From Qipengyuania soli (GTDB lineage Bacteria; Pseudomonadota; Alphaproteobacteria; Sphingomonadales; Sphingomonadaceae): a stretch of 64,000 nucleotides of DNA. Each line of letters starts with the position of its first letter. Position 1 is the first letter of the stretch. The translations under genes were made by a program, and so were the position numbers. The DNA lies in the NCBI RefSeq assembly GCF_015529805.1, contig NZ_CP064654.1, positions 2,728,001-2,792,000 on the forward strand, given 5' to 3'. This document shows positions 1-64,000 of the stretch, piece after piece. The notes beneath the pieces are model-generated. The model saw only the letters and a list, made by a program, of their open reading frames with translations. It had not been told where the DNA came from and searched no databases.

Positions 1-951
<951 letters not shown>

Positions 952-1075
952 TTCTTCTACAAAACGTGCGCGGCGGACGACGAACGTCTTCGCGCACGCG
1001 CGCGCGACTGCTATCGGGCGTGCCACTATCCGCCGCCCGGTCCCGGGCTGGCGCCTTTCCGGGAGACTGCAACCA

Positions 1076-3220
1076 ATGATCCGCAAAGCACTTGCCATCG
1101 GCACCAGCGCGCTCGCACTCGCGCTGTCCGCGCCGGCCCTGGCCGACGAGACCGCGGCTACGCCCAAGGCTGAAGAAACCAGCACCCTGCCGACGATGAG
1201 CTTCGGCACCTGGGGCTTCGATCCCGAATATATCTCGCAGGACATCAAGCCGGGCGACGACTTTTTCGCCTATGCCAACCAGAAGTGGCTCGATGCCAAC
1301 CCGCTGCCGCCCGAATTCAGCCGCTTCGGCGCGTTCAACCTGCTTCGCGAAAAGTCGACCAGCGACGTCAAGGCCCTGGTCGACGAACTGACCGCCAAGG
1401 ATCCGGCAGAGCTCACCGCCGACGAGAAGCGCATCGTCGATGTCTATGCGTCCTATCTCGACACTGCCGCAATCGATGCCAACGGCATGGCTGCCGCCCA
1501 ACCCTATCTCAACCAGATCATCGCCGCCGACACGCTCGAGAAGCTTCTGAAGCTGTGGGCGACGCCGGGCTTCCCCTCGCCGCTGGGGGGCGGGGTCGAG
1601 GTCGACGCCAAGGAAACCGATCGCTACTCGGTCTATCTCGGCACCGGCGGCCTCGGCCTGCCCGATCGCGATTACTACACCGACACCTCGGAGAAGGGCG
1701 AGAACGTCAAGGCGAAGTACAAGGAGTACCTCACCTTCCTGTTCGGCAAGGGCGGATACGCCGACCCCGCAGGCGCCACCGCGGCAGTCTATGCTTTCGA
1801 GGACCAGATCGCCCGCAAGATCGATTCCGACCGCGCAGCGAGCCGCAATGCCGACCTCTTCTACAGCAAGTTCAGCCCTGCCGAGCTGACTGCACTGGCC
1901 GGTGACTTCCCGATCGACATCATGCTCGATGCCTCGGGCTTCGGCGAAACCGATCGGTACATCGTGACCAACCTGCGTCCGAGTGAAGAGCGCGCCAAGG
2001 AACTCGGCCTCACGCCCGAAATGATGGCAAAGCTGGGCAACGGCTTCGAAGGCATGCTCGAACTGCTCGGCAAGACCCCCGTCGCGACGCTCCAGGCCTG
2101 GACGATCAAGGAATTCCTCGACGCCAATTCGGCCATCCTCGGCTCGGATATCGACGCTGCGGACTTCGCCTTCAACGGCACCGTGTTGAACGGCACGCCC
2201 GAACAGCGTCCGCGCTGGAAGCGCGCCATCGGCGAGACCGAGAGCCTGTTCGGCGAACTGCTCGGCAAGTCCTATGCCGCGCGCTACTTCCCGGCTTCGA
2301 GCAAGGCCGAGATGGAGGAACTGGTTGCCAACCTGCGCAAGTCGATGGCTGCCTCGCTCGCCGAGATCACCTGGATGAGCGCGGCGTCGAAGGAACAGGC
2401 TATGGCCAAGCTCGACAGCTTCGACCCGAAGATCGGCTATCGCGACAATCTCGAGACCTATGAAGGCCTCGTCGTGGCGGCTGGCGATCCGCTCGCCAAC
2501 CGCATGGCTGCCGCCCATTGGAACTGGCAGGACAATCTCGACAAGCTCGGCAAGCCGATCGACCGCACTGAATGGGGCATGCTGCCGCAGACGGTGAACG
2601 CCTATTACAACCCGCTGAAGAACGAGATCGTCTTCCCCGCCGGCATCCTGCAGCAGCCGTTCTTCGGCCCCACTGCTGATATCGCGGTGAATTACGGCGC
2701 CATCGGCGGTGTGATCGGCCACGAAATGGGCCACGGCTTCGACGACCAGGGTTCGAAGTTCGATGCCACCGGCGCGCTGCGCAACTGGTGGACCGATGCG
2801 GATCGCAAGAACTTCGATGCGCTGACCAATGCCCTGGTCGCCCAGTACGATGCCTTCTGCCCGCTCGACGACGGCAAGACCTGCGTCAACGGCCGCCTCA
2901 CGCTGGGCGAGAACATCGGTGACCTTGGTGGCCTGTCGATGGCCTATCGCGCCTACAAGCTCGCCACCGCGGGCAAGGAAGTGCCGGTGATCGACGGTTT
3001 CACCGGCGACCAGCGCTTCTTCCTCGCCTGGGCACAGGTGTGGCGGGCGACCCAGCGCGAGGATGCGCTGCGCAACCAGCTGCGCACCGATCCGCACAGC
3101 CCCACCTACTTCCGCACCAACGGCATCGTCCGCAACTTCGACGAATGGTACAAGGCATTCGACGTCAAGCCGGGCGACAAGATGTACCTGCCGCCGGAAA
3201 AGCGCATCCGCATCTGGTAA
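1076..3220 (+). CDS. M13 family zinc metallopeptidase (neprilysin/PepO-like)
   Basis: This 714-residue secreted endopeptidase probably degrades small peptides in the periplasm. The ATG at 1076 is preceded by GGGAG ten bases upstream and opens a typical signal peptide (MIRKALAIG... ending SAPALADE), which is why the longer upstream frame is rejected. The zinc site HEMGH lies at residues 549-553 and the third ligand is Glu612 in ENIGDLGG, the classical HExxH plus ExxxD pair of M13. The C terminus keeps the family RTDPHSPTYFR and EWYKAF blocks. Length matches the family (about 650-720 aa). A hairpin follows the stop. It is one of several peptidases in the window. Confidence 0.96.
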   Translation: MIRKALAIGTSALALALSAPALADETAATPKAEETSTLPTMSFGTWGFDPEYISQDIKPGDDFFAYANQKWLDANPLPPEFSRFGAFNLLREKSTSDVKALVDELTAKDPAELTADEKRIVDVYASYLDTAAIDANGMAAAQPYLNQIIAADTLEKLLKLWATPGFPSPLGGGVEVDAKETDRYSVYLGTGGLGLPDRDYYTDTSEKGENVKAKYKEYLTFLFGKGGYADPAGATAAVYAFEDQIARKIDSDRAASRNADLFYSKFSPAELTALAGDFPIDIMLDASGFGETDRYIVTNLRPSEERAKELGLTPEMMAKLGNGFEGMLELLGKTPVATLQAWTIKEFLDANSAILGSDIDAADFAFNGTVLNGTPEQRPRWKRAIGETESLFGELLGKSYAARYFPASSKAEMEELVANLRKSMAASLAEITWMSAASKEQAMAKLDSFDPKIGYRDNLETYEGLVVAAGDPLANRMAAAHWNWQDNLDKLGKPIDRTEWGMLPQTVNAYYNPLKNEIVFPAGILQQPFFGPTADIAVNYGAIGGVIGHEMGHGFDDQGSKFDATGALRNWWTDADRKNFDALTNALVAQYDAFCPLDDGKTCVNGRLTLGENIGDLGGLSMAYRAYKLATAGKEVPVIDGFTGDQRFFLAWAQVWRATQREDALRNQLRTDPHSPTYFRTNGIVRNFDEWYKAFDVKPGDKMYLPPEKRIRIW

Positions 3221-3249
3221 GCGCTTCACTGCGTCGCAAAACTTCGCCG

Positions 3250-3281
3250 GGGCGGGACAGGTCGCTTGACTTGTCCCGCCC
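3250..3281 (+). terminator. Stem-loop downstream of the M13 peptidase gene
   Basis: A perfect 10-bp stem (GGGCGGGACA with TGTCCCGCCC) closes a 12-base loop and is followed by a weakly T-rich stretch (TTGCTTCATTT). It sits between the peptidase stop and the uppP start, so it probably separates the two transcription units. The T-tract is poor, so termination may be partial. Confidence 0.55.
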
Positions 3282-3302
3282 TTGCTTCATTTCCCTGCGG
3301 CG

Positions 3303-4115
3303 ATGAACGACATCCTCACTGCAGTCTTCCTCGGCATCGTCGAGGGCCTGACCGAATTCATTCCCGTATCCTCCACCGGGCACCTCATCCTCGCCACCGA
3401 ATTGAGCGGCGCGGACCCCGAGGAATGGGCCATGTTCAACGTGGTCATCCAGCTCGGTGCGATCCTCGCCGTGGTCTACCAGTACTGGGGCACCTTCTGG
3501 GGCGCCTTCATGGGCGTGCTGAAGCGCGAGCGCGAGGGACTGATGTTTGCCCGGAACATCATCCTGGGCTTCCTTCCAAGCGCGGTGATCGGCCTCGCAA
3601 TCTACGACACGATCGAGGCCATGCTCGGCAATCCGGCAATCGTGCCATGGGCGCTCATTGTCGGCGGCATCGCCATCCTCGTGATCGAGAAGGTTGCCAA
3701 CCCGCAGGGCGATACCAGCGTTGCGGACCTGCCGGTGAGCAAGGTGCTCGGGGTCGGCTTCGCCCAGTGCCTCGCGATGATCCCCGGCGTGAGCCGCTCG
3801 GGTGCAACGATCATGGGGGCGCTGGCCATGGGCATCAATCGCAAGACCGCGGCGGAGTTCTCCTTCTTCCTCGCCGTACCGACCATGATTGGCGCATCTA
3901 CGCTGGAAGTTCTGGGTAAGTACGACAGCCTTATGAGCGGAGCGACCAGGGTAGGTTGGGGTGACATCGCTGTCGGATTCGTGGTCAGCTTCATCGTCGC
4001 GCTGGTTGTCATCAGGGCTTTCGTTGCGTTCGTCAGTCGTAGCGGCTTCGCTCCGTTTGCCTGGTACCGCATCGTTGCCGGCGTAGCGGCTATCCTCTGG
4101 CTCGGCCTCGCCTGA
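3303..4115 (+). CDS. uppP: Undecaprenyl-diphosphatase UppP (BacA)
   Basis: This 270-residue polytopic membrane protein dephosphorylates undecaprenyl pyrophosphate, recycling the lipid carrier for peptidoglycan and other surface polymers. The N terminus carries the family signature around residues 13-27 (VEGLTEFIPVSSTGH), with the catalytic Glu and Ser positions. The second signature (PGVSRSGATI) is in the middle. Several hydrophobic helices are evident and the length matches the BacA family. The ATG at 3303 starts exactly at the usual family N terminus (MNDILTAVFLG); an in-frame start 21 bases earlier would add an unusual extension. Confidence 0.97.
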   Translation: MNDILTAVFLGIVEGLTEFIPVSSTGHLILATELSGADPEEWAMFNVVIQLGAILAVVYQYWGTFWGAFMGVLKREREGLMFARNIILGFLPSAVIGLAIYDTIEAMLGNPAIVPWALIVGGIAILVIEKVANPQGDTSVADLPVSKVLGVGFAQCLAMIPGVSRSGATIMGALAMGINRKTAAEFSFFLAVPTMIGASTLEVLGKYDSLMSGATRVGWGDIAVGFVVSFIVALVVIRAFVAFVSRSGFAPFAWYRIVAGVAAILWLGLA

Positions 4116-4142
4116 GCAACTTGAAAAAGCGACGAACCGATC

Positions 4143-4167
4143 GGAACCTTTTCCGAATTGCGGCTTT
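4143..4167 (+). promoter_or_regulatory. Possible EcfG-type (general stress) promoter for the GlsB-like gene
   Basis: GGAAC at 4143-4147 is followed after 16 bases by CTTT at 4164-4167. The alphaproteobacterial general stress sigma factor EcfG recognises GGAAC-N16/17-CGTT, so the -35 element is exact and the -10 has one mismatch. The gene just downstream belongs to a family often found in stress regulons. This is inference from motif and context only. Confidence 0.35.
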
Positions 4168-4200
4168 ATTGAGGCTAATGTGCAATAGCGGAAGGAGCCT

Positions 4201-4455
4201 ATGGGCCTTCTCATTCTCGTCGTCGTCGGAGCCATTCTTGGATGGCTTGCGACTATCGTCCTCCGGATCGAGGATGGCCGCGGCATTTTGACAAATGCCC
4301 TGGTGGGCATCTTTGGTGCGCTGGTTGCTGGGTTCGTGGCCGGTAATGGCCTGTTTCTCGGCGCCCTGACCGGTTCCGCACTCATGTGGTCGGTGCTTGG
4401 AGCAATCCTTGCCCTTGCCGCATTCAATGTGGCCAAGCAGCGCGCTTTCCGCTAG
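4201..4455 (+). CDS. GlsB/YeaQ/YmgE family stress-response membrane protein
   Basis: This small 84-residue inner-membrane protein belongs to the transglycosylase-associated family (PF04226). Three hydrophobic stretches are visible (residues 1-20, about 30-52 and 55-78), with glycine-rich turns (GAILGWLAT, GIFGALVAGF) typical of the family. GAAGGAG lies three bases before the ATG. Homologues are small membrane proteins induced by envelope or general stress, with unproven biochemical function. A possible EcfG promoter lies about 35-60 bases upstream, which would fit stress induction. It is probably monocistronic. Confidence 0.9.
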   Translation: MGLLILVVVGAILGWLATIVLRIEDGRGILTNALVGIFGALVAGFVAGNGLFLGALTGSALMWSVLGAILALAAFNVAKQRAFR

Positions 4456-4534
4456 ACAGATTTAAGCTTTAATCACAATCACTTGGGGTTAGCCTTCAAT
4501 TCCTGGGGCGCCCCGCCAACCAAGGGGAAGACAA

Positions 4535-4795
4535 ATGAAGTTCAACAAAGCCATGATCGCTTTTTCGGCCGCAGCCCTCAGCCTCGGCGTTGTCGCTTGC
4601 GACGGCCCGAAGGAAAACGCTGCTGAAGACGCCGGCGAGCAGCAGGCTGAAGTCGTGAACGAGCAGGCAGAAGCCATGGAAGACGCCGGCCAGATCACCG
4701 ACGCCCAGGAAGACGCCATCACCGACGCCGCCGAAGACAAGGCCGACGCGATGGAAGAAGCCGGCGAAGCAGCCGACAACGCCGACGGCAACTAA
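4535..4795 (+). CDS. Small acidic, probably disordered lipoprotein
   Basis: An 86-residue product has a strong ribosome site (AAGGGGAAG), a short hydrophobic signal and a lipobox ending VVAC, so it is predicted to be lipidated at Cys22. The mature part is almost entirely Ala, Glu, Asp and Gln with two related blocks (EAMEDAGQ and DAMEEAGE), no aromatic residue and very few Lys. It should be strongly acidic and helical or disordered. No catalytic motif is visible. Two other short acidic lipoprotein genes of the same style lie near 11.2 and 11.6 kb. Function is unknown. A strong terminator follows. Confidence 0.8.
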   Translation: MKFNKAMIAFSAAALSLGVVACDGPKENAAEDAGEQQAEVVNEQAEAMEDAGQITDAQEDAITDAAEDKADAMEEAGEAADNADGN

Positions 4796-4820
4796 GCCTT
4801 AGCCGCAAGGCAATCGAAAG

Positions 4821-4851
4821 CCGGTCCGGGAGCGATCCCGGGCCGGTTTTT
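4821..4851 (+). terminator. Rho-independent terminator of the acidic lipoprotein gene
   Basis: A 10-bp GC-rich stem (CCGGTCCGGG with CCCGGGCCGG, one G-T wobble) has a six-base loop and is followed by TTTTTGTTT. It lies between convergent genes. The T-run is on the plus strand, so it serves the lipoprotein gene. Confidence 0.92.
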
Positions 4852-4858
4852 GTTTGCG

Positions 4859-5797
4859 CTAGACCGGGGTGGCGCCGCTCCCACGCCCGCCGCGCAAGGT
4901 GTATTCGAGCGTGCCCTCGTTCACGACGTAATCGACGTCGATTACCGCTGTGTTGGCGTAGGTGAAGCCTGGCCCGAGGTGGCGATACAGCTTGTCGAAA
5001 TCGCGCTCGACCGTCTGGCGGTAGAGGTCTTCGAAACTCTCGATCACGAAATAGGTCGGCTGCAGATCACTGATGACGTAATCGGTGCGCATGACGCGAT
5101 CGACGTTCAGCATGATGCGGTTGGGGCTCTTTGCTTCCGTCGCATAGACCACTTCGGTCGGTCCGGAAAGAATGCCCGCACCATAGGCCTTGATCCCGTC
5201 TTTCTCCTGAATCAGCCCGAATTCCACCGTGTACCAGTAGAGCGCGCCAAGCGCCTTCAGCCGGTTATAGCGCATCGCCTTCCACCCGGCGCGGCCGTAT
5301 TCCTGCATGTAGTCGGCATAGACCGGATCGGTCAGCATGGGGACGTGGCCGAAGACATCGTGGAATACGTCGGGTTCCTGGATGTAGTCGAAGGTTTCGC
5401 GCGTGCGGATGAAATTGCCCGCCGGGAAGCGCCGGTTCGCAAGGTGCCAGAAGAATACGTGGTCCGGGATCAGCATGGGCACCGGCACCACGCTCCATCC
5501 CGTGAGCGCGTTCAGGTCTTCGGATAGCTTGCCGAACTCCGGCACGCCACCGCGATTGAGATTGAGCTTTTGCAGTCCGGCCATGAAGGCACTTGCCGCG
5601 CGACCCGGAAGGACGTCCATCTGGCGGGCGAAGAGGTCGTTCCAGATTGCATCGTCGTCGGACGAATAGACGGTCTGCGCAGGTTCCAGCCAATCGTCGC
5701 CGACATGAGCCGGTTTCTTGAGCGGCGCGGTGAAAACCTCTGCCGGAAGGTCCGGAAGGCGGCTAAAGTCCTGTTCGGGTTCTGCGATGCTGGCCAT
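4859..5797 (-). CDS. phhA: Phenylalanine 4-monooxygenase
   Basis: This 312-residue non-haem iron, pterin-dependent enzyme converts phenylalanine to tyrosine, the first step of phenylalanine catabolism. The metal-binding facial triad is visible as His146 and His151 in FHDVFGHVP and Glu192 in YWYTVEFGL. It lacks the regulatory N-terminal ACT domain of animal enzymes, as expected for bacteria. The ATG at 5797 (MASIAEPEQD) is preferred over an upstream in-frame TTG at 5836. It is divergent from the PPK2 gene, with about 55 bases between starts. No dedicated pterin dehydratase gene is adjacent. Confidence 0.96.
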   Translation of the reverse strand: MASIAEPEQDFSRLPDLPAEVFTAPLKKPAHVGDDWLEPAQTVYSSDDDAIWNDLFARQMDVLPGRAASAFMAGLQKLNLNRGGVPEFGKLSEDLNALTGWSVVPVPMLIPDHVFFWHLANRRFPAGNFIRTRETFDYIQEPDVFHDVFGHVPMLTDPVYADYMQEYGRAGWKAMRYNRLKALGALYWYTVEFGLIQEKDGIKAYGAGILSGPTEVVYATEAKSPNRIMLNVDRVMRTDYVISDLQPTYFVIESFEDLYRQTVERDFDKLYRHLGPGFTYANTAVIDVDYVVNEGTLEYTLRGGRGSGATPV

Positions 5798-5853
5798 ATC
5801 GTTGCCGATGATACTACTATTGGCCGCGCGGCACAAACGGGGAGAAGCCTGGC

Positions 5854-6624
5854 ATGAAACGCGAGGAATACGAGGCTGCGATGGAGCCTATGCAGGCCGA
5901 ACTGGTCGGCATGGCACGTTGGGCCAAGGCCACCGGGCAGCGCATCCTGGTGATCTTCGAGGGTCGCGACACGGCGGGCAAGGGCGGCGCGATCGGTGCC
6001 GTGCGTGAAAGCCTCAACCCGCGCCAATGCCGCACCGTCGCCCTCTCCAAGCCGACCGAGGCGGAGCAGGGCCAATGGTATTTCCAGCGCTATGTCGAGC
6101 ACCTGCCGACCGCGGGCGAAATCGTCCTCTTCGACCGCAGCTGGTACAATCGCGCAGGCGTCGAAAAGGTCATGGGCTATGCCACGGGCGAACAGGTGGC
6201 GGCCTTTCTCGAACAGGTCCCGGTGTTCGAGAAGATGCTGGTCGATGACGGGATCCTGCTCTTCAAATACTGGCTGGCGACCGACCAGGCCGAGCAGGAA
6301 GAGCGCTTGCGTGAGCGGCTCGAAGATCCGATGAAGCGGTGGAAGTTGTCGCCCGTCGACCTCGCTGCGCGCGACAAGTATGACGCCTACACGGAGGCTC
6401 GCGAGGCGATGTTCGCCGCGACGCATACCGCGTCTGCTCCGTGGACGGTGGTCGACTTCAATGACCAGAAACTCGGGCGTCTGACGCTGGTACGCGACCT
6501 TCTCGACAGACTGCCGGATACGAAAGTCGACCCGGCGGAGATCGAGTTCGGTCCGCTCGGGCGCGTACCTGCGGTCGAAACCTATGGGGCGCTCCGCCCG
6601 ATCCAGTCCTATCCCGAAAGCTAG
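5854..6624 (+). CDS. ppk2: Polyphosphate kinase 2 family protein
   Basis: A 256-residue PPK2-family phosphotransferase, which moves phosphate between polyphosphate and nucleotides. Walker A lies at about residues 35-45 (FEGRDTAGKGG), Walker B in VLFDRSWYNRAGVEKV, and the lid region is rich in Arg and Lys further on. Length fits a single-domain PPK2. GGGGAGAAG upstream of the ATG supports the start. Its stop codon shares the tetranucleotide CTAG with the stop of the convergent dehydratase gene. Which nucleotide (ADP, GDP, AMP) is preferred cannot be read from the sequence. Confidence 0.94.
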   Translation: MKREEYEAAMEPMQAELVGMARWAKATGQRILVIFEGRDTAGKGGAIGAVRESLNPRQCRTVALSKPTEAEQGQWYFQRYVEHLPTAGEIVLFDRSWYNRAGVEKVMGYATGEQVAAFLEQVPVFEKMLVDDGILLFKYWLATDQAEQEERLRERLEDPMKRWKLSPVDLAARDKYDAYTEAREAMFAATHTASAPWTVVDFNDQKLGRLTLVRDLLDRLPDTKVDPAEIEFGPLGRVPAVETYGALRPIQSYPES

Positions 6625-7475
6625 GCGAGGGCGGCTTTTGCCTTCGTGACCTGCCGTCCGTCGGCAGCAAATGCGCCGAGTTCGATGGCATCGCCGTCGC
6701 CCCGAATGACGAGGTGGAGCGGTTCGCCCGCTATGGCCGGGCTGACTCCGCGAAAGGAGAAGCTCGCCAGACGATTGTCGCCGAAGCGCGATGCGGCAAG
6801 TTGCAGCAAGAGGCTCGCGGTCAGCGGACCGTGGACCACCAGGCCGCGATAACGCTCGATATCGCGCGCATAGGGCGTGTCGTAGTGGATGCGGTGCGTG
6901 TTGAAGGTGAGTGCGGAATAGCGGAACAGCAGCCGCGGATCGGGCGCGACCTCCCCGTGGGCGTCCCAACCGGCAGGATCGAAGGTGCTCTCGCCAGTCT
7001 CCGGCGGGACCAGCGCCGCATCGGCCGGCGCGGCGTCGCGATAAACGAGGGTCTGTTTCTCGTGGACTGCCTCGACATTCTCGCAAGTCGTGACGTGCTC
7101 GACCTCGACGAAGGCGAGCTTGCCGCTCGAACCGTCCTTTTCCGAAATCGAGGCGATCCGGCTGATCCGGTCGATGCGTGCGCCGGTCCGGATCGGCGAG
7201 AGGAAGGTAATGTCGCTGCTCGCCCACATCCGGCGCGGCATGGGGATGGGCGGCATGAAGCTGTCGCGATTGTCCGAGCGGGCGGGATGGCCGTCTTCAC
7301 CCAAGGCACTTGTCGCAGCGTCGGGCGTGCAGAGGCAGAAATGGATGCCCTGCGGCATCGTGGTGTCCGCTCCTGCCTGCAGGTCAAAGGTGGCGAGCCA
7401 GCGCTTTGCCAGTGCCTCGTCCAGCCGGTCCTCGCGCATTTCATTGCGCCCGAGCCAACTGTCCCACTCGCCCAT
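6621..7475 (-). CDS. FAS1-like (MaoC/hot-dog) acyl-CoA dehydratase or hydratase
   Basis: This 284-residue protein resembles double hot-dog enzymes of the mesaconyl-C4-CoA hydratase / FAS1-like dehydratase type, which hydrate or dehydrate CoA thioesters. The N-terminal half has a substrate-binding hot-dog look (MPRRMWASSDITFLSPIRTG). The C-terminal half carries the hydratase-like block FNTHRIHYDTPYARDIERY followed by LVVHGPL, matching the conserved His/Asp region. ATG at 7475 overlaps the thiolase stop (TGATG), indicating translational coupling. It is the last gene of the acyl-CoA operon. The substrate is unknown. Confidence 0.86.
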   Translation of the reverse strand: MGEWDSWLGRNEMREDRLDEALAKRWLATFDLQAGADTTMPQGIHFCLCTPDAATSALGEDGHPARSDNRDSFMPPIPMPRRMWASSDITFLSPIRTGARIDRISRIASISEKDGSSGKLAFVEVEHVTTCENVEAVHEKQTLVYRDAAPADAALVPPETGESTFDPAGWDAHGEVAPDPRLLFRYSALTFNTHRIHYDTPYARDIERYRGLVVHGPLTASLLLQLAASRFGDNRLASFSFRGVSPAIAGEPLHLVIRGDGDAIELGAFAADGRQVTKAKAALA

Positions 7476-8707
7476 CAAGCGGCGCGCTCGAACACGGCGG
7501 CCATGCCTTGCCCGCCGCCGATGCACATGGTCTCGAGCCCGTAGCGCGAGCCGCGCCGGTGCATTTCGTGCGCCATGTCAGCGAGAATGCGGATGCCAGT
7601 CGCGCCGATGGGATGGCCGAGCGAGATGCCCGAGCCGTTGACGTTGACGATGTCGCGGCGGCTGTCGTCACCGGAGAAGCCCCAGCCCTTGAGCACGGCG
7701 AGCGCCTGCGGGGCGAAGGCCTCGTTCAGTTCGATAAGATCGATGTCGTCCCAGCCGAGGCCATTCCTCGCGAGCAGGCGCTCGACCGCCGGGACCGGGC
7801 CGATGCCCATTCGGCTGGGATCGCAGCCGGCGGCACTCCACGAATGGAACCACAGCATCGGTTCGAGACCAAGTTCGGCGACCTTGTCCTCGGCAACGAC
7901 GAGGCAGGCCGCCGCGGCGTCGTTCTGCTGGCTGGCATTGCCTGCCGTCACGATGGCTTGTGGATCGCGCTTCAGGTCGATGGCGCGCAATGCCCCGAGC
8001 GTCTCCATGCTTGCATCGGGGCGAAAACCCTCATCCTTTGCGAAGACGACCGGATCACCCTTGCGCGTGGGGATCTCGACAGGGACAAGCTGTTCATCGA
8101 ACTTGCCCTGGTCCCAGGCGCGCGTCGCGTTTTGGTGGCTGCGCACGGCAAAGGCGTCGGCCTCTTCGCGGCTGATGCCGTAATCCTTGGCGAGGTTCTC
8201 CGCCGTCTCGATCATGCCGGTGATGATGCCGTAGCGTGCGATCGGTTGGCTCATCAGGCGGCCGCGCGTCAGGCGGTCCCACAATTGCATGTCGCCCATG
8301 CGCACGCCGTTGCGCACGGCAGTGGTGTAATGTTCGACATTCGACATGCTCTCGACGCCGCCCGCGACCACGCAGTCGGCAACGCCGGTCTGGACCATCA
8401 TCGCTGCCGTCGCGACGGCCTGGAGGCCCGAACCGCAGCGCCGGTCGAGCTGGAAGCCGGGGACTTCCTCGGGGTAGCCGGCGGCAAGCCAGCTCCAGTG
8501 TCCGATTGCAGGGGCCTCCCCGCTGCCATAGCCCTGGCTGAAGACAACGTCGTCGACGCGGGCCGGATCGATCCCGCTGCGTTCGACCAGCGCCTTGATG
8601 ATGATGGCGCCAAGCTGCCCTGCCTCGAGCGAGGCGAGGCTGCCGAGGTATTTGCCGACCGGCGTCCTCAGGGGCTTGCAGATGGCTACTCGACGAAGTG
8701 ACGTCAT
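7475..8707 (-). CDS. Acetyl-CoA C-acyltransferase (thiolase)
   Basis: This 410-residue thiolase catalyses CoA-dependent cleavage of 3-ketoacyl-CoA, or the reverse condensation. The nucleophilic Cys91 sits in LDRRCGSGLQA, where most family members have NRxC. His365 is in NGSGISLGHPIGATG and Cys395 in CIGGGQG, giving the full catalytic set. Its ATG overlaps the CoA-transferase stop by four bases (ATGA) and its stop overlaps the dehydratase start, so it is mid-operon. Degradative use is suggested by the neighbouring acyl-CoA dehydrogenase and hydratase. Confidence 0.96.
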   Translation of the reverse strand: MTSLRRVAICKPLRTPVGKYLGSLASLEAGQLGAIIIKALVERSGIDPARVDDVVFSQGYGSGEAPAIGHWSWLAAGYPEEVPGFQLDRRCGSGLQAVATAAMMVQTGVADCVVAGGVESMSNVEHYTTAVRNGVRMGDMQLWDRLTRGRLMSQPIARYGIITGMIETAENLAKDYGISREEADAFAVRSHQNATRAWDQGKFDEQLVPVEIPTRKGDPVVFAKDEGFRPDASMETLGALRAIDLKRDPQAIVTAGNASQQNDAAAACLVVAEDKVAELGLEPMLWFHSWSAAGCDPSRMGIGPVPAVERLLARNGLGWDDIDLIELNEAFAPQALAVLKGWGFSGDDSRRDIVNVNGSGISLGHPIGATGIRILADMAHEMHRRGSRYGLETMCIGGGQGMAAVFERAA

Positions 8708-9960
8708 GGCATGATCCTGGTCTTGGAGTAGTCGTGGCCCTGGTCGCTCGGGGCGGCGATGCCGCTATCGACGAGCTTGCCGATCTGGCCCGAGGACAGG
8801 CCGAGCTTTTCGGCCAGCACTTCCTCGGTGTGTTCGCCGAGATAGGGTGCGCGGCGCGGCTCGCCGCGCGGCTTGTCGGGCATGTTGGCAAAGCTGCGCG
8901 CCACAGGATAGTCGACCCCGCTGGGGTTGTCGGGCGTGCGCCCGAACATGGGGTTGGTGCCCACCAAGGCGGGATCCTTCGATGCTTGGTAAGGCGTGCG
9001 ATAGCGTTCGTATGTCGTACCCGCCGCGGCCATGCGCCTTTCAAGCTCGGCATAATCGTGCTGGCTGGCGACCGACTGGAACAGGCCGAGCAGTCGGTCG
9101 CGATGCTGGAAGCGCGGTGTGTCGCCGTCGGCGAAACGAACGCCGAGTTCGCTTTCGAGCGCGGCGATTTTGCCTGACAGGCCGAAAGCCTCGACAATGC
9201 CGTCCCACTGCTTCGGCGTCAGCGCTGCGACCATGAAGCGCACGCCATCGCGGGTGATCATGTCGCTGCCGAATGCGCCCCAGATGGCATTGCCGAGCCG
9301 CTCGCGGTCGGCGCCGCGGAACAGCATTTCGGCCATCGTGCCCGAGTTCGCCAGCGTTCCGATCGCGACATCGCCCAGCGGCACGCGGATTTCGGCACCC
9401 TCGCCGGTGGCGTCACGGTGGCGCAGCGCCGCAAGCAGGCTGAAGGCGCAATAGGCGCCTGTGAGGAAGTCCCAGGCGGGCATCAGCTGGTTGACCGGAG
9501 GGGCTGTCGCCGGGTCCCAGTCGGCAGGGCCGGTCATCATCGGGTATCCGGCGGCGGCATTGACAGTGAAGTCCATCGCCTGCCTGCCGTCGTGCCAGCC
9601 CATGATGCGGACCGAGACCATGTCCTCGCGCCCCCTGGCCATGGCCGCGTGGCTGAGGAAGCTCTTTTCCGGCAAATTGGTCACGCACTGGCCGATCCGG
9701 CCGGCGAGTTCGACGCACAGTTCGCGCCCTTCGCCGCTGCGCAGGTCTAGCGCGACCGACTTCTTGGTGCGGTTGAGGTTCTCCCACGAGAGCGAGCGGC
9801 CGTTGTCCGCCAGCATGAAACGGTCGTAGTCGAGCCCCCCGCGCTTGTCGTCGACGCGGATAACCTCGGCCCCGAACTGGCCGCAATAGAGGCCGACGGT
9901 AGGCGAAGCGACGAAGCTCGAAACTTCGAGGATGCTCAGCCCGGAGAGGAAATCGTACAC
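8704..9960 (-). CDS. CaiB/BaiF family CoA-transferase
   Basis: A family III CoA-transferase of 418 residues, moving CoA between carboxylic acids. The catalytic Asp is probably Asp130 in QAMDFTVNAAAGYPMMTG. The N terminus (LSILEVSSFVASPTVG...FGAEVIRVD) is the standard nucleotide-fold start. The start is taken as GTG at 9960, one base after the acyl-CoA dehydrogenase stop; the long upstream open frame is low-quality read-through of that gene. The stop overlaps the thiolase ATG (ATGA). It probably activates or swaps the acid that enters this operon's beta-oxidation-like route. Confidence 0.92.
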   Translation of the reverse strand: MYDFLSGLSILEVSSFVASPTVGLYCGQFGAEVIRVDDKRGGLDYDRFMLADNGRSLSWENLNRTKKSVALDLRSGEGRELCVELAGRIGQCVTNLPEKSFLSHAAMARGREDMVSVRIMGWHDGRQAMDFTVNAAAGYPMMTGPADWDPATAPPVNQLMPAWDFLTGAYCAFSLLAALRHRDATGEGAEIRVPLGDVAIGTLANSGTMAEMLFRGADRERLGNAIWGAFGSDMITRDGVRFMVAALTPKQWDGIVEAFGLSGKIAALESELGVRFADGDTPRFQHRDRLLGLFQSVASQHDYAELERRMAAAGTTYERYRTPYQASKDPALVGTNPMFGRTPDNPSGVDYPVARSFANMPDKPRGEPRRAPYLGEHTEEVLAEKLGLSSGQIGKLVDSGIAAPSDQGHDYSKTRIMP

Positions 9961-9961
9961 C

Positions 9962-11146
9962 TCAGGCCTGCTCGGCAAATTCGCGCAGCATGTGCTTTGC
10001 GATCTGGAGCTGGAGGATCTGCGTCGTGCCTTCGTAGATGCGATAGATGCGCGCATCGCGGAAGAAGCGCTCCGCATCGTATTCGGCGAGGTAGCCCGCA
10101 CCGCCGTAGATCTGCACCACCCGGTCGACCACGCGGCCGCACATTTCGGAGGCGAAGACCTTGAAGGCAGCGGCCTTCCTGAGGATGTTCTCGCCCCGGT
10201 CGGCGCGCGCGGTGACATCGGCCATCATCGCCTCTGCGGCGTAGATCTCGGTCTCGCTCTCGGCGAGCATCTGCTGGATCAGCTGGAAGTTCGCAATTGG
10301 CTCACCGAAGGCCTTGCGCTCGGTGGCGTAACGCAGCGCGCTGTCGAGCGCGCGGCGGGCATAGCCGGTCGAGGCCGCACCGACCGAGATGCGGCCATTG
10401 TCGAGGCTCATCATGGCGAAACGGAAACCCTTGCCGGTTTCTCCGCCAAGCAATGCCTCGCCCGGCACGTGCACGTCCTCCAGGATGATGTCGGCGATAT
10501 GGCTGCCCGACTGGCCCATCTTGTGGTCCGGGCTGCCGACAGTGATACCGGGCGTGTCCATCGGCACGATGAAGGCGGAGACATGCGCGTTCTTGGGCAG
10601 CGCTTCCTTCTCGGTACGGGCCATGATCAGGCCGACCTCGGCATGGGGGGCATTGGTGATGTAGCGCTTGGTCCCGTTGAGGATCCAGCCATTGCCGTCG
10701 GGGTCGGGGCGCGCAGTTGTCGCCATCGCGGCGCTATCGCTGCCTGAACCCGGTTCAGTCAGGCCGAAGCAGGTGATCGACCCCGCTGCGACTTTCGGCC
10801 ACCATTCGGCCTTCTGCGCCTCGGTGCCGCCGTTCTTGATCGCGGAATTGAACATGCCGACGTTGATGGAGAAGATCGAGCGGAAGGCCGGTGCGGCATA
10901 GGCCATGGTCTTCACGACCTTGGCGTATTGCGAGGTGTTGAGGCCCGCGCCGCCGTATTCTTCGGGCACGGTCAGGCCGAACAGGCCCATGTCCTTCATC
11001 TCGGTGACAATCTCGTCCGGGATGCGATCGTCGGCGATGACCTGCTTCTCGGCCGGGATCAGCCGTTCCCGGACGTAGCGTTCGAGCTGTTCGAGGAACT
11101 GGTCGAAAATTTCCGGGTCCATGCCCGGGTTGGGCGCGCTGCTCAT
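9962..11146 (-). CDS. Acyl-CoA dehydrogenase
   Basis: This 394-residue FAD-dependent enzyme introduces the alpha-beta double bond in an acyl-CoA. The three ACAD domains are recognisable. The middle FAD segment has ITCFGLTEPGSGSD and the C-terminal helical domain has IYGGAGYLAEYDAERFFRDARIYRIYEGTTQI, with the Glu of YEGT in the usual catalytic-base position. It overlaps the upstream lipoprotein gene by ATGA and is followed after one base by the CoA-transferase GTG. Chain-length preference cannot be judged. Confidence 0.96.
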   Translation of the reverse strand: MSSAPNPGMDPEIFDQFLEQLERYVRERLIPAEKQVIADDRIPDEIVTEMKDMGLFGLTVPEEYGGAGLNTSQYAKVVKTMAYAAPAFRSIFSINVGMFNSAIKNGGTEAQKAEWWPKVAAGSITCFGLTEPGSGSDSAAMATTARPDPDGNGWILNGTKRYITNAPHAEVGLIMARTEKEALPKNAHVSAFIVPMDTPGITVGSPDHKMGQSGSHIADIILEDVHVPGEALLGGETGKGFRFAMMSLDNGRISVGAASTGYARRALDSALRYATERKAFGEPIANFQLIQQMLAESETEIYAAEAMMADVTARADRGENILRKAAAFKVFASEMCGRVVDRVVQIYGGAGYLAEYDAERFFRDARIYRIYEGTTQILQLQIAKHMLREFAEQA

Positions 11147-11349
11147 TGCTGGTCCTCTCCCTCGACCGCTTGGGTTTTGCTCGTATCCTGTTCGACCGCA
11201 TCCGCCGGCAGGCGCTGTTCCTCGAGCATCTCGGCCGCCTCGTCGAGGGCCTTCGCCTCGGAGGGCGAAACGGCGTCGACCGGCTCCTCTTCACTGGAGC
11301 AGGCGGCGAGCGCGGCAAGCGCGGCGAGGGGGATTGCGAGTCGCTTCAT
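11143..11349 (-). CDS. Small acidic lipoprotein heading the acyl-CoA operon
   Basis: A 68-residue product with a clean signal sequence and lipobox (LAALAACSS), giving lipidated Cys17. The mature part is short and acidic, rich in Glu, Ala and Asp, with no recognised domain. Its stop overlaps the acyl-CoA dehydrogenase ATG in ATGA, so it is translationally coupled to catabolic enzymes, an odd partner for a lipoprotein. It may be real but functionally unrelated. It resembles the acidic lipoproteins at 4.6 and 11.6 kb only in composition. Confidence 0.7.
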   Translation of the reverse strand: MKRLAIPLAALAALAACSSEEEPVDAVSPSEAKALDEAAEMLEEQRLPADAVEQDTSKTQAVEGEDQQ

Positions 11350-11410
11350 GCGGGCAAGCTATCGCTGGTAGGCCGCAACGGGAAGGACGCTACGGAACGC
11401 AAGGGGGAAT

Positions 11411-11437
11411 GGGGCCGGCGCGTCATGCGCCGGCCCC
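11411..11437. terminator. Perfect GC-rich stem-loop between two lipoprotein genes
   Basis: An 11-bp perfect inverted repeat (GGGGCCGGCGC and GCGCCGGCCCC) with loop GTCAT lies just after the stop of the 95-residue lipoprotein gene on the minus strand. No T-tract follows on that strand (ATTCCCCCTT), so it is a terminator or mRNA 3'-end stabiliser without a canonical U-run. Confidence 0.55.
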
Positions 11438-11444
11438 GGAATGC

Positions 11445-11732
11445 TTAGTTTTCGGTGTCTTCGGCCATGGCGTCCATCGCCTCGGCAGCGGTGTCGGCGG
11501 CCTTGTCGCCGGCTTCCTGGATGGCGGCTTCTTCGGTGGTCGCTGCATCGTCGGCTTCTTCCGTGGCGGTGGCGGCCTCGTCGGCCACCGGGGTCGCATC
11601 GACGCCGGTCAGGGCTTCGTCGGCCGGGATCTCGACAGTGTCGGCTTCGGCTGCGGTCGAGGCGTCCTCGGTGCTGCCGCAGGCGGCGAGCGCAACGGTT
11701 GCGGCGATGGCGAGGGCGATACGGAACTTCAT
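11445..11732 (-). CDS. Acidic Ala/Glu/Asp-rich lipoprotein
   Basis: A 95-residue predicted lipoprotein with signal MKFRIALAIAATVALAAC and lipidation at Cys18. The remainder is low-complexity Ala, Glu, Asp and Thr with no Lys/Arg clusters or aromatics except near the signal, so it is probably disordered and acidic. It begins MKF with an LAAC-type lipobox, similar in style to the 86-residue lipoprotein at 4.5 kb, and may be a distant paralogue. A perfect stem-loop follows the stop. The gene is divergent from recQ. Function unknown. Confidence 0.78.
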   Translation of the reverse strand: MKFRIALAIAATVALAACGSTEDASTAAEADTVEIPADEALTGVDATPVADEAATATEEADDAATTEEAAIQEAGDKAADTAAEAMDAMAEDTEN

Positions 11733-11869
11733 TGCGAACTCTCCTGTGATGTGCGCGACAGCATGCCGCGACGTGCTGGCGTTCTAAAGCGCGAGTGACG
11801 GGCAAGGGGCAAGGGGAAAATGCGCCGCAGCTGGTTGCCAGCAGGCCCTGCGCCCGCGATCAGGGGCCA

Positions 11870-13657
<1,788 letters not shown>

Positions 13658-13670
13658 CTCCGCCGTTAGG

Positions 13671-13700
13671 CGATATAAATATGATATCATAATTATATCG
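13671..13700. promoter_or_regulatory. 30-bp AT-rich palindrome, putative operator of the SPFH operon
   Basis: A near-perfect palindrome spans these bases: arms CGATATAAATATGAT and ATCATAATTATATCG differ at only one symmetric pair, with the perfect core ATGATATCAT in the middle. It is strikingly AT-rich in a GC-rich region. It sits immediately upstream of the strong ribosome site (AAGGAGTG at 13701) of the SPFH gene, where a repressor would block transcription. The binding protein is unknown; the RHH protein of the same operon is a candidate. Confidence 0.75.
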
Positions 13701-13715
13701 AAGGAGTGATTCGTC

Positions 13716-14627
13716 ATGTCGGTTGAACTCAAGGGGATGAAGACCAGCACAGAGCAGGCGGGAGCCAGCTTCAGCGGTTATCCGATCCTGATCGCCATCC
13801 TGCTCCTGCTGGTTCTGAGTGCATGGAACGTCATCGGCGGCCTGCCCCCGGGTGATGCGGCCAAGGCGGCAAAGCTGACATTCGTCGGCCTCCTTGTCCT
13901 GCCCATTCTCGTCCTTGCTTTCTTGTCGGCCGGCTTCTTCATGATCCAGCCGAACCAGGCCGCAGTGCTGACACTGTTTGGCGAATACCGCGGAACGGAA
14001 CGGCGCGAGGGGCTGCGCTGGGTGTGGCCGTGGATGGGCAAGAACAAGGTCTCGGTCCGCGCGCACAACATCCATTCCGAACGCGTGAAAATCAACGACA
14101 AGCGCGGCAACCCGATCGAGATCGCCTGCAACGTCGTGTGGCGTGTCGCCGACAGCGCGCAGGCGAGCTTCGACGTCGATGACTACAAGAAGTTCGTCGA
14201 AATCCAGATCGAAGCGGGTCTGCGCACCGTGGGTTCGCGCCACCCCTATGACGACTTCGAGAACGAGGAAGTCACGCTGCGCGGCAGCGGCGAAGTGGTG
14301 AATCACGAGCTGCTGGTCGAACTCAACGACCGGCTGAAGGTCGCCGGCATCATCGTAGACGAGGCGGGCCTGACCCACCTCGCCTATGCTCCGGAAATTG
14401 CCGGTGCGATGCTCCGCCGCCAGCAGGCCGATGCGGTCATTGCCGCGCGGCAGAAGGTAGTTATCGGGGCCGTCGGCATGGTCGAGGACGCGCTTGCCAA
14501 GCTGGCCGCGGACGGCATTGTCGAGCTCGACGACGAGCGCAAGGCCGCGATGGTCTCGAACCTCATGGTCGTGCTCTGCGGCGACCGCGAGGCGAGCCCC
14601 GTGGTCAACGCCGGTTCGCTCTACTGA
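13716..14627 (+). CDS. SPFH (band 7) domain membrane protein
   Basis: A 303-residue protein of the stomatin/prohibitin/flotillin/HflK-C superfamily. Two hydrophobic segments occupy residues about 23-42 and 52-75. They are followed by the band 7 domain ([33 protein letters not shown]...) and a C-terminal Ala/Arg-rich helical part ([21 protein letters not shown]). SPFH proteins oligomerise at membranes and scaffold proteases or lipid domains. AAGGAGTG lies seven bases before the ATG. It is first in an operon with an RHH protein and a two-TM protein, preceded by a palindromic operator. No adjacent NfeD or HflC-like partner is seen. Confidence 0.9.
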
Positions 14628-14651
14628 GGCAAAGAATACGGGTTCGCGACC

Positions 14652-14843
14652 ATGCAGAAAAAGGCCTTCGCTCTCCGTCTCGATCCGGCAGTCCATGCCG
14701 CGATCGAACGGTTGGCGGCGGCCGAATTGCGCAGTGCCAATGCGCAGATCGAGATGCTCCTGCGCGAGGCGCTGTCGAAGCGCGGAATCGAGGTGCAGGC
14801 AAGCATGCCGCCAAAGCGCGGGCGACCGGCGAAGGAGGATTGA
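14652..14843 (+). CDS. Ribbon-helix-helix (Arc/HicB-antitoxin-like) DNA-binding protein
   Basis: A 63-residue protein with the ribbon-helix-helix pattern: a short strand (KAFALRLD), helix 1 (PAVHAAIERLAAAEL) and helix 2 (SANAQIEMLLREALSKRG), then a basic tail (PPKRGRPAKED) that looks like an AT-hook-type GRP segment. RHH proteins dimerise and bind palindromic operators through the strand. It lies between the SPFH and two-TM genes with short gaps. No toxin gene is adjacent, so an antitoxin role is not supported; regulation of its own operon is more likely. Confidence 0.8.
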   Translation: MQKKAFALRLDPAVHAAIERLAAAELRSANAQIEMLLREALSKRGIEVQASMPPKRGRPAKED

Positions 14844-14844
14844 G

Positions 14845-15114
14845 ATGACCGACAAGCAAGACGACGGCGCGTGGTTTTCGGCCAAGACCTATGGCTATGG
14901 TGCGGGTCTTCCGGTGGCATGGCAGGGCTGGGCGGTGCTGGGCGGCTATCTCGCGACAATGCTCTTCGCCGGCCTCCTGATCGAATCGTACCAGGAAGAA
15001 GGTGCGGTTTTCGCCATTCCGATGATGCTGTTCGCCACGCTGGGCCTGATCCTCATTGCCGGGGCAAAGACCCGTGGGGGAATCCGCTGGCGCTGGGGCG
15101 GAAAGGACGACTGA
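14845..15114 (+). CDS. Small two-helix membrane protein of the SPFH operon
   Basis: This 89-residue protein starts at an ATG one base after the RHH stop, with GAAGGAGG upstream inside the RHH gene. Two hydrophobic segments are visible (about residues 28-48 and 56-74), with a short acidic loop ESYQEEG and a basic C terminus (KTRGGIRWRWGGKDD). No domain is recognised. Its tight coupling suggests it works with the SPFH protein in the membrane, but this is inference. Confidence 0.78.
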   Translation: MTDKQDDGAWFSAKTYGYGAGLPVAWQGWAVLGGYLATMLFAGLLIESYQEEGAVFAIPMMLFATLGLILIAGAKTRGGIRWRWGGKDD

Positions 15115-15175
15115 CCGCGTTCGCCCCGGTGTGCCGGTTATCGCGGAATTAACCATTACACCCTAGGATTGAGGC

Positions 15176-16162
15176 ATGGTTTCACCGCCCCCCTTTCCTC
15201 CGTCGCGCATGCCGACATGGGTGCTCGGTGTCGTTGTCGGCTTCGCCCTCGCCGCGATCCCCATGGCTGCCGTTCTGGCGCAGGATGTCCGGCCCGCTCC
15301 CTTCACCGTGGTCGAAACGGGCCGCGGCTATCCCACTCTCCAGCAGGCCGTCGATGCGATCGGCGACCGGCAGGCGACGATCGAAATCGCCGAGGGCAAC
15401 TGGCGCCAATGCGCCGTGCAGAGCGCGGGTACCATCACCTACCGCGCGGCGACCCCCGGCAAGTCGCTGCTCGGGGGCACAGCGTGCGAGGGCAAGGCCT
15501 TGCTTGTCCTGCGCGGTCGGGCCGCTCGGGTTGAGGGACTCATCCTCGCCGACGTCAACGTGCCCGACGGCAATGGCGCGGGCATCCGGCTGGAGCAGGG
15601 AACGCTGAACGTCTCGCAGGCATGGTTCCGCGACAGCCAGCAGGGAATCCTCACCGGCAACGATACCGCGAGCGAGATGATGATCGACAAGTCGACCTTC
15701 ACCCGCCTCGGCACATGCGAGAACGCGGCCGGATGCGCGCATTCGATATATGCCGGGGACTATGGCCGGGTGGTCGTGACCCGCAGCCGCTTCGAACAGG
15801 GCCGCGGCGGGCACTACGTCAAGTCGCGCGCGGCGCGAACCGTGGTCGAGAACAGCAGCTTCGACGATTCGCACGGCCACGGCACCAATTACATGATCGA
15901 CCTGCCCAATGGCGGCAGCGGCGCGATCCGGGGCAACTGGTTCGTGCAGGGCGCGGACAAGGAAAATTGGGGCACCTTCATCGCCATCGGTGCGGAGAAT
16001 GCGCAGTACAGTTCCGACGGGTTGGTGATCGAGGGGAACGATGCACGCCTCGTCCCCGGCCTTTCGCGCAAGCCCGCCTTCATCGGCGACTGGACCGGCG
16101 ACAAACTCGCCATCGGTCGCAACACGCTGGGACCCGGCCTCAAGCCTTTCGAGGCGCGCTAG
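15176..16162 (+). CDS. Secreted right-handed parallel beta-helix protein
   Basis: A 328-residue protein with an N-terminal hydrophobic signal (residues about 14-35, ending LAQD). The repetitive body of short beta segments (VVETGRGYPTLQQAVDAI..., GIRLEQGTLNVSQAWFRDSQQGILTGN, VVVTRSRFEQGRGGHYVKS) is typical of pectin-lyase-like right-handed beta-helices. No polysaccharide lyase catalytic cluster can be assigned with confidence. A conserved-looking HGHGTNYMIDLPNGG segment and four cysteines are notable. Probably periplasmic or exported, with possible glycan binding. Its stop shares CTAG with the convergent acetyltransferase gene. Confidence 0.82.
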   Translation: MVSPPPFPPSRMPTWVLGVVVGFALAAIPMAAVLAQDVRPAPFTVVETGRGYPTLQQAVDAIGDRQATIEIAEGNWRQCAVQSAGTITYRAATPGKSLLGGTACEGKALLVLRGRAARVEGLILADVNVPDGNGAGIRLEQGTLNVSQAWFRDSQQGILTGNDTASEMMIDKSTFTRLGTCENAAGCAHSIYAGDYGRVVVTRSRFEQGRGGHYVKSRAARTVVENSSFDDSHGHGTNYMIDLPNGGSGAIRGNWFVQGADKENWGTFIAIGAENAQYSSDGLVIEGNDARLVPGLSRKPAFIGDWTGDKLAIGRNTLGPGLKPFEAR

Positions 16163-16659
16163 CCGAAAGCCGGGGCGTAGGTGACAACGCCTGCGGGCGG
16201 CGGTCCGTTTAGAACAAGGCGCTGGAAATATTCGGGCGGGGGTCCGGGATAGGCAAGCAGCGGATCGTGTCCGAAGCCGAAGCGGCCGTAGTATTCCGGG
16301 CTTCCGAGAAGGACGATACCTCTTGCGCCAATGTCCGAGAGGTCGGCAATGCCTCGCCGAATGAGCAATGATCCGATGCCCTGTCCATGCAGTTCGGGGC
16401 ACACGCTCACCGGGCCGAGCCCGAACCAGTCCTCGCTCCCATCGGAGATCGACACGGGTGAGAAAGCGATATGGCCGAGAATTTTCCCGGCATCTTCCGC
16501 AACCAGCGAAAGCGTCAGATCGCCGTCCGCTCGCAACCGGTCGACTAGGTCCTGCTCGTCACCGTCGCTGAAGGGCATGTCGCGGAAGGCGGCTTCGGTC
16601 AGGGCGTGGATGGTAGCCTCATCGCCCGGCTGCTCGGGGCGGATGATGATGGCGCTCAC
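16159..16659 (-). CDS. GNAT family N-acetyltransferase (YhbS-like)
   Basis: A 166-residue acetyl-CoA-dependent acyltransferase. The core acetyl-CoA site appears as LGPVSVCPELHGQGIGSLLIRRGI, containing the Q/RxxGxG loop, followed by GIVLLGSPEYYGRFGFGHDP, which is characteristic of the YhbS branch. The start is GTG and overlaps the ribA stop (GTGA). The acceptor substrate is unknown. It is the last gene of the xth-ribA-GNAT unit. Confidence 0.9.
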   Translation of the reverse strand: MSAIIIRPEQPGDEATIHALTEAAFRDMPFSDGDEQDLVDRLRADGDLTLSLVAEDAGKILGHIAFSPVSISDGSEDWFGLGPVSVCPELHGQGIGSLLIRRGIADLSDIGARGIVLLGSPEYYGRFGFGHDPLLAYPGPPPEYFQRLVLNGPPPAGVVTYAPAFG

Positions 16660-17713
16660 GGGAGGATGTGGCCCGCGCGGTCACGCTTGGTCGCAAGGTA
16701 GCGGGCGTTGTGCGGATTGTCGGGGAGCGAGTGCGGCACGCGTTCGGCGACCTTGACCCCCTCAGCCTCGAGCGCGGCGACCTTGGCCGGATTGTTCGTC
16801 ATCAGCCGGATTTCACCGACGCCGAGAAGGTCGAGCATGCGCGCGGCGGTCGGGAAGTCGCGCGCCTCGTCGGGCAGGCCCAGCCGCGTGTTCGCATCGA
16901 CCGTGTCGAAGCCCTGGTCCTGCAGGCGATAGGCGCGCAGCTTGTTGACGAGGCCAATGCCGCGCCCTTCTTGGCGCATGTAGAGCAATACACCCCAACC
17001 ACCCTTGTCGGCCTCGTCCGCGATGGCATGGAGCGCCGCGTCGAGTTGCGGTCCGCAATCGCATTTGAGGCTACCGAGAATATCGCCGGTCAGGCATTCG
17101 GAATGGAGACGGACCAGCGGCGCGACATCGCTGCGCTGCTGCCCGATGACCAGCGCGACATGTTCGCGCGTGTCGTCGGGGCTGCGGAAGGCGACGATGC
17201 GTGCACCCTCGGCTGCAGCCACGGGAAGTTTGGCGCGGGTAGCGATCTGGAGGCGCGAGGCATCGGCGTAGGCAGCGACGTCGGATGCCTCGAGGCTCAC
17301 CGGCTCGCCCGCACCCTGCGGATCGACGAGGAAAGCGGGCAGCACGCCAGCCATGCGCGCGAGTTCGAGCGCGGCCTTCGCCTGCTCCTCCCACTCGCAA
17401 TGCAGCGCCTTGAACGGACCTTTCAGCGGCGCATTGAGGTCCAGCGCGGGATCGGCCACCGCAAGGGCGTGCGGCAGGTCGAAGGGATCGGCAGCGCGCA
17501 TCAGCACCGGCTGGCGTGGCACCGCGGCCTCGATCTGGTTGGCGAGCTTCAATGTCGCGGCGCGGCTCGCCGACAACAACATGGCCTCACCGGTGATGTC
17601 TCCGAATGCCGTTTCCACCGGCTGGAGCAGGGGCGCGCCGGCGATTGCCAGCGGCCAGCCGTGGCGCAGCGCGTCGACCGCCTGCGCCGCCCGGCGAGAG
17701 GGCGAACTCTCGC

Positions 17714-17717
<4 letters not shown>
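16656..17717 (-). CDS. ribA: GTP cyclohydrolase II, probable CUG start
   Basis: The C-terminal half is a complete GTP cyclohydrolase II, opening the imidazole ring of GTP in riboflavin synthesis. Zinc ligands Cys208, Cys219 and Cys221 are in HSECLTGDILGSLKCDCG, and the catalytic region includes RQEGRGIGL and LMTNNPAKV. About 160 N-terminal residues form an extra domain of unknown role. No ATG, GTG or TTG lies between the xth stop and residue 34. CTG at 17717 forms a CTGA overlap with the xth stop and has GGAG eight bases upstream. The first ATG (17582) would remove 45 apparently coding residues. Start confidence is moderate. Confidence 0.88.
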
Positions 17718-18505
<788 letters not shown>

Positions 18506-18560
18506 GCAGGGGCTTTAGGTGCGTTGATCGGAGGCAGCAAGCTGCCTCCTCGCACGGTAC

Positions 18561-18630
18561 CAGCCCACTCCCCCGCCCGGCCACCCACGGCACGGTATTC
18601 TATGGGTGGCCGGGCGGGGGAGTGGGTTGG
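18561..18630. repeat. Large perfect inverted repeat between divergent genes
   Basis: Arms at 18564-18587 and 18603-18626 are perfectly complementary over 24 bp (left arm begins CCCACTCCCCCGCCCGGCC), with a 15-base spacer. Pairing extends about three more base pairs with one wobble. It lies between xth (minus) and the alkaline phosphatase gene (plus), so it is not placed as a normal terminator and has no T-run. It could be a REP/MITE-like element or a very stable leader hairpin. Confidence 0.85.
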
Positions 18631-18740
18631 TGAGGCAAGTTATCGATGAATGTCGATGGCGCACCCAGCAAACCGGTCACGCTTCCGTCTTACGACCGGC
18701 TGATATAGGGCGGGTCACGGATTGCCCCGGGAGAGCATTG

Positions 18741-20180
18741 ATGAGCATTCGCACGATTTTCCTCGCCACCACCACCGTCGCCGCGCTGGCGTTGGGTGGC
18801 TGCACCGCCACCGTGGCGCGCGAGGCACCGCAGGCGGCGATGACCGCACCGGCGCCCAAGAAGGCCAAGAACGTCATTCTCTTCATCGGCGACGGCATGG
18901 GTATTTCCACGGTCACCGCTGCGCGCATCTATGCGGGACAGAAACTAGGCCACACGGGCGAAGAATACGTCCTGCCCTTTGAAACCTTCGATCACGTCGC
19001 GCTGGTAAAGACCTACAACAGCAACGCGCAGGTGCCCGATAGCGCCGGCACGGCTTCTGCGATGAACACGGGCGTAAAGACCAACATCGGCATGCTAGGC
19101 TACGGCCCCGAAACGAAGAATGGCGATTGCCGCTCGGGCGCGGGTCATGAACTCCCGCTGGTGAGCGAAGAGGCGAGGAAGCACGGTCTGGCGCTTGGCA
19201 TCGTTTCCACGGCGCGCATTACCCATGCGACCCCCGCTGCCGTCTATGCCCGCAGCGTCAACCGCGACTGGGAAGCCGATGCTGCCATCCCCGAGGCACA
19301 GCGTGGCCTTGGCTGTCGCGACATCGCCGAACAGCTCATGGCGACACCCTTCGACGTGGCGCTGGGCGGGGGGCGTGCGGCATTCTATGGCAAGGCTGGT
19401 GGCGGTCAGCGCCTCGATCCGGCGGCAAACCTGCCCGCGGCATGGGTCAAGGCCACGGGCGGCACCTATGTGGAGAGCACTGCCGCGCTTGCCGCCGCGC
19501 CCAAGGGCAAGCCGGTCTTCGGCCTCTTCTCGCCCAGCCACATGACGTACACAGTCGATCGGACCGCGACGACCAGCGAGCCGACGCTGACCGAGATGAC
19601 GCAGGCGGCGGTTTCGCGCCTCGGCACAGACCCGGACGGGTATTACCTCATGGTCGAAAGCGGCCGCATCGATCACGGCCACCATGCCGGCCAGGCCGGC
19701 TATGCGCTGGAGGAAGCGGTCGAATTCGCCCATGCGATCGAGTGGGCCATCGACAATACCGACCCTGAAGAGACGCTGATCCTGGTCACTGCGGATCACA
19801 GCCATGTCTTCACCATGTCGGGCTATCCCCGGCGCGGCAACGACATCCTCGGCATGGTCGTCCCGCCCGAGGGCGGGGGCGAGGACGGCGGTTCGGGCGA
19901 CGGCCCGACGCTGGCCTCGGACGGCAAGCCTTACACCACGCTAGGCTATGCCAATGGGCCCGGTGCCGTGCCGATGAATACCGAGGGTGGCCGCCCGATG
20001 CCCGAGACCGGCGTCCATGCGCACCAGCAATCGCTGGTTCCGACGGGCGCCGAGACGCATGGCGGCGAGGACGTCGCGCTTTATGCCAACGGGCCGGGTG
20101 CGGAACGGGTGAAGGGGGTCATGGAACAGAACCTGATCTACAACGTGATCCGCGCCGCCTTCGGCTGGATGTCGATGTAG
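18741..20180 (+). CDS. Alkaline phosphatase, predicted lipoprotein
   Basis: This 479-residue PhoA-type metallophosphatase releases phosphate from monoesters. The metal site includes Asp51 in FIGDGMG. The phosphorylated serine is Ser101 in VPDSAGTASAMNTG. Other metal motifs are ESGRIDHGHHAG, TADHSH and the C-terminal THGGEDVALYANGPGA. The signal ends in a lipobox (LALGGC), so the enzyme is predicted to be lipid-anchored at Cys21 rather than freely soluble. GGGAGAG precedes the ATG at 18741. No Pho box was identified. A bidirectional-looking terminator follows. Confidence 0.95.
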   Translation: MSIRTIFLATTTVAALALGGCTATVAREAPQAAMTAPAPKKAKNVILFIGDGMGISTVTAARIYAGQKLGHTGEEYVLPFETFDHVALVKTYNSNAQVPDSAGTASAMNTGVKTNIGMLGYGPETKNGDCRSGAGHELPLVSEEARKHGLALGIVSTARITHATPAAVYARSVNRDWEADAAIPEAQRGLGCRDIAEQLMATPFDVALGGGRAAFYGKAGGGQRLDPAANLPAAWVKATGGTYVESTAALAAAPKGKPVFGLFSPSHMTYTVDRTATTSEPTLTEMTQAAVSRLGTDPDGYYLMVESGRIDHGHHAGQAGYALEEAVEFAHAIEWAIDNTDPEETLILVTADHSHVFTMSGYPRRGNDILGMVVPPEGGGEDGGSGDGPTLASDGKPYTTLGYANGPGAVPMNTEGGRPMPETGVHAHQQSLVPTGAETHGGEDVALYANGPGAERVKGVMEQNLIYNVIRAAFGWMSM

Positions 20181-20189
20181 GCAGGATGC

Positions 20190-20226
20190 AAAAAACCCTC
20201 GTGCCGGGGGCATTGGCACGAGGGTT
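20190..20226. terminator. Terminator hairpin between the convergent phosphatase and lolA genes
   Basis: A perfect 12-bp stem (AACCCTCGTGCC with GGCACGAGGGTT) has a nine-base loop. On the minus strand it is followed by a TTTTTT run, making it a good intrinsic terminator for lolA transcripts. On the plus strand it directly follows the phosphatase stop, with only a weak T-tract. The remaining 175 bases up to lolA hold no gene that can be supported. Confidence 0.82.
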
Positions 20227-20401
20227 CCTTGTGAGCGTTCGTCACGCTTGGAACGAGGCGAACCAGGGCGAGGGGTTCAACAGGGGGGAAAACCCGCTCG
20301 CTTCGTCTCGTGAATTACAAACTAGGCCTCGCCCGCTTGCTCTTCAATGAACAAACGGCGGCGGGATGTCGCAAATTTACAACCGCCCGCCGTCCATCCG
20401 T

Positions 20402-21061
20402 TTACCGTGGGCGACGAGACGTTTTGCGCGGATCCTTGAAGGTGAACGCGCTGTCGGCAACCGCGACACCATAACGCTGGTTGCGCAGGCGCACCGTGGT
20501 GCGATTGTTCTGTGAATCGAGCGCCACCCAGTGCGTGAGCTGCAAACCGCCCGGCGCGGCACCGTCGCGGCTGAAGATCAGCGTGATCACGCCATACTCG
20601 GGATGCTTGGTGTCGCGCACTTCCACGCTGATCACATCGGGGTGACTGGTGGGCAGCAGTTTACCGTACTTCTTCACGTCGCGGCTGGGGTCGAGCAGCG
20701 CACCGAGCGGCGAGTTCGAAATCGGCCAGCGCTGGACCTGCTTCACCTCGTAATCGACGAGGTACATCGACTTGCCGTTCGACACGACGAGCATGGGCAC
20801 GCTCTTGTCGTATTCGAAGCGGATCTTGCCGGGGCGCTTCAGCGTCATCACGCCTGCGACGGACTGGCCGTTGCGGTCGGTCTGGATGAAATCCGCCTTC
20901 ATGGTGGAGATGGCGCGCAGCGCGCCAACCGCCTTGTCGAGATCGCCCGCGGCGGCTTCGGCCGGCGGTGTGGCGAACATGGCGGACGCAGGAAGCGCCG
21001 CGGCCAGCGAGAGGGCCAGCGCGGCGCGGATCGGTTTTGCTTTGAAAGACAAGTTGCTCAT
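20402..21061 (-). CDS. lolA: Outer-membrane lipoprotein carrier protein LolA
   Basis: A 219-residue periplasmic chaperone that ferries lipoproteins from LolCDE to the outer membrane. A signal peptide is visible (residues 1 to about 38). The body has LolA features: MKADFIQTDRNGQSVAGVMTLKRPGKIRFEY, YLVDYEVKQVQRWPISNSPLGALLDP and a beta-rich C terminus. The ATG at 21061 starts the signal sequence; the longer open frame upstream runs antisense through rpmG-proximal DNA and is rejected. It fits the many lipoproteins in this window. Confidence 0.93.
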   Translation of the reverse strand: MSNLSFKAKPIRAALALSLAAALPASAMFATPPAEAAAGDLDKAVGALRAISTMKADFIQTDRNGQSVAGVMTLKRPGKIRFEYDKSVPMLVVSNGKSMYLVDYEVKQVQRWPISNSPLGALLDPSRDVKKYGKLLPTSHPDVISVEVRDTKHPEYGVITLIFSRDGAAPGGLQLTHWVALDSQNNRTTVRLRNQRYGVAVADSAFTFKDPRKTSRRPR

Positions 21062-21135
21062 GCTCCTGGAACTAGGTTCGGAGCATTGAACCCTCACTGA
21101 ACCCGGCTCGTTCCCGATGTTCAGCTTGGACCGGC

Positions 21136-21303
21136 TTACTTGATCTTCGCTTCCTTGAACTCGACGTGCTTGCGCGCGATCGGGTCGTACTTGCGGAAGG
21201 TGAACTTCTCGGTGTGGTTCCGGGGGTTCTTCTTCGTCACGTAGTAGAAGCCCGTGTCGGCGGTCGAGACGAGCTTGATCTTGACGGTTGCGGGCTTCGC
21301 CAT
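21136..21303 (-). CDS. rpmG: 50S ribosomal protein L33
   Basis: A 55-residue product beginning [20 protein letters not shown] and continuing [10 protein letters not shown], then [25 protein letters not shown]. This is a full-length L33 of the cysteine-free (zinc-independent) type. AGGA precedes the ATG. It lies between lolA and the arfB terminator, and the 50 bases upstream fold into a nested hairpin. Because it is so short it is easily missed in automated calls. Confidence 0.97.
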
Positions 21304-21327
21304 GGCGTGTTCCTAAAGATCCTGTGA

Positions 21328-21354
21328 GGCCCGCCCGAAACGGGAAACGGGGCC
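21328..21354 (-). promoter_or_regulatory. rpmG: Nested hairpin in the rpmG leader
   Basis: Outer arms GGCCC (21328-21332) and GGGCC (21350-21354) enclose an inner stem CCCG-AAA-CGGG (21334-21344). The element sits between the arfB terminator and the rpmG ribosome site, in the space where the rpmG leader or promoter must be. It may be a leader structure, but a regulatory role is unproven. Confidence 0.4.
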
Positions 21355-21355
21355 G

Positions 21356-21386
21356 AAAAAATAAGGGCGGCGCGAGCAGCACCGCC
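21356..21386 (-). terminator. Rho-independent terminator of the pabBC-rluA-arfB operon
   Basis: Read on the minus strand: an 8-bp stem (GGCGGTGC with GCGCCGCC, one wobble) and loop TGCTC, followed by CTTATTTTTT. It lies 60 bases after the arfB stop and about 50 bases before rpmG. Confidence 0.85.
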
Positions 21387-21445
21387 GTTCCGGCGCGCCC
21401 ATTGGGTGATTCCGGGGGAAAAGTCAAGCGGTGCGCAGGGGCCGC

Positions 21446-21850
21446 CTACCAGTCGACCTTGCCGCGGTTGGCCTTGACCTCGCCGCGCACTTTCTTGGCC
21501 TTCAGCCGCTGCGCCTTGCCGACGCGGTTGACGCGGCTCTTGGCGCGTTTCTTGGGCGGCGTGAGTGCCTCCGCCAGCAATGCCAGAAGGCGTTCGCGCG
21601 CGGCCTCGCGATTGGCTTCCTGCGTGCGGTATTCGTTGGCGGTGAGGACGATCTCCCCACCCTTGGTCAAGCGGCTGCCGGCAATCTCCTTCAGCCGCTC
21701 GAAGGTGTCGGGAGAAAGGCCGAGTTCGAAGACATTGACGCGCAGCTGGACGGCGGTGGCGACCTTGTTGACGTTCTGCCCGCCCGGGCCGGAGGAGGCG
21801 ATGAACTTCTCCTCCGCGATTTCGAGCGCCTTGTCGGCGATTTTACCCAT
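21446..21850 (-). CDS. arfB: Alternative ribosome-rescue factor ArfB (peptidyl-tRNA hydrolase)
   Basis: This 134-residue codon-independent release factor frees stalled ribosomes. The catalytic GGQ is at residues 23-25 (SSGPGGQNVNKVATAVQLR). The basic C-terminal tail (PPKKRAKSRVNRVGKAQRLKAKK-like, rich in Lys and Arg) is the part that enters the empty mRNA channel in ArfB. The start at 21850 overlaps the end of the upstream pseudouridine synthase gene by eight bases, indicating co-translation. It is the last gene before a strong terminator. Confidence 0.94.
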   Translation of the reverse strand: MGKIADKALEIAEEKFIASSGPGGQNVNKVATAVQLRVNVFELGLSPDTFERLKEIAGSRLTKGGEIVLTANEYRTQEANREAARERLLALLAEALTPPKKRAKSRVNRVGKAQRLKAKKVRGEVKANRGKVDW

Positions 21851-22499
21851 CGCCGAAGCCGAGCGCGGCGAAATCGGCTGGCAGTGGCGCGCTCGCCTCG
21901 ACCGGCGGCTTGCCATCGCGCGGAATGACGATCGCGGCTGCGTGGAGCATGGTGCGCCTTGCACCCTTCCCCTCCCCATAGACGGGGTCGCCGAGCAAGG
22001 GGATGCCGAGGCCTGCCTGGCAATGCACGCGGATCTGGTGGGTGCGGCCGGTCTCGGGCCGGAACTCGACGAGTGCCAGCCCCTCGGTCTCGGCCAGCAC
22101 GCGCCAGTGGGTAATCGACGGCTTGCCCTTCTTCGCGGCAATCATCCGCCAGCCCTTCTCGGCGCTGCTGATCTTCGACAGCGACAGTTCGATCGTGCCT
22201 TCCTGCTCTGCCGGAACCCCTGCGAGGATGCCGAGGTAGCGCTTGCCCACCAGCCGGTCCTCGAAGGCCTTGGCGAAGCGCTTCAGCGCCTTGGGATTGC
22301 GCGCCAGCAGCAGGCAACCGCTGGTGTCGGTGTCGATACGATGGACCGGCACGGGATCGCGCTGGAAGCCGAGGCGCAGCTGCTCAAGATGATCCTCTAG
22401 GCTCGGTCCGCCCTTGCGTGGACGTTCGATGGGAAGGCCGCCGGGCTTGTCGATGACAAGCGCCTCGCCGTCTTCGAAGAGAATGGGGATGTTGCTCAT
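21843..22499 (-). CDS. RluA family RNA pseudouridine synthase
   Basis: A 218-residue enzyme converting uridine to pseudouridine in rRNA or tRNA. The catalytic Asp56 is in HRIDTDTSG (most relatives have HRLDxxTSG). Further family motifs are LVGKRYLGILAG, FRPETGRTHQIRVH and LGDPVYGEG. It lacks an N-terminal S4 domain, so it resembles the short RluA/TruC-like type; the target base cannot be assigned. ATGA overlap with pabBC upstream and eight-base overlap with arfB downstream. Confidence 0.92.
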   Translation of the reverse strand: MSNIPILFEDGEALVIDKPGGLPIERPRKGGPSLEDHLEQLRLGFQRDPVPVHRIDTDTSGCLLLARNPKALKRFAKAFEDRLVGKRYLGILAGVPAEQEGTIELSLSKISSAEKGWRMIAAKKGKPSITHWRVLAETEGLALVEFRPETGRTHQIRVHCQAGLGIPLLGDPVYGEGKGARRTMLHAAAIVIPRDGKPPVEASAPLPADFAALGFGDG

Positions 22500-24307
22500 G
22501 TCTTGAGTTTCGCTGGCATCATCAGCCGTAGTGCATTGCCGAGGAAGAAACCTTCATCGAGGTCCTCGACCCGCAATTCGGCCTCGCGCGCTTCGCCATT
22601 GTCGATCAGCGTGCGGCGCAACACGCCGGGCAGGAGGCCGAGGCTGGCGGGCGGAGTCAGCAGCACGCCATCGGCGCCGCGCACGAAGATATTGGTGACG
22701 CAGCCTTCGGTAAGGAGCCCGTCTTCGCGCACGAAAATGGTCTCCTGCGCCCCATTGGCACGCGCAATGGCCTGGGCATCCTCGTAGAAGCCGCGGTCGG
22801 TGGTCTTGTGGCGCAGGCGCCAGTCGCCCGGATCGACCGGAAGGGGCATGATGATCGCGCTGGCCGGCTCTGGCCAGGCCTCGGGCATGTCCTGCGCCTC
22901 GAGTGCAATCGCGCCCGATCGCCCGGCGAGCAGGCGCACGCGGCTTGGTGCCTCAAGGACGAAACACAGTGCATGAAGCTGGTTGCGCGCCTCGTGCCGG
23001 TCGAAGGAGATGCCAAGTTCGGCAGCGCTCGCCTTCATCCGTTCGAGATGTGTCTCGAGGAATGGGATTCCCGCCTCCGGCGTAAAACGCATCGTTTCGA
23101 TGAGGTCGAATTGCGCGGCGCGGTGGTCGGACGAGGACTTGCGGACGAAGGCACCCTTCAGCAGCGCCTCGCGCCACTCTGCCCGTGGCTCGCTGTCGGC
23201 GACGATGGCACCGCCAACGCCAAGCACGGCCTTGCCGCGTCCGTTCTCGATCTCGGTCAGGCGCAGGGTGCGGATGGCGACGTTGAAAGCCGCATCCCCG
23301 TCGGCATCGATCCTGCCGATCGCCCCGCAATAGGGCCCGCGCGGTTCGCGCTCGACTTCGCCGATCAGTTCCATCGCGCGAATCTTCGGTGCCCCCGTTA
23401 TCGAGCCGCAGGGGAAGAGCGCGCGGACGAGGTCGATGGCGCCTTCACCCTCTTTCAGCCTGGCCCGCACGACGCTGACCATCTGGTGGACGGTGGGATA
23501 GCTTTCGATGGCGAAGGGATCGTCCACCCGGACGCTGCCCGCCTCGGCCACCCGGCTGAGGTCGTTGCGCATCAGGTCGACGATCATCAAATTCTCGGCC
23601 TTGTCCTTGACCGATCCGGCGAGCTCCTCGGCGAGCGCGCGGTCGCTGGCCTCGTCCGCCCCGCGCGGGCGCGTGCCCTTCATCGGCTTGGCTTTGGCCT
23701 CGCGGCCTTTCAAGGACACAAACAGTTCGGGACTGAGGCTGAGCAGCCAGTGCGATCCGTCGAAGATGACCCCGCCATAGCCTGCCTGCGCGGCAGGGCG
23801 CAGCGCCGCATAGAGGCCCAATGGATCGCCGGTGAAATTGCCCGCAAGCGGGAAGGTCAGGTTCGCCTGGTAGATGTCGCCGGCGCGGATCGCCTCCTGA
23901 AGCCGCGCGAAGGATTGCTCGTGACCGCCGGGCGAAAGCTGCGGATCGAGCGGCCCGACACTGCCGCCACCCTGCGCATGGGTAGAGAGCCATTCGGGCA
24001 TCGCGTCGGCAGCGATATGCTCGGGTTCGTCGAACAGGCCGAGCCAGACGAGTGGCCCTGCCCCGCCCGTGCGGCTGTCGGCCAGCGACTTGAGCCTGGG
24101 TTCGAGTGCCAGCCCCGCCTCGTAGGCGATGTAACCGGCAAGGTGCCCGCCGCCTATCCGCGCTTCTTCTGCGCGCGCGAGTACATCCTCGACCTCGTCA
24201 GCGTGGCGCGCGACAAAGGTCTCGCGCGGGTTTGCAAACAGCAGCGCGTCTGCCGCACCGCTTTCGCGCGCATCATCGAGGAGTACGAAGGGATGCCGGT
24301 CGGCCAT
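22496..24307 (-). CDS. pabBC: PabB-PabC fusion: aminodeoxychorismate synthase component I / lyase
   Basis: This 603-residue fusion supplies p-aminobenzoate for folate. Residues 1 to about 370 are the chorismate-binding PabB domain (KPMKGTRPRG, DLMRNDLSRVAEAGSV, PCGSITGAPKIRAMELI). Residues about 385-603 are a PLP-dependent class IV aminotransferase-fold lyase (PabC; MRFTPEAGIPFLETHLERM, HKTTDRGFY with the likely PLP lysine, TEGCVTNIFV). Start ATG at 24307 gives the usual short N terminus. The glutaminase partner PabA is not in the window. First gene of the operon. Confidence 0.94.
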   Translation of the reverse strand: MADRHPFVLLDDARESGAADALLFANPRETFVARHADEVEDVLARAEEARIGGGHLAGYIAYEAGLALEPRLKSLADSRTGGAGPLVWLGLFDEPEHIAADAMPEWLSTHAQGGGSVGPLDPQLSPGGHEQSFARLQEAIRAGDIYQANLTFPLAGNFTGDPLGLYAALRPAAQAGYGGVIFDGSHWLLSLSPELFVSLKGREAKAKPMKGTRPRGADEASDRALAEELAGSVKDKAENLMIVDLMRNDLSRVAEAGSVRVDDPFAIESYPTVHQMVSVVRARLKEGEGAIDLVRALFPCGSITGAPKIRAMELIGEVEREPRGPYCGAIGRIDADGDAAFNVAIRTLRLTEIENGRGKAVLGVGGAIVADSEPRAEWREALLKGAFVRKSSSDHRAAQFDLIETMRFTPEAGIPFLETHLERMKASAAELGISFDRHEARNQLHALCFVLEAPSRVRLLAGRSGAIALEAQDMPEAWPEPASAIIMPLPVDPGDWRLRHKTTDRGFYEDAQAIARANGAQETIFVREDGLLTEGCVTNIFVRGADGVLLTPPASLGLLPGVLRRTLIDNGEAREAELRVEDLDEGFFLGNALRLMMPAKLKT

Positions 24308-24416
24308 CGGTCCCACTGCCTTTAGCCGATGCGACGCGCCTGTCGAGGGATAGCTTGACCCGGAGCGCACGCCTGCGCCAAACCGCAGCCTCATTTTCAC
24401 GGGAGCGGGCGCAAAT

Positions 24417-25943
24417 ATGAGCGAGATTTTCCTCGGAGCAACCGAAAGCGGCGAACGGCAGGTATTGCTGCTCGGCCAGGCCAACCGGCACGGGCTCGTC
24501 GCGGGGGCGACAGGTACAGGCAAGACCGTCACGCTCCAGGGACTTGCCGAGAGCTTCTCTGCCAATGGCGTTCCGGTGTTCCTTGCCGATGTGAAGGGCG
24601 ACCTGTCGGGCATCTCCATGTCGGGATCGCCGCAGTTCAAACATGCCGACAAGCTGGAAGGACGCGCCAAGCAGCTCGGCATGACCGATTATGTCTATGC
24701 CGACAACGCAGCGGTGTTCTGGGACCTGTATGGCGAGAAGGGTTTCCCGATCCGCACTACGGTTTCGGAAATGGGCCCGCTGCTGCTCGCCCGCCTGCTC
24801 GATCTGAACGAGACGCAGGAAGGTGTGCTCAACATCGTCTTCCGCTTTGCCGACGAACAGAACCTGCTGCTCCTCGACCTTGGCGACCTGCAATCGATGC
24901 TCGCCTATACGGCAGAAAACGCCTCCGAGCTCTCGGCCAAGTACGGCAATGTCACCAAGGCAAGTGTCGGCACGATCCAGCGCCAGCTGCTGAGCTTCGA
25001 ATCGCAAGGCGCGGACCTGTTCTTCGGCGAGCCCGCGCTGGAGATCGACGATTTCCTGCAGGTCGACGATCAGGGTCGCGGGGTGATCAACATCCTCTCG
25101 GCGCAGAAGCTGATGCAGGGACCGAAGCTCTACGCGACCTTCCTGCTGTGGTTGCTTTCGGAGCTTTTCGAGACCTTGCCCGAAGTGGGCGACCCCGAGA
25201 AACCGAAGCTGGTTTTCTTCTTCGATGAAGCCCACCTGTTGTTCGACGAAGCGCCCGATGCGCTGCAGGACAAGGTCGAACAGGTGGTGCGCCTCATCCG
25301 CTCCAAGGGCGTCGGCGTCTATTTCGTCACCCAGAACCCGATCGACATCCCGGAAAAGATCGCCGGCCAGCTGGGTAATCGCATCCAGCACGCACTGCGC
25401 GCCTTCACCCCGCGCGACCAGAGGGCGATCAAGGCGGCGGCCGAAACTTTCCGCATCAATCCCGACCTCGACGTCGCGCAGGCCATTACGGAACTGAAAG
25501 TGGGCGAGGCGCTGGTCTCCACGCTCGACGAGGATGGCGCGCCGACATTGGTCCAGCGCACGCTGATAAAGCCGCCGCATTCGCGCCTCGGCACGGTGAC
25601 CGACAAGGAACTGGCGATCATCAATTCGGTGAGCAATCTCGACGGAAAGTACGACACGCGGGTCGACCGGGAGTCCGCCGAGGAAGTGCTCGCCGCCAAG
25701 GCCGCCGATGCCGCGGCGACCGCAGCCGAGGTCGAGGAGAAAGGGCGCGAGGAAGTCGGCAAGCGCAGCCGTACGACCACCTCCATGTGGGGCAAGGCGG
25801 GCAAGGCTGCCGCCACTGCGGCTGCCGGGTCGCTCAGTTCGATCGCTGTCGCGGCGGTGCTGGGCAAGAAGTCGAGCGCCGACCCAGTTCGCACCGGGCT
25901 AAATGCGTTCGTCCGGAATATCGTGGGCGGATTGATGCGTTAG
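24417..25943 (+). CDS. HerA-like ATPase, DUF853 family (YjgR-like)
   Basis: A 508-residue P-loop ATPase of the HerA/FtsK superfamily. Walker A is at residues 30-37 (GATGTGKT) and Walker B in [16 protein letters not shown]. Further superfamily motifs are [11 protein letters not shown] and [19 protein letters not shown]. The C terminus is Ala-rich and basic. Known members are abundant cytoplasmic proteins with poorly defined roles; no NurA nuclease is adjacent, so a HerA-NurA repair complex is not supported. GGGAG precedes the ATG. Its stop overlaps that of the histidine kinase gene (TTAG). Confidence 0.9.
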
Positions 25944-27367
25944 CCCGGCAGTCGGAACTCTGCCCTCAGCCCGCCTTCCGGGCGGTTGGTCAGGACCAGA
26001 GTGCCACCATGCTGCTCGGCCACCGCGCGGGCGATGGTCAGGCCAAGGCCGGCCCCGCCGGTCTCTCGGTTCCGGCTGGTCTCGCCACGGGTGAATGGCT
26101 CCAGCATTGATGAGATGCGGTCTCCGGGTATGCCGGGACCGTCATCGTCGACGCGCAGTATCACCTGTCCTGCATCACGCGTGACGGAAACCCGCGCTGT
26201 GCCTGCGTAGCGCAGGGCATTGGTAACGAGGTTGCGCAGGCCGCGCTTCAGCCATGTGAGGTGCACCGGCGCAACGATCCGACCGCCGGTTTCGAGGGTC
26301 ACGGGCTCGCCCATGTCCTCGAATTCTTCAACCACCGAGGCCGCGAGAGCGCCAAGCTCGACGCTTTCGGCTTCCGAGTGATTGCGGCCGATGCGGGCGA
26401 GCGAAAGGATCTCGTCGAGCGTGAGAGTGATCTCCTCGATAGTCTGCGCCATCTTCGTCCGGGCGCCCTCGTCCTCGACGCCTTCGATACGCACGCGCAG
26501 GGCTGCGAGAGGGGTCTTGAGGTCGTGGCCGATAGCGCCGAGCATGACGTCCTTCTCGTCGAGCATCGAGCCGATGCGGCTCTGCATCGCATTGTGAGCT
26601 TCGATCAGGTGGCGAACGTCATCGGGGCCGGTTGGCTCCAGGGCAGGCTCGGGTGAGCCGGACCCGGCGAACCGGCGAGTACTCTCGGCAAGCGCGGCAA
26701 GCGGCCCGGTAATGCGCCGCAGGACCAGGTACAACAAGCCGACGAGCACGACGAACATGATCACCGTCTGGAGTATCAGCGTGCGAACCATGGCCCGTTC
26801 CTGTTGCGGCACGGGAATGCGCGCGACCTGCCAAGTGTCGCTGCCTTGCTGGCGCAGGCCCACTACCAGCAGCGCGTGCGGCAGGTCGCGCAGGCGGCGG
26901 TGGATCAGCGGGTAGTTTTCGGCTGCCTGTTTCACCTCGGGGTCGGACATGAATGTGCGCTCGACCACGACGAGGTCGGCAACTTCGATGCCTTGCGATT
27001 CAAGCATGGCCTGCAGCGTATCCTCACGCTGCGTCGAGCGGTTGTCGTTGGCGGCGAGGGGATTGGATCCGCCCTCGCTGTAGCGCAGGCGCCGGGGGAG
27101 CCTGGGAGAAAGCGGATCGTCCTCGCGCGGGCCGCGGCGGAAGGCCTCTTCGCGTGCGCCACGACCACGCCGGTCACGGGCTTCCTCGCGGTCCATCCGG
27201 GCAGGCCCGGTCAGCAGCTGGAAGGCGACCGCATGCAGAAGACCCAGCTCGCGCCGCTGTTCGGCTGCGCGGTAAAGGAGGGCGGAGGATATCGCCTGCG
27301 CCACGAGCAGCGCGACGGCGGTGGCCAGCAACACCTGGCCGAGCAGGCTACGAGGGGCGACGCGCAT
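25940..27367 (-). CDS. Sensor histidine kinase (OmpR-type partner)
   Basis: This 475-residue inner-membrane kinase has TM1 at about residues 8-32, a periplasmic region of about 160 residues with an Arg/Asp/Glu-rich stretch (about 58-85), TM2 at about 197-217 and a HAMP linker. The phospho-acceptor His281 is in [14 protein letters not shown], followed by an ATPase domain ([29 protein letters not shown]). The ATG at 27367 overlaps the regulator stop (TGATG); a GTG three bases earlier is the alternative. The ligand is unknown, but the EF-hand gene upstream suggests cation sensing. Confidence 0.94.
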
Positions 27368-28101
27368 CACACAGGGTCCTTGGCGATACGGGTCACATCG
27401 GCGGCGAGGCGGTATCCGCCGCCGCGCACGGTCTGGATCAGCAGCGGGTTGCGACTGTCGACCTCCAGCTTGCGACGCAACCGGCTGACCTGGTTGTCGA
27501 CTGCGCGATCGAACAGTTGCGCCTCGCGCCCCTGGACCATGTCGAGCAGGCGATCGCGGTCGAGCACCTGGCGCGGGTGATCGCAGAAGGCGCGCAGCAT
27601 GCGGAACTCTGCCGTCGAGATGGGTATGAGGGCACCTTCAGGATCGGTCAGGCGGCGCTTGAGCGGATCGAGCGTCCACCCTTCGAAGCGATAGGCCAGT
27701 TCAACGTCCTGTGGTTGGGTCGGACGTTCGGCGCGGCGCAGGACCGAGCGGATGCGGGCGACCAGTTCGCGCGGCTCGAATGGTTTGGTCACGTAATCGT
27801 CGGCACCGATTTCCAGCCCAACGATGCGGTCCATCGCCTCGCCGCGCGCGGTCAGGAGGATGACGGGCAGGTGCCGGCTTTCGACCAGGTGGCGGCAGAG
27901 CGACAGACCGTCCTCGCCCGGCATCATGATGTCGAGCAGGACGAGGTCGGGCGGGTCCTGCGTCAGTCGCGTGCGTGCGGCGGCGGCGCTCTCGGCCTCA
28001 TGCACGACGAACCCCTGGCGAGTGAGATACTCTGCCAGGGGTTCGCGCAGGGATCGCTCGTCGTCGACGAGGAGCAGGGTGGTGGGCGCGGCGTCGGTCA
28101 T
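27367..28101 (-). CDS. OmpR/PhoB family response regulator
   Basis: A 244-residue regulator with a receiver domain: acidic pocket Asp13-Asp14, phospho-acceptor Asp57 in VLLDIMMPG and Lys in DDYVTKPFEPRELVAR. The winged-helix DNA-binding domain runs from about residues 135-240 (STAEFRMLRAFCDHPRQVLDRDRLL...VDNQVSRLRRKLE...TVRGGGYRL). It is coupled to the downstream histidine kinase by an overlapping start, so the two form a classic pair. It follows the EF-hand gene by 49 bases and may be in the same transcript. Confidence 0.96.
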   Translation of the reverse strand: MTDAAPTTLLLVDDERSLREPLAEYLTRQGFVVHEAESAAAARTRLTQDPPDLVLLDIMMPGEDGLSLCRHLVESRHLPVILLTARGEAMDRIVGLEIGADDYVTKPFEPRELVARIRSVLRRAERPTQPQDVELAYRFEGWTLDPLKRRLTDPEGALIPISTAEFRMLRAFCDHPRQVLDRDRLLDMVQGREAQLFDRAVDNQVSRLRRKLEVDSRNPLLIQTVRGGGYRLAADVTRIAKDPV

Positions 28102-28150
28102 GTTTGTCCTTGTCGCGCCTACCTTGGGGCAGGAGCTGCGATCAAGCGCC

Positions 28151-28861
28151 TTACTGCGCCTGGCGCGCTTCGCGCTTGGTCTTCCATTCGGCACGCATGG
28201 CCTTGTGCGCGGCATCGCGCTCCTCGGTGCTGATCTTGCCGTCGCGATTGGTGTCGACCTTGGCGAAGTGCGCGGCAAGCGCGGTGTCGAACTCGGCGCG
28301 GGTCACGGCCTTGTCGCCATTGGTGTCGGCCATCTTGAGCATCATCTGCGGGCCGCCGCCCATGCCGTGCTTGCCGCGCATTCCGCGCTTGCCTTCACGC
28401 ATGCCTTCACCGCCGCGGTGCTCGCCGCGAGCCTCGTGCATTGCGCGCAGCTCGTCCTGCGACAGGCCGCCGCTGTTGTCGGTGTCCATCTTGGCGAAAT
28501 GTTCGGCCATCCGCTCTTCGCGGTTTCCGGCCTTGGCGGCGCGACGCTCTTCGCGGCGCTCCTTGCGGGCTTCGTGCATGGCTTTCATTTCGTCTTGCGA
28601 CAGTTCGCCATCATTGTTGGCATCGGCCTTTGCGAACATTTCCTCGTGATGAGCCTGGCGATCGTCGGCATTGATAGTGCCGTCACCATTGGCATCCATC
28701 TTGGCGAAGAGCTCGTTGCCGTGCGCCTTCATCTCGGTGAGCGTGACGACGCCATCGCCATTGGCATCGGGGTTCGGGCGGTCACCGCGTTGGGCATAGG
28801 CGATGCCCGCACCGGTCAGGGCCACGGCAGCGGCGGAAAGGGAAAGGATGGTCTTGCGCAT
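28151..28861 (-). CDS. Secreted EF-hand calcium-binding protein (six loops)
   Basis: A 236-residue protein with a cleavable signal (ending IAYAQR) and six EF-hand-like loops at residues 32-43, 56-67, 80-91, 126-137, 179-190 and 203-214. Loops 1, 3 and 6 are closest to consensus (for example DANGDGVVTLTE). Loop 2 ends in Asp, loop 4 has Ser-Gly in the centre, and loop 5 has Lys instead of Gly. Between loops 3-4 and 4-5 are Arg/Glu/His/Met-rich stretches that could bind other metals. Probably periplasmic. It precedes a two-component system on the same strand. Confidence 0.93.
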   Translation of the reverse strand: MRKTILSLSAAAVALTGAGIAYAQRGDRPNPDANGDGVVTLTEMKAHGNELFAKMDANGDGTINADDRQAHHEEMFAKADANNDGELSQDEMKAMHEARKERREERRAAKAGNREERMAEHFAKMDTDNSGGLSQDELRAMHEARGEHRGGEGMREGKRGMRGKHGMGGGPQMMLKMADTNGDKAVTRAEFDTALAAHFAKVDTNRDGKISTEERDAAHKAMRAEWKTKREARQAQ

Positions 28862-28890
28862 TGTGTCACTCCGGTATTGCGAAATGGGGT

Positions 28891-28946
28891 GAGCCGCAGC
28901 GGGCGGGGGGAGGGGGAGGGAGAAAACCGACATCCCGCTGCAGCTC
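28891..28946. promoter_or_regulatory. G-quadruplex-type tract inside an inverted repeat upstream of the EF-hand gene
   Basis: Bases 28901-28920 read GGGCGGGGGGAGGGGGAGGG on the plus strand, four G-runs separated by single bases, a textbook G-quadruplex motif. It is flanked by 13-base arms (GAGCCGCAGCGGG at 28891-28903 and CCCGCTGCAGCTC at 28934-28946) that are complementary at 12 of 13 positions. It lies 30-85 bases upstream of the EF-hand start on the template strand. Effect on expression is unknown. Confidence 0.6.
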
Positions 28947-29060
28947 GTGTCCCCTGTCTAGGAGGTCAATGTCGCAGGAATATGCTGGATGCGGGCCGAT
29001 TTGTATCGCTTTGTCGCGAAGAGGCGACGCGGTTCATCAGTCCGCAATCCGGCGAAGTGA

Positions 29061-29453
29061 TCAGGCCTTGTCCATCAGGAATGCGTTGAGCTTGTTGCCG
29101 TCCGGATCGCGGAAATAGGCGGCGTAGAAGACCATGCCGTTCTCGTCGGGTTCGCCACGTGGTCCGGGTTCGCCTTCGCAGCTGCCGCCATTGGCCAGCG
29201 CGATGTCGTAGATGCGCTGGACCTGGTCGCGGTCCTTCGCCTCCAGCGCCACCATCACGCCATTACCGACCGTCGCTGCATTCCCGTCGAACGGCTTGGT
29301 GAGGCCGATGCCCGGCGCGCCGCCGAATTCGCCCCATGCGATGAATGTCTCGAATTCCATCATGCGGCCAATGCCGAGTTCGGCCGCGATAGCATCATAG
29401 AAGACTGCTCCGCGTGCGAGGTCGTTGGTGCCGAGGGTAACGTATCCGATCAT
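29061..29453 (-). CDS. VOC family protein (glyoxalase/bleomycin-resistance fold)
   Basis: A 130-residue single VOC module. It starts MIGYVTLGTNDLARGAVFYDAI, the normal opening of the fold, and ends FYAAYFRDPDGNKLNAFL with the usual RDPDGN turn and metal-ligand position. Members are metal-dependent lyases, dioxygenases or resistance proteins; substrate is not predictable. It stands alone between the EF-hand and M24 peptidase genes. The 200 bases between it and the EF-hand gene contain the quadruplex-type tract and no supported gene. Confidence 0.88.
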   Translation of the reverse strand: MIGYVTLGTNDLARGAVFYDAIAAELGIGRMMEFETFIAWGEFGGAPGIGLTKPFDGNAATVGNGVMVALEAKDRDQVQRIYDIALANGGSCEGEPGPRGEPDENGMVFYAAYFRDPDGNKLNAFLMDKA

Positions 29454-29513
29454 GACAATGCTCCTGCTGTTGCGACTCGCGACAGTAGGAACATTACGTG
29501 AACATGCGCGGTC

Positions 29514-31316
29514 CTACAAGGGTGCGCATTCCCGTTCGAGCCATGCCAGATCCTCGCCATCGAGCTGCGGCGCGAGGATCGCGCGGACCTGCTCGTGATA
29601 GCGGTTCCACCAGCCGATCTCCGCCTCGCTCAGCATCGACCTGTCGACCAGCTTGCGATCCAGCGGGACGAAGGTCAGCGTTTCGAAGCCGAGGTAATCG
29701 CCCTCGCTTGCGATCTGCGCCGGAACCACCAGCACCAGGTTCTCGATGCGGATGCCGTAGTGCCCGGCCTTGTAGTAACCGGGCTCGTTCGAGAGGATCA
29801 TGCCCGCGCGCAGTTCGGTCATACTGCCGGGATAGGGGCCATTCGGCTTGGCGATCCGCTGCGGGCCTTCGTGGACCGAGAGATAGCTTCCGACCCCGTG
29901 GCCGGTGCCGTGGTTGAAGTCGACCCCGCCGGCCCACAGGTGCATGCGCGCCAGCGCGTCGAGCGCGCCGCCCGTGGTCCCTTGCGGGAAAGTCTGCATG
30001 GCGAGCTGGATATGGCCCTTGAGGACGCGGGTGTTGCGCTCGACCATTTCCGCGCTTGGTTCTCCCGGGCCGACCCAGACGGTGCGGGTAATGTCGGTTG
30101 TGCCGTCGGCATACTGGCCGCCCGAATCCACGAGGTAGATGGAGGAAGGCGGGATCGGGATATTGCTGTCTTCATCGACCTTGTAGTGCGGCAGGGCGGC
30201 GTGCGGTCCTGCGGCGCTGATGGTGTCGAAGCTCAGATCGCGCAGGTTCCCGCCCTCCGCGCGGAATTCGCGCAGCTTGGCGGCGGCGGTCAGTTCGTCG
30301 ATCTTGCCGCTCGGCGCCTCGATTTCGAGCCAGCGGAGGAAGCGGGTCACGGCCGCGCCGTCGCGCGCCTGCGCGTCGCGGTGGCCCTGCTGTTCGGTGG
30401 GATTCTTGATCGCCTTGGGCAGGACGGTGGGATCGCCTTCGCGCACGACCCTGGCGCCGCTTGCTGCCAGCGCATGGAAGATGCCGGCCACGGCATGCTG
30501 CGGATCGACCGCGACGGTCTTGCCCGATAGCGTTGCCAGCGCAGGTTCGAACTCGTCGCGCGGACGCACCGAAACGGCATTGCCGAGGTGCTGGGTCAGC
30601 TCCGGCGTGACCTTCTCCGGCGCGATGAACAGTTCCGCCGTGCCGTCGGCATGGGCGAGGACATAGGACAGCGCCACCGGCGTGCTGTCGACATCGGTGC
30701 CGCGCAAATTGAGCAGCCAGGCGACCGAATCCAGCGCGGTGATGACCGTCGCGTCATAGCCTTCCTTCTTCAGCCAGTCGGCGACTTCGGCGCGCTTGTC
30801 GGCGCTCGAACGGCCGGCAAGCCTCTCGTCATGCGGCGTCGCGTGGTTCAGCGAAGGCTGCGGGCGGTCGTCCCAGATCGCGTCGATCGGATTGCCGTCG
30901 ACCGGGACCAGCTCGATGCCCTTCTTCGCGAACAGTTTTTCCGCCGCTTCGGCCCAGCCGATCCCGTGGAGCCATGCGTCGTAGCCGATGCGGCTGCCAT
31001 TGGCTGCGTTGTCGGCAATCCACTTCGCCGGGCTGGTCGCGGGCACATCCTCGTAATCGTAGAGCTTGCCGTCGACCTGGTCTCGCACCTGCACCGTGTA
31101 GCGGCCGTCGGTGAACATGGCGGCCTTGTCCTTCAGCACCACGGCGCTGCCCGCGCTGCCGCCGAAGCCGGTCAGCCATTTGAGGCGCTGGGCATAGGAG
31201 CCGACGTATTCGCTCATGTGCTCGTCCGAGATGGGAATGACGAAGCCGTCGAGCCCGCGCCTGCCCAATTCCTTGCGCAGGGCGTCGAGGCGGGCTTCGT
31301 GGGTTTGCATGAGCAT
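29514..31316 (-). CDS. M24 family Xaa-Pro aminopeptidase
   Basis: A 600-residue aminopeptidase P of the long three-domain type: two creatinase-like N-terminal domains and a C-terminal pita-bread catalytic domain. Metal ligands are recognisable in LVDSGGQYADGTTDITRT (two Asp), HGTGHGVG (His), LSNEPGYY (Glu) and GIRIENL (Glu). GAGGA lies about ten bases before the ATG. No signal peptide, so cytoplasmic removal of N-terminal residues before proline is expected. Divergent from the S9 peptidase gene. Confidence 0.95.
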   Translation of the reverse strand: MLMQTHEARLDALRKELGRRGLDGFVIPISDEHMSEYVGSYAQRLKWLTGFGGSAGSAVVLKDKAAMFTDGRYTVQVRDQVDGKLYDYEDVPATSPAKWIADNAANGSRIGYDAWLHGIGWAEAAEKLFAKKGIELVPVDGNPIDAIWDDRPQPSLNHATPHDERLAGRSSADKRAEVADWLKKEGYDATVITALDSVAWLLNLRGTDVDSTPVALSYVLAHADGTAELFIAPEKVTPELTQHLGNAVSVRPRDEFEPALATLSGKTVAVDPQHAVAGIFHALAASGARVVREGDPTVLPKAIKNPTEQQGHRDAQARDGAAVTRFLRWLEIEAPSGKIDELTAAAKLREFRAEGGNLRDLSFDTISAAGPHAALPHYKVDEDSNIPIPPSSIYLVDSGGQYADGTTDITRTVWVGPGEPSAEMVERNTRVLKGHIQLAMQTFPQGTTGGALDALARMHLWAGGVDFNHGTGHGVGSYLSVHEGPQRIAKPNGPYPGSMTELRAGMILSNEPGYYKAGHYGIRIENLVLVVPAQIASEGDYLGFETLTFVPLDRKLVDRSMLSEAEIGWWNRYHEQVRAILAPQLDGEDLAWLERECAPL

Positions 31317-31440
31317 GGGCGGGTATCCTCTTGTGTTTCAGTTGGGCTGCGTCGTGACGCTTGCCGCGTGCTCTTGGCACGCATAGTCATGCGCCCCACT
31401 TAGGCCCCTCCGGCATCCTTTTCCACCCGTTGCCAAGCTC

Positions 31441-31455
31441 AGGAGTTGTCCCATT
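31441..31455 (+). promoter_or_regulatory. Ribosome-binding site and AUU initiation codon
   Basis: AGGAG at 31441-31445 lies seven bases upstream of ATT at 31453. The reading frame from this ATT continues without interruption into the S9 peptidase, and no ATG, GTG, TTG or CTG exists in frame between the preceding stop (TAG at 31384) and the start of the conserved N-terminal region. Confidence 0.7.
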
Positions 31456-33549
31456 TCGACGAGCCGCCCCGCACCCCAGGAACTAAACCCCCCGAAGGCA
31501 GAAAAACGCGAGCATTCCTACACCCATCACGGGATCACCATCGCTGATCCCTATGCCTGGCTGCGCGACCCTGGATACCCCGAGGTCAAGGACAAGGATG
31601 TCCTTGCACATCTCGAGGCGGAGAACGCCTGGTTCGAGGCGCGCATGGAGCCCCACAAGGAACTCGTCGAGACGCTGTTCAAGGAGATGAAGGCGCGCAT
31701 CAAGGAAGACGATTCCACCGTCCCCCAGCGCCGCGGCAACTGGCTTTACTGGTCGGAATTCGAAGAGGGCGCGGAATATCGCAAATACTACCGCAAGCCC
31801 GCCGAGGGCGATGGCGAGGCACAGCTGATCCTCGACGAGAACGAGCTTGCGGCGGGCCACGAATATTTCCGCCTCGGCACCTTCTCGGTGTCCGACAACG
31901 GCAAGCTGCTGGCCTATTCGGTCGATACCAACGGGTCGGAACGATTCACCGCGCGCTTCAAGATCATCGAAAGCGGCGAACACCTGCCCGACGAGATTCC
32001 GGGCACGTTATCGGATCTGGTCTGGGTCAAGGCTGATACCGCAGTTGTCTATGGCCTCGCCGACGAGAACTGGCGCGTGCACGACGCGACGCTCCACGTG
32101 CTCGGCACACCGCTGAGTGAGGACGTCGAACTTTACCGTGAGACCGAGGACGAAGGCTTTCGCGTCGGCGCGGGCCTGTCGGCGCAGGAAGACTGGCTGG
32201 TCATCGCGACGGGCGACAACGAAACGTCCGAAGTGCGGCTGGTCCCGGCGAACGACCCGACCGCGGCGCCGATACTCGTCAAGCCGCGCAAGAAAGGCGT
32301 CGAATACGATGTCGATCTACGCGACGGCACCTTGTGGATCCACACGAACGACGAACACGTCAATTTTCGCCTCGCCACGGCTCCTCTCGAACGACCCGGC
32401 GAATGGACGACGCTGATCGAAGGATCGGACGAGTTCTATCTCGACGGCTTCGAACTCTACCGTGATTTCTACGTCACCGAGGGGCGGATCAAGGGACTCG
32501 ACCAGATCCAGCTGCGTTCCTACGCCGACCCTAATCTCGTGAAGCCCATCGCATTTGCCGAAGCGAGTTTCACCACCGGGCTGACCAACAACCCCGAATA
32601 CCACCAGGACAAGCTGCGGCTGTCGTACCAGAGCATGGTCACGCCGGACTCGGTCTATGACTACCACGTCGCGACCGGCGAACTCGAACTGCTCAAGCAG
32701 CAGGAAATCCCGAGCGGATACGACGCCTCGCTTTACGTGACCGAGCGGCTGGAAATCGAGGCGCGGGACGGGACCATGGTCCCGGTCAGCGTGGTCATGC
32801 GCAAGGACCGCGAGCCGGGCGGTCCGCTGCACCTCTACGCCTATGGCGCCTACGGCTATGCCGTGCCGCCGGGTTTTTCGACCACGCGCCTCAGCCTCGT
32901 CGATCGCGGTTTCGCCTATGCCATCGCGCATATCCGTGGCGGCGACGATCTCGGGCGCAAGTGGTACCTTGCGGGCAAGCTTGCCGAGCGGACCAACACC
33001 TTCAACGATTTCGTCGACGTGGCCAAGGGACTGGTCGCAAAGGGCTACACGCAAAAGGGGCGCATCAGCATTTCGGGTGGCTCGGCCGGGGGCGAACTGA
33101 TGGGCGTCGTCGCCAATACCGACCCCGACCTGTGGGGCGCGGTGGTGGCGCATGTGCCCTTCGTCGACGTGCTTTCGACCATGCTCGATGGAGACTTGCC
33201 CCTGACCCCCGGCGAGTGGCCGGAGTGGGGCAATCCGATTGTCTCGAAGCAGGCCTTTGCGCAGATCCTTGCCTACAGCCCCTATGACCAGGTGGTGGCG
33301 CAGGATTACCCGCCGATGCTGGTGACCGCCGGGCTAAACGACCCGCGGGTCACCTATTGGGAGCCGGCAAAGTGGGTCGCCAAGCTGCGCGAGCTCAAGA
33401 CCGACGGCAACGAATTGCTGCTGAAGACCAACATGGGCGCCGGCCATGGCGGCAAGTCGGGCCGCTTCGAGAGCATTCGCGAGACAGCCGAGGAGGTCGC
33501 CTTCGTGCTGTGGCAACTCGGGGTGACCGAACATCGGGGTGAACGGTGA
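31453..33549 (+). CDS. S9 family peptidase (oligopeptidase B / prolyl oligopeptidase type)
   Basis: This serine oligopeptidase is 698 residues if started at ATT 31453. The seven-bladed propeller is followed by an alpha/beta-hydrolase domain with the triad Ser544 (GGSAGGELMG), Asp630 (GLNDPRV) and His665 (GAGHGG). The first in-frame ATG (31645) would remove the conserved N-terminal block IADPYAWLRDPGYPE typical of S9A enzymes, so translation must begin upstream. No signal peptide; cytoplasmic. Divergent from the M24 peptidase and followed closely by a thioesterase. Confidence 0.93.
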   Translation: MSTSRPAPQELNPPKAEKREHSYTHHGITIADPYAWLRDPGYPEVKDKDVLAHLEAENAWFEARMEPHKELVETLFKEMKARIKEDDSTVPQRRGNWLYWSEFEEGAEYRKYYRKPAEGDGEAQLILDENELAAGHEYFRLGTFSVSDNGKLLAYSVDTNGSERFTARFKIIESGEHLPDEIPGTLSDLVWVKADTAVVYGLADENWRVHDATLHVLGTPLSEDVELYRETEDEGFRVGAGLSAQEDWLVIATGDNETSEVRLVPANDPTAAPILVKPRKKGVEYDVDLRDGTLWIHTNDEHVNFRLATAPLERPGEWTTLIEGSDEFYLDGFELYRDFYVTEGRIKGLDQIQLRSYADPNLVKPIAFAEASFTTGLTNNPEYHQDKLRLSYQSMVTPDSVYDYHVATGELELLKQQEIPSGYDASLYVTERLEIEARDGTMVPVSVVMRKDREPGGPLHLYAYGAYGYAVPPGFSTTRLSLVDRGFAYAIAHIRGGDDLGRKWYLAGKLAERTNTFNDFVDVAKGLVAKGYTQKGRISISGGSAGGELMGVVANTDPDLWGAVVAHVPFVDVLSTMLDGDLPLTPGEWPEWGNPIVSKQAFAQILAYSPYDQVVAQDYPPMLVTAGLNDPRVTYWEPAKWVAKLRELKTDGNELLLKTNMGAGHGGKSGRFESIRETAEEVAFVLWQLGVTEHRGER

Positions 33550-33550
33550 C

Positions 33551-33946
33551 ATGAAACGCTTCACTCGGACCTTCGTGGCCGCTCCCGGGCACATCGACGA
33601 GCTTGGCCATGTCAACAATACCGTCTGGGTCCGATGGATCCAGGACATGGCCACCGCACACTGGGATGCCGTCGCGCGACCGGAAGATCGCGAGGCGTTC
33701 TTCTGGGTCGTGAGCCGTCACGAGATCGATTATCGCGGCAATGTCGACGAGGGGCAGACCGTCACCGGCGAGACCTGGATCGAAGGCCCCGCACGCGGTG
33801 CGACCTCGCTCCGCCGGGTCGATTTCCGCAACGATGCGGGCAAGGTGATCGTCTCCGCTGCGACCACCTGGGCGATGCTCGACCGGGCGAGTAACCGCCT
33901 GGTCCGCGTCCGGCCCGAGGTCCTGGCACCCTTCTCCGAAGACTAG
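33551..33946 (+). CDS. Acyl-CoA thioesterase (4HBT-like hot-dog)
   Basis: A 131-residue single hot-dog protein. The N-terminal motif HIDELGHVNNTVWVRWIQD matches the D-x-x-G-H-V-N-N active-site block of 4-hydroxybenzoyl-CoA thioesterase-like enzymes. The ATG at 33551 follows the S9 stop by one base; a GTG at 33539 overlapping that gene is the alternative. Substrate unknown. Its stop TAG shares a CTAG tetramer with the stop of the convergent diguanylate cyclase. Confidence 0.9.
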   Translation: MKRFTRTFVAAPGHIDELGHVNNTVWVRWIQDMATAHWDAVARPEDREAFFWVVSRHEIDYRGNVDEGQTVTGETWIEGPARGATSLRRVDFRNDAGKVIVSAATTWAMLDRASNRLVRVRPEVLAPFSED

Positions 33947-35652
33947 GCCGCGGCGGCTCCGCGCTGATCGACCTGCGGCTGGAACAGTTCCAGCCGTTCG
34001 TGGACCATGCGATTCCTTCCGTCGCACTTGGCACTGTAGAGTAGTTGGTCGGCGCGCGAATAGATGGTCGCGAAATCGATCTCGCTCTCGCCGATCACGG
34101 CAGAAAAATCGAGGAAGCCCATGCTGGCGGTAACCGGCCTGTCGAGCCCATCGATCTCTGCCAGGATACGCGCGGTGATTGCCCGGCGGCGCGCTTCGGC
34201 ACGCTGGCGGGCGTCCGGTCCGCGCAGGAGGAGCAGGAATTCCTCGCCGCCCATGCGCACCACGCGTGCCTCTGCATCGCCGGACAGTGCCTGCGCGGAG
34301 GCCTTCAGCACCTCGTCACCCATGGCATGGCCGAATTCGTCGTTGATCGACTTGAAGCGGTCGAGGTCGAGCAGCGCGACCGAGGTGTAGCCCTTGGCTA
34401 CCAGCCCGGCGAAGTCGTCGGTCATGGCGCGGCGGTTTAGCACGCCGGTCAGCGGATCGTGCCGCGCCTGCTGCGCCAACCCTTCGGCCTCGGCCTTCAC
34501 CTTGTCGCGTTCGTGGCGCAGGACGAGGAAGCGGTCAGCAACACCGAAAGTCGTCGCCACTACTTCCAGCACCACGCCGAGGAGAAAGAGTGCTCCTGCG
34601 TCGTAGGTCGGCATGCCAGGGACGAGGTGGCTGACCGTCCGGATCAGGCCTACGATGACGAGCGGGGCAAAGCCGATGGCGAGGAAGCGGGCCGACCGGC
34701 TGCCCTTGCGCCAGGCCTGCCAGGTTGCCCACACGAAGTACGGGCTGGTGGCGAAACAGGCGACATAGAATACCGTTGCAGGCAGGCTGCCGAGAGCCGG
34801 AAGGTGGGGCGAGTGGAGCAAGGTTGCCAAGGCCACGAGAGCGGCTTGCAACCTGAAGATCTTGGCTGCGTTTCGCGGCAGGTATTCGTGCTCGAGGAAG
34901 GCCCCGGTAAAGAGGTTGGCGGCGATCAGGATCCCGCCGAAGCTCGCAACGCCAAGCATGCGCGAGGTCGGCAGGTCGAGCGCGAAGAGCGGGATGTTGA
35001 GGCCCGACACGGTGACAAGGTGCACCAGCGTGCTGCCGATCATGGCAATATGGAACAGGCTGAAGCGCTCACGCAAAACATGGTAGACACCGGCGTCGAT
35101 CAGCATCGGCATCAGCAGCACGCCGATGACCAGTGCAAACACCAGCAGGACATTGCGATCCTCCGCGCTCGAACCGGGCAGGCGATGCTCAAGGCGAAGG
35201 TAGTCGAGCGGCATGGTCTCGGTGCCGCCCTCCATGATCGCGTAGAATGTCTGGGTCTGGTCGGTGATGACGGGGACGGGGAGGCTGAACTGGCGATCGA
35301 GAAACGCCTGCTGTCCATCGGCGAAGACGCTGCGCGTCATGCGGATGGCACCGGCCTGATCGACGGTCACGAAGGTGAGCGAGGAGAAATCGGCCTTGCG
35401 CGAGATGGCGTGCTTGAGCGATCCGCGATCAGGAGTCGACGATAGGTCGATGCGCAGAACCTGGAATCGTTCGGGCTCGACCGAGAATTCTGCCGGGCAG
35501 TGCCAACCCGCGAGCGAAGCCAGGGCAGATGCTGCTGGCGCACTGTCGAGAGTAAGCGAGCAGCGCTCCTGTGACGAAGTTGGCGCAGCCATCGCCTCCA
35601 CGCCGCAAAGCGCGAGCAAACTTGCCAGCAGTATCCCGATGATCCTGTACAC
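33943..35652 (-). CDS. Membrane diguanylate cyclase (periplasmic domain, 7 TM, GGDEF) copy 1
   Basis: A 569-residue protein making cyclic di-GMP. It has a signal sequence, a periplasmic sensor region of about 130 residues, a seven-helix membrane block of the 7TMR-DISM type, a short coiled coil and a GGDEF domain with GGEEF at residues 468-472. No RxxD inhibitory site precedes GGEEF, so product feedback is unlikely. GTG at 35652 has AAAGGGA seven bases upstream and is preferred over a TTG at 35688. A paralogue lies immediately upstream. Confidence 0.92.
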   Translation of the reverse strand: MYRIIGILLASLLALCGVEAMAAPTSSQERCSLTLDSAPAASALASLAGWHCPAEFSVEPERFQVLRIDLSSTPDRGSLKHAISRKADFSSLTFVTVDQAGAIRMTRSVFADGQQAFLDRQFSLPVPVITDQTQTFYAIMEGGTETMPLDYLRLEHRLPGSSAEDRNVLLVFALVIGVLLMPMLIDAGVYHVLRERFSLFHIAMIGSTLVHLVTVSGLNIPLFALDLPTSRMLGVASFGGILIAANLFTGAFLEHEYLPRNAAKIFRLQAALVALATLLHSPHLPALGSLPATVFYVACFATSPYFVWATWQAWRKGSRSARFLAIGFAPLVIVGLIRTVSHLVPGMPTYDAGALFLLGVVLEVVATTFGVADRFLVLRHERDKVKAEAEGLAQQARHDPLTGVLNRRAMTDDFAGLVAKGYTSVALLDLDRFKSINDEFGHAMGDEVLKASAQALSGDAEARVVRMGGEEFLLLLRGPDARQRAEARRRAITARILAEIDGLDRPVTASMGFLDFSAVIGESEIDFATIYSRADQLLYSAKCDGRNRMVHERLELFQPQVDQRGAAAA

Positions 35653-35719
35653 GACCCAATCCCTTTGTCGGGCCGTGGTAACGGACAAAAGTTCCAGTCG
35701 GGTAAATCCGAGAGGGATA

Positions 35720-37486
35720 TCAGGCTACGGCGGCGGTGCTTCCACCATCTTCATCGAACTCGGGTTCGAACAGCTCGAGCTTGTCGGCAGCCATGCGGTT
35801 GCGGCCCGCGCACTTGGCATCATAGAGCAGCTGGTCGACGCGCGTGTAGAGCGCATCGAAATCGACGCCCGCCTCATTCCTGACCTGCGAAAAGTCGAGG
35901 AAGCCCATGCTGGCAGTGACCGGTCGATCGAGCCCGCCGATATGTGCCAGGGTCCGCACGGTCACTGCGCGGCGCAATGCTTCGGCGCGCTCGCGCGCGT
36001 CGATGCCGCGGAGCAGCAGGAGGAATTCCTCGCCGCCGATCCGGAATGCCACCAGATCGCGTGCGGCCCCGCCTTGCAACGCTTCGCCGGTGCACCGCAA
36101 CACGGCATCGCCGATCGGGTGCCCGTGCTGGTCGTTGATCGACTTGAAGTGGTCGATGTCGAGTACCGCCATTGCGGAGAAGCCCTCTTCGACAAGCGTT
36201 TCATAGCGTGCCTCAAGGGCCCGGCGATTGAGCAGGCCAGTGAGCTGGTCATGCTCGCTCAGCGCTTCGAGCGTGCGGGCCTCGTCTACCGCCTGGTCGC
36301 GTTCGCGCTTGATCGCGATGAAGCGGTCGGCAACCGCCAGCGCGGTGGCGACGACTTCGAACAGCAGGGCAATATTCTGCGGCCATGTCTCGTCGAAGGT
36401 ATAGCTGGTCGGGAACCACAGGATGCTGGCGAATTGCGCTACGATGATCGAAGTGAAGGGAGCAAAACCTAGGATAAGGTATGGTGCCATCAGGCTACCG
36501 CGCTTCCACGCCCGCCCAAGGACAACGAAATAGGTTCCCAGCATCAAGATGTAGGCACCGAAATAGGCGTGGTCGATCCACTTGCCGAAAAGCTCCGGGA
36601 AGAAGGTCGTCGAAATCCCGTTGGCCAGGGCTAGCGGAGCGATGGCGAGCAGGGCCAGACGACCCCTCCGCCCCAAGGCCGCAGGCTCGATGAAATTGCT
36701 GGCGAAAAGCATCGTTGCGGCGATCATCACATCGACGCTCATGTAGGTGATGTAGAGCTCGGTCTTGAAGTCGATCGAACTCATCAGCGGGATCAGGCCC
36801 GAAACGGAAGCGGTCTGGACGAAGGCCATTGCACAGAACAGTGCGTGCCACAGCGGGAAGGGTTCGCGCAGCGCCCTGAAGTACCCCAGGTCGAAGAGGA
36901 TAGGGGTTAGCAACAGGCCGCAAATCAACGCTGCATAGAGGTGTATCAAACCAGCGATCGGCGGGACCGACGGCCGGTCGACGAGCTCTGCGGCGGCCAG
37001 AGCCTCAGGCCATTTCCCACCGTCGAGGGTGAACACCAGGGCAGTCGCCCGCCCCCTGATTTCCGGCAGTTCGACCATGGATTGCAGGCTGGACGCGCCG
37101 AGCCATGTGTCGGTGAAGCCGTAGCTGCGGCTCACCGCGCGCCCTTCCTCGTTGACGAGGGTCACTGTCAGCCGGTCGAACTCGTAACGTTCGAACTCGG
37201 CATAATGAGGATTGCCGTCGGCGACTGTACGGTGCGCGAGATCGAGCCGGACGATATGGCGCTGCTGCTTGAACTCGTACTTGTCGGAATTGCATGTCCA
37301 GCTGTCCGGCTTCTGCAGGGCATCGGCAAACTGAAGGTCGCGGCTGCCGGAAATGTGACAGACCGAGGCGGGGGCGAAACCGCCTTCCGCCGCTGCAGGC
37401 CCGGCCACGACGAAAAAGCCCGCGATGAACGCGAGCATCACACACCGGACGGCGCGCGAAATCGTCGAGGAGAGACCCCGTCCCAT
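35720..37486 (-). CDS. Membrane diguanylate cyclase (periplasmic domain, 7 TM, GGDEF) copy 2
   Basis: A 588-residue paralogue of the next gene with the same layout: signal peptide (about 1-33), cysteine-containing periplasmic domain, seven membrane helices, coiled coil and GGDEF domain with GGEEF at 484-488. The catalytic halves are close (both have DRPVTASMGFLDFS and GRNRM), while the periplasmic parts are quite different (CHISGSRDLQ...SWTCNSDK here). No RxxD inhibitory site. The pair suggests duplication with divergence of the sensed signal. Confidence 0.93.
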   Translation of the reverse strand: MGRGLSSTISRAVRCVMLAFIAGFFVVAGPAAAEGGFAPASVCHISGSRDLQFADALQKPDSWTCNSDKYEFKQQRHIVRLDLAHRTVADGNPHYAEFERYEFDRLTVTLVNEEGRAVSRSYGFTDTWLGASSLQSMVELPEIRGRATALVFTLDGGKWPEALAAAELVDRPSVPPIAGLIHLYAALICGLLLTPILFDLGYFRALREPFPLWHALFCAMAFVQTASVSGLIPLMSSIDFKTELYITYMSVDVMIAATMLFASNFIEPAALGRRGRLALLAIAPLALANGISTTFFPELFGKWIDHAYFGAYILMLGTYFVVLGRAWKRGSLMAPYLILGFAPFTSIIVAQFASILWFPTSYTFDETWPQNIALLFEVVATALAVADRFIAIKRERDQAVDEARTLEALSEHDQLTGLLNRRALEARYETLVEEGFSAMAVLDIDHFKSINDQHGHPIGDAVLRCTGEALQGGAARDLVAFRIGGEEFLLLLRGIDARERAEALRRAVTVRTLAHIGGLDRPVTASMGFLDFSQVRNEAGVDFDALYTRVDQLLYDAKCAGRNRMAADKLELFEPEFDEDGGSTAAVA

Positions 37487-37490
37487 CCCG

Positions 37491-37518
37491 CCGTTTTAAG
37501 CACGAGGGCTTAAAGCGG
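37491..37518. terminator. Stem-loop between ald and the diguanylate cyclase gene
   Basis: An 11-bp stem (CCGTTTTAAGC with GCTTAAAGCGG, one wobble) and six-base loop lies 31 bases after the ald stop on the minus strand and just before the cyclase ATG. There is no following T-run, so it may be a terminator-like structure or part of the cyclase leader. Confidence 0.4.
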
Positions 37519-37548
37519 CGTTACGGGTGCGGGAGTAGATTATTTACC

Positions 37549-38664
37549 TTAGCCGATAACCTCGGCCACCGGGCGGTAGTCGTATCCCAGTTCCTTGGCC
37601 ACGGCTTCGTAGGTTACCTGGCCAGCGTGGACGTTGAGCCCCTCTGCCAGGTGCGGGTCGCTGCGCAGCGCTTCCTTCCAGCCGAGATTGGCGATGCGCA
37701 GGGCATGCGGCAGGGTAACGTTGTTGAGCGCGTATGTGCTGGTGCGCGCAACTGCGCCCGGCATGTTGGCAACGCAGTAGTGGACGATGTCGTCGACCAC
37801 GTATGTCGGCTCGGCATGCGTGGTCGCGCGGCTGGTTTCGAAGCAGCCACCCTGGTCGATCGCGACGTCGACGAGGACCGCGCCCTTCTGCATGTCCTTG
37901 AGCATTTCGCGGCTGACCAACTTGGGCGCGGCCGCGCCCGGGATCAGGACTGCGCCGATGACGAGATCGGCTTCGCATACCGCCTCGTAGAGATTGGCGG
38001 CGTTGGAAAAGCGCGTCTTGGCGCGGCTCTCGAAATGGGTGCCGACGCGCTCCAGTACTTCGGGGCTGCGGTCGAGGATCGTCACGTCGGCACCGAGGCC
38101 AGCGGCCATCTGCGCCGCGTTAAATCCGACCACCCCTCCGCCGATGACGGTAACCTTGCCCGGCATCACGCCCGGAACGCCGCCGAGCAGCACACCGCGT
38201 CCGCCATGGGCCTTCTCGAGCGCGGTGGCGCCTGCCTGCACGCTCATGCGCCCGGCAACCTGGCTCATCGGCTTAAGCAGAGGCAGCTGGCCGCCCGGGC
38301 CGGTCACGGTTTCGTAGGCGATGCCGGTGACGCCGCTGGCGACGAGTTCCCTGGTCTGCTCCGGATCGGGAGCGAGGTGGAGGTAGGTGTAGAGGATCTG
38401 GTCGGCACGCAGCTTGGCGCGCTCCACCGCCTGCGGTTCCTTGACCTTCACCACCATTTCGCATTCCGCGAAGATCGGATCGGGTCCGTCAACCACCTTG
38501 GCACCCGCAGCGACATACTGGGCGTCGGTCGCACCGATGCCCGAACCGGCCTGGGTCTCGATCCAGACCTCGTGACCGTTGTTCACGAGTTCGCGCGCGC
38601 TCTCGGGCGTGAGGCCGACGCGGTATTCGTGGTTCTTGATTTCCTTAGGGCAGCCGATGCGCAT
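37549..38664 (-). CDS. ald: Alanine dehydrogenase
   Basis: A 371-residue NAD-dependent enzyme interconverting L-alanine and pyruvate plus ammonia. Conserved substrate residues Arg15, Lys75 (KVKEPQ) and His96 (YTYLHLA) are in place, and the nucleotide-binding glycine loop is [34 protein letters not shown] lies six bases before the ATG at 38664. It is divergent from an Lrp-family gene whose promoter region carries repeated AT-rich sites, a standard arrangement for alanine-responsive control of ald. Confidence 0.97.
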
Positions 38665-38732
38665 GATGTCTCTCCTTATCGGTCCGACATAGCGCCAAAG
38701 CCGGGGAATGTTTTGCCTCAATAATCTCCCGA

Positions 38733-38787
38733 TTGACCGATGATTGGAAAATATTACTGTATGAGACCACATATGTGGGAAAATATT
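38733..38787 (+). promoter_or_regulatory. Lrp gene promoter with repeated AT-rich sites
   Basis: TTGACC (38733-38738) and TACTGT (38755-38760) with a 16-base spacer form a plausible sigma-70-type promoter reading into the Lrp gene. The decamer GGAAAATATT occurs twice in direct orientation (38746-38755 and 38778-38787), exactly 32 bases apart (about three helical turns). Between them is a perfect palindrome CCACATATGTGG (38767-38778). These are good candidates for the regulator's binding sites in the ald/lrp intergenic region. Confidence 0.5.
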
Positions 38788-38789
38788 GC

Positions 38790-39254
38790 ATGGACCGCGC
38801 TGACAGGAAATTGCTTACCGCTCTGCAGGAAGATTCGACGCGTTCGCTGGCCGAGCTTGCAGACCTCGCCGCGCTGTCGCCGTCGGCCTGTCACAGGCGG
38901 GTCAAGGCGCTCGAGCAGGCAGGGATTATTTCGGGCTATGGAGCGAGGCTCGATCCGGCCCGCCTCGGCCTCAGCCTGGTGGTGTCGGTCGAGATCACCC
39001 TGATCAGCCAAAGCAGTGAGGCAATGGCTGCGTTCGAGGCGGCGGTGCAGGACTTCGACGATATCCTCGATTGCCACCTGATGTCGGGCGCTGGCGATTA
39101 CCTTCTGCGGGTCGCTGCGCGCGATCTGGAGCAGTTCGATCGAATTCACCGCGAATGCCTGTCGCGGCTTCCGGGCGTTTCCTCGATGCGCTCCAGTTTC
39201 CAGATTCGCAGTATCAAGCGCTGGACTGGCTATCCCGTAGCGCGAGACCTTTGA
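38790..39254 (+). CDS. Lrp/AsnC family transcriptional regulator (likely AldR)
   Basis: A 154-residue regulator with an N-terminal helix-turn-helix (DRKLLTALQEDSTRSLAELADLAALSPSACHRRVKALEQAGII) and a C-terminal RAM ligand domain (AVQDFDDILDCHLMSGAGDYLLRVAARDLEQFDRI). ATG at 38790 gives the normal short N terminus. Divergent transcription from ald suggests it senses alanine and controls ald. Binding-site candidates lie directly upstream. The name AldR is by context only. Confidence 0.92.
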   Translation: MDRADRKLLTALQEDSTRSLAELADLAALSPSACHRRVKALEQAGIISGYGARLDPARLGLSLVVSVEITLISQSSEAMAAFEAAVQDFDDILDCHLMSGAGDYLLRVAARDLEQFDRIHRECLSRLPGVSSMRSSFQIRSIKRWTGYPVARDL

Positions 39255-39433
39255 GGCGGCATCGCTTCAGTGATGCCGAAATCACCCGCATTGCAATTAT
39301 GTTACGAAAAATTCAGGCAAAGGGTTGTTTTCTGAAAGGTGCCGGTTAACCCTGTCCCTCGGGTCGAATGCGGGAGGGGCGGCGTCAGGCCGATATTTCC
39401 GCATGGACTAAACGTTCCTGGGGAGAAAACCTT

Positions 39434-42124
39434 ATGAATTTTAGAGGGAAACAGCCTTCGGCGCGGGCGCTGCTCGTTGCTGCCACGGCGGTTTGGGCGC
39501 TTGCCAGCGCCGACGTCGCGATGGCGCAGGATGCCGGTAGCGATGATACCGCTGCAGCCGAAGAGGATTCCGACGCTCCGGCCATCGTCGTCATTGGTAC
39601 CCGCCGTACTGACCGCAGCGCGGTGAATTCGGCATCGCCGGTCGATGTCATTTCGGCGAGCGAGATCCAGTCGCAGCCGGCCGCGAACATGCTCGACGTC
39701 GTGAAGAACGTCGTGCCGTCGTTCTTCGTGCCGCAGAACACGATTTCGGACGCATCGACCTTCGTGCGCGCGCCGTCGCTGCGCGGCCTTCCGGCCGACA
39801 ACATTCTCGTCATGCTCAACGGCAAGCGTTTCAACCGCTCGGCGCTGGTCCAGGTCTACACCGGCGGCGACACGGCGCTGTCGTTCGGATCGCAGGGCGC
39901 GGACATCTCCTCGATCCCGGCGATTGCCGTGGGCAACCTTCAGGTCCTGCGTGACGGCGCGACCGCGCAATACGGTTCGGATGCCATCGGCGGCGTGCTC
40001 AACTACGGTCTGCGCGACGATACCGGTTTCGAGGCGCAGGCACTCTACGGGCAGCACTATGAAGGCGATGGCGAAACCTGGCAGATTTCCGGCTACGGCG
40101 GGATCGGCCTGGGTGACAACGGTTTCATCTCGGTTGCCGGCGAATATTACGACAGTGAAGGCACCAGCCGCGGTGTCCAGCGCCCTTCGGCAGTGAACTT
40201 TGCCAACCAGTTCCCCAACCTGGCCGACCAGCTACCCAACTATCCGGGCCCGGTACAGATCTGGGGTTCCTCGCCTTCGCACGGCTGGAAGGTCGTGGTG
40301 AACAGCGAATTCGAAGTTTCGCCGCAAGCCACCTTCTACCTGTTCGGCAACTTCGCCAATTCGAAGGCTGACCAGAGCTTCAACTACCGCGAGGCGGTGA
40401 CCACCACGGCCACCCGCTTCAACGGGACATCGTCGTCCACGGGTACGCTTTCCGCAAACTCGGCATTCCGTCATCCGATCTACCTGACGGCATGTCCGGC
40501 GGGCAACGCAACCTGCCCGAGTGGCGGGTTCGTGCGCGACGCCAATGTGTTCAACTTCACCGAGCTCTATCCGGCCGGTTTCACCCCACGCTTCGTTGGC
40601 GAAACCGATCAGGCGATCGGCGTTGCGGGCATCAAGGGCTCACTGGATTCGGGTTTCACCTACGACCTTTCGGGGTCGCTGGCCCGCCAGTCGCTGAACC
40701 TGTCGATGTACAACTCGCTGGCACCTTCATACGGTCCGGCGACGCAGACCGAGTTCCAGTTCGGCAAGCTGATCCAGCGCGAACTCAACCTCAACCTCGA
40801 CATGACCTATCCGCTCGACATGGGCCTTGCGAGCCCGGTCACGTTGTCGTGGGGTGCTGAATTCCGGCGCGAGGAATACGAGGCGACCGAGGGTGATCCG
40901 CAGTCCTACGGTGCCGGCCCATACGCTGTGCAGGACCTCTATGTTCAGACCTCGCCGGGCGTCTATGCCTATGACTCCACCGTAACCATGCCTCCTGCGG
41001 CCAGCGGCTACGGCGGCACCAGCCCGACCTTTGCCGGCACCAGCAGCGAAAAGAGCTGGGGCGTCTACGTGGGTGCAGAAGCCGACCTTACCGATCGCCT
41101 GTCGATGGGTATTGCCGGTCGTTACGAGGACTACGAGAACTTCGGCAGCGCTACGGTCGGCAAGATCAACGCCCTGCTCGAAGTGACCGATGCCGTTTCG
41201 CTGCGCGCGACGGCGGGCACGGGCTTCCACGCTCCCTCGCCCGGCCAGAACAACGTCCAGGTCCTGACCACTACCTTTATCCAGGGCAACCAGGTGCAGG
41301 TGGGTACCTATCCGGTGACGAGCGACATTGCCCAGTTCTACGGGGCAACTACCCTCGGACCGGAAGAATCGACCAACTTCGGTGCCGGTATCGTCATCAA
41401 GCCGTCGAACAACTTCACGCTCACGGCAGATGGTTATTCGATCAAGGTGCGCGACCGTATCGGTATCTCGCAGACCTTCACGGTGAGCGCAGCCGACATC
41501 GTCGCCCTGCCTTCGCTTGCCGGTGTGGGTGAAGGCGGATCGGTCCAGTACTTCACCAACGGCTTCGATACGCTCACCCGCGGTATCGACGTCGTGGGTA
41601 CCTATCGTACCGGCCTTGGCGACGGCTCGCTCAACCTCACGCTCGCGTACAACTACAACAAGAGCAAGGTGACGAACTTCGACCCGGGTGTGATCGGACC
41701 GACGCAGCTGATCGACATCAAATACCTTGCGCCAAACCACCGGGCGACCTTCTCGGCCAACTGGGAAATCGGCGATTTCGCGATCAATTTCCGTGAGAGC
41801 TATTACGGCGAATGGCGCGATTCCAACGACTATCCCATTCGTGAAGGCAATCTCTCGACCGGAGCGATCATCGATGGCCAGCACTTCGGTGCCAAGTTCA
41901 TCACCGATCTCGACGTGAGCTACACCTTCGCGGACAAGTACACGCTGACGGTGGGTGCGAACAATCTGTTCGATACTTATCCCGACAAGATCGCAGCCAC
42001 GGTGAACAATCCGATCTACGATCTGACGGGCAGCATCTCGAACGGATCTATCTATCCGCGTCCGGGCGGGCCTTTCGGCCTCAACGGCGGGTACTGGTAC
42101 GCTCGTATCCGCGTGAAATACTGA
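39434..42124 (+). CDS. TonB-dependent receptor 1
   Basis: An 896-residue outer-membrane active transporter. Signal peptide to about residue 31 (AMAQD), then a TonB-box-like stretch (APAIVVIGTRR), a plug domain (SPVDVISASEIQSQPAANML...LRGLPADNILVMLNGKRFNRSALV) and a 22-strand-type barrel ending in aromatic Tyr (YARIRVKY). GGGAG precedes the ATG at 39434. The ligand is unknown. It is followed by a terminator-like hairpin and a second, only distantly related receptor. Proximity to alanine and peptide-handling genes hints at peptide or amino-acid derived substrates, without proof. Confidence 0.95.
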   Translation: MNFRGKQPSARALLVAATAVWALASADVAMAQDAGSDDTAAAEEDSDAPAIVVIGTRRTDRSAVNSASPVDVISASEIQSQPAANMLDVVKNVVPSFFVPQNTISDASTFVRAPSLRGLPADNILVMLNGKRFNRSALVQVYTGGDTALSFGSQGADISSIPAIAVGNLQVLRDGATAQYGSDAIGGVLNYGLRDDTGFEAQALYGQHYEGDGETWQISGYGGIGLGDNGFISVAGEYYDSEGTSRGVQRPSAVNFANQFPNLADQLPNYPGPVQIWGSSPSHGWKVVVNSEFEVSPQATFYLFGNFANSKADQSFNYREAVTTTATRFNGTSSSTGTLSANSAFRHPIYLTACPAGNATCPSGGFVRDANVFNFTELYPAGFTPRFVGETDQAIGVAGIKGSLDSGFTYDLSGSLARQSLNLSMYNSLAPSYGPATQTEFQFGKLIQRELNLNLDMTYPLDMGLASPVTLSWGAEFRREEYEATEGDPQSYGAGPYAVQDLYVQTSPGVYAYDSTVTMPPAASGYGGTSPTFAGTSSEKSWGVYVGAEADLTDRLSMGIAGRYEDYENFGSATVGKINALLEVTDAVSLRATAGTGFHAPSPGQNNVQVLTTTFIQGNQVQVGTYPVTSDIAQFYGATTLGPEESTNFGAGIVIKPSNNFTLTADGYSIKVRDRIGISQTFTVSAADIVALPSLAGVGEGGSVQYFTNGFDTLTRGIDVVGTYRTGLGDGSLNLTLAYNYNKSKVTNFDPGVIGPTQLIDIKYLAPNHRATFSANWEIGDFAINFRESYYGEWRDSNDYPIREGNLSTGAIIDGQHFGAKFITDLDVSYTFADKYTLTVGANNLFDTYPDKIAATVNNPIYDLTGSISNGSIYPRPGGPFGLNGGYWYARIRVKY

Positions 42125-42151
42125 TCGCGCGATACATTGCTAAGCGATGCG

Positions 42152-42177
42152 GACGGGGGGACGAGAGTCTCCCCGTC
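42152..42177 (+). terminator. Hairpin downstream of TonB-dependent receptor 1
   Basis: A 10-bp stem (GACGGGGGGA with TCTCCCCGTC, one wobble) and six-base loop 28 bases after the stop, followed by TTGCATTATACTG, which is AT-rich but not a pure T-run. The remaining 215 bases before the next receptor are AT-rich and hold no supported gene; they must carry its promoter. Confidence 0.6.
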
Positions 42178-42392
42178 TTGCATTATACTGATAGAATTTT
42201 GGCTTATACATGCAGCGTGCGAGCTTGATCGCCAATAGCTGGGCTAAATACTTCCAATTCTCTCCACACCCGCCATGTGGTGCAATTGTAACAGGGGCGC
42301 AACATTACGCTATGCCCGTAAAATAACCTTTTGCCGAAATCCGATTTGGAGCGATCATTTGATCCTTGCAACATGACAAGGACACAGTTCTT

Positions 42393-45272
42393 ATGCGTCG
42401 TTCTTTCCTTCTTGCTTCGAGCGGCTTTGCCCTCGCAGTCAGCGCAACCACGCCCGCTTGGGCCCAGGAAGTAACGTCCGGAGGCGCGGAAGCGGCGGAA
42501 GCCACTCCGGGAGCACCGATCATCGTCACTGGTTCGCGCATTCGCCGCGACCCGCTCGACAACCCCTCACCCGTCATTTCCCTCGACGATGCAGCGCTGG
42601 AGCAGACCGGTCTTTCATCGGTTGCGGACATCCTCCAGCGCCTCCCCAGCGCTGCCGGCGGCCTGAACACCAAGGTCAACAACTCGGGTAACATCGGCAA
42701 CCCGCAGGATGGTGGCGGCGTCGGTGCAGGTACGGCTGAAATCGACCTGCGCTACCTGCTGGCCAAGCGTACCCTGGTCCTCGTCGACGGCATGCGCTAC
42801 GTGCCCGCCACTGCAGCCAGCGGCATTCCCTCGACGATCGACTTGAACTCGATTCCGCAGAGCATGATCCAGCGGATCGAAGTGCTGCAGTCGGGCCAGT
42901 CCCCGCTTTACGGCTCTGACGCCATCGCCGGGGTCGTCAACATCATCACCAAGCAGCAACAGGATGGCCTGCAGGCCTCGGCCAAGTATGGCCAGTACCT
43001 CAAGTACAACGATGGCGAGACGCTTGACCTGTCACTGAGCTACGGTGCCAGCGGCGAGCGTGTTTCGGTCGCAGCCGGCATCGATTACGTCGACCAGAAG
43101 CAGGTCCGCACCGCCAATCGCGAACTGACCCAGTTCCCTAACCCGGGCCAGACCAGTTGCACCGATCCGATCGGCGGCTGTTCGTCTGGCACGCTCGGCG
43201 GGCGCATTGCGTTCAACCCGGGCAACCCGTCGCTTCCCGCAGGTGGCAGCGTCACCGTGCGCAGTTTCCCGCTGACCACGCGCGGCGTCTACGACCCGAC
43301 GCTTGTCGGCGGCGACTTCAAGGCCTTCACAAGCGCCGATCGCTTCAACTTCGCGCCCTTCAACCTGCTGCTGACGCCTTCGGAGCGTTACGGCGCGTGG
43401 CTGAGCGCCAAGGCGGAGCTGACCGACACGATCAACCTGCGCACGAGGATGGTCTACAACCGCCGCAACTCGAAGAACCAGGCAGCATTCCTGCCGCTGT
43501 TCCTCGGGCCCGATGCGGGTAACGGCAACCTCCTCGACACCGTGTCGATCGACGTGACCAACCCGTACAACCCCTTCGGCATCACGCTCAATTCGGGTAC
43601 CGACGGAAACCCGGCGACCTACAGCTTTATTGGCCGCCGACTGGTTGAAAATGGCCAGCGCACCTACACCCAGAAGGTCGACACTTGGACTGTGGCGGCG
43701 ACGCTCGACGGACGCCTCGGCGCAAACTTCTACTGGGACGTGAATGCTGTCCTGGGCTGGAACGATGCGCACCAGCTGTTCACGGGTAACGTCAACGCCG
43801 CCAAGGTGGCGCAGGCGCTCGGCCCGGTCGCCAACTGCACCGGCGACTGCGTGCCGCTGAACATCTTCGGCGGTGCCGGGTCGATCACGCAGGACATGCT
43901 CAACTTCATCTCGTTCGACGAGAGGTCGAAGAGCGACCAGCGCCTCCAGGACTACACGGCGAACCTCTCGGGTGACCTCTTCGAACTGCCAGGCGGCATG
44001 GTCGGAATTGCGGTCGGCTACGAGCATCGCCACCAGAGCGGTTCGTTCACCCCCGATCCGATCATCCAGGCCGGGCTTGGTGCCGACATCCCGGCGCAGG
44101 CTGCGTCGGGCAGCTACAACACCAACGAGTTCTACGGCGAGTTGCGGGTGCCGCTGCTCAAGGAGACGCCGTTCTTCGAACTGCTCGAACTTGACGGTGC
44201 GGTCCGGTACGCGGACTATTCGACCGGGTTCAGCAACACCAGCTTCACCGGCACGCTGCTGTGGAAGCCGGTGCCCGACATCCTGTTGCGCGGATCCTAT
44301 GCCGAAGGCTTCAGGGCCCCGGCGCTCGGCGAACTCTTCGGTGCGCAGTCGCGTGCCGACGCGCCGATCGACGATCCCTGCACCAACGTGGCCGGATCGC
44401 CTTGGCAGACCGACACCACTGTGCGCCAGAACTGTATCGCCAACGGGGTACCCTCGGATGGCAGCTATAACGAGCCCAATGGTGGCCAGCTCCCCACGCT
44501 GACCGGTGGCAACTCGGCGTTGAATCCCGAAACCTCCGAGACCTGGCTGGTCGGTGCAGTATACAGCCCCGACTGGGCGCGCGGCGGAGCGTTGCAGGAC
44601 CTGAGCCTCGAGGTGAACTATTACGACATCACCGTCGACGGGGCGATCGCCGCGATCAATCCGCAGGTCACGCTGGCACGTTGCGCATCGCTCGGCGACG
44701 CACTGGCCTGCGACAATGTGACGCGTACCGCCAGCGGTCGCATCGCCAGCATCCAAGGTCTGCTGCAGAACATCGGCAAGATCGAGACAAGCGGGTACGA
44801 TGCCACCTTCAATGCCCGAACCAGCGAAGGCGGTGCCGGAAGCTTCGGCCTCTCGGTCAATGCCAATCTGCTGACCAAGTACAAGGAAACGCTCCCGACC
44901 GCAGGCGGATCGGCGACGGTGGACTATCGCGGTACGACCCGCGGCTTCCCCGACCAGTCGTATCCGAAGTTCAAGGCGACGAGCGTCCTTTCCTGGTCGC
45001 TTGGCGGCTTCGATGCGGCGTTCACCGGCCGGTACATATCCAAGGTGACCGAAGCAGACGGCAAGGAAATGAACTCGCGGTTCTACACCGACATGCAGTT
45101 GGCCTTCACGCCCAGCTTCATGAACGATTCCTTCCGCTTCACGGTCGGCATCCTGAACCTGTTCGACAAGGATCCGCCGGCTTGCTTCAGCTGCACGGGT
45201 CCGAATTACGACCCGACGACCTACGACATCCCGGGTCGCTTCGGATACGTCCAGCTGAACTACAAGATGTGA
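42393..45272 (+). CDS. TonB-dependent receptor 2
   Basis: A 959-residue receptor with a signal peptide (ending PAWAQE), TonB-box/plug start (APIIVTGSRIRRDPLDNPSPV) and a long barrel. The extracellular loops carry several close cysteine pairs (CTDPIGGC, CTGDC, CIAN with an earlier Cys, CFSC), suggesting disulfide-stabilised loops. It ends QLNYKM rather than in the usual aromatic residue. The GSRIRR opening is typical of the very long receptors common in sphingomonads. ATG at 42393 is used; AAGGA lies ten bases upstream. Confidence 0.94.
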   Translation: MRRSFLLASSGFALAVSATTPAWAQEVTSGGAEAAEATPGAPIIVTGSRIRRDPLDNPSPVISLDDAALEQTGLSSVADILQRLPSAAGGLNTKVNNSGNIGNPQDGGGVGAGTAEIDLRYLLAKRTLVLVDGMRYVPATAASGIPSTIDLNSIPQSMIQRIEVLQSGQSPLYGSDAIAGVVNIITKQQQDGLQASAKYGQYLKYNDGETLDLSLSYGASGERVSVAAGIDYVDQKQVRTANRELTQFPNPGQTSCTDPIGGCSSGTLGGRIAFNPGNPSLPAGGSVTVRSFPLTTRGVYDPTLVGGDFKAFTSADRFNFAPFNLLLTPSERYGAWLSAKAELTDTINLRTRMVYNRRNSKNQAAFLPLFLGPDAGNGNLLDTVSIDVTNPYNPFGITLNSGTDGNPATYSFIGRRLVENGQRTYTQKVDTWTVAATLDGRLGANFYWDVNAVLGWNDAHQLFTGNVNAAKVAQALGPVANCTGDCVPLNIFGGAGSITQDMLNFISFDERSKSDQRLQDYTANLSGDLFELPGGMVGIAVGYEHRHQSGSFTPDPIIQAGLGADIPAQAASGSYNTNEFYGELRVPLLKETPFFELLELDGAVRYADYSTGFSNTSFTGTLLWKPVPDILLRGSYAEGFRAPALGELFGAQSRADAPIDDPCTNVAGSPWQTDTTVRQNCIANGVPSDGSYNEPNGGQLPTLTGGNSALNPETSETWLVGAVYSPDWARGGALQDLSLEVNYYDITVDGAIAAINPQVTLARCASLGDALACDNVTRTASGRIASIQGLLQNIGKIETSGYDATFNARTSEGGAGSFGLSVNANLLTKYKETLPTAGGSATVDYRGTTRGFPDQSYPKFKATSVLSWSLGGFDAAFTGRYISKVTEADGKEMNSRFYTDMQLAFTPSFMNDSFRFTVGILNLFDKDPPACFSCTGPNYDPTTYDIPGRFGYVQLNYKM

Positions 45273-45280
45273 TGCAAATG

Positions 45281-45311
45281 GAGGGGCAGGCGGTGCGCTT
45301 GCCCCTCTTTT
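45281..45311 (+). terminator. Rho-independent terminator of TonB-dependent receptor 2
   Basis: Stem GAGGGGCA with TGCCCCTC (8 bp) directly after the receptor stop, followed by TTTTGTTG. It lies between convergent genes. Confidence 0.85.
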
Positions 45312-45342
45312 GTTGCCTGCGCCCTGTGTGAATGAGGGCCGG

Positions 45343-46878
45343 CTACTGGATTGCCCAGCTTGCTCTGACCTCTGGCCCGCGCCCCGTTTCCACTCTGACG
45401 CTCACACCAGACTTTGCAAGTTGCTCGCCAATCGGGTTCGCGTCACGATCAGCGCCCGAGAGTACCACGGTGTTTCCCGTCCGCCGGGCTGCCCAAGCGA
45501 TCAGGGCCAGGGCCTTTGCGCCATCCTCGTCTGGAGTGCCGTCCTCAAATGTGATGCTGGGAAGCGTAAGCGACGGTGGCCGCAGCAACACCGTCCATCC
45601 CGGCACGTCGGACGACACCCGTCGCTCCAGTTCGCGATATCCTCCAAGCGTCAGGCCGGGCAATTGCCTTGCCGTAGCCATGACCCGCCGGTTCTCGCGG
45701 TCGATCATCACTTCATCCCGACCGATGCCAGCGACGAGTGCCATGCGATCGCCGAGGCCGCTAATCTGCCGCTCGTTGGCCTCTGCCTGCTCTTTCGCCC
45801 GGGCCTGCGCCAAGGCGGCCTGCTCCGCAGCGCCCGGGTCGGTGCCGACACGGTACTGGTCGATATTCACCGCGACCGGGGTGCCGAGCCGTTCTTCCAA
45901 ACGCTTGGCGATCTCGGTATTCGCATTGGTGCGGAATTCGGGAGTGAAGACGCTGGCGGTCACGTTGACCGGGTCGGTGTCCCAGCTCACGACAGGCTGG
46001 TCCACCCGCGCTTTCGCGCCGAACGCTGCCTTTACCTCCTGGTTGACCACGCGCTGGCCGTTGGCCTCCCAGGCGATTGTCCGCAGAGAAAAACCGAGCG
46101 GTATTGCGAGCGCGATGAACACGGCCACGATGGCCAGCGACTGCACGCGGCTCTGGCGTTCCGAAAGGCCCGAACGATAGCCATAGAATCGCGCCATGAC
46201 GGCCGCCGTCAGGGCGATGGTGACGAAGTTGGTCACGAACAATCCGAGTGCCCCGAAGAACACCGTCCAGTTCATGGTCGCAAGGCCGAAGCCGACCACA
46301 GCCAGCGGCGGCATCAATGCGGTAGCAATCGCCACGCCGACGATCGTACCCTCGCGCCCGCGAATGACGGCATAGCCGCCAGCCAGGGCCGAAAAGAGCG
46401 CCACCAGCAGGTCGAAGAGATTGGGTCGCGTACGTGCGGCAATCTCGCTCGTCACCGTCTGCAGGGGCGAAGATACGACGATGAGCGCGCAGAACAGGAC
46501 GGCAAGTCCACAACCGACAGCCAGAGCCCTGGCGCAGCGGCGCAACCACTGGGCGTCGCCGGTAGCGAGGGCGAAGCCCGTGCCGATAATTGGATTCATC
46601 AGCGGCGACAAGAGCATGGCGCCGATGACCACCGCCGGTGAGGAAAGCAGCAGGCCGAGGATGGCGATGCCTGCCGACATCGCGATCATGAAGACATAGC
46701 GTGTCGTCAGCAGGGATTCGTCCCTGACGCGGGCGATGGTTTCGGCGTGGTTGGTCTGGCCCACCACTTCCTCTTGCCACCAGGCGCGCATTTCCGCGAA
46801 GGCGCGGAGGATCGTGTACTTGCTGATCGGCCCGCGTTTCGGACTGTCGTTTCCAGCCGCCGCTGCAACGTCGGTCAT
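45343..46878 (-). CDS. DUF389 family inner-membrane protein
   Basis: A 511-residue protein with a cytosolic N terminus, six or so membrane helices (about residues 60-290) containing the DUF389 core (AMLLSPLMNPIIGTGFALATGD, VGVAIATALMPPLAVVGFGLA) and a C-terminal soluble domain of about 200 residues. Function of the family is unknown. GAGGGGG lies upstream of the ATG at 46878. It follows ftsK by 34 bases on the same strand. The C-terminal domain includes a helical Ala/Glu/Gln-rich region (AALAQARAKEQAEANERQ). Confidence 0.9.
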   Translation of the reverse strand: MTDVAAAAGNDSPKRGPISKYTILRAFAEMRAWWQEEVVGQTNHAETIARVRDESLLTTRYVFMIAMSAGIAILGLLLSSPAVVIGAMLLSPLMNPIIGTGFALATGDAQWLRRCARALAVGCGLAVLFCALIVVSSPLQTVTSEIAARTRPNLFDLLVALFSALAGGYAVIRGREGTIVGVAIATALMPPLAVVGFGLATMNWTVFFGALGLFVTNFVTIALTAAVMARFYGYRSGLSERQSRVQSLAIVAVFIALAIPLGFSLRTIAWEANGQRVVNQEVKAAFGAKARVDQPVVSWDTDPVNVTASVFTPEFRTNANTEIAKRLEERLGTPVAVNIDQYRVGTDPGAAEQAALAQARAKEQAEANERQISGLGDRMALVAGIGRDEVMIDRENRRVMATARQLPGLTLGGYRELERRVSSDVPGWTVLLRPPSLTLPSITFEDGTPDEDGAKALALIAWAARRTGNTVVLSGADRDANPIGEQLAKSGVSVRVETGRGPEVRASWAIQ

Positions 46879-46912
46879 GCCCACCCCCTCATTTTCTAGG
46901 TCTGGCCGGTTG

Positions 46913-49255
46913 CTAGATCGGATTGCCGTCGCGGTCGCGGAATATCTCGCGTCGCCCGACGTGGTTGGCGGGCCCGACAAGGCCGTCGCCCTCCATCCGC
47001 TCGATCCACTTGGCCGCCGTGTTGTAGCCTACCCCCATCTGGCGCTGGAGCCATGAGCCAGAGGCCTTCTGGTTTTCGAACACGATCTGGCAGGCCTGGC
47101 GGTATTTGCGTTCTTCCGGATTGTCGGAGGCGGTGAACTCGTCCTCGAAGCTGAAGCCGAAGCCTTCTTCCGGCTCCTCGGTGACCGCATCGACATAATC
47201 GGGCTTGCCCTGCGCGCGCCAATGGTCGGCGACCTTCTCGACCTCTTCATCGGAAACGAAGGGCCCGTGGACGCGGATCATGGCGCCGGTGTTGGGCTTG
47301 TAGAGCATGTCCCCCTTGCCCAACAGCTGTTCGGCGCCCTGTTCGCCAAGGATGGTGCGGCTGTCGATACGGCTCGTCACCTTGAAGCTGATGCGGGTCG
47401 GCAGGTTCGCCTTGATGACGCCGGTAATAACGTCGACCGAGGGACGCTGCGTTGCCATGATCAGGTGGATCCCCGCAGCACGCGACTTCTGTGACAGGCG
47501 CTGGATCAAAACTTCGATTTCCTTGCCGACGGTGACCATGAGGTCGGCAAGCTCGTCGACGATCAGCACGATCAGCGGCAGCGGTTCGTAATCGAGCTGC
47601 TCTTCCTCGTAGATCTCCTCGCCCGTCTCGGGGTCGAAGCCGGTCTGGACGCGGCGGCCCAGCGGCTTGCCCTTGGCGATGGCGGTTTTGATCTTCTCGT
47701 TGAAGCCGGCGATGTTGCGCGAATTGACGCTGCTCATCATGCGATAGCGGCGCTCCATCTCCTCGACTGCCCACTTCAAGGCGCGCACCGACTTCGCGGG
47801 TTCGGTCACCACCGGGCTGAGCAGGTGGGGAATATCGTCGTAGGTCTTCAGTTCGAGCACCTTGGGATCGATCAGGATCAGGCGGCACTCTTCGGGCGTG
47901 AAGCGATAGAGCAGCGAGAGCAGGATTGTGTTCAAGCCGACCGACTTGCCCGACCCGGTCGTACCGGCGACGAGAAGGTGGGGCATGGCGGCAAGGTCGG
48001 CGACGATCGGCTCGCCGGCGATGTCCTTGCCCAGGATCATCGGCAGGCTGCCCTTGCTGTCGACGAAGGCGGCGCTGGCCGCGAGTTGCTTGTAACTGAC
48101 CATCTGGCGGTCGGCATTGGGCAGTTCGATGCCGATCACGGTCTTGCCCGGAATCGGCGAGACGCGGGCCGAGATCGCACTCATGTTGCGGGCGATATCC
48201 TCGGCAAGACCGACCACGCGACTGGCCTTGATGCCGGGGGCAGGCTCCAGCTCGTACATGGTGACCACCGGGCCGGCGCGGACAGCAGTGATCTCGCCTT
48301 TGACGTTGAAGTCGTCGAGCACGTTCTCCAGCAGGCGCGCGTTGCGCTCCAGCGCCATCTTGTCGAGCTTGGGCGCGGAATTTTCCGGCATGTCGTCGAG
48401 CAGGTCGAGGCTGGGCAGCTGGAAATTGGCGAACATGTCGCGCTGCTTGGCCTTGGCCGGACGGGGGCTGGCGGGCGCGGGGGCCGGGTCGGCAATTTCG
48501 GGGGCGCGGCGGGCCGTGACGGGGGCGTCTTCGTTATCCTCCTCGTCATCCGAAAGCAGCGCAGGCTTGGCCCGCTTCGCCTTCTTCGGGACCAGCGGCA
48601 GGTCGATGTCGGAGATATGCGGCCGCTGCTTGACGAAGTCGGGCAGGGTCAGGAACTGCACCCAGTCGATGGCGAAGACGCGGGTAACGAGGGCAATTCC
48701 CCCTCCCAACGCGACGAGAGCAAGCGCAAGGACGACCCAGCCAGAGGCCGCTTCGCCGAAGCGGTCCCCGACCGCCTCGATGCCAAGCGCACCCAATTGC
48801 CCGAACAGTCCGCCGAGACCCGCAGGCAGGCTGCCGGTCGCCGCATCGAAGACGAGAGCGAGGATCGTGCCGAGCAGGACCATGGCCGCAAGGAGCATGG
48901 CGAAAGGCCCCCACCAGCGGCCCGGCGTTTCTTCCTCGTCCTCGTGCTCTACGCCGGTCCACAGGCGGCGGGCGGAAATGTACAGCAGCGGCAGCAATAG
49001 TATGGCGGGCAGGCCGAAGTAGTTGAGGACGCGCTCTGCGCCCCAGGCGCCACTCGCACCCATCCAGTTGCGGATGTCGGTACCGGCAGCCGCAGTGGAA
49101 GGGCTGGGGTCGGTCTGCGTATAGCTTGCCATTGCCAGCGTGAGGAAAAGCAGCAGGGCGAATAGCAGCCCCGCGCCAGCCATGTGAGTGGCACGGCGAA
49201 AGCTGCGGCGGAATGCCGCCCGCCAATCGGGTCCTGCGCCTGCGCGCGAAGCCAT
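46913..49255 (-). CDS. ftsK: DNA translocase FtsK
   Basis: A 780-residue septal DNA pump for chromosome segregation. Four N-terminal membrane helices lie within residues 1-200. A short acidic/proline linker (SDDEEDNEDAPV...PAPAPASPRP) leads to the alpha and beta motor domains with Walker A Lys437 (AGTTGSGKS) and Walker B (LIVLIVDELADLM). The C-terminal gamma winged-helix domain (QMGVGYNTAAKWIERMEGDGLV) should read KOPS sites. The linker is short compared with E. coli FtsK, as usual in alphaproteobacteria. ATG at 49255 has AGGGGA upstream. Confidence 0.97.
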   Translation of the reverse strand: MASRAGAGPDWRAAFRRSFRRATHMAGAGLLFALLLFLTLAMASYTQTDPSPSTAAAGTDIRNWMGASGAWGAERVLNYFGLPAILLLPLLYISARRLWTGVEHEDEEETPGRWWGPFAMLLAAMVLLGTILALVFDAATGSLPAGLGGLFGQLGALGIEAVGDRFGEAASGWVVLALALVALGGGIALVTRVFAIDWVQFLTLPDFVKQRPHISDIDLPLVPKKAKRAKPALLSDDEEDNEDAPVTARRAPEIADPAPAPASPRPAKAKQRDMFANFQLPSLDLLDDMPENSAPKLDKMALERNARLLENVLDDFNVKGEITAVRAGPVVTMYELEPAPGIKASRVVGLAEDIARNMSAISARVSPIPGKTVIGIELPNADRQMVSYKQLAASAAFVDSKGSLPMILGKDIAGEPIVADLAAMPHLLVAGTTGSGKSVGLNTILLSLLYRFTPEECRLILIDPKVLELKTYDDIPHLLSPVVTEPAKSVRALKWAVEEMERRYRMMSSVNSRNIAGFNEKIKTAIAKGKPLGRRVQTGFDPETGEEIYEEEQLDYEPLPLIVLIVDELADLMVTVGKEIEVLIQRLSQKSRAAGIHLIMATQRPSVDVITGVIKANLPTRISFKVTSRIDSRTILGEQGAEQLLGKGDMLYKPNTGAMIRVHGPFVSDEEVEKVADHWRAQGKPDYVDAVTEEPEEGFGFSFEDEFTASDNPEERKYRQACQIVFENQKASGSWLQRQMGVGYNTAAKWIERMEGDGLVGPANHVGRREIFRDRDGNPI

Positions 49256-49326
49256 GAAATTTCCCCTGATCCGTCGAGAACGGCCATTATGAATCCTCGG
49301 CGAGTCCGAGGTCAAGGAATGATCGA

Positions 49327-49839
49327 TCAACCGAGTCCGTCGATCGCTCCCCAACGCGGCCAGTCGAGTTCGCGCGCCCTTTCGTGGGTCATCCCGCCAA
49401 GGGCGATAACCGGTACGGGCGACTGCTGTGCGAGGACGTGGAAGCCGTGCACCCCTAGCGTGTGCGCGCCCGGATGCGAGGCGGTCGGGAACACCGGCGA
49501 AAGGAAGATGCCGTCAGCCTTGTCTTCGACGGCAGCCTGGAGATCTTCGCCATCGTGCGCAGTGATTAGCCGCAAGCCGGTCCCGCGATGACCCGGGGGG
49601 CCATAGCTGCCGTCCGCACCCCAGTCTTCATTTCCTGCGAAGACGACGACGTGGTGACCCTGCCGGGCGATCGTGGCCAGTTCGTCGAACCTCGCCCGCC
49701 GCGCCTCTTTGTCGAGATGGTAGTGGCGAAAGACGAAGCCGGAGCCTGTAGGCAGCCTGCGCAACGCCTCTTCCAGTCCCGCATCGTTGCGCGCATCGGA
49801 CAGCAACCAAAGCAAGGGGAGGGACTGGCGCGCGGGCAT
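49327..49839 (-). CDS. Thiamine phosphate synthase-like (ThiE/TenI fold) protein
   Basis: A 170-residue TIM-barrel-like protein related to ThiE/TenI. It keeps GIFLSPVFPTASHPGA and VIALGGM, which align with the family's phosphate-binding end, but the usual central blocks (NDxxxxA, HLGQ) are replaced by GNEDWGADGSYGPPG. It is also shorter than true ThiE (about 210 aa). It may be a non-thiamine paralogue. Start ATG 49839 is preferred; an ATG at 49863 would overlap the divergent yggS start. No thiamine genes are adjacent. Confidence 0.75.
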   Translation of the reverse strand: MPARQSLPLLWLLSDARNDAGLEEALRRLPTGSGFVFRHYHLDKEARRARFDELATIARQGHHVVVFAGNEDWGADGSYGPPGHRGTGLRLITAHDGEDLQAAVEDKADGIFLSPVFPTASHPGAHTLGVHGFHVLAQQSPVPVIALGGMTHERARELDWPRWGAIDGLG

Positions 49840-49861
49840 CGACACGCTATAGCGCGGCGCC

Positions 49862-50524
49862 ATGGAAATTGCAGATACTCCTCTCGCGACAGTCCGCGCC
49901 AACATCGCTGCTGCCTGCAAGATCGCCCGGCGCGATCCGGGCGAGGTGACGCTTATCGCGGTAAGCAAGACGCACCCGGCCGAAGCGATCGTTCCGCTGC
50001 TGGAGGAAGGACAGCGCCACTTTGGCGAGAACCGTGTTCAGGAAGCGCAGGCCAAGTGGCCCGGTTTGGAGGAGCGCTTCCCGGGCGCGCAACTCCACCT
50101 GATTGGCCAGCTCCAGTCGAACAAGGCGGAAGATGCCGTCCAGCTGTTCGACTGCATCCATTCGCTCGACCGCCCGAGCCTCGTGACCGCGCTGGCCAAG
50201 GCCTTCGACAAGCACGCGAAGCAGGTCCCCTGCTTCATCCAGGTCGATGTCGGCGAGGAGCCGCAGAAGGGCGGCTGCCCGGTGAAGGATTTGCCGGCCC
50301 TGCTCGATCAGGCGCGTGATGCCGGTATTCCGGTCGCTGGCCTCATGTGCATCCCGCCCTTCGATATCGAGCCCGCGCCCTTCTTTGCCTTTCTCGACAA
50401 GCTGGCACGCGACCACGGGCTGGGAGGCCGCAGCATGGGCATGAGCGGGGATTACGAAACCGCCATCAAACTTGGCGCGACGCATGTTCGCGTAGGCACA
50501 GCGCTTTTCGGAGCCCGGGGCTGA
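49862..50524 (+). CDS. YggS/PLPBP family pyridoxal-phosphate homeostasis protein
   Basis: A 220-residue single-domain PLP-binding protein of the alanine-racemase fold. The PLP lysine is Lys36 (LIAVSKTHPAE). Other conserved elements are GENRVQEAQAKW, LHLIGQLQSNKA, FIQVDVGEEPQKGG, GLMCIPP, LGGRSMGMSGDYETAIKLGATHVRVGTALFG. Function is PLP supply and amino-acid homeostasis, not catalysis. Divergent from the ThiE-like gene by about 20 bases and convergent with glnD, whose stop is ten bases away. Confidence 0.96.
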   Translation: MEIADTPLATVRANIAAACKIARRDPGEVTLIAVSKTHPAEAIVPLLEEGQRHFGENRVQEAQAKWPGLEERFPGAQLHLIGQLQSNKAEDAVQLFDCIHSLDRPSLVTALAKAFDKHAKQVPCFIQVDVGEEPQKGGCPVKDLPALLDQARDAGIPVAGLMCIPPFDIEPAPFFAFLDKLARDHGLGGRSMGMSGDYETAIKLGATHVRVGTALFGARG

Positions 50525-50534
50525 GCGTGCAACG

Positions 50535-53290
50535 CTAGGCGTTTTCGAGCTTTTCCTGCATCTCGTCGCTCGCAACTTCGATCAGCCGCGCCTCGATCCG
50601 GTTCATCCGTTCGCCCGCGTCGAGCTTTCCGCCGGTCAGGTCGGTGACGTAGAACGTGTCTGCTGCCCGCTCGCCGTAGTTGGTGATGTGCGCCGAATGG
50701 ACCACAAGCCGACTCTCGAACAGTGCGCGGGCGAGCCGGTTCAGCAGGGCCGGGCGATCGCGCGCATTGACTTCGATGACCGTGAAACGGTTGGATGCCT
50801 TGTTGTCGAACAGCACCTGCGGCGACACGTCGAAGGCCTTTGACCGGCTGTGCGGCAGGGGCCGCTGCGCAAGCCGGGGGGCGAGGTCGACCCGGTTGGC
50901 CAGCGCATCGGCAATGCTCTTTTCCAGCCGGTCGAGTTGGGCCTTCTCGGCAAACGGATTGCCGTGCGGATCCTGGACGAGGAAGTTGTCCAGCGCCCAG
51001 CCCTGGCGCGTCGTGTGGATGCGCGCGTCGATGATGTTCCCGCCGGCGAGGTGGATGCCGCCCGCGATGCGATAGAACAGGCCGGGATGGTCGGCCGCAA
51101 TGACCGTTACTAGCGTGGCGCCGCGCGCCTCGTAGAACTCGCAATGGACTGACAGGTCGTGCTTGGCCGCGCGCGCCTCGGCATAATGGACGAGGTTCAA
51201 GGCGATGATGTCGACCGGCTCGGCAATCCAGTAGGCATCGCCAAGCGTCCTGGCGAGCTTGTCGACCAGACCGGCCTTGTCACCGAGAAGCTCGGCGACC
51301 TGCTGCTGCTTCGCGGTCACCCGCTGTTCGCGGCCATGGCGCATATGGCCGAGGCGCAGGCGCTCCTGCGAGACGTCGTAAAGCTCGCCGAGCAACTGCC
51401 CTTTCCAGCTGTTCCACGTGCCCGGACCGACCGCGCGGATATCGACCGCGGTCAGGATCGCGAGGTGGCGCAAGCGCTCGGCACTCTGCACCTGCGCGAC
51501 GAAATCCTCGATCGTCTTGGGGTCGGTCAGGTCGCGCTTCTGCGCGGTATGGCTCATCAGCAGGTGGTTGAGCACCAGCCACGAGACGATGTCCGTCTCG
51601 CTCTCGGTGAGGCCGAAACGCGGGCACAGCTCCTTGGCGACTTCCGCCCCGAGGATCGAATGGTCGCCGTTACGGCCCTTAGCGATATCGTGGAGCAGCG
51701 CCGCGACATAGGCGACACGGCGCGAATTGACCTTGTGGATCAGCCGGCTGGCGCGCGGATGGTCGGCGGTTAGCTCGCCCTTCTCGATCTTGTTGAGCAG
51801 GCCGATCGCGCGGATGGTGTGCTCGTCCACCGTGTAGTGGTGGTACATGTCGAACTGCATCTGCGCGTTGACCTTGCCGAAATCGGGCACGAACTTCCCG
51901 AAGACGCCGGTCTCGTTCATCCAGCGCAGGACCATTTCGGGGTCGTTGCGGCCGGTCAGCAGGTCGAGGAACAGGGCATTGGCGCGTGCGTCCTTGCGCA
52001 CCGCGTTGTCAATGAGACCGCTGTCGCGAGTTGCCTGGCGCATGGTTTCGGGATGGACCTCGAGCTCCTCCGCCTCGGCTAGCTGGAAAACTTCGATGAG
52101 GCGCACCGGGTCCTTGCGGAACCAGTCATCCGACGGGGCGGCAATCTTGCCGCCGAAAATGCGATAGCCCTTCAGCGTGCGGGCCTTCTGTTTCCAGCCG
52201 GCGAAGAAACCCGACCGCGCGCTCTTGGCCGCGAATTGTTCGTCGATATGCGCCAGGAAGACGCCAGTGAGCGAACCCACGCGCCGGGCGTGGAGGAAAT
52301 AGAGCTGCATGAAGCGCTCGACCGAGCTCTTGCCTGGCCGGTCGGCGAATTTCATCCGCTCGGCGATGCGACGTTGCATGTCGAATGTCAGGCGGTCCTC
52401 GGCCCGCCCGGTCAGCACATGCAGGTGGCACCGAACCGCGAGCAGGAAGTTTTCCGCCCGGCGAAAGCTGCGATACTCGGCAGGGGTGAAAAGACCGACA
52501 TCGACCAGCTCCGAGGCCGAGCGGACCCGGTGGATGAACTTGCCGATCCAGTAGAGCGTGTGAAGGTCGCGAAGGCCGCCCTTGCCGTCCTTCACATTGG
52601 GTTCGACGACATAGCGGCTGTCACCCATGCGCTTGTGGCGGGCATTGCGCTCGGCCAGCTTGTCGGTGACGAAATTGCGCTCGTTCCCGCGCACGACTTC
52701 GGCATCGAACCGGCGCGAGCCGTCATCGAACAATTCCTGGTCGCCCCAGACATAGCGGCTTTCGAGCATGGCGGTGCGGATCGTTAGGTCTTCCTTCGAC
52801 ATCCGCAGCGCTTCGTCCACCGTGCGGGTCGAATGCCCGACTTTCAGCCCGAGGTCCCACATCATGTAGAGCATCGCCTCGACCACCTGCTCGCACCACG
52901 GCGTGCGCTTGCCGCCGACGAGGAACGCGATGTCGACATCCGACTGCGGTGCCATTTCCGCACGCCCGTAACCACCCACCGCCATGATCGCGAGCCGTTC
53001 CGCCTGCGAGCGGTTTGCTGTGGCGTATAGGTGGGTGATCGCGTGATCGTGGATGATCCGCACCAGCTGGTCGATCAGGAAGGCATGCCCGCCCGCGCAT
53101 TCATGTCCCGCGCTGGGCTTTTCCTCGAGCCGGCGGGCAAGTTCGGCGCGCCCGTCCTCGAGCGCCTGCTTGAGCAGGGCGACGATCTTCGGGCGGGCCT
53201 TGTCGCCGTGCTCCCCGACCAGCGCGGCGAGACGGTCGGCGATATCGCGCCGGTCGATGATCGCGCGCTGGGCGGGGATGCGCACGCGGT

Positions 53291-53294
<4 letters not shown>
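50535..53294 (-). CDS. glnD: [Protein-PII] uridylyltransferase/uridylyl-removing enzyme GlnD
   Basis: A 919-residue nitrogen sensor that uridylylates PII proteins. The nucleotidyltransferase motif is GGYGRAEMAPQSDVD with Asp119 and Asp121. A GlnD-specific helical region follows, then an HD domain (ALLHDIAKGRNGDHSILGAEVAKE) for uridylyl removal, and two C-terminal ACT domains that sense glutamine (VTVIAADHPGLFYRIAGGI; FTVIEVNARDRPALLNRLARALF). The start is placed at TTG 53294, overlapping the ligase stop as TTGA with AAGGAG 11 bases upstream; GTG at 53285 is the alternative. Confidence 0.95.
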
Positions 53295-54985
<1,691 letters not shown>

Positions 54986-55150
54986 CGGTCCTCTCGGTTC
55001 CTCTCCAAATCCGGCGCGCGGCTTCGTTTCGAAGCCCGCGTTTGTACTGCGGCTCGACGCAGGCTTTCCCCAAATGCCCTGCTATGCCAAAAGCCGCCTC
55101 CGATGGGTCGCCGGGCGCGGCTGTGAATCAGTCTCTAAAAGGATACGCAC

Positions 55151-56026
55151 TTGCTGTCACTACTCGCCGCGAGCGGCGCTTCGGATCCGATCTACTGGCA
55201 GGATCTCGGCCTCAGGCCCTATCTCTTCCAGATCGGCGGCTTCCAGCTACGCTACTATTCGCTCGCCTACCTGTTCGGCATCCTGTTCGCCTATTGGCAC
55301 CTGTCGAAGATGATCAAGGCGCCCGGCAGCCCGATGGCGCAGCGTCACGCCGACGACCTGTTCTTCTACTGCACGCTCGGCGTCATTCTTGGCGGGCGGC
55401 TTGGTTATGCGGCGTTCTACAAGCCCGAGCTCTTCGCCAGCACCGACCTGTTCAAGCTGTGGGAAGGCGGGATGAGCTTCCACGGCGGCGTAATCGGCGT
55501 GCTTGTGGCGATCACCTGGGTCGCATGGCGCGGCGGCCTCAACTGGCTGCGCATCTGCGATTACATCTCGGTCAACGTGCCGCTCGCCTACATGCTCGGG
55601 CGCATCGCGAACTTCATCAATGGCGAACTTTACGGCCGCCCGGTCGAAGGCGATTTCCCGCTGGCGATGATCTTCCCGACCGATCCGCAGCAGCTGCCGC
55701 GGCATCCGAGCCAGCTGTACCAGGCCGGTTTCGAGGGCTTGATGCTGGGCATCCTGATGCTCGCGCTGTTCTGGAAGACCCGGTCGCGCTATCGCCCGGG
55801 TTTTCTCGTCGGCGTGTTCACCATCGGCATGGGTCTTGGACGTTTCCTCGTCGAGTATTTCCGCGAGCCCGACGCATACCTTGCCTATGTCGTGGTCCAG
55901 ACCGGCCTCTCGCGCGGCCAGTGGCTCAGCCTGCCCATGGTCGCCGTCGGCATTATCGTGATGGCCTATTCGATGATGCGACCGGCAATCGGTAGCGCCA
56001 ACGGAGCGAAGCCGCAGTCCGCATGA
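55151..56026 (+). CDS. lgt: Prolipoprotein diacylglyceryl transferase
   Basis: A 291-residue inner-membrane enzyme that attaches diacylglycerol to the lipobox cysteine of prolipoproteins. Seven hydrophobic helices are evident. The Lgt signature is GRIANFINGELYGRP and other conserved parts are RYYSLAYLFGI, GGRLGYAAFY, SFHGGVIG and HPSQLYQAGFEG. The start is TTG at 55151 with AAAGGA about eight bases upstream. It overlaps midA by ATGA. Several likely substrates (short lipoproteins, alkaline phosphatase) are encoded in the same window. Confidence 0.96.
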   Translation: MLSLLAASGASDPIYWQDLGLRPYLFQIGGFQLRYYSLAYLFGILFAYWHLSKMIKAPGSPMAQRHADDLFFYCTLGVILGGRLGYAAFYKPELFASTDLFKLWEGGMSFHGGVIGVLVAITWVAWRGGLNWLRICDYISVNVPLAYMLGRIANFINGELYGRPVEGDFPLAMIFPTDPQQLPRHPSQLYQAGFEGLMLGILMLALFWKTRSRYRPGFLVGVFTIGMGLGRFLVEYFREPDAYLAYVVVQTGLSRGQWLSLPMVAVGIIVMAYSMMRPAIGSANGAKPQSA

Positions 56027-57108
56027 GCGAGGATGCCCCCGCCGACCTCGGCGTGAGCTTCCGCCGCCTGATCCGCAGCCACGGGCCGATGCCCGTGGCG
56101 CGCTACATGGGCGAGAGCAATGCACGCTACTACGCCGGGCGGGACCCCCTGGGCGCCGCCGGCGACTTCACCACCGCGCCCGAAATCAGCCAGATGTTCG
56201 GCGAGATGGTCGGGCTCTGGCTCGCGGATATTTGGGTGCGGGCGGGGCGCCCTGCCGATGCGATCTATGTCGAACTCGGGCCCGGAAGGGGAACGCTGGC
56301 GAAGGATGCGCTGAGAGCCATGGCGAGCCAGGGCCTGCGTCCCGAGGTGCACCTCGTCGAAGGCTCGCCCGCCTTGCGCCAGATCCAGTCGGGCGCGCTC
56401 GGAGGGGCGATATTCCATGACTCGCTCGACACCTTGCCCGACGACCGCCCGATCCTGCTGGCAGCCAATGAGTTTCTCGACGCCCTGCCCGTGCGGCAGC
56501 TGGTGATGACCGAAAAAGGCTGGCGCGAGCGGATGGTGACGCTGGATGACGCCGAAGGTTTCGTGTTTGCTGCCGGACCAGGCCCGATGGACGATGCCGT
56601 TCCTCAGGACAGGCGCGCCGCCGAACCGGGCACGGTGATAGAGACCTGCCCGGGCGCTGCTGCTCTCGTGGGGGCACTATGCGAGCGGATCGAGCGGCAG
56701 GGCGGCGCGGCGATATTCTTCGACTACGGCTATCTCGCCCCGCAGAATGGATCGAGCCTGCAGGCCATCCGTGCGCACGAGAAGGTTGGCGTCTTCGATG
56801 CCCCCGGAGACATGGACCTGACTGCCCTCGTGGATTTCGCCACGCTGGCCGAATTGGCCCGCCGCAGCGGCGTCGCCACCGCTACGGCGGAACAGGGAGC
56901 GTGGCTCGCCGCAATGGGCATCGGCATCCGCGCGCAGGCATTGGCAACCCGCAGCCCCGAGCGTTCGAAGGATATTCAGGAAGCTCACGACAGATTGGTC
57001 GGAGCCGCGGCCATGGGTGAATTGTTCAAGGTCATGGCGATGACTGCCCGCGACTGGCCGCGCGGGGCCGGTTTCGACGAAGGCCCAAGGAGGAAGCCGC
57101 CCGAATGA
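56023..57108 (+). CDS. SAM-dependent methyltransferase, MidA/NDUFAF7 family
   Basis: This 361-residue protein is related to mitochondrial NDUFAF7/MidA, which methylates an arginine of a complex I subunit; bacterial substrates are unproven. The SAM-binding region is AIYVELGPGRGTLAKDALRAM. Family blocks are FTTAPEISQMFGEMVGLWLAD, LLAANEFLDALPVRQ and GGAAIFFDYGYLAP. It is translationally coupled to lgt upstream and to the DUF2147 gene downstream, both by ATGA. Confidence 0.92.
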   Translation: MSEDAPADLGVSFRRLIRSHGPMPVARYMGESNARYYAGRDPLGAAGDFTTAPEISQMFGEMVGLWLADIWVRAGRPADAIYVELGPGRGTLAKDALRAMASQGLRPEVHLVEGSPALRQIQSGALGGAIFHDSLDTLPDDRPILLAANEFLDALPVRQLVMTEKGWRERMVTLDDAEGFVFAAGPGPMDDAVPQDRRAAEPGTVIETCPGAAALVGALCERIERQGGAAIFFDYGYLAPQNGSSLQAIRAHEKVGVFDAPGDMDLTALVDFATLAELARRSGVATATAEQGAWLAAMGIGIRAQALATRSPERSKDIQEAHDRLVGAAAMGELFKVMAMTARDWPRGAGFDEGPRRKPPE

Positions 57109-57515
57109 AACGCCTGCTCGCGCTCGCCGCCCTCATCGCTGCCCAGCCGCTGCTCGCCGCCGAACCCGTCTCCGGACGCTGGGTCACAGCCGAGAAAGAT
57201 GCCGTGATTTCGATCGGACCTTGCGGCAAGCAGCTTTGCGGGACCATCGCCAAGTTCCTCGTGCCGCCACCGCAGGGCCTCGATCAGCGCGACGTAAACA
57301 ATCGTGAAGAGGCGAAGCGGAGCCGCAAGCTGCTCGGCATGGCGATCCTCACCGGCTTCTCCGAAGATGGCGACCAGTGGCGCGGGCAGATCTACGATCC
57401 CAAGAGCGGCAAGACCTATCGCTCGGTCATCAAGCGCAAGGGTGCTAACGTGCTCGAGGTGAAGGGCTGCATCGGACCCTTCTGCCAGACGCAGGTGTGG
57501 CGCCGGTCGAGCTAG
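57105..57515 (+). CDS. DUF2147 family secreted protein
   Basis: A 136-residue protein with a signal peptide (ending LLAAEPV) and the DUF2147 core (GRWVTAEKDAVISIGPCGKQLCGTIAKF, GQIYDPKSGKTYRSVIKRKGANVLEVKGCIGPFCQTQVW). Four cysteines in two CxxxxC-like pairs (CGKQLC, CIGPFC) suggest disulfides in the periplasm. AAGGAGGAAG lies inside the end of midA, upstream of the ATG. Function of the family is unknown. Its stop shares CTAG with the convergent ABC transporter gene. Confidence 0.9.
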   Translation: MKRLLALAALIAAQPLLAAEPVSGRWVTAEKDAVISIGPCGKQLCGTIAKFLVPPPQGLDQRDVNNREEAKRSRKLLGMAILTGFSEDGDQWRGQIYDPKSGKTYRSVIKRKGANVLEVKGCIGPFCQTQVWRRSS

Positions 57516-59047
57516 AGTCCGGCGCGCTTTGCCAGGCGCCGTGCTGCTTCGTCGAAGGTAAGCTTGTTCTCTTCGCGATCGACCGAGAAATTCGCCTCGC
57601 GCATGGCCTCCACTGAAATGGAGCCGACCAGCGGGCGAAGCGCTGCAACCAGCCCTGCGTTCGCGCCGGTCTCCGGGCTCAACAGGATGATGGCATCGTA
57701 GTTCGGAAAGGCGCGCTTCGGGTCGGCGAGGGTGACGAGCCTGTCCGCCGCAATCCGCCCGTCGCTGGTATAGGCGCCGATCACATCCGCCTCGCCAGAC
57801 TTGAGCGCATTGTACATGAAGGTGGGCGAGAAATTGCGCTGTTCCTTGAAGCGCAGACCGTAGGCATCGCGGACCGCGCGCCATTCGGGCCGTTCGAAGA
57901 ATTCGGGATCGCCGCCGACGGTCAGTTGCGGCGCCACTCGCGCCAGATCTTCGATGGTCTCGATTACAGATGACTGCGCGCGGGCCTCAGTGACCGCAAG
58001 CCCGTAGGCGTTCTCGAAACCCAGTCGCCCGAGCACCACCGCGCCGCTTGTACGGGTTTCCCAATCGGTGATTTCCGAAATCATCGCATCCCGATCGGGA
58101 TTGTCCGTCCTCTCCATCTGGTTGGTCCAGATGGTCCCCGTATAGTCGACGAGGATATCGATGGCTCCGGTCGTGACGGCCTTGTGCGCCACCGCCGAAC
58201 CCAGGCCGTCGCGATAGTCCACCGCATAACCTTCCGCTTCAAGCCGCTGGCCGATGAGGCGTGCGAGGATGTATTGCTCTGAAAAGCCCTTTGCGCCGAT
58301 CACCACGCGCCGCTCTTCACCGCCCCCGAATTGCGCCGCCAGTGCGGCAGCGACGCCGAGTGCGACAGCGGCAATGCCGCCCCAGGTGAGTGCGCGTCGC
58401 CGCGTTTTCAGGCCTGTCTCGATGGTCCCCAGCAGTGCGTCCGCGACCATGGCCAGGCCAGCGCTGGCAATGCAGCCGGCCAACACCAGCGCCCAGTTCT
58501 GCGTCTGCAGCCCGGCAAATATCGGGTCGCCAAGGCTCTTCTGCCCGATGGTGGTGGCAAGGGTTGCCGCGCCGATGGTCCAGACCGCGGCCGTGCGGAT
58601 TCCCGCCATGACATAGGGTGCGGCCAACGGAGCCTCGACGAGCCGCAGCCGCTGCCACGCGCTCATGCCGACGCCATGCGCTGCTTCGACAACGCCCGGA
58701 TCGAGATTTGCCTGCGCAGTAACCGCATTGCGCAAGATCGGCAGGACCGCATAGAGCGCGAGCGCGAGCAGGGCGGGGAGGAAGCCGAGCGTGGGCAGTC
58801 CTTCGCCGAAGACCGCGCGCAGGCTCAGCAGGATGGGGAAGAACAGGGCGAGTAGCGCTAGCGCGGGAATGGTCTGGACGAGGCTGGCAAAACCCAGTGT
58901 CGCACGTGCAACGGTCTGCGACCGGCTCGCCCAGATCGCCAGCGGCAGCGCCACGAGAATGCCCAGCGCCAGCGCCGCAGCCGAAAGCAGGACATGCGCC
59001 GCCAGCTTGTCGCCGAGGTCCAGGAGGTCAGTCCAGATTTCGTTCAC
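57512..59047 (-). CDS. Osmoprotectant ABC transporter, permease fused to substrate-binding domain
   Basis: In this 511-residue fusion, residues 1 to about 210 are a permease of the OpuCB/ProW type with the EAA loop EAAHGVGMSAWQRLRLVEAP. A further helix (about 219-238) tethers residues 247-505, a choline/glycine-betaine-type binding protein (VVIGAKGFSEQYILARLIGQ, IDILVDYTGTIWTN, LKSGEADVIGAYTSDGRI). The start is GTG in a GTGA overlap with the ATPase stop. Import of a quaternary amine is likely; the exact ligand is uncertain. Confidence 0.93.
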   Translation of the reverse strand: MNEIWTDLLDLGDKLAAHVLLSAAALALGILVALPLAIWASRSQTVARATLGFASLVQTIPALALLALFFPILLSLRAVFGEGLPTLGFLPALLALALYAVLPILRNAVTAQANLDPGVVEAAHGVGMSAWQRLRLVEAPLAAPYVMAGIRTAAVWTIGAATLATTIGQKSLGDPIFAGLQTQNWALVLAGCIASAGLAMVADALLGTIETGLKTRRRALTWGGIAAVALGVAAALAAQFGGGEERRVVIGAKGFSEQYILARLIGQRLEAEGYAVDYRDGLGSAVAHKAVTTGAIDILVDYTGTIWTNQMERTDNPDRDAMISEITDWETRTSGAVVLGRLGFENAYGLAVTEARAQSSVIETIEDLARVAPQLTVGGDPEFFERPEWRAVRDAYGLRFKEQRNFSPTFMYNALKSGEADVIGAYTSDGRIAADRLVTLADPKRAFPNYDAIILLSPETGANAGLVAALRPLVGSISVEAMREANFSVDREENKLTFDEAARRLAKRAGL

Positions 59048-59811
59048 CGGGCGAGCTCCGCCAGACGGTCCGCCTGCGCGCGCGGAACAGCGACCAAGCC
59101 TTGGGCTATCGCTCCACCCGCACCTGCAAGCAGGGCCTTGGGCGTCTCGTCGGCGACAATTCGTCCTCCGTCCATCACCAGGACCCGGTCTGCCAGCAGT
59201 AGCGCCTCGGCCATGTCATGGGTGACCATCACCGTGGTGAGGCCGAGTTCGCTGTGCAGCTTGCGCACCGCCTCGCCCAAAGCGTCGCGGGTGATCGGGT
59301 CGAGCGCACCGAAAGGTTCGTCCATCAACAACAGGTGCGGTTCGCCCGCGAGCGCCCGCGCCACGCCCACACGCTGGCGTTGCCCGCCCGATAGCTCGTC
59401 GGGCATGCGCGTTGCCATTGCCCCTTCCAGCTCTACCAGTTCGAGCAAGTGTCCGATGCGCTCTGGCGAGATTTTCTCGCCCGCGAGTCTCGGGCCGATG
59501 GCGATGTTTTCCGCCACGGTCATGTGCGGGAAGAGGCCGATCGACTGGAACACGTAACCGACCCTGCGACGCAGTGCCGGGAGGGGCAGTTCGGCTACAT
59601 CTTCGCCTTCGAACAGAACGTTCCCCGCATCGGGTTCGATCAGGCGGTTGACCGTCTTGAGCAATGTCGACTTGCCGGAACCGGAGGCGCCAACCAGCGC
59701 CACGAACTCGCCCGCACGGATCGAGAGCGTGACGCCATCGACGGCATCGACGTGGCTGAAGCGCTTGCGGACGTCACAAAATTCGAGCGCGGGTTTCGCA
59801 GTTGGCGTCAC
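59044..59811 (-). CDS. Osmoprotectant ABC transporter ATP-binding protein
   Basis: A 255-residue ATPase of the OpuCA/ProV type without the C-terminal CBS pair. Walker A is VGASGSGKST, signature [15 protein letters not shown], Walker B LLLMDEPFGALD and switch His in VTHDMAEALLL. The start is GTG and overlaps the upstream lipoprotein stop (GTGA). It powers the fused permease/binding protein encoded next. Absence of CBS domains suggests it lacks the ionic-strength gating described for OpuA-type systems. Confidence 0.95.
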   Translation of the reverse strand: MTPTAKPALEFCDVRKRFSHVDAVDGVTLSIRAGEFVALVGASGSGKSTLLKTVNRLIEPDAGNVLFEGEDVAELPLPALRRRVGYVFQSIGLFPHMTVAENIAIGPRLAGEKISPERIGHLLELVELEGAMATRMPDELSGGQRQRVGVARALAGEPHLLLMDEPFGALDPITRDALGEAVRKLHSELGLTTVMVTHDMAEALLLADRVLVMDGGRIVADETPKALLAGAGGAIAQGLVAVPRAQADRLAELAR

Positions 59812-60266
59812 GCTGCCTTGTCGTCCCCGCTATCCGGCGCGACATAATCAACCCGCTCCAGTTCGATCTGGCGACCCTTCTCGTCGCTCGCGTCCATGGT
59901 GTCTCCATGCATCCGGTCGGGCTTCCAGCAGGTCTCGGCGCCATTCTCGTCTTCGGGATTGAAGCACAACAGCCCGCCGCCGCTGGCGTCGAAGCGCCAC
60001 GTTCCGGACTGCCAGGGATCGCCGTTCCGGACGTCGCGATAGCTTCCGTCGCTGTCGAGGTAGGTGGTGAAGCGCGCCCCGTCGTCAGACGTCGCGCGCC
60101 AGGCGGTTGCGGCAAAAACCTCTGGTACAGGCGATCCTGTCGGGGAGGCATCGGTGCTGGCGTTCTCGCTCATGCCGGTCGCATCGGCAGTGTCGGCTTC
60201 GGGAGCACAACCCGCTACCAGCATCGCCAACCCGACATGCGCCGCTGCCCAGATCATCGCCTTCAT
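59808..60266 (-). CDS. Hypothetical lipoprotein at the head of the osmoprotectant ABC operon
   Basis: A 152-residue product with a lipobox (LVAGC, Cys20), then an acidic/threonine-rich spacer. A compact domain follows: WRATSDDGARFTTYLDSDGSYRDV, WQSGTWRFDASGGGLLCFNPEDENGAETCWKP. This has two cysteines and a pattern of paired aromatic strands that looks like a small beta-barrel. No family is recognised. Its stop overlaps the ATPase GTG (GTGA), so it is co-translated with the transporter and may be an accessory envelope component. Confidence 0.8.
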   Translation of the reverse strand: MKAMIWAAAHVGLAMLVAGCAPEADTADATGMSENASTDASPTGSPVPEVFAATAWRATSDDGARFTTYLDSDGSYRDVRNGDPWQSGTWRFDASGGGLLCFNPEDENGAETCWKPDRMHGDTMDASDEKGRQIELERVDYVAPDSGDDKAA

Positions 60267-60326
60267 TTACGCTCTCCCATGATGCCACCATAGCAGGGGG
60301 GAGCCCGCTGGCGACCCCGATGTGGC

Positions 60327-61850
60327 TCAGCCGGTTATCGAGACGGCAGGGAAATCGATTTCGACAAGCATTCCGTCATCGGTGAACCGGCGTTCGAAAT
60401 GTCCTTGCAGCTGGCTTTCGATCGCCATGCGCAGAAGGCGCGAGCCGAAGCCCTCGCGGTCCTGAACCTGGTCTACTTCGACCGGGCTACCGGTTTCGGA
60501 CCATATGACATGGATGCGACCCCCCTCCTCTGTGGAGGAGGCAATCGTCACCTGCACGCGACCCTTGCCATTCGACAGCGCGCCGTACTTTGCCGAATTG
60601 GTCGCAAGCTCATGGAAGATGAGCGCCAGAGGTGTCGCTGCCCTTGCGCCGATTGCGACATCGTCACCGGCGATTTCCACGCGGTCGCTGCCGTCGTGAT
60701 AGGGCGCGAGCAGGTCGCCCAGCAGGCCCTTGAGGCAATCACTGCTACGGCCTTCGAGCGGGCGGACATAATCGTGTGCCGTACCGAGCGAGCGGACCGC
60801 CGCACTCAGCTCGCTGGCGAATTCGGCGACTTCATGACGTCCGCGCGACCTGATCGCTATAAGCCCCGAAATGACCGCGAAGATGTTCTTGATGCGGTGC
60901 GACAGCTCGTTGGCGAGCAGGTCGTTTGCCTCGCGCTGGCGGTGTTCGCGGTCGATGTCGATGAGTGTCCCGACCCATCGCCGTTCACCCTGCGGGGTCT
61001 CGATGGGAACGACGCGTGACAGCGACCAGCGCCATTCGCCATTAGCCTGCTTGAGCCTGACCTCGTCTTCGAACGGCTCGCCACGCGATGCCGAATCCTG
61101 GAAGGCGGGGGCGCTGCGGGCGAAGTCTTCCGGGTGGATACTCGCGCTCCACTCGGCCACGGTCTTCGGAGCCGGTGCACCGGTGAGTTCCATCCAGCGG
61201 GCGTTGAAATAGTCGAAATTCAGCCCCTCATCAGCCGACCAGGCGATGCCGGGGAAGGAATCGAGCACCTGCTGGATGCGCTGCTGGGCAGCTTCCTGCT
61301 CGATGGAGCGCTCTTCAGACTGTCGTTGCGAGGCGAGGCGCCGCATGACAGCCAGCCCGAGAGTTTCCAGCGTCTGGCGCTGTAGGTCGGACAGTCCCTC
61401 GGGACGGGGCACGGTGTCGATCACGCACAGCGCACCCAGTGGCGCACCCTCGGCAGAAATCAGGGGCTGACCTGCGTAGAAGCGGATACCGAGTTCTCCG
61501 GTCACCAGCGGATTTTCGGAGAAGCGCGGGTCACGCGTCGCATCGGTAACAACCATGGCGGAATCGCCCAGCATGGCATGGGCACAGAAGCTGGTCGGGC
61601 GCGGGGTTTCCTCATCTGCCACGCCAAGCCGAGCGAGGAAGACTTGCCGCTCGCTCTTCACCATGGTCACCATGGCCATGGGGGTCTGGCAAATCTCCGC
61701 GGCCAGGGCTGCAATTCCCTTCAGCTCTGCGTCATCGACAAGCGCACCCGTGCCATGAGCAGCCAGCACCATAAGGCGCTGGTCTTCTCCACAATACGCC
61801 TGCGCTGGCTTTTCGCCGCGCGGCCATAAGTCGCTCGCTTTGTGATACAT
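60327..61850 (-). CDS. HWE-type sensor histidine kinase (GAF-PAS)
   Basis: A 507-residue soluble kinase with a GAF domain (about residues 36-180), a PAS/PAC domain (about 193-305) and an HWE kinase module: phospho-acceptor His318 in NELSHRIKNIFAVISGL, N-box HELATNSAKYGALS and the W-x-E motif in VIWSETG. HWE kinases of alphaproteobacteria often feed PhyR/EcfG general stress signalling or light sensing. No response regulator is adjacent, so it is an orphan here. A promoter lies just upstream, and no clear ribosome site precedes the ATG. Confidence 0.93.
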   Translation of the reverse strand: MYHKASDLWPRGEKPAQAYCGEDQRLMVLAAHGTGALVDDAELKGIAALAAEICQTPMAMVTMVKSERQVFLARLGVADEETPRPTSFCAHAMLGDSAMVVTDATRDPRFSENPLVTGELGIRFYAGQPLISAEGAPLGALCVIDTVPRPEGLSDLQRQTLETLGLAVMRRLASQRQSEERSIEQEAAQQRIQQVLDSFPGIAWSADEGLNFDYFNARWMELTGAPAPKTVAEWSASIHPEDFARSAPAFQDSASRGEPFEDEVRLKQANGEWRWSLSRVVPIETPQGERRWVGTLIDIDREHRQREANDLLANELSHRIKNIFAVISGLIAIRSRGRHEVAEFASELSAAVRSLGTAHDYVRPLEGRSSDCLKGLLGDLLAPYHDGSDRVEIAGDDVAIGARAATPLALIFHELATNSAKYGALSNGKGRVQVTIASSTEEGGRIHVIWSETGSPVEVDQVQDREGFGSRLLRMAIESQLQGHFERRFTDDGMLVEIDFPAVSITG

Positions 61851-61865
61851 CGGCCCGGACGCGAT

Positions 61866-61894
61866 AGATTAGCCGTTCCCGCACAGTTTGACAA
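61866..61894 (-). promoter_or_regulatory. Sigma-70-type promoter of the HWE kinase gene
   Basis: On the minus strand, TTGTCA (61894-61889) and TAATCT (61871-61866) are separated by 17 bases. A transcript would begin near 61859, only about ten bases before the ATG at 61850, so the mRNA would be almost leaderless, which agrees with the lack of a Shine-Dalgarno sequence. Confidence 0.6.
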
Positions 61895-62008
61895 AGAAAA
61901 TGCGCCCGACCGCACGTCGCTCGCCAAGGACTTAAGGTCGACCTACGCAACTCCACTCATGGTTACCAAGCTTTTAACACTTGCGACGATCCTCTATATT
62001 GCCGGGTC

Positions 62009-62584
62009 ATGGAGATGCGTGGGACAGACCTGAAGAAGCGTGGACGACTGCGCATGGGCCAGATCGGCGTCATGGCGACCCTGCTGCTGGCGACGGGACC
62101 AGCCCCCGCTTTCGGGGCGCCTTCGACCATTTCGGTGACCAATCCGCTGATGTTGCGCTTTGGCACTTTTGCGGTGCCCAGTTCAGGTTTCCGCGAGGTT
62201 TCGGCGAGCGGGGCGGTCAGCAGCGCAGGGATCTTTGCCCTTAGCAGCGCAGGAACGGGACCTGCCCGCTTCACGTTGCAGTACGACCGGGGCAACAATT
62301 CCAAGCGCCGGGTCGATGTGACCATTGATCTCGTCTTCTCGACCCCTTCTGCGTTTGCGCAGGGCGGGCTCACGGCGCGGCTCAGTCGCTACCAGTCGGA
62401 CATCCCCGGCTATCCCTCGATCGCGCCGGGGCAGATCGTTCGCGTCCAGCTGGACAACTGCCTCCAGCGGGTCTGTTCGATGTCCTTCAACCTGGGTGGA
62501 AGGCTCGATGTGGACCGGAGCTTTGGCGGGGGCAATGTCGCCATTCCGATTCCGGTCGATGCCGTACTGGTGTCCGAGCGCTGA
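62009..62584 (+). CDS. DUF4402-like secreted beta-rich protein (1)
   Basis: A 191-residue protein with an N-terminal hydrophobic segment (MATLLLATGPAPAFGAP), then a beta-rich body (STISVTNPLMLRFGTFAVPSSG, ARFTLQYDRGNNSKRRVDVTI) and a Cys pair (CLQRVC). It ends LGGRLDVDRSFGGGNVAIPI, which resembles the VGGTL end of DUF4402 proteins. The true start is uncertain (ATG at 62009, 62015, 62054 or 62072). First of four consecutive relatives and the most divergent. Confidence 0.75.
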   Translation: MEMRGTDLKKRGRLRMGQIGVMATLLLATGPAPAFGAPSTISVTNPLMLRFGTFAVPSSGFREVSASGAVSSAGIFALSSAGTGPARFTLQYDRGNNSKRRVDVTIDLVFSTPSAFAQGGLTARLSRYQSDIPGYPSIAPGQIVRVQLDNCLQRVCSMSFNLGGRLDVDRSFGGGNVAIPIPVDAVLVSER

Positions 62585-62585
62585 G

Positions 62586-63137
62586 ATGCAGGCACGCTGG
62601 CTCCTCGTCCTGGCGGGTCTTGCGGCAGGCAGCCATGGAGTCCCCGCGATTGCCGGCGGAAGTGCCGGGGCAAGCGGGATTGCAAGTGCAACGATCGTCG
62701 AGCCGATCGCCCTGCGTTCGATCGACCCGCTCCAATTCGGCGTGATTGCGGCGGCGCGTTCTGGAAGCGGATCGATCACGGTCGACCCGCAGACCGGGGC
62801 CAGCACGTTTTCGGGCAGCCTCGCTCCGGCATGCCCGCACAATGCCAGCTGTTTTGCGCGCCCGGCGCAGTTTGGAGTGACAGGTGAAGCAGGGCGTCGT
62901 TACCGGATCGATGCGCCCCAGGTGGCCAGCGCGGTGCGGCAGGAAGGCGGCTATGCCACCTTGCCGATCAGCGCGATAAGGATTTGGGTCGGGTCCGGTT
63001 CGGCGCAGGATCCAAGGGGACTGCTGGACGCGAGCGGCAATGACAGTTTTCGAGTCGGTGGAACGCTGTCTGTTCCTGCAGGCACTCAGCCGGGAATTTA
63101 CCAGGCAGAGCTCGCAGTGGTTGTTTCCTATGATTAA
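62586..63137 (+). CDS. DUF4402 family secreted protein (2)
   Basis: A 183-residue protein starting one base after the previous stop. Signal peptide (ending VPAIAGG), then the DUF4402 pattern: ATIVEPIALRSIDPLQFGVIAA, a Cys pair in CPHNASC, TGEAGRRYRIDAP, and the C-terminal FRVGGTLSVPAGTQPGIYQAELAVVVSYD. The family is secreted, all-beta and pilin-subunit-like in appearance. Probably co-transcribed with the first gene. Confidence 0.88.
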   Translation: MQARWLLVLAGLAAGSHGVPAIAGGSAGASGIASATIVEPIALRSIDPLQFGVIAAARSGSGSITVDPQTGASTFSGSLAPACPHNASCFARPAQFGVTGEAGRRYRIDAPQVASAVRQEGGYATLPISAIRIWVGSGSAQDPRGLLDASGNDSFRVGGTLSVPAGTQPGIYQAELAVVVSYD

Positions 63138-63275
63138 GGCGCTCCTAAGCTTGTGCGTAAAACCACGTAATTGCGGGTTATTTTCCCAGTAAGCCTTTCT
63201 TAAAAGCTACGCGGTATCCCTTAGCTCGCACCGGCTGCTGCTGGGCGCCATAGAAAGATACCAGGGGACACCTAA

Positions 63276-63758
63276 ATGAAGAAGATCGTTCTGGCGGCAG
63301 TCGTCGCTACCGCCGCAACCATCGCTGTCCCGGCCGCTGCGGCGCCGGGCGACACCGCAACCACCACGGGCTCGGCCACTGCAACCATCGTTGCACCGAT
63401 CTCGATTTCGCACGACGCTGCCTCGCTGAACTTCGGCGTTCTCGTATCGCCTTCGGCTGCCAGCCAGGTTACCGTCGTCGGCGCCAACGCGACCGTCACT
63501 TCGGGCGATGCAGTCCAGCTCGGCACGGGCGGGTCGGACTCGTTCACCGTTACGGGTGATGCGGGTCGCAGCTTCGCCATCGTGACCGGTGGCAACACCA
63601 TGGGCGGCATGTCGTTCACCACGACTGCTCCTGCTTCGGGCACCATCGGCGCCGGTGGCTCGACGCAGTTCTCGGTCGGCGGTGTGCTGAACATTCCGGC
63701 CAGCCAGGCTGCCGGTGTTTACACCACCACCTACAACGCAACCGTCACCTACAACTAA
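63276..63758 (+). CDS. DUF4402 family secreted protein (3)
   Basis: A 160-residue, very clean DUF4402 protein: signal peptide MKKIVLAAVVATAATIAVPAAAAP, then ATATIVAPISISHDAASLNFGVLVSPS, FTVTGDAGRSFAIV and FSVGGVLNIPASQAAGVYTTTYNATVTYN. It lacks cysteines and charged residues are few. A strong ribosome site (CAGGGGA) and 138 bases of AT-richer leader suggest its own, possibly strong, promoter. It is the best candidate for the major subunit if the cluster makes a fibre. Confidence 0.92.
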   Translation: MKKIVLAAVVATAATIAVPAAAAPGDTATTTGSATATIVAPISISHDAASLNFGVLVSPSAASQVTVVGANATVTSGDAVQLGTGGSDSFTVTGDAGRSFAIVTGGNTMGGMSFTTTAPASGTIGAGGSTQFSVGGVLNIPASQAAGVYTTTYNATVTYN

Positions 63759-63775
63759 GTAGCGTTTCGAGAAGG

Positions 63776-63806
63776 GCCGTCGGGCGGGTCATCCTGACCC
63801 GACGGC
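63776..63806 (+). terminator. Stem-loop between DUF4402 genes 3 and 4
   Basis: GCCGTCGGG (63776-63784) pairs with CCCGACGGC (63798-63806) over nine bases, and an alternative inner pairing GGGTC/GACCC is possible. No T-run follows. It may lower read-through or stabilise the upstream mRNA, as seen between major and minor subunit genes of fibre operons. Confidence 0.5.
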
Positions 63807-63828
63807 TCCCTCGTGCCGGACACGCATC

Positions 63829-64000
63829 ATGCGCACCGCCCTCCACAAGATAGCCAAAGGCCTGATGGCCGGCACGCTGGGGTTGGTGGCAGTTTCGGCG
63901 CAAGCGGCGCCCGGGAACACCAAGACTGTTTCCGGAACCGCCAATGTTACCATTGCCCAGCCGGCCCAAATCCAGAAGGTCGACGACCTGCGCTTCGGCG
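63829..64000 (+). CDS. DUF4402 family secreted protein (4), 3' truncated by the window
   Basis: The first 57 codons are visible. A signal peptide (MRTALHKIAKGLMAGTLGLV... ending AQAAPG) is followed by TVSGTANVTIAQPAQIQKVDDLRFG, the same N-terminal pattern as the preceding gene (TGSATATIVAPISI...LNFG). The frame is open to the right edge, so the length is unknown. It continues the tandem cluster beyond the window. Confidence 0.88.
   Translation, partial: MRTALHKIAKGLMAGTLGLVAVSAQAAPGNTKTVSGTANVTIAQPAQIQKVDDLRFG

Follow-up and report, generated by a model that had tools for sequence, protein, structure and literature searches.

Peptidase gene and its reading frame

An oligopeptidase B-like S9 peptidase is encoded at 31453..33549 (+) of the window, by which we mean the whole 64-kb stretch of DNA analysed here, and its proposed coding sequence runs over 698 codons from an ATT start codon (31453..31455, +) to TGA. 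The reading frame is open from 31387 to 33546, between TAG at 31384-31386 and TGA at 33547-33549. On its 5' side lies a divergent, conserved ORF (29514..31337, -; 91% identity with the better-matching of two relatives), which we take to be aminopeptidase P-like, and on its 3' side an ORF (33551..33946, +) that is thioesterase-like by eye and whose start adjoins the peptidase stop. The Shine-Dalgarno (SD) sequence AGGAG (31441..31445, +) stands 7 nt 5' of the ATT. As an earlier note on this DNA had stated, the frame holds no ATG, GTG, TTG or CTG back to the stop at 31384: the 22 codons 5' of the ATT are free of all four, and so is the frame from the ATT to the conserved IADPYAWLRD block. The first in-frame ATG is found at 31645..31647 (+), residue 87 of the ORF, with GAGG five bases 5' of it in the window.

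The conserved N-terminal block of the enzyme, said in that note to lie upstream of this ATG, does lie there: the match to the S9_N propeller (Pfam PF02897, 3.2e-91) begins at ORF residue 36, and AEKREHSYTHHGITIADPYAWLR is a stretch of the peptidase reading frame upstream of residue 65. The propeller and the S9 catalytic domain (PF00326, 1e-61) together give the domain order of oligopeptidase B. The match to NCBIfam NF007511 (PRK10115, oligopeptidase B) is strong at 540.8 bits but below the equivalog cut-off of 1313, and the name oligopeptidase B-like is therefore used. The best solved structures are also oligopeptidase B (PDB 7ywp, E 1.6e-165); the match to 7ywp and 7ne4 is full-length with the same domain order, whereas in the window protein about 11 residues form an N-terminal tail ahead of the aligned part, and its relatives have signal-peptide-like forms. 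Because residue 2 of 7ywp aligns with peptidase residue 12 counted from the ATT, little or nothing of the conserved enzyme would precede the proposed start. The translation contains GGSAGG, presumably the active-site motif; oligopeptidase B belongs to S9A and cleaves after Arg or Lys.

Comparison of 53 conserved, non-overlapping ORFs of the window with two relatives gave, under a loose rule, 21 whose alignment extends 5' of their own first NTG. Ten of these, picked for a late first NTG, were inspected and the other 11 were left out, so the peptidase gene is not claimed as the sole case. Its ORF has 86 NTG-free codons, and the only inspected ORF with more (25943-27637, -; 89 codons) overlaps an upstream ORF. 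The other eight comprise three that overlap a neighbour, three with an ATG and an SD-like stretch, one cut by the window edge and one unexplained (20235-20471, +), a small conserved ORF of 79 aa with 67% identity, in which NTG first occurs at codon 26, as a GTG without an evident SD.

Conservation of the ATT codon in one clade

The genus search covered 60 genomes, and the gene was found, and its 5' end read, in 59; the genome with no match to the peptidase gene, G013, is 75% complete. The SD, spacer and ATT recur in 10 of the 59 congeneric orthologues (G000, G002, G007, G015, G035, G066, G070, G075, G076 and G078), and the 49 others use other starts. The motif had twelve matches in the genus, two of which (G032, G082) are at other places and were left out of the count. 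A signal-peptide-like N-terminus, as judged by eye, is present in 45 of the 59, and in four divergent congeners (G004, G022, G072, G073) an ATG start lies directly before the mature domain. In a set of 199 family genomes that included only four from the genus, the motif occurred without mismatch only in the window's own genome, with three one-mismatch matches elsewhere. Two Qipengyuania sp. loci (L037, L038) start like the ATT clade, their first 200 residues duplicating rows of the genus set, and among 36 further loci, largely from Novosphingobium and other Sphingomonadales, 35 have an in-frame ATG shortly before the mature domain and one (L096) is cut short. In a protein tree of 128 rows (17 of them short), built by a quick method, all ten ATT rows group as a single clade (SH-aLRT 99) nested in the signal-peptide group, with G001, G081, G008, G024 and G068 as neighbours (support 88).

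Alignment of orthologues at the start region, which the earlier note had proposed as a check, shows that ten species keep ATT with an invariant AGGAG at the same spacing, the common sequence being AGGAGTT[G/C/T][T/C]CCC-ATT-TC and the SD duplex energies -6.9 to -8.2 kcal/mol. A sequencing error, named there as a possible refutation, is thereby excluded, since ten genomes share the ATT. In eight of the ten the leader, read for up to 75 codons 5' of the ATT, is free of NTG; G002 and G078 have an in-frame GTG 7 codons 5' of the ATT with almost no SD (-1.5 and -1.8), and the frame of G007 stays open much further 5', where NTG codons occur more than 80 codons before the ATT. Within the first 80 alignment columns, the start-like codons invariant in all ten are ATT at column 0, ATC at 29, CTG at 36 and ATG at 64 and 78, so that only an inner ATC and a CTG lie between the ATT and ATG 31645. 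Among 16 Ile columns common to the ten members, ATT is invariant at the start only and seven others are invariant ATC, with a total codon use of ATT 29 (ten being the start itself), ATC 184 and ATA 13. Columns with a single codon in all ten make up 116 of 449 conserved non-Met/Trp columns and 8 of the 16 Ile columns; since such invariance is not rare, the case rests on the SD, its spacing and the missing alternatives together. As far as sequence can tell, this combination supports the AUU start that the earlier note had suggested.

The codons that follow the ATT evolve as protein. Pairwise differences 5' of the SD are spread over all three codon positions (0.099, 0.172, 0.215), and just 3' of the start they are concentrated at the third (0.058, 0.046, 0.235). 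Because indels distorted an ungapped comparison beyond +120 (0.225, 0.222, 0.373), omega was computed from aligned sequences instead. For codons 2-64, from the ATT to ATG 31645, its mean is 0.162 across those pairs in which it is defined (synonymous changes are missing from this stretch in at least one pair), and for codons 2 to about 590, the readable gene, it is 0.105 over 45 pairs. The window leader RNA folds no better than shuffles (z 1.23).

These data bear on three readings in which the ATT is not the working start. Initiation at ATG 31645, with the conserved codons upstream untranslated and the enzyme shorter, would be the choice of any annotation restricted to NTG, and this ATG is invariant in 10/10 members and has its GAGG in the window; but the low omega of codons 2-64, the mostly third-position differences over most of this stretch, and the alignment of S9_N and of solved oligopeptidase B chains well upstream of the ATG make it highly improbable. 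A short upstream ORF that brings ribosomes into the frame, through coupling or a frameshift, is more improbable again: an out-of-frame ATG/GTG does lie 64 nt 5' in all ten members and a TTG 23 nt 5' in seven, but the ORFs from the former stop at -52 in four members and at +347 or later in six, those from the TTG stop anywhere from -20 to +223, and no upstream ORF stop near the ATT is conserved among the ten. Seven of the ten lack an out-of-frame TTG at -7. The least credible reading is that the start has been lost and the gene is untranslated or decaying; AUU is indeed a poor start, at about 10% of AUG in the S. aureus reporters in poor medium described in PMC13009471, but the frame is open in ten species, omega is about 0.10 and AGGAG is invariant.

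Two candidate starts in signal-peptide-type relatives

In 44 of the 45 signal-peptide-type congeners (all but G082) an upstream in-frame ATG/GTG is preceded by an SD-like sequence with a duplex energy of -5 kcal/mol or better, and in 45/45 exactly one in-frame NTG (42 GTG, 3 TTG) with a duplex of -3 kcal/mol or better lies between the signal peptide and the mature domain. The search range for this internal NTG was fixed but had been chosen after the sequences were seen, and the same peptides were therefore recoded synonymously as a control, which gave 15.3 of 45 expected. A further 28 loci were chosen by eye, L044 from Q. huizhouensis and 27 from beyond the genus set; an internal NTG is present in 27 of them, where 9.1 would be expected. 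The exception is L050, and L063 and L113 carry an ATG in a position that may not be equivalent to the internal start. Gene by gene the control is weak, with a mean frequency of 0.24 and 0.22 for recodings that equal the native sequence and just 5/45 and 3/28 genes under 0.1, and the counts come from related, not independent, sequences. At nine other mostly-Val columns the NTG share is at most 0.60, against all 45 at the internal start. The internal NTG thus supports, without proving, a cytosolic isoform from the same gene in these relatives.

More widely, in Erythrobacteraceae genes (L006-L030, L044-L103) the signal-peptide-like stretch is closely followed by an in-frame GTG/TTG that has an SD-like sequence, and exported and cytosolic forms of the oligopeptidase B-like enzyme from one gene are possible in this family. 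L046 (Parerythrobacter lacustris) has no evident signal peptide and probably starts at a TTG that follows CGAGGAAC at the cytosolic position. SpeA is known in two forms; a limited search of the open-access literature returned no precedent for a two-start oligopeptidase B, and no paper naming both Qipengyuania and oligopeptidase.

Probable origin and meaning of the proposed AUU start

The leader relates the ATT to the secretory start of the relatives, defined as whichever NTG within a fixed range has the best SD (a choice that looks wrong for G082). The TTTCCA element (31420..31425, +) stands 33 nt 5' of the ATT in the window and in 10/10 members, and it lies 33-36 nt 5' of the secretory start in 41/45 congeners, at 48 nt in two and is absent in two. 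Further upstream, 73 nt before the ATT, the window has the -10-like element CGCATAGTCA (31380..31389, +), for which CGCTTGC (31358-31364, +) may be the -35; a CGCATNNTCA-like element is found at 73 nt in 10/10 members and 74-77 nt 5' of the secretory start in 37/45, at 88 nt in two, the pattern being unmatched in six. A scan for consensus sigma-70 promoters found no site, so the role of the -10-like element is deduced only from its conservation. Median SD energy is -7.8 at the ATT and -8.6 at the secretory starts, and near -5.3 at most internal starts, and the ATT context resembles the secretory start of the near relatives G008, G024 and G068 (GAGGGGTTCATCC ATG TCG TCC).

Two side observations concern these leaders. 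About 15-17 extra nt separate a -35-like GCGCTTGC from the -10-like element at L118, L119 and L121-L126, that is in eight of ten ATT-clade members and not in G000 and G015, and the promoter may therefore have shifted. At L146 (G082), the -10-like CGCATAATCA lies about 3 nt 5' of an in-frame GTG that opens a signal-peptide-like reading, and this leader looks deleted, perhaps with a leaderless start.

Beyond what the earlier note had claimed, the AUU looks derived from the secretory start of the relatives, because 45 congeners use ATG/GTG at the equivalent leader position. Our first reading had been that the ATT replaced the relatives' internal, cytosolic GTG after loss of the signal peptide upstream. 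Counted in codons, the ATT (at -21 or -25) and the internal NTG (mostly at -19) lie about equally far from the mature domain, the product is identical under both histories, and the multiple alignment, which places gaps freely at the start region, does not decide the counterpart of the ATT; but the TTTCCA and -10-like distances match the secretory start, the sequence context resembles it, and on the leader distances this replacement was dropped as the favourite and is kept as an unlikely rival.

Based on these findings, we consider it very probable that AUU 31453 starts a probably cytosolic oligopeptidase B-like peptidase and is derived from a secretory start through deletion of the signal-peptide codons and the inner start. 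The ancestral-type form would have had a signal-peptide-like N-terminus, an upstream ATG/GTG and a second in-frame GTG/TTG with an SD-like sequence, from which a cytosolic form could be made, as may still be the case in the congeners. Since the ATT occupies the leader position of the secretory start, the ancestor of the ten-species clade probably underwent a deletion of the signal-peptide codons and inner start, which would have joined the original leader to the mature enzyme with the first codons kept, ended export and been accompanied by the change of the primary start codon to AUU. The well-spaced SD would then direct initiation at AUU, and, AUU being read by initiator tRNA, MSTSRP would be the first residues of the protein. 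Cytosolic enzyme would then probably be made at a low, IF3-sensitive level, and we speculate that the AUU offsets a strong SD that once served the exported form. A wider proposal, in which this is a two-start gene of the Erythrobacteraceae, one clade has lost the export form and the AUU is a selected, low-level, IF3-gated throttle in place of the weak internal start, is tentative and somewhat more likely to be wrong than right.

The closest known parallel, infC, was read in the genus itself: 58 genomes matched, 30 loci were taken (L157, L175-L203; L178 was not parsed), and in 29/29 loci read the apparent start is ATA after GGAG, the next in-frame NTG being codon 9. Relaxed IF3 in the ATT clade was considered and set aside, as 8 clade and 22 other IF3 sequences show no clear clade-specific change; only column 141 has non-overlapping residues, T/M in the clade and I/V in the others. 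Outside infC, E. coli pcnB has an AUU start. The infC start is given as ATT in E. coli and ATC in Streptomyces (PMC5472188) and as AUA in S. aureus (PMC13009471). Like infC, the window gene would have an AUH start after an SD, against which IF3 would discriminate; however, it encodes a peptidase, for which no feedback loop is expected, and the genus's own infC uses ATA. Published examples of AUU and AUA starts beyond infC exist: in S. aureus, cvfC1 (AUU) and ccpN (AUA) have conserved starts with a strong SD, mapped by ribosome profiling, and reporters with AUU or AUA reached about 10% of AUG output in poor medium (PMC13009471). The window gene shares with them a conserved non-canonical start in a non-infC gene, but it is an alphaproteobacterial enzyme gene, known from its sequence, whose start would be derived from a secretory one. 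Streptomyces sigR likewise combines a rare start codon outside infC with a longer isoform from an upstream start, but that codon is GTC, the gene is regulatory, the repression by IF3 was demonstrated experimentally (PMC5472188), and both isoforms belong to the same genome, whereas the longer peptidase form occurs only in relatives.

Start prediction leans heavily on ATG, GTG and TTG, as described in PMC5472188, and such genes are therefore probably truncated in databases. Few non-canonical starts have been characterised, and that of the peptidase has a traceable origin in the ATG/GTG of its relatives. The peptidase AUU may serve as a natural test of why a rare start is kept and of whether IF3 tunes genes besides its own. 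In the relatives, the second start suggests that a single peptidase is localised to two compartments.
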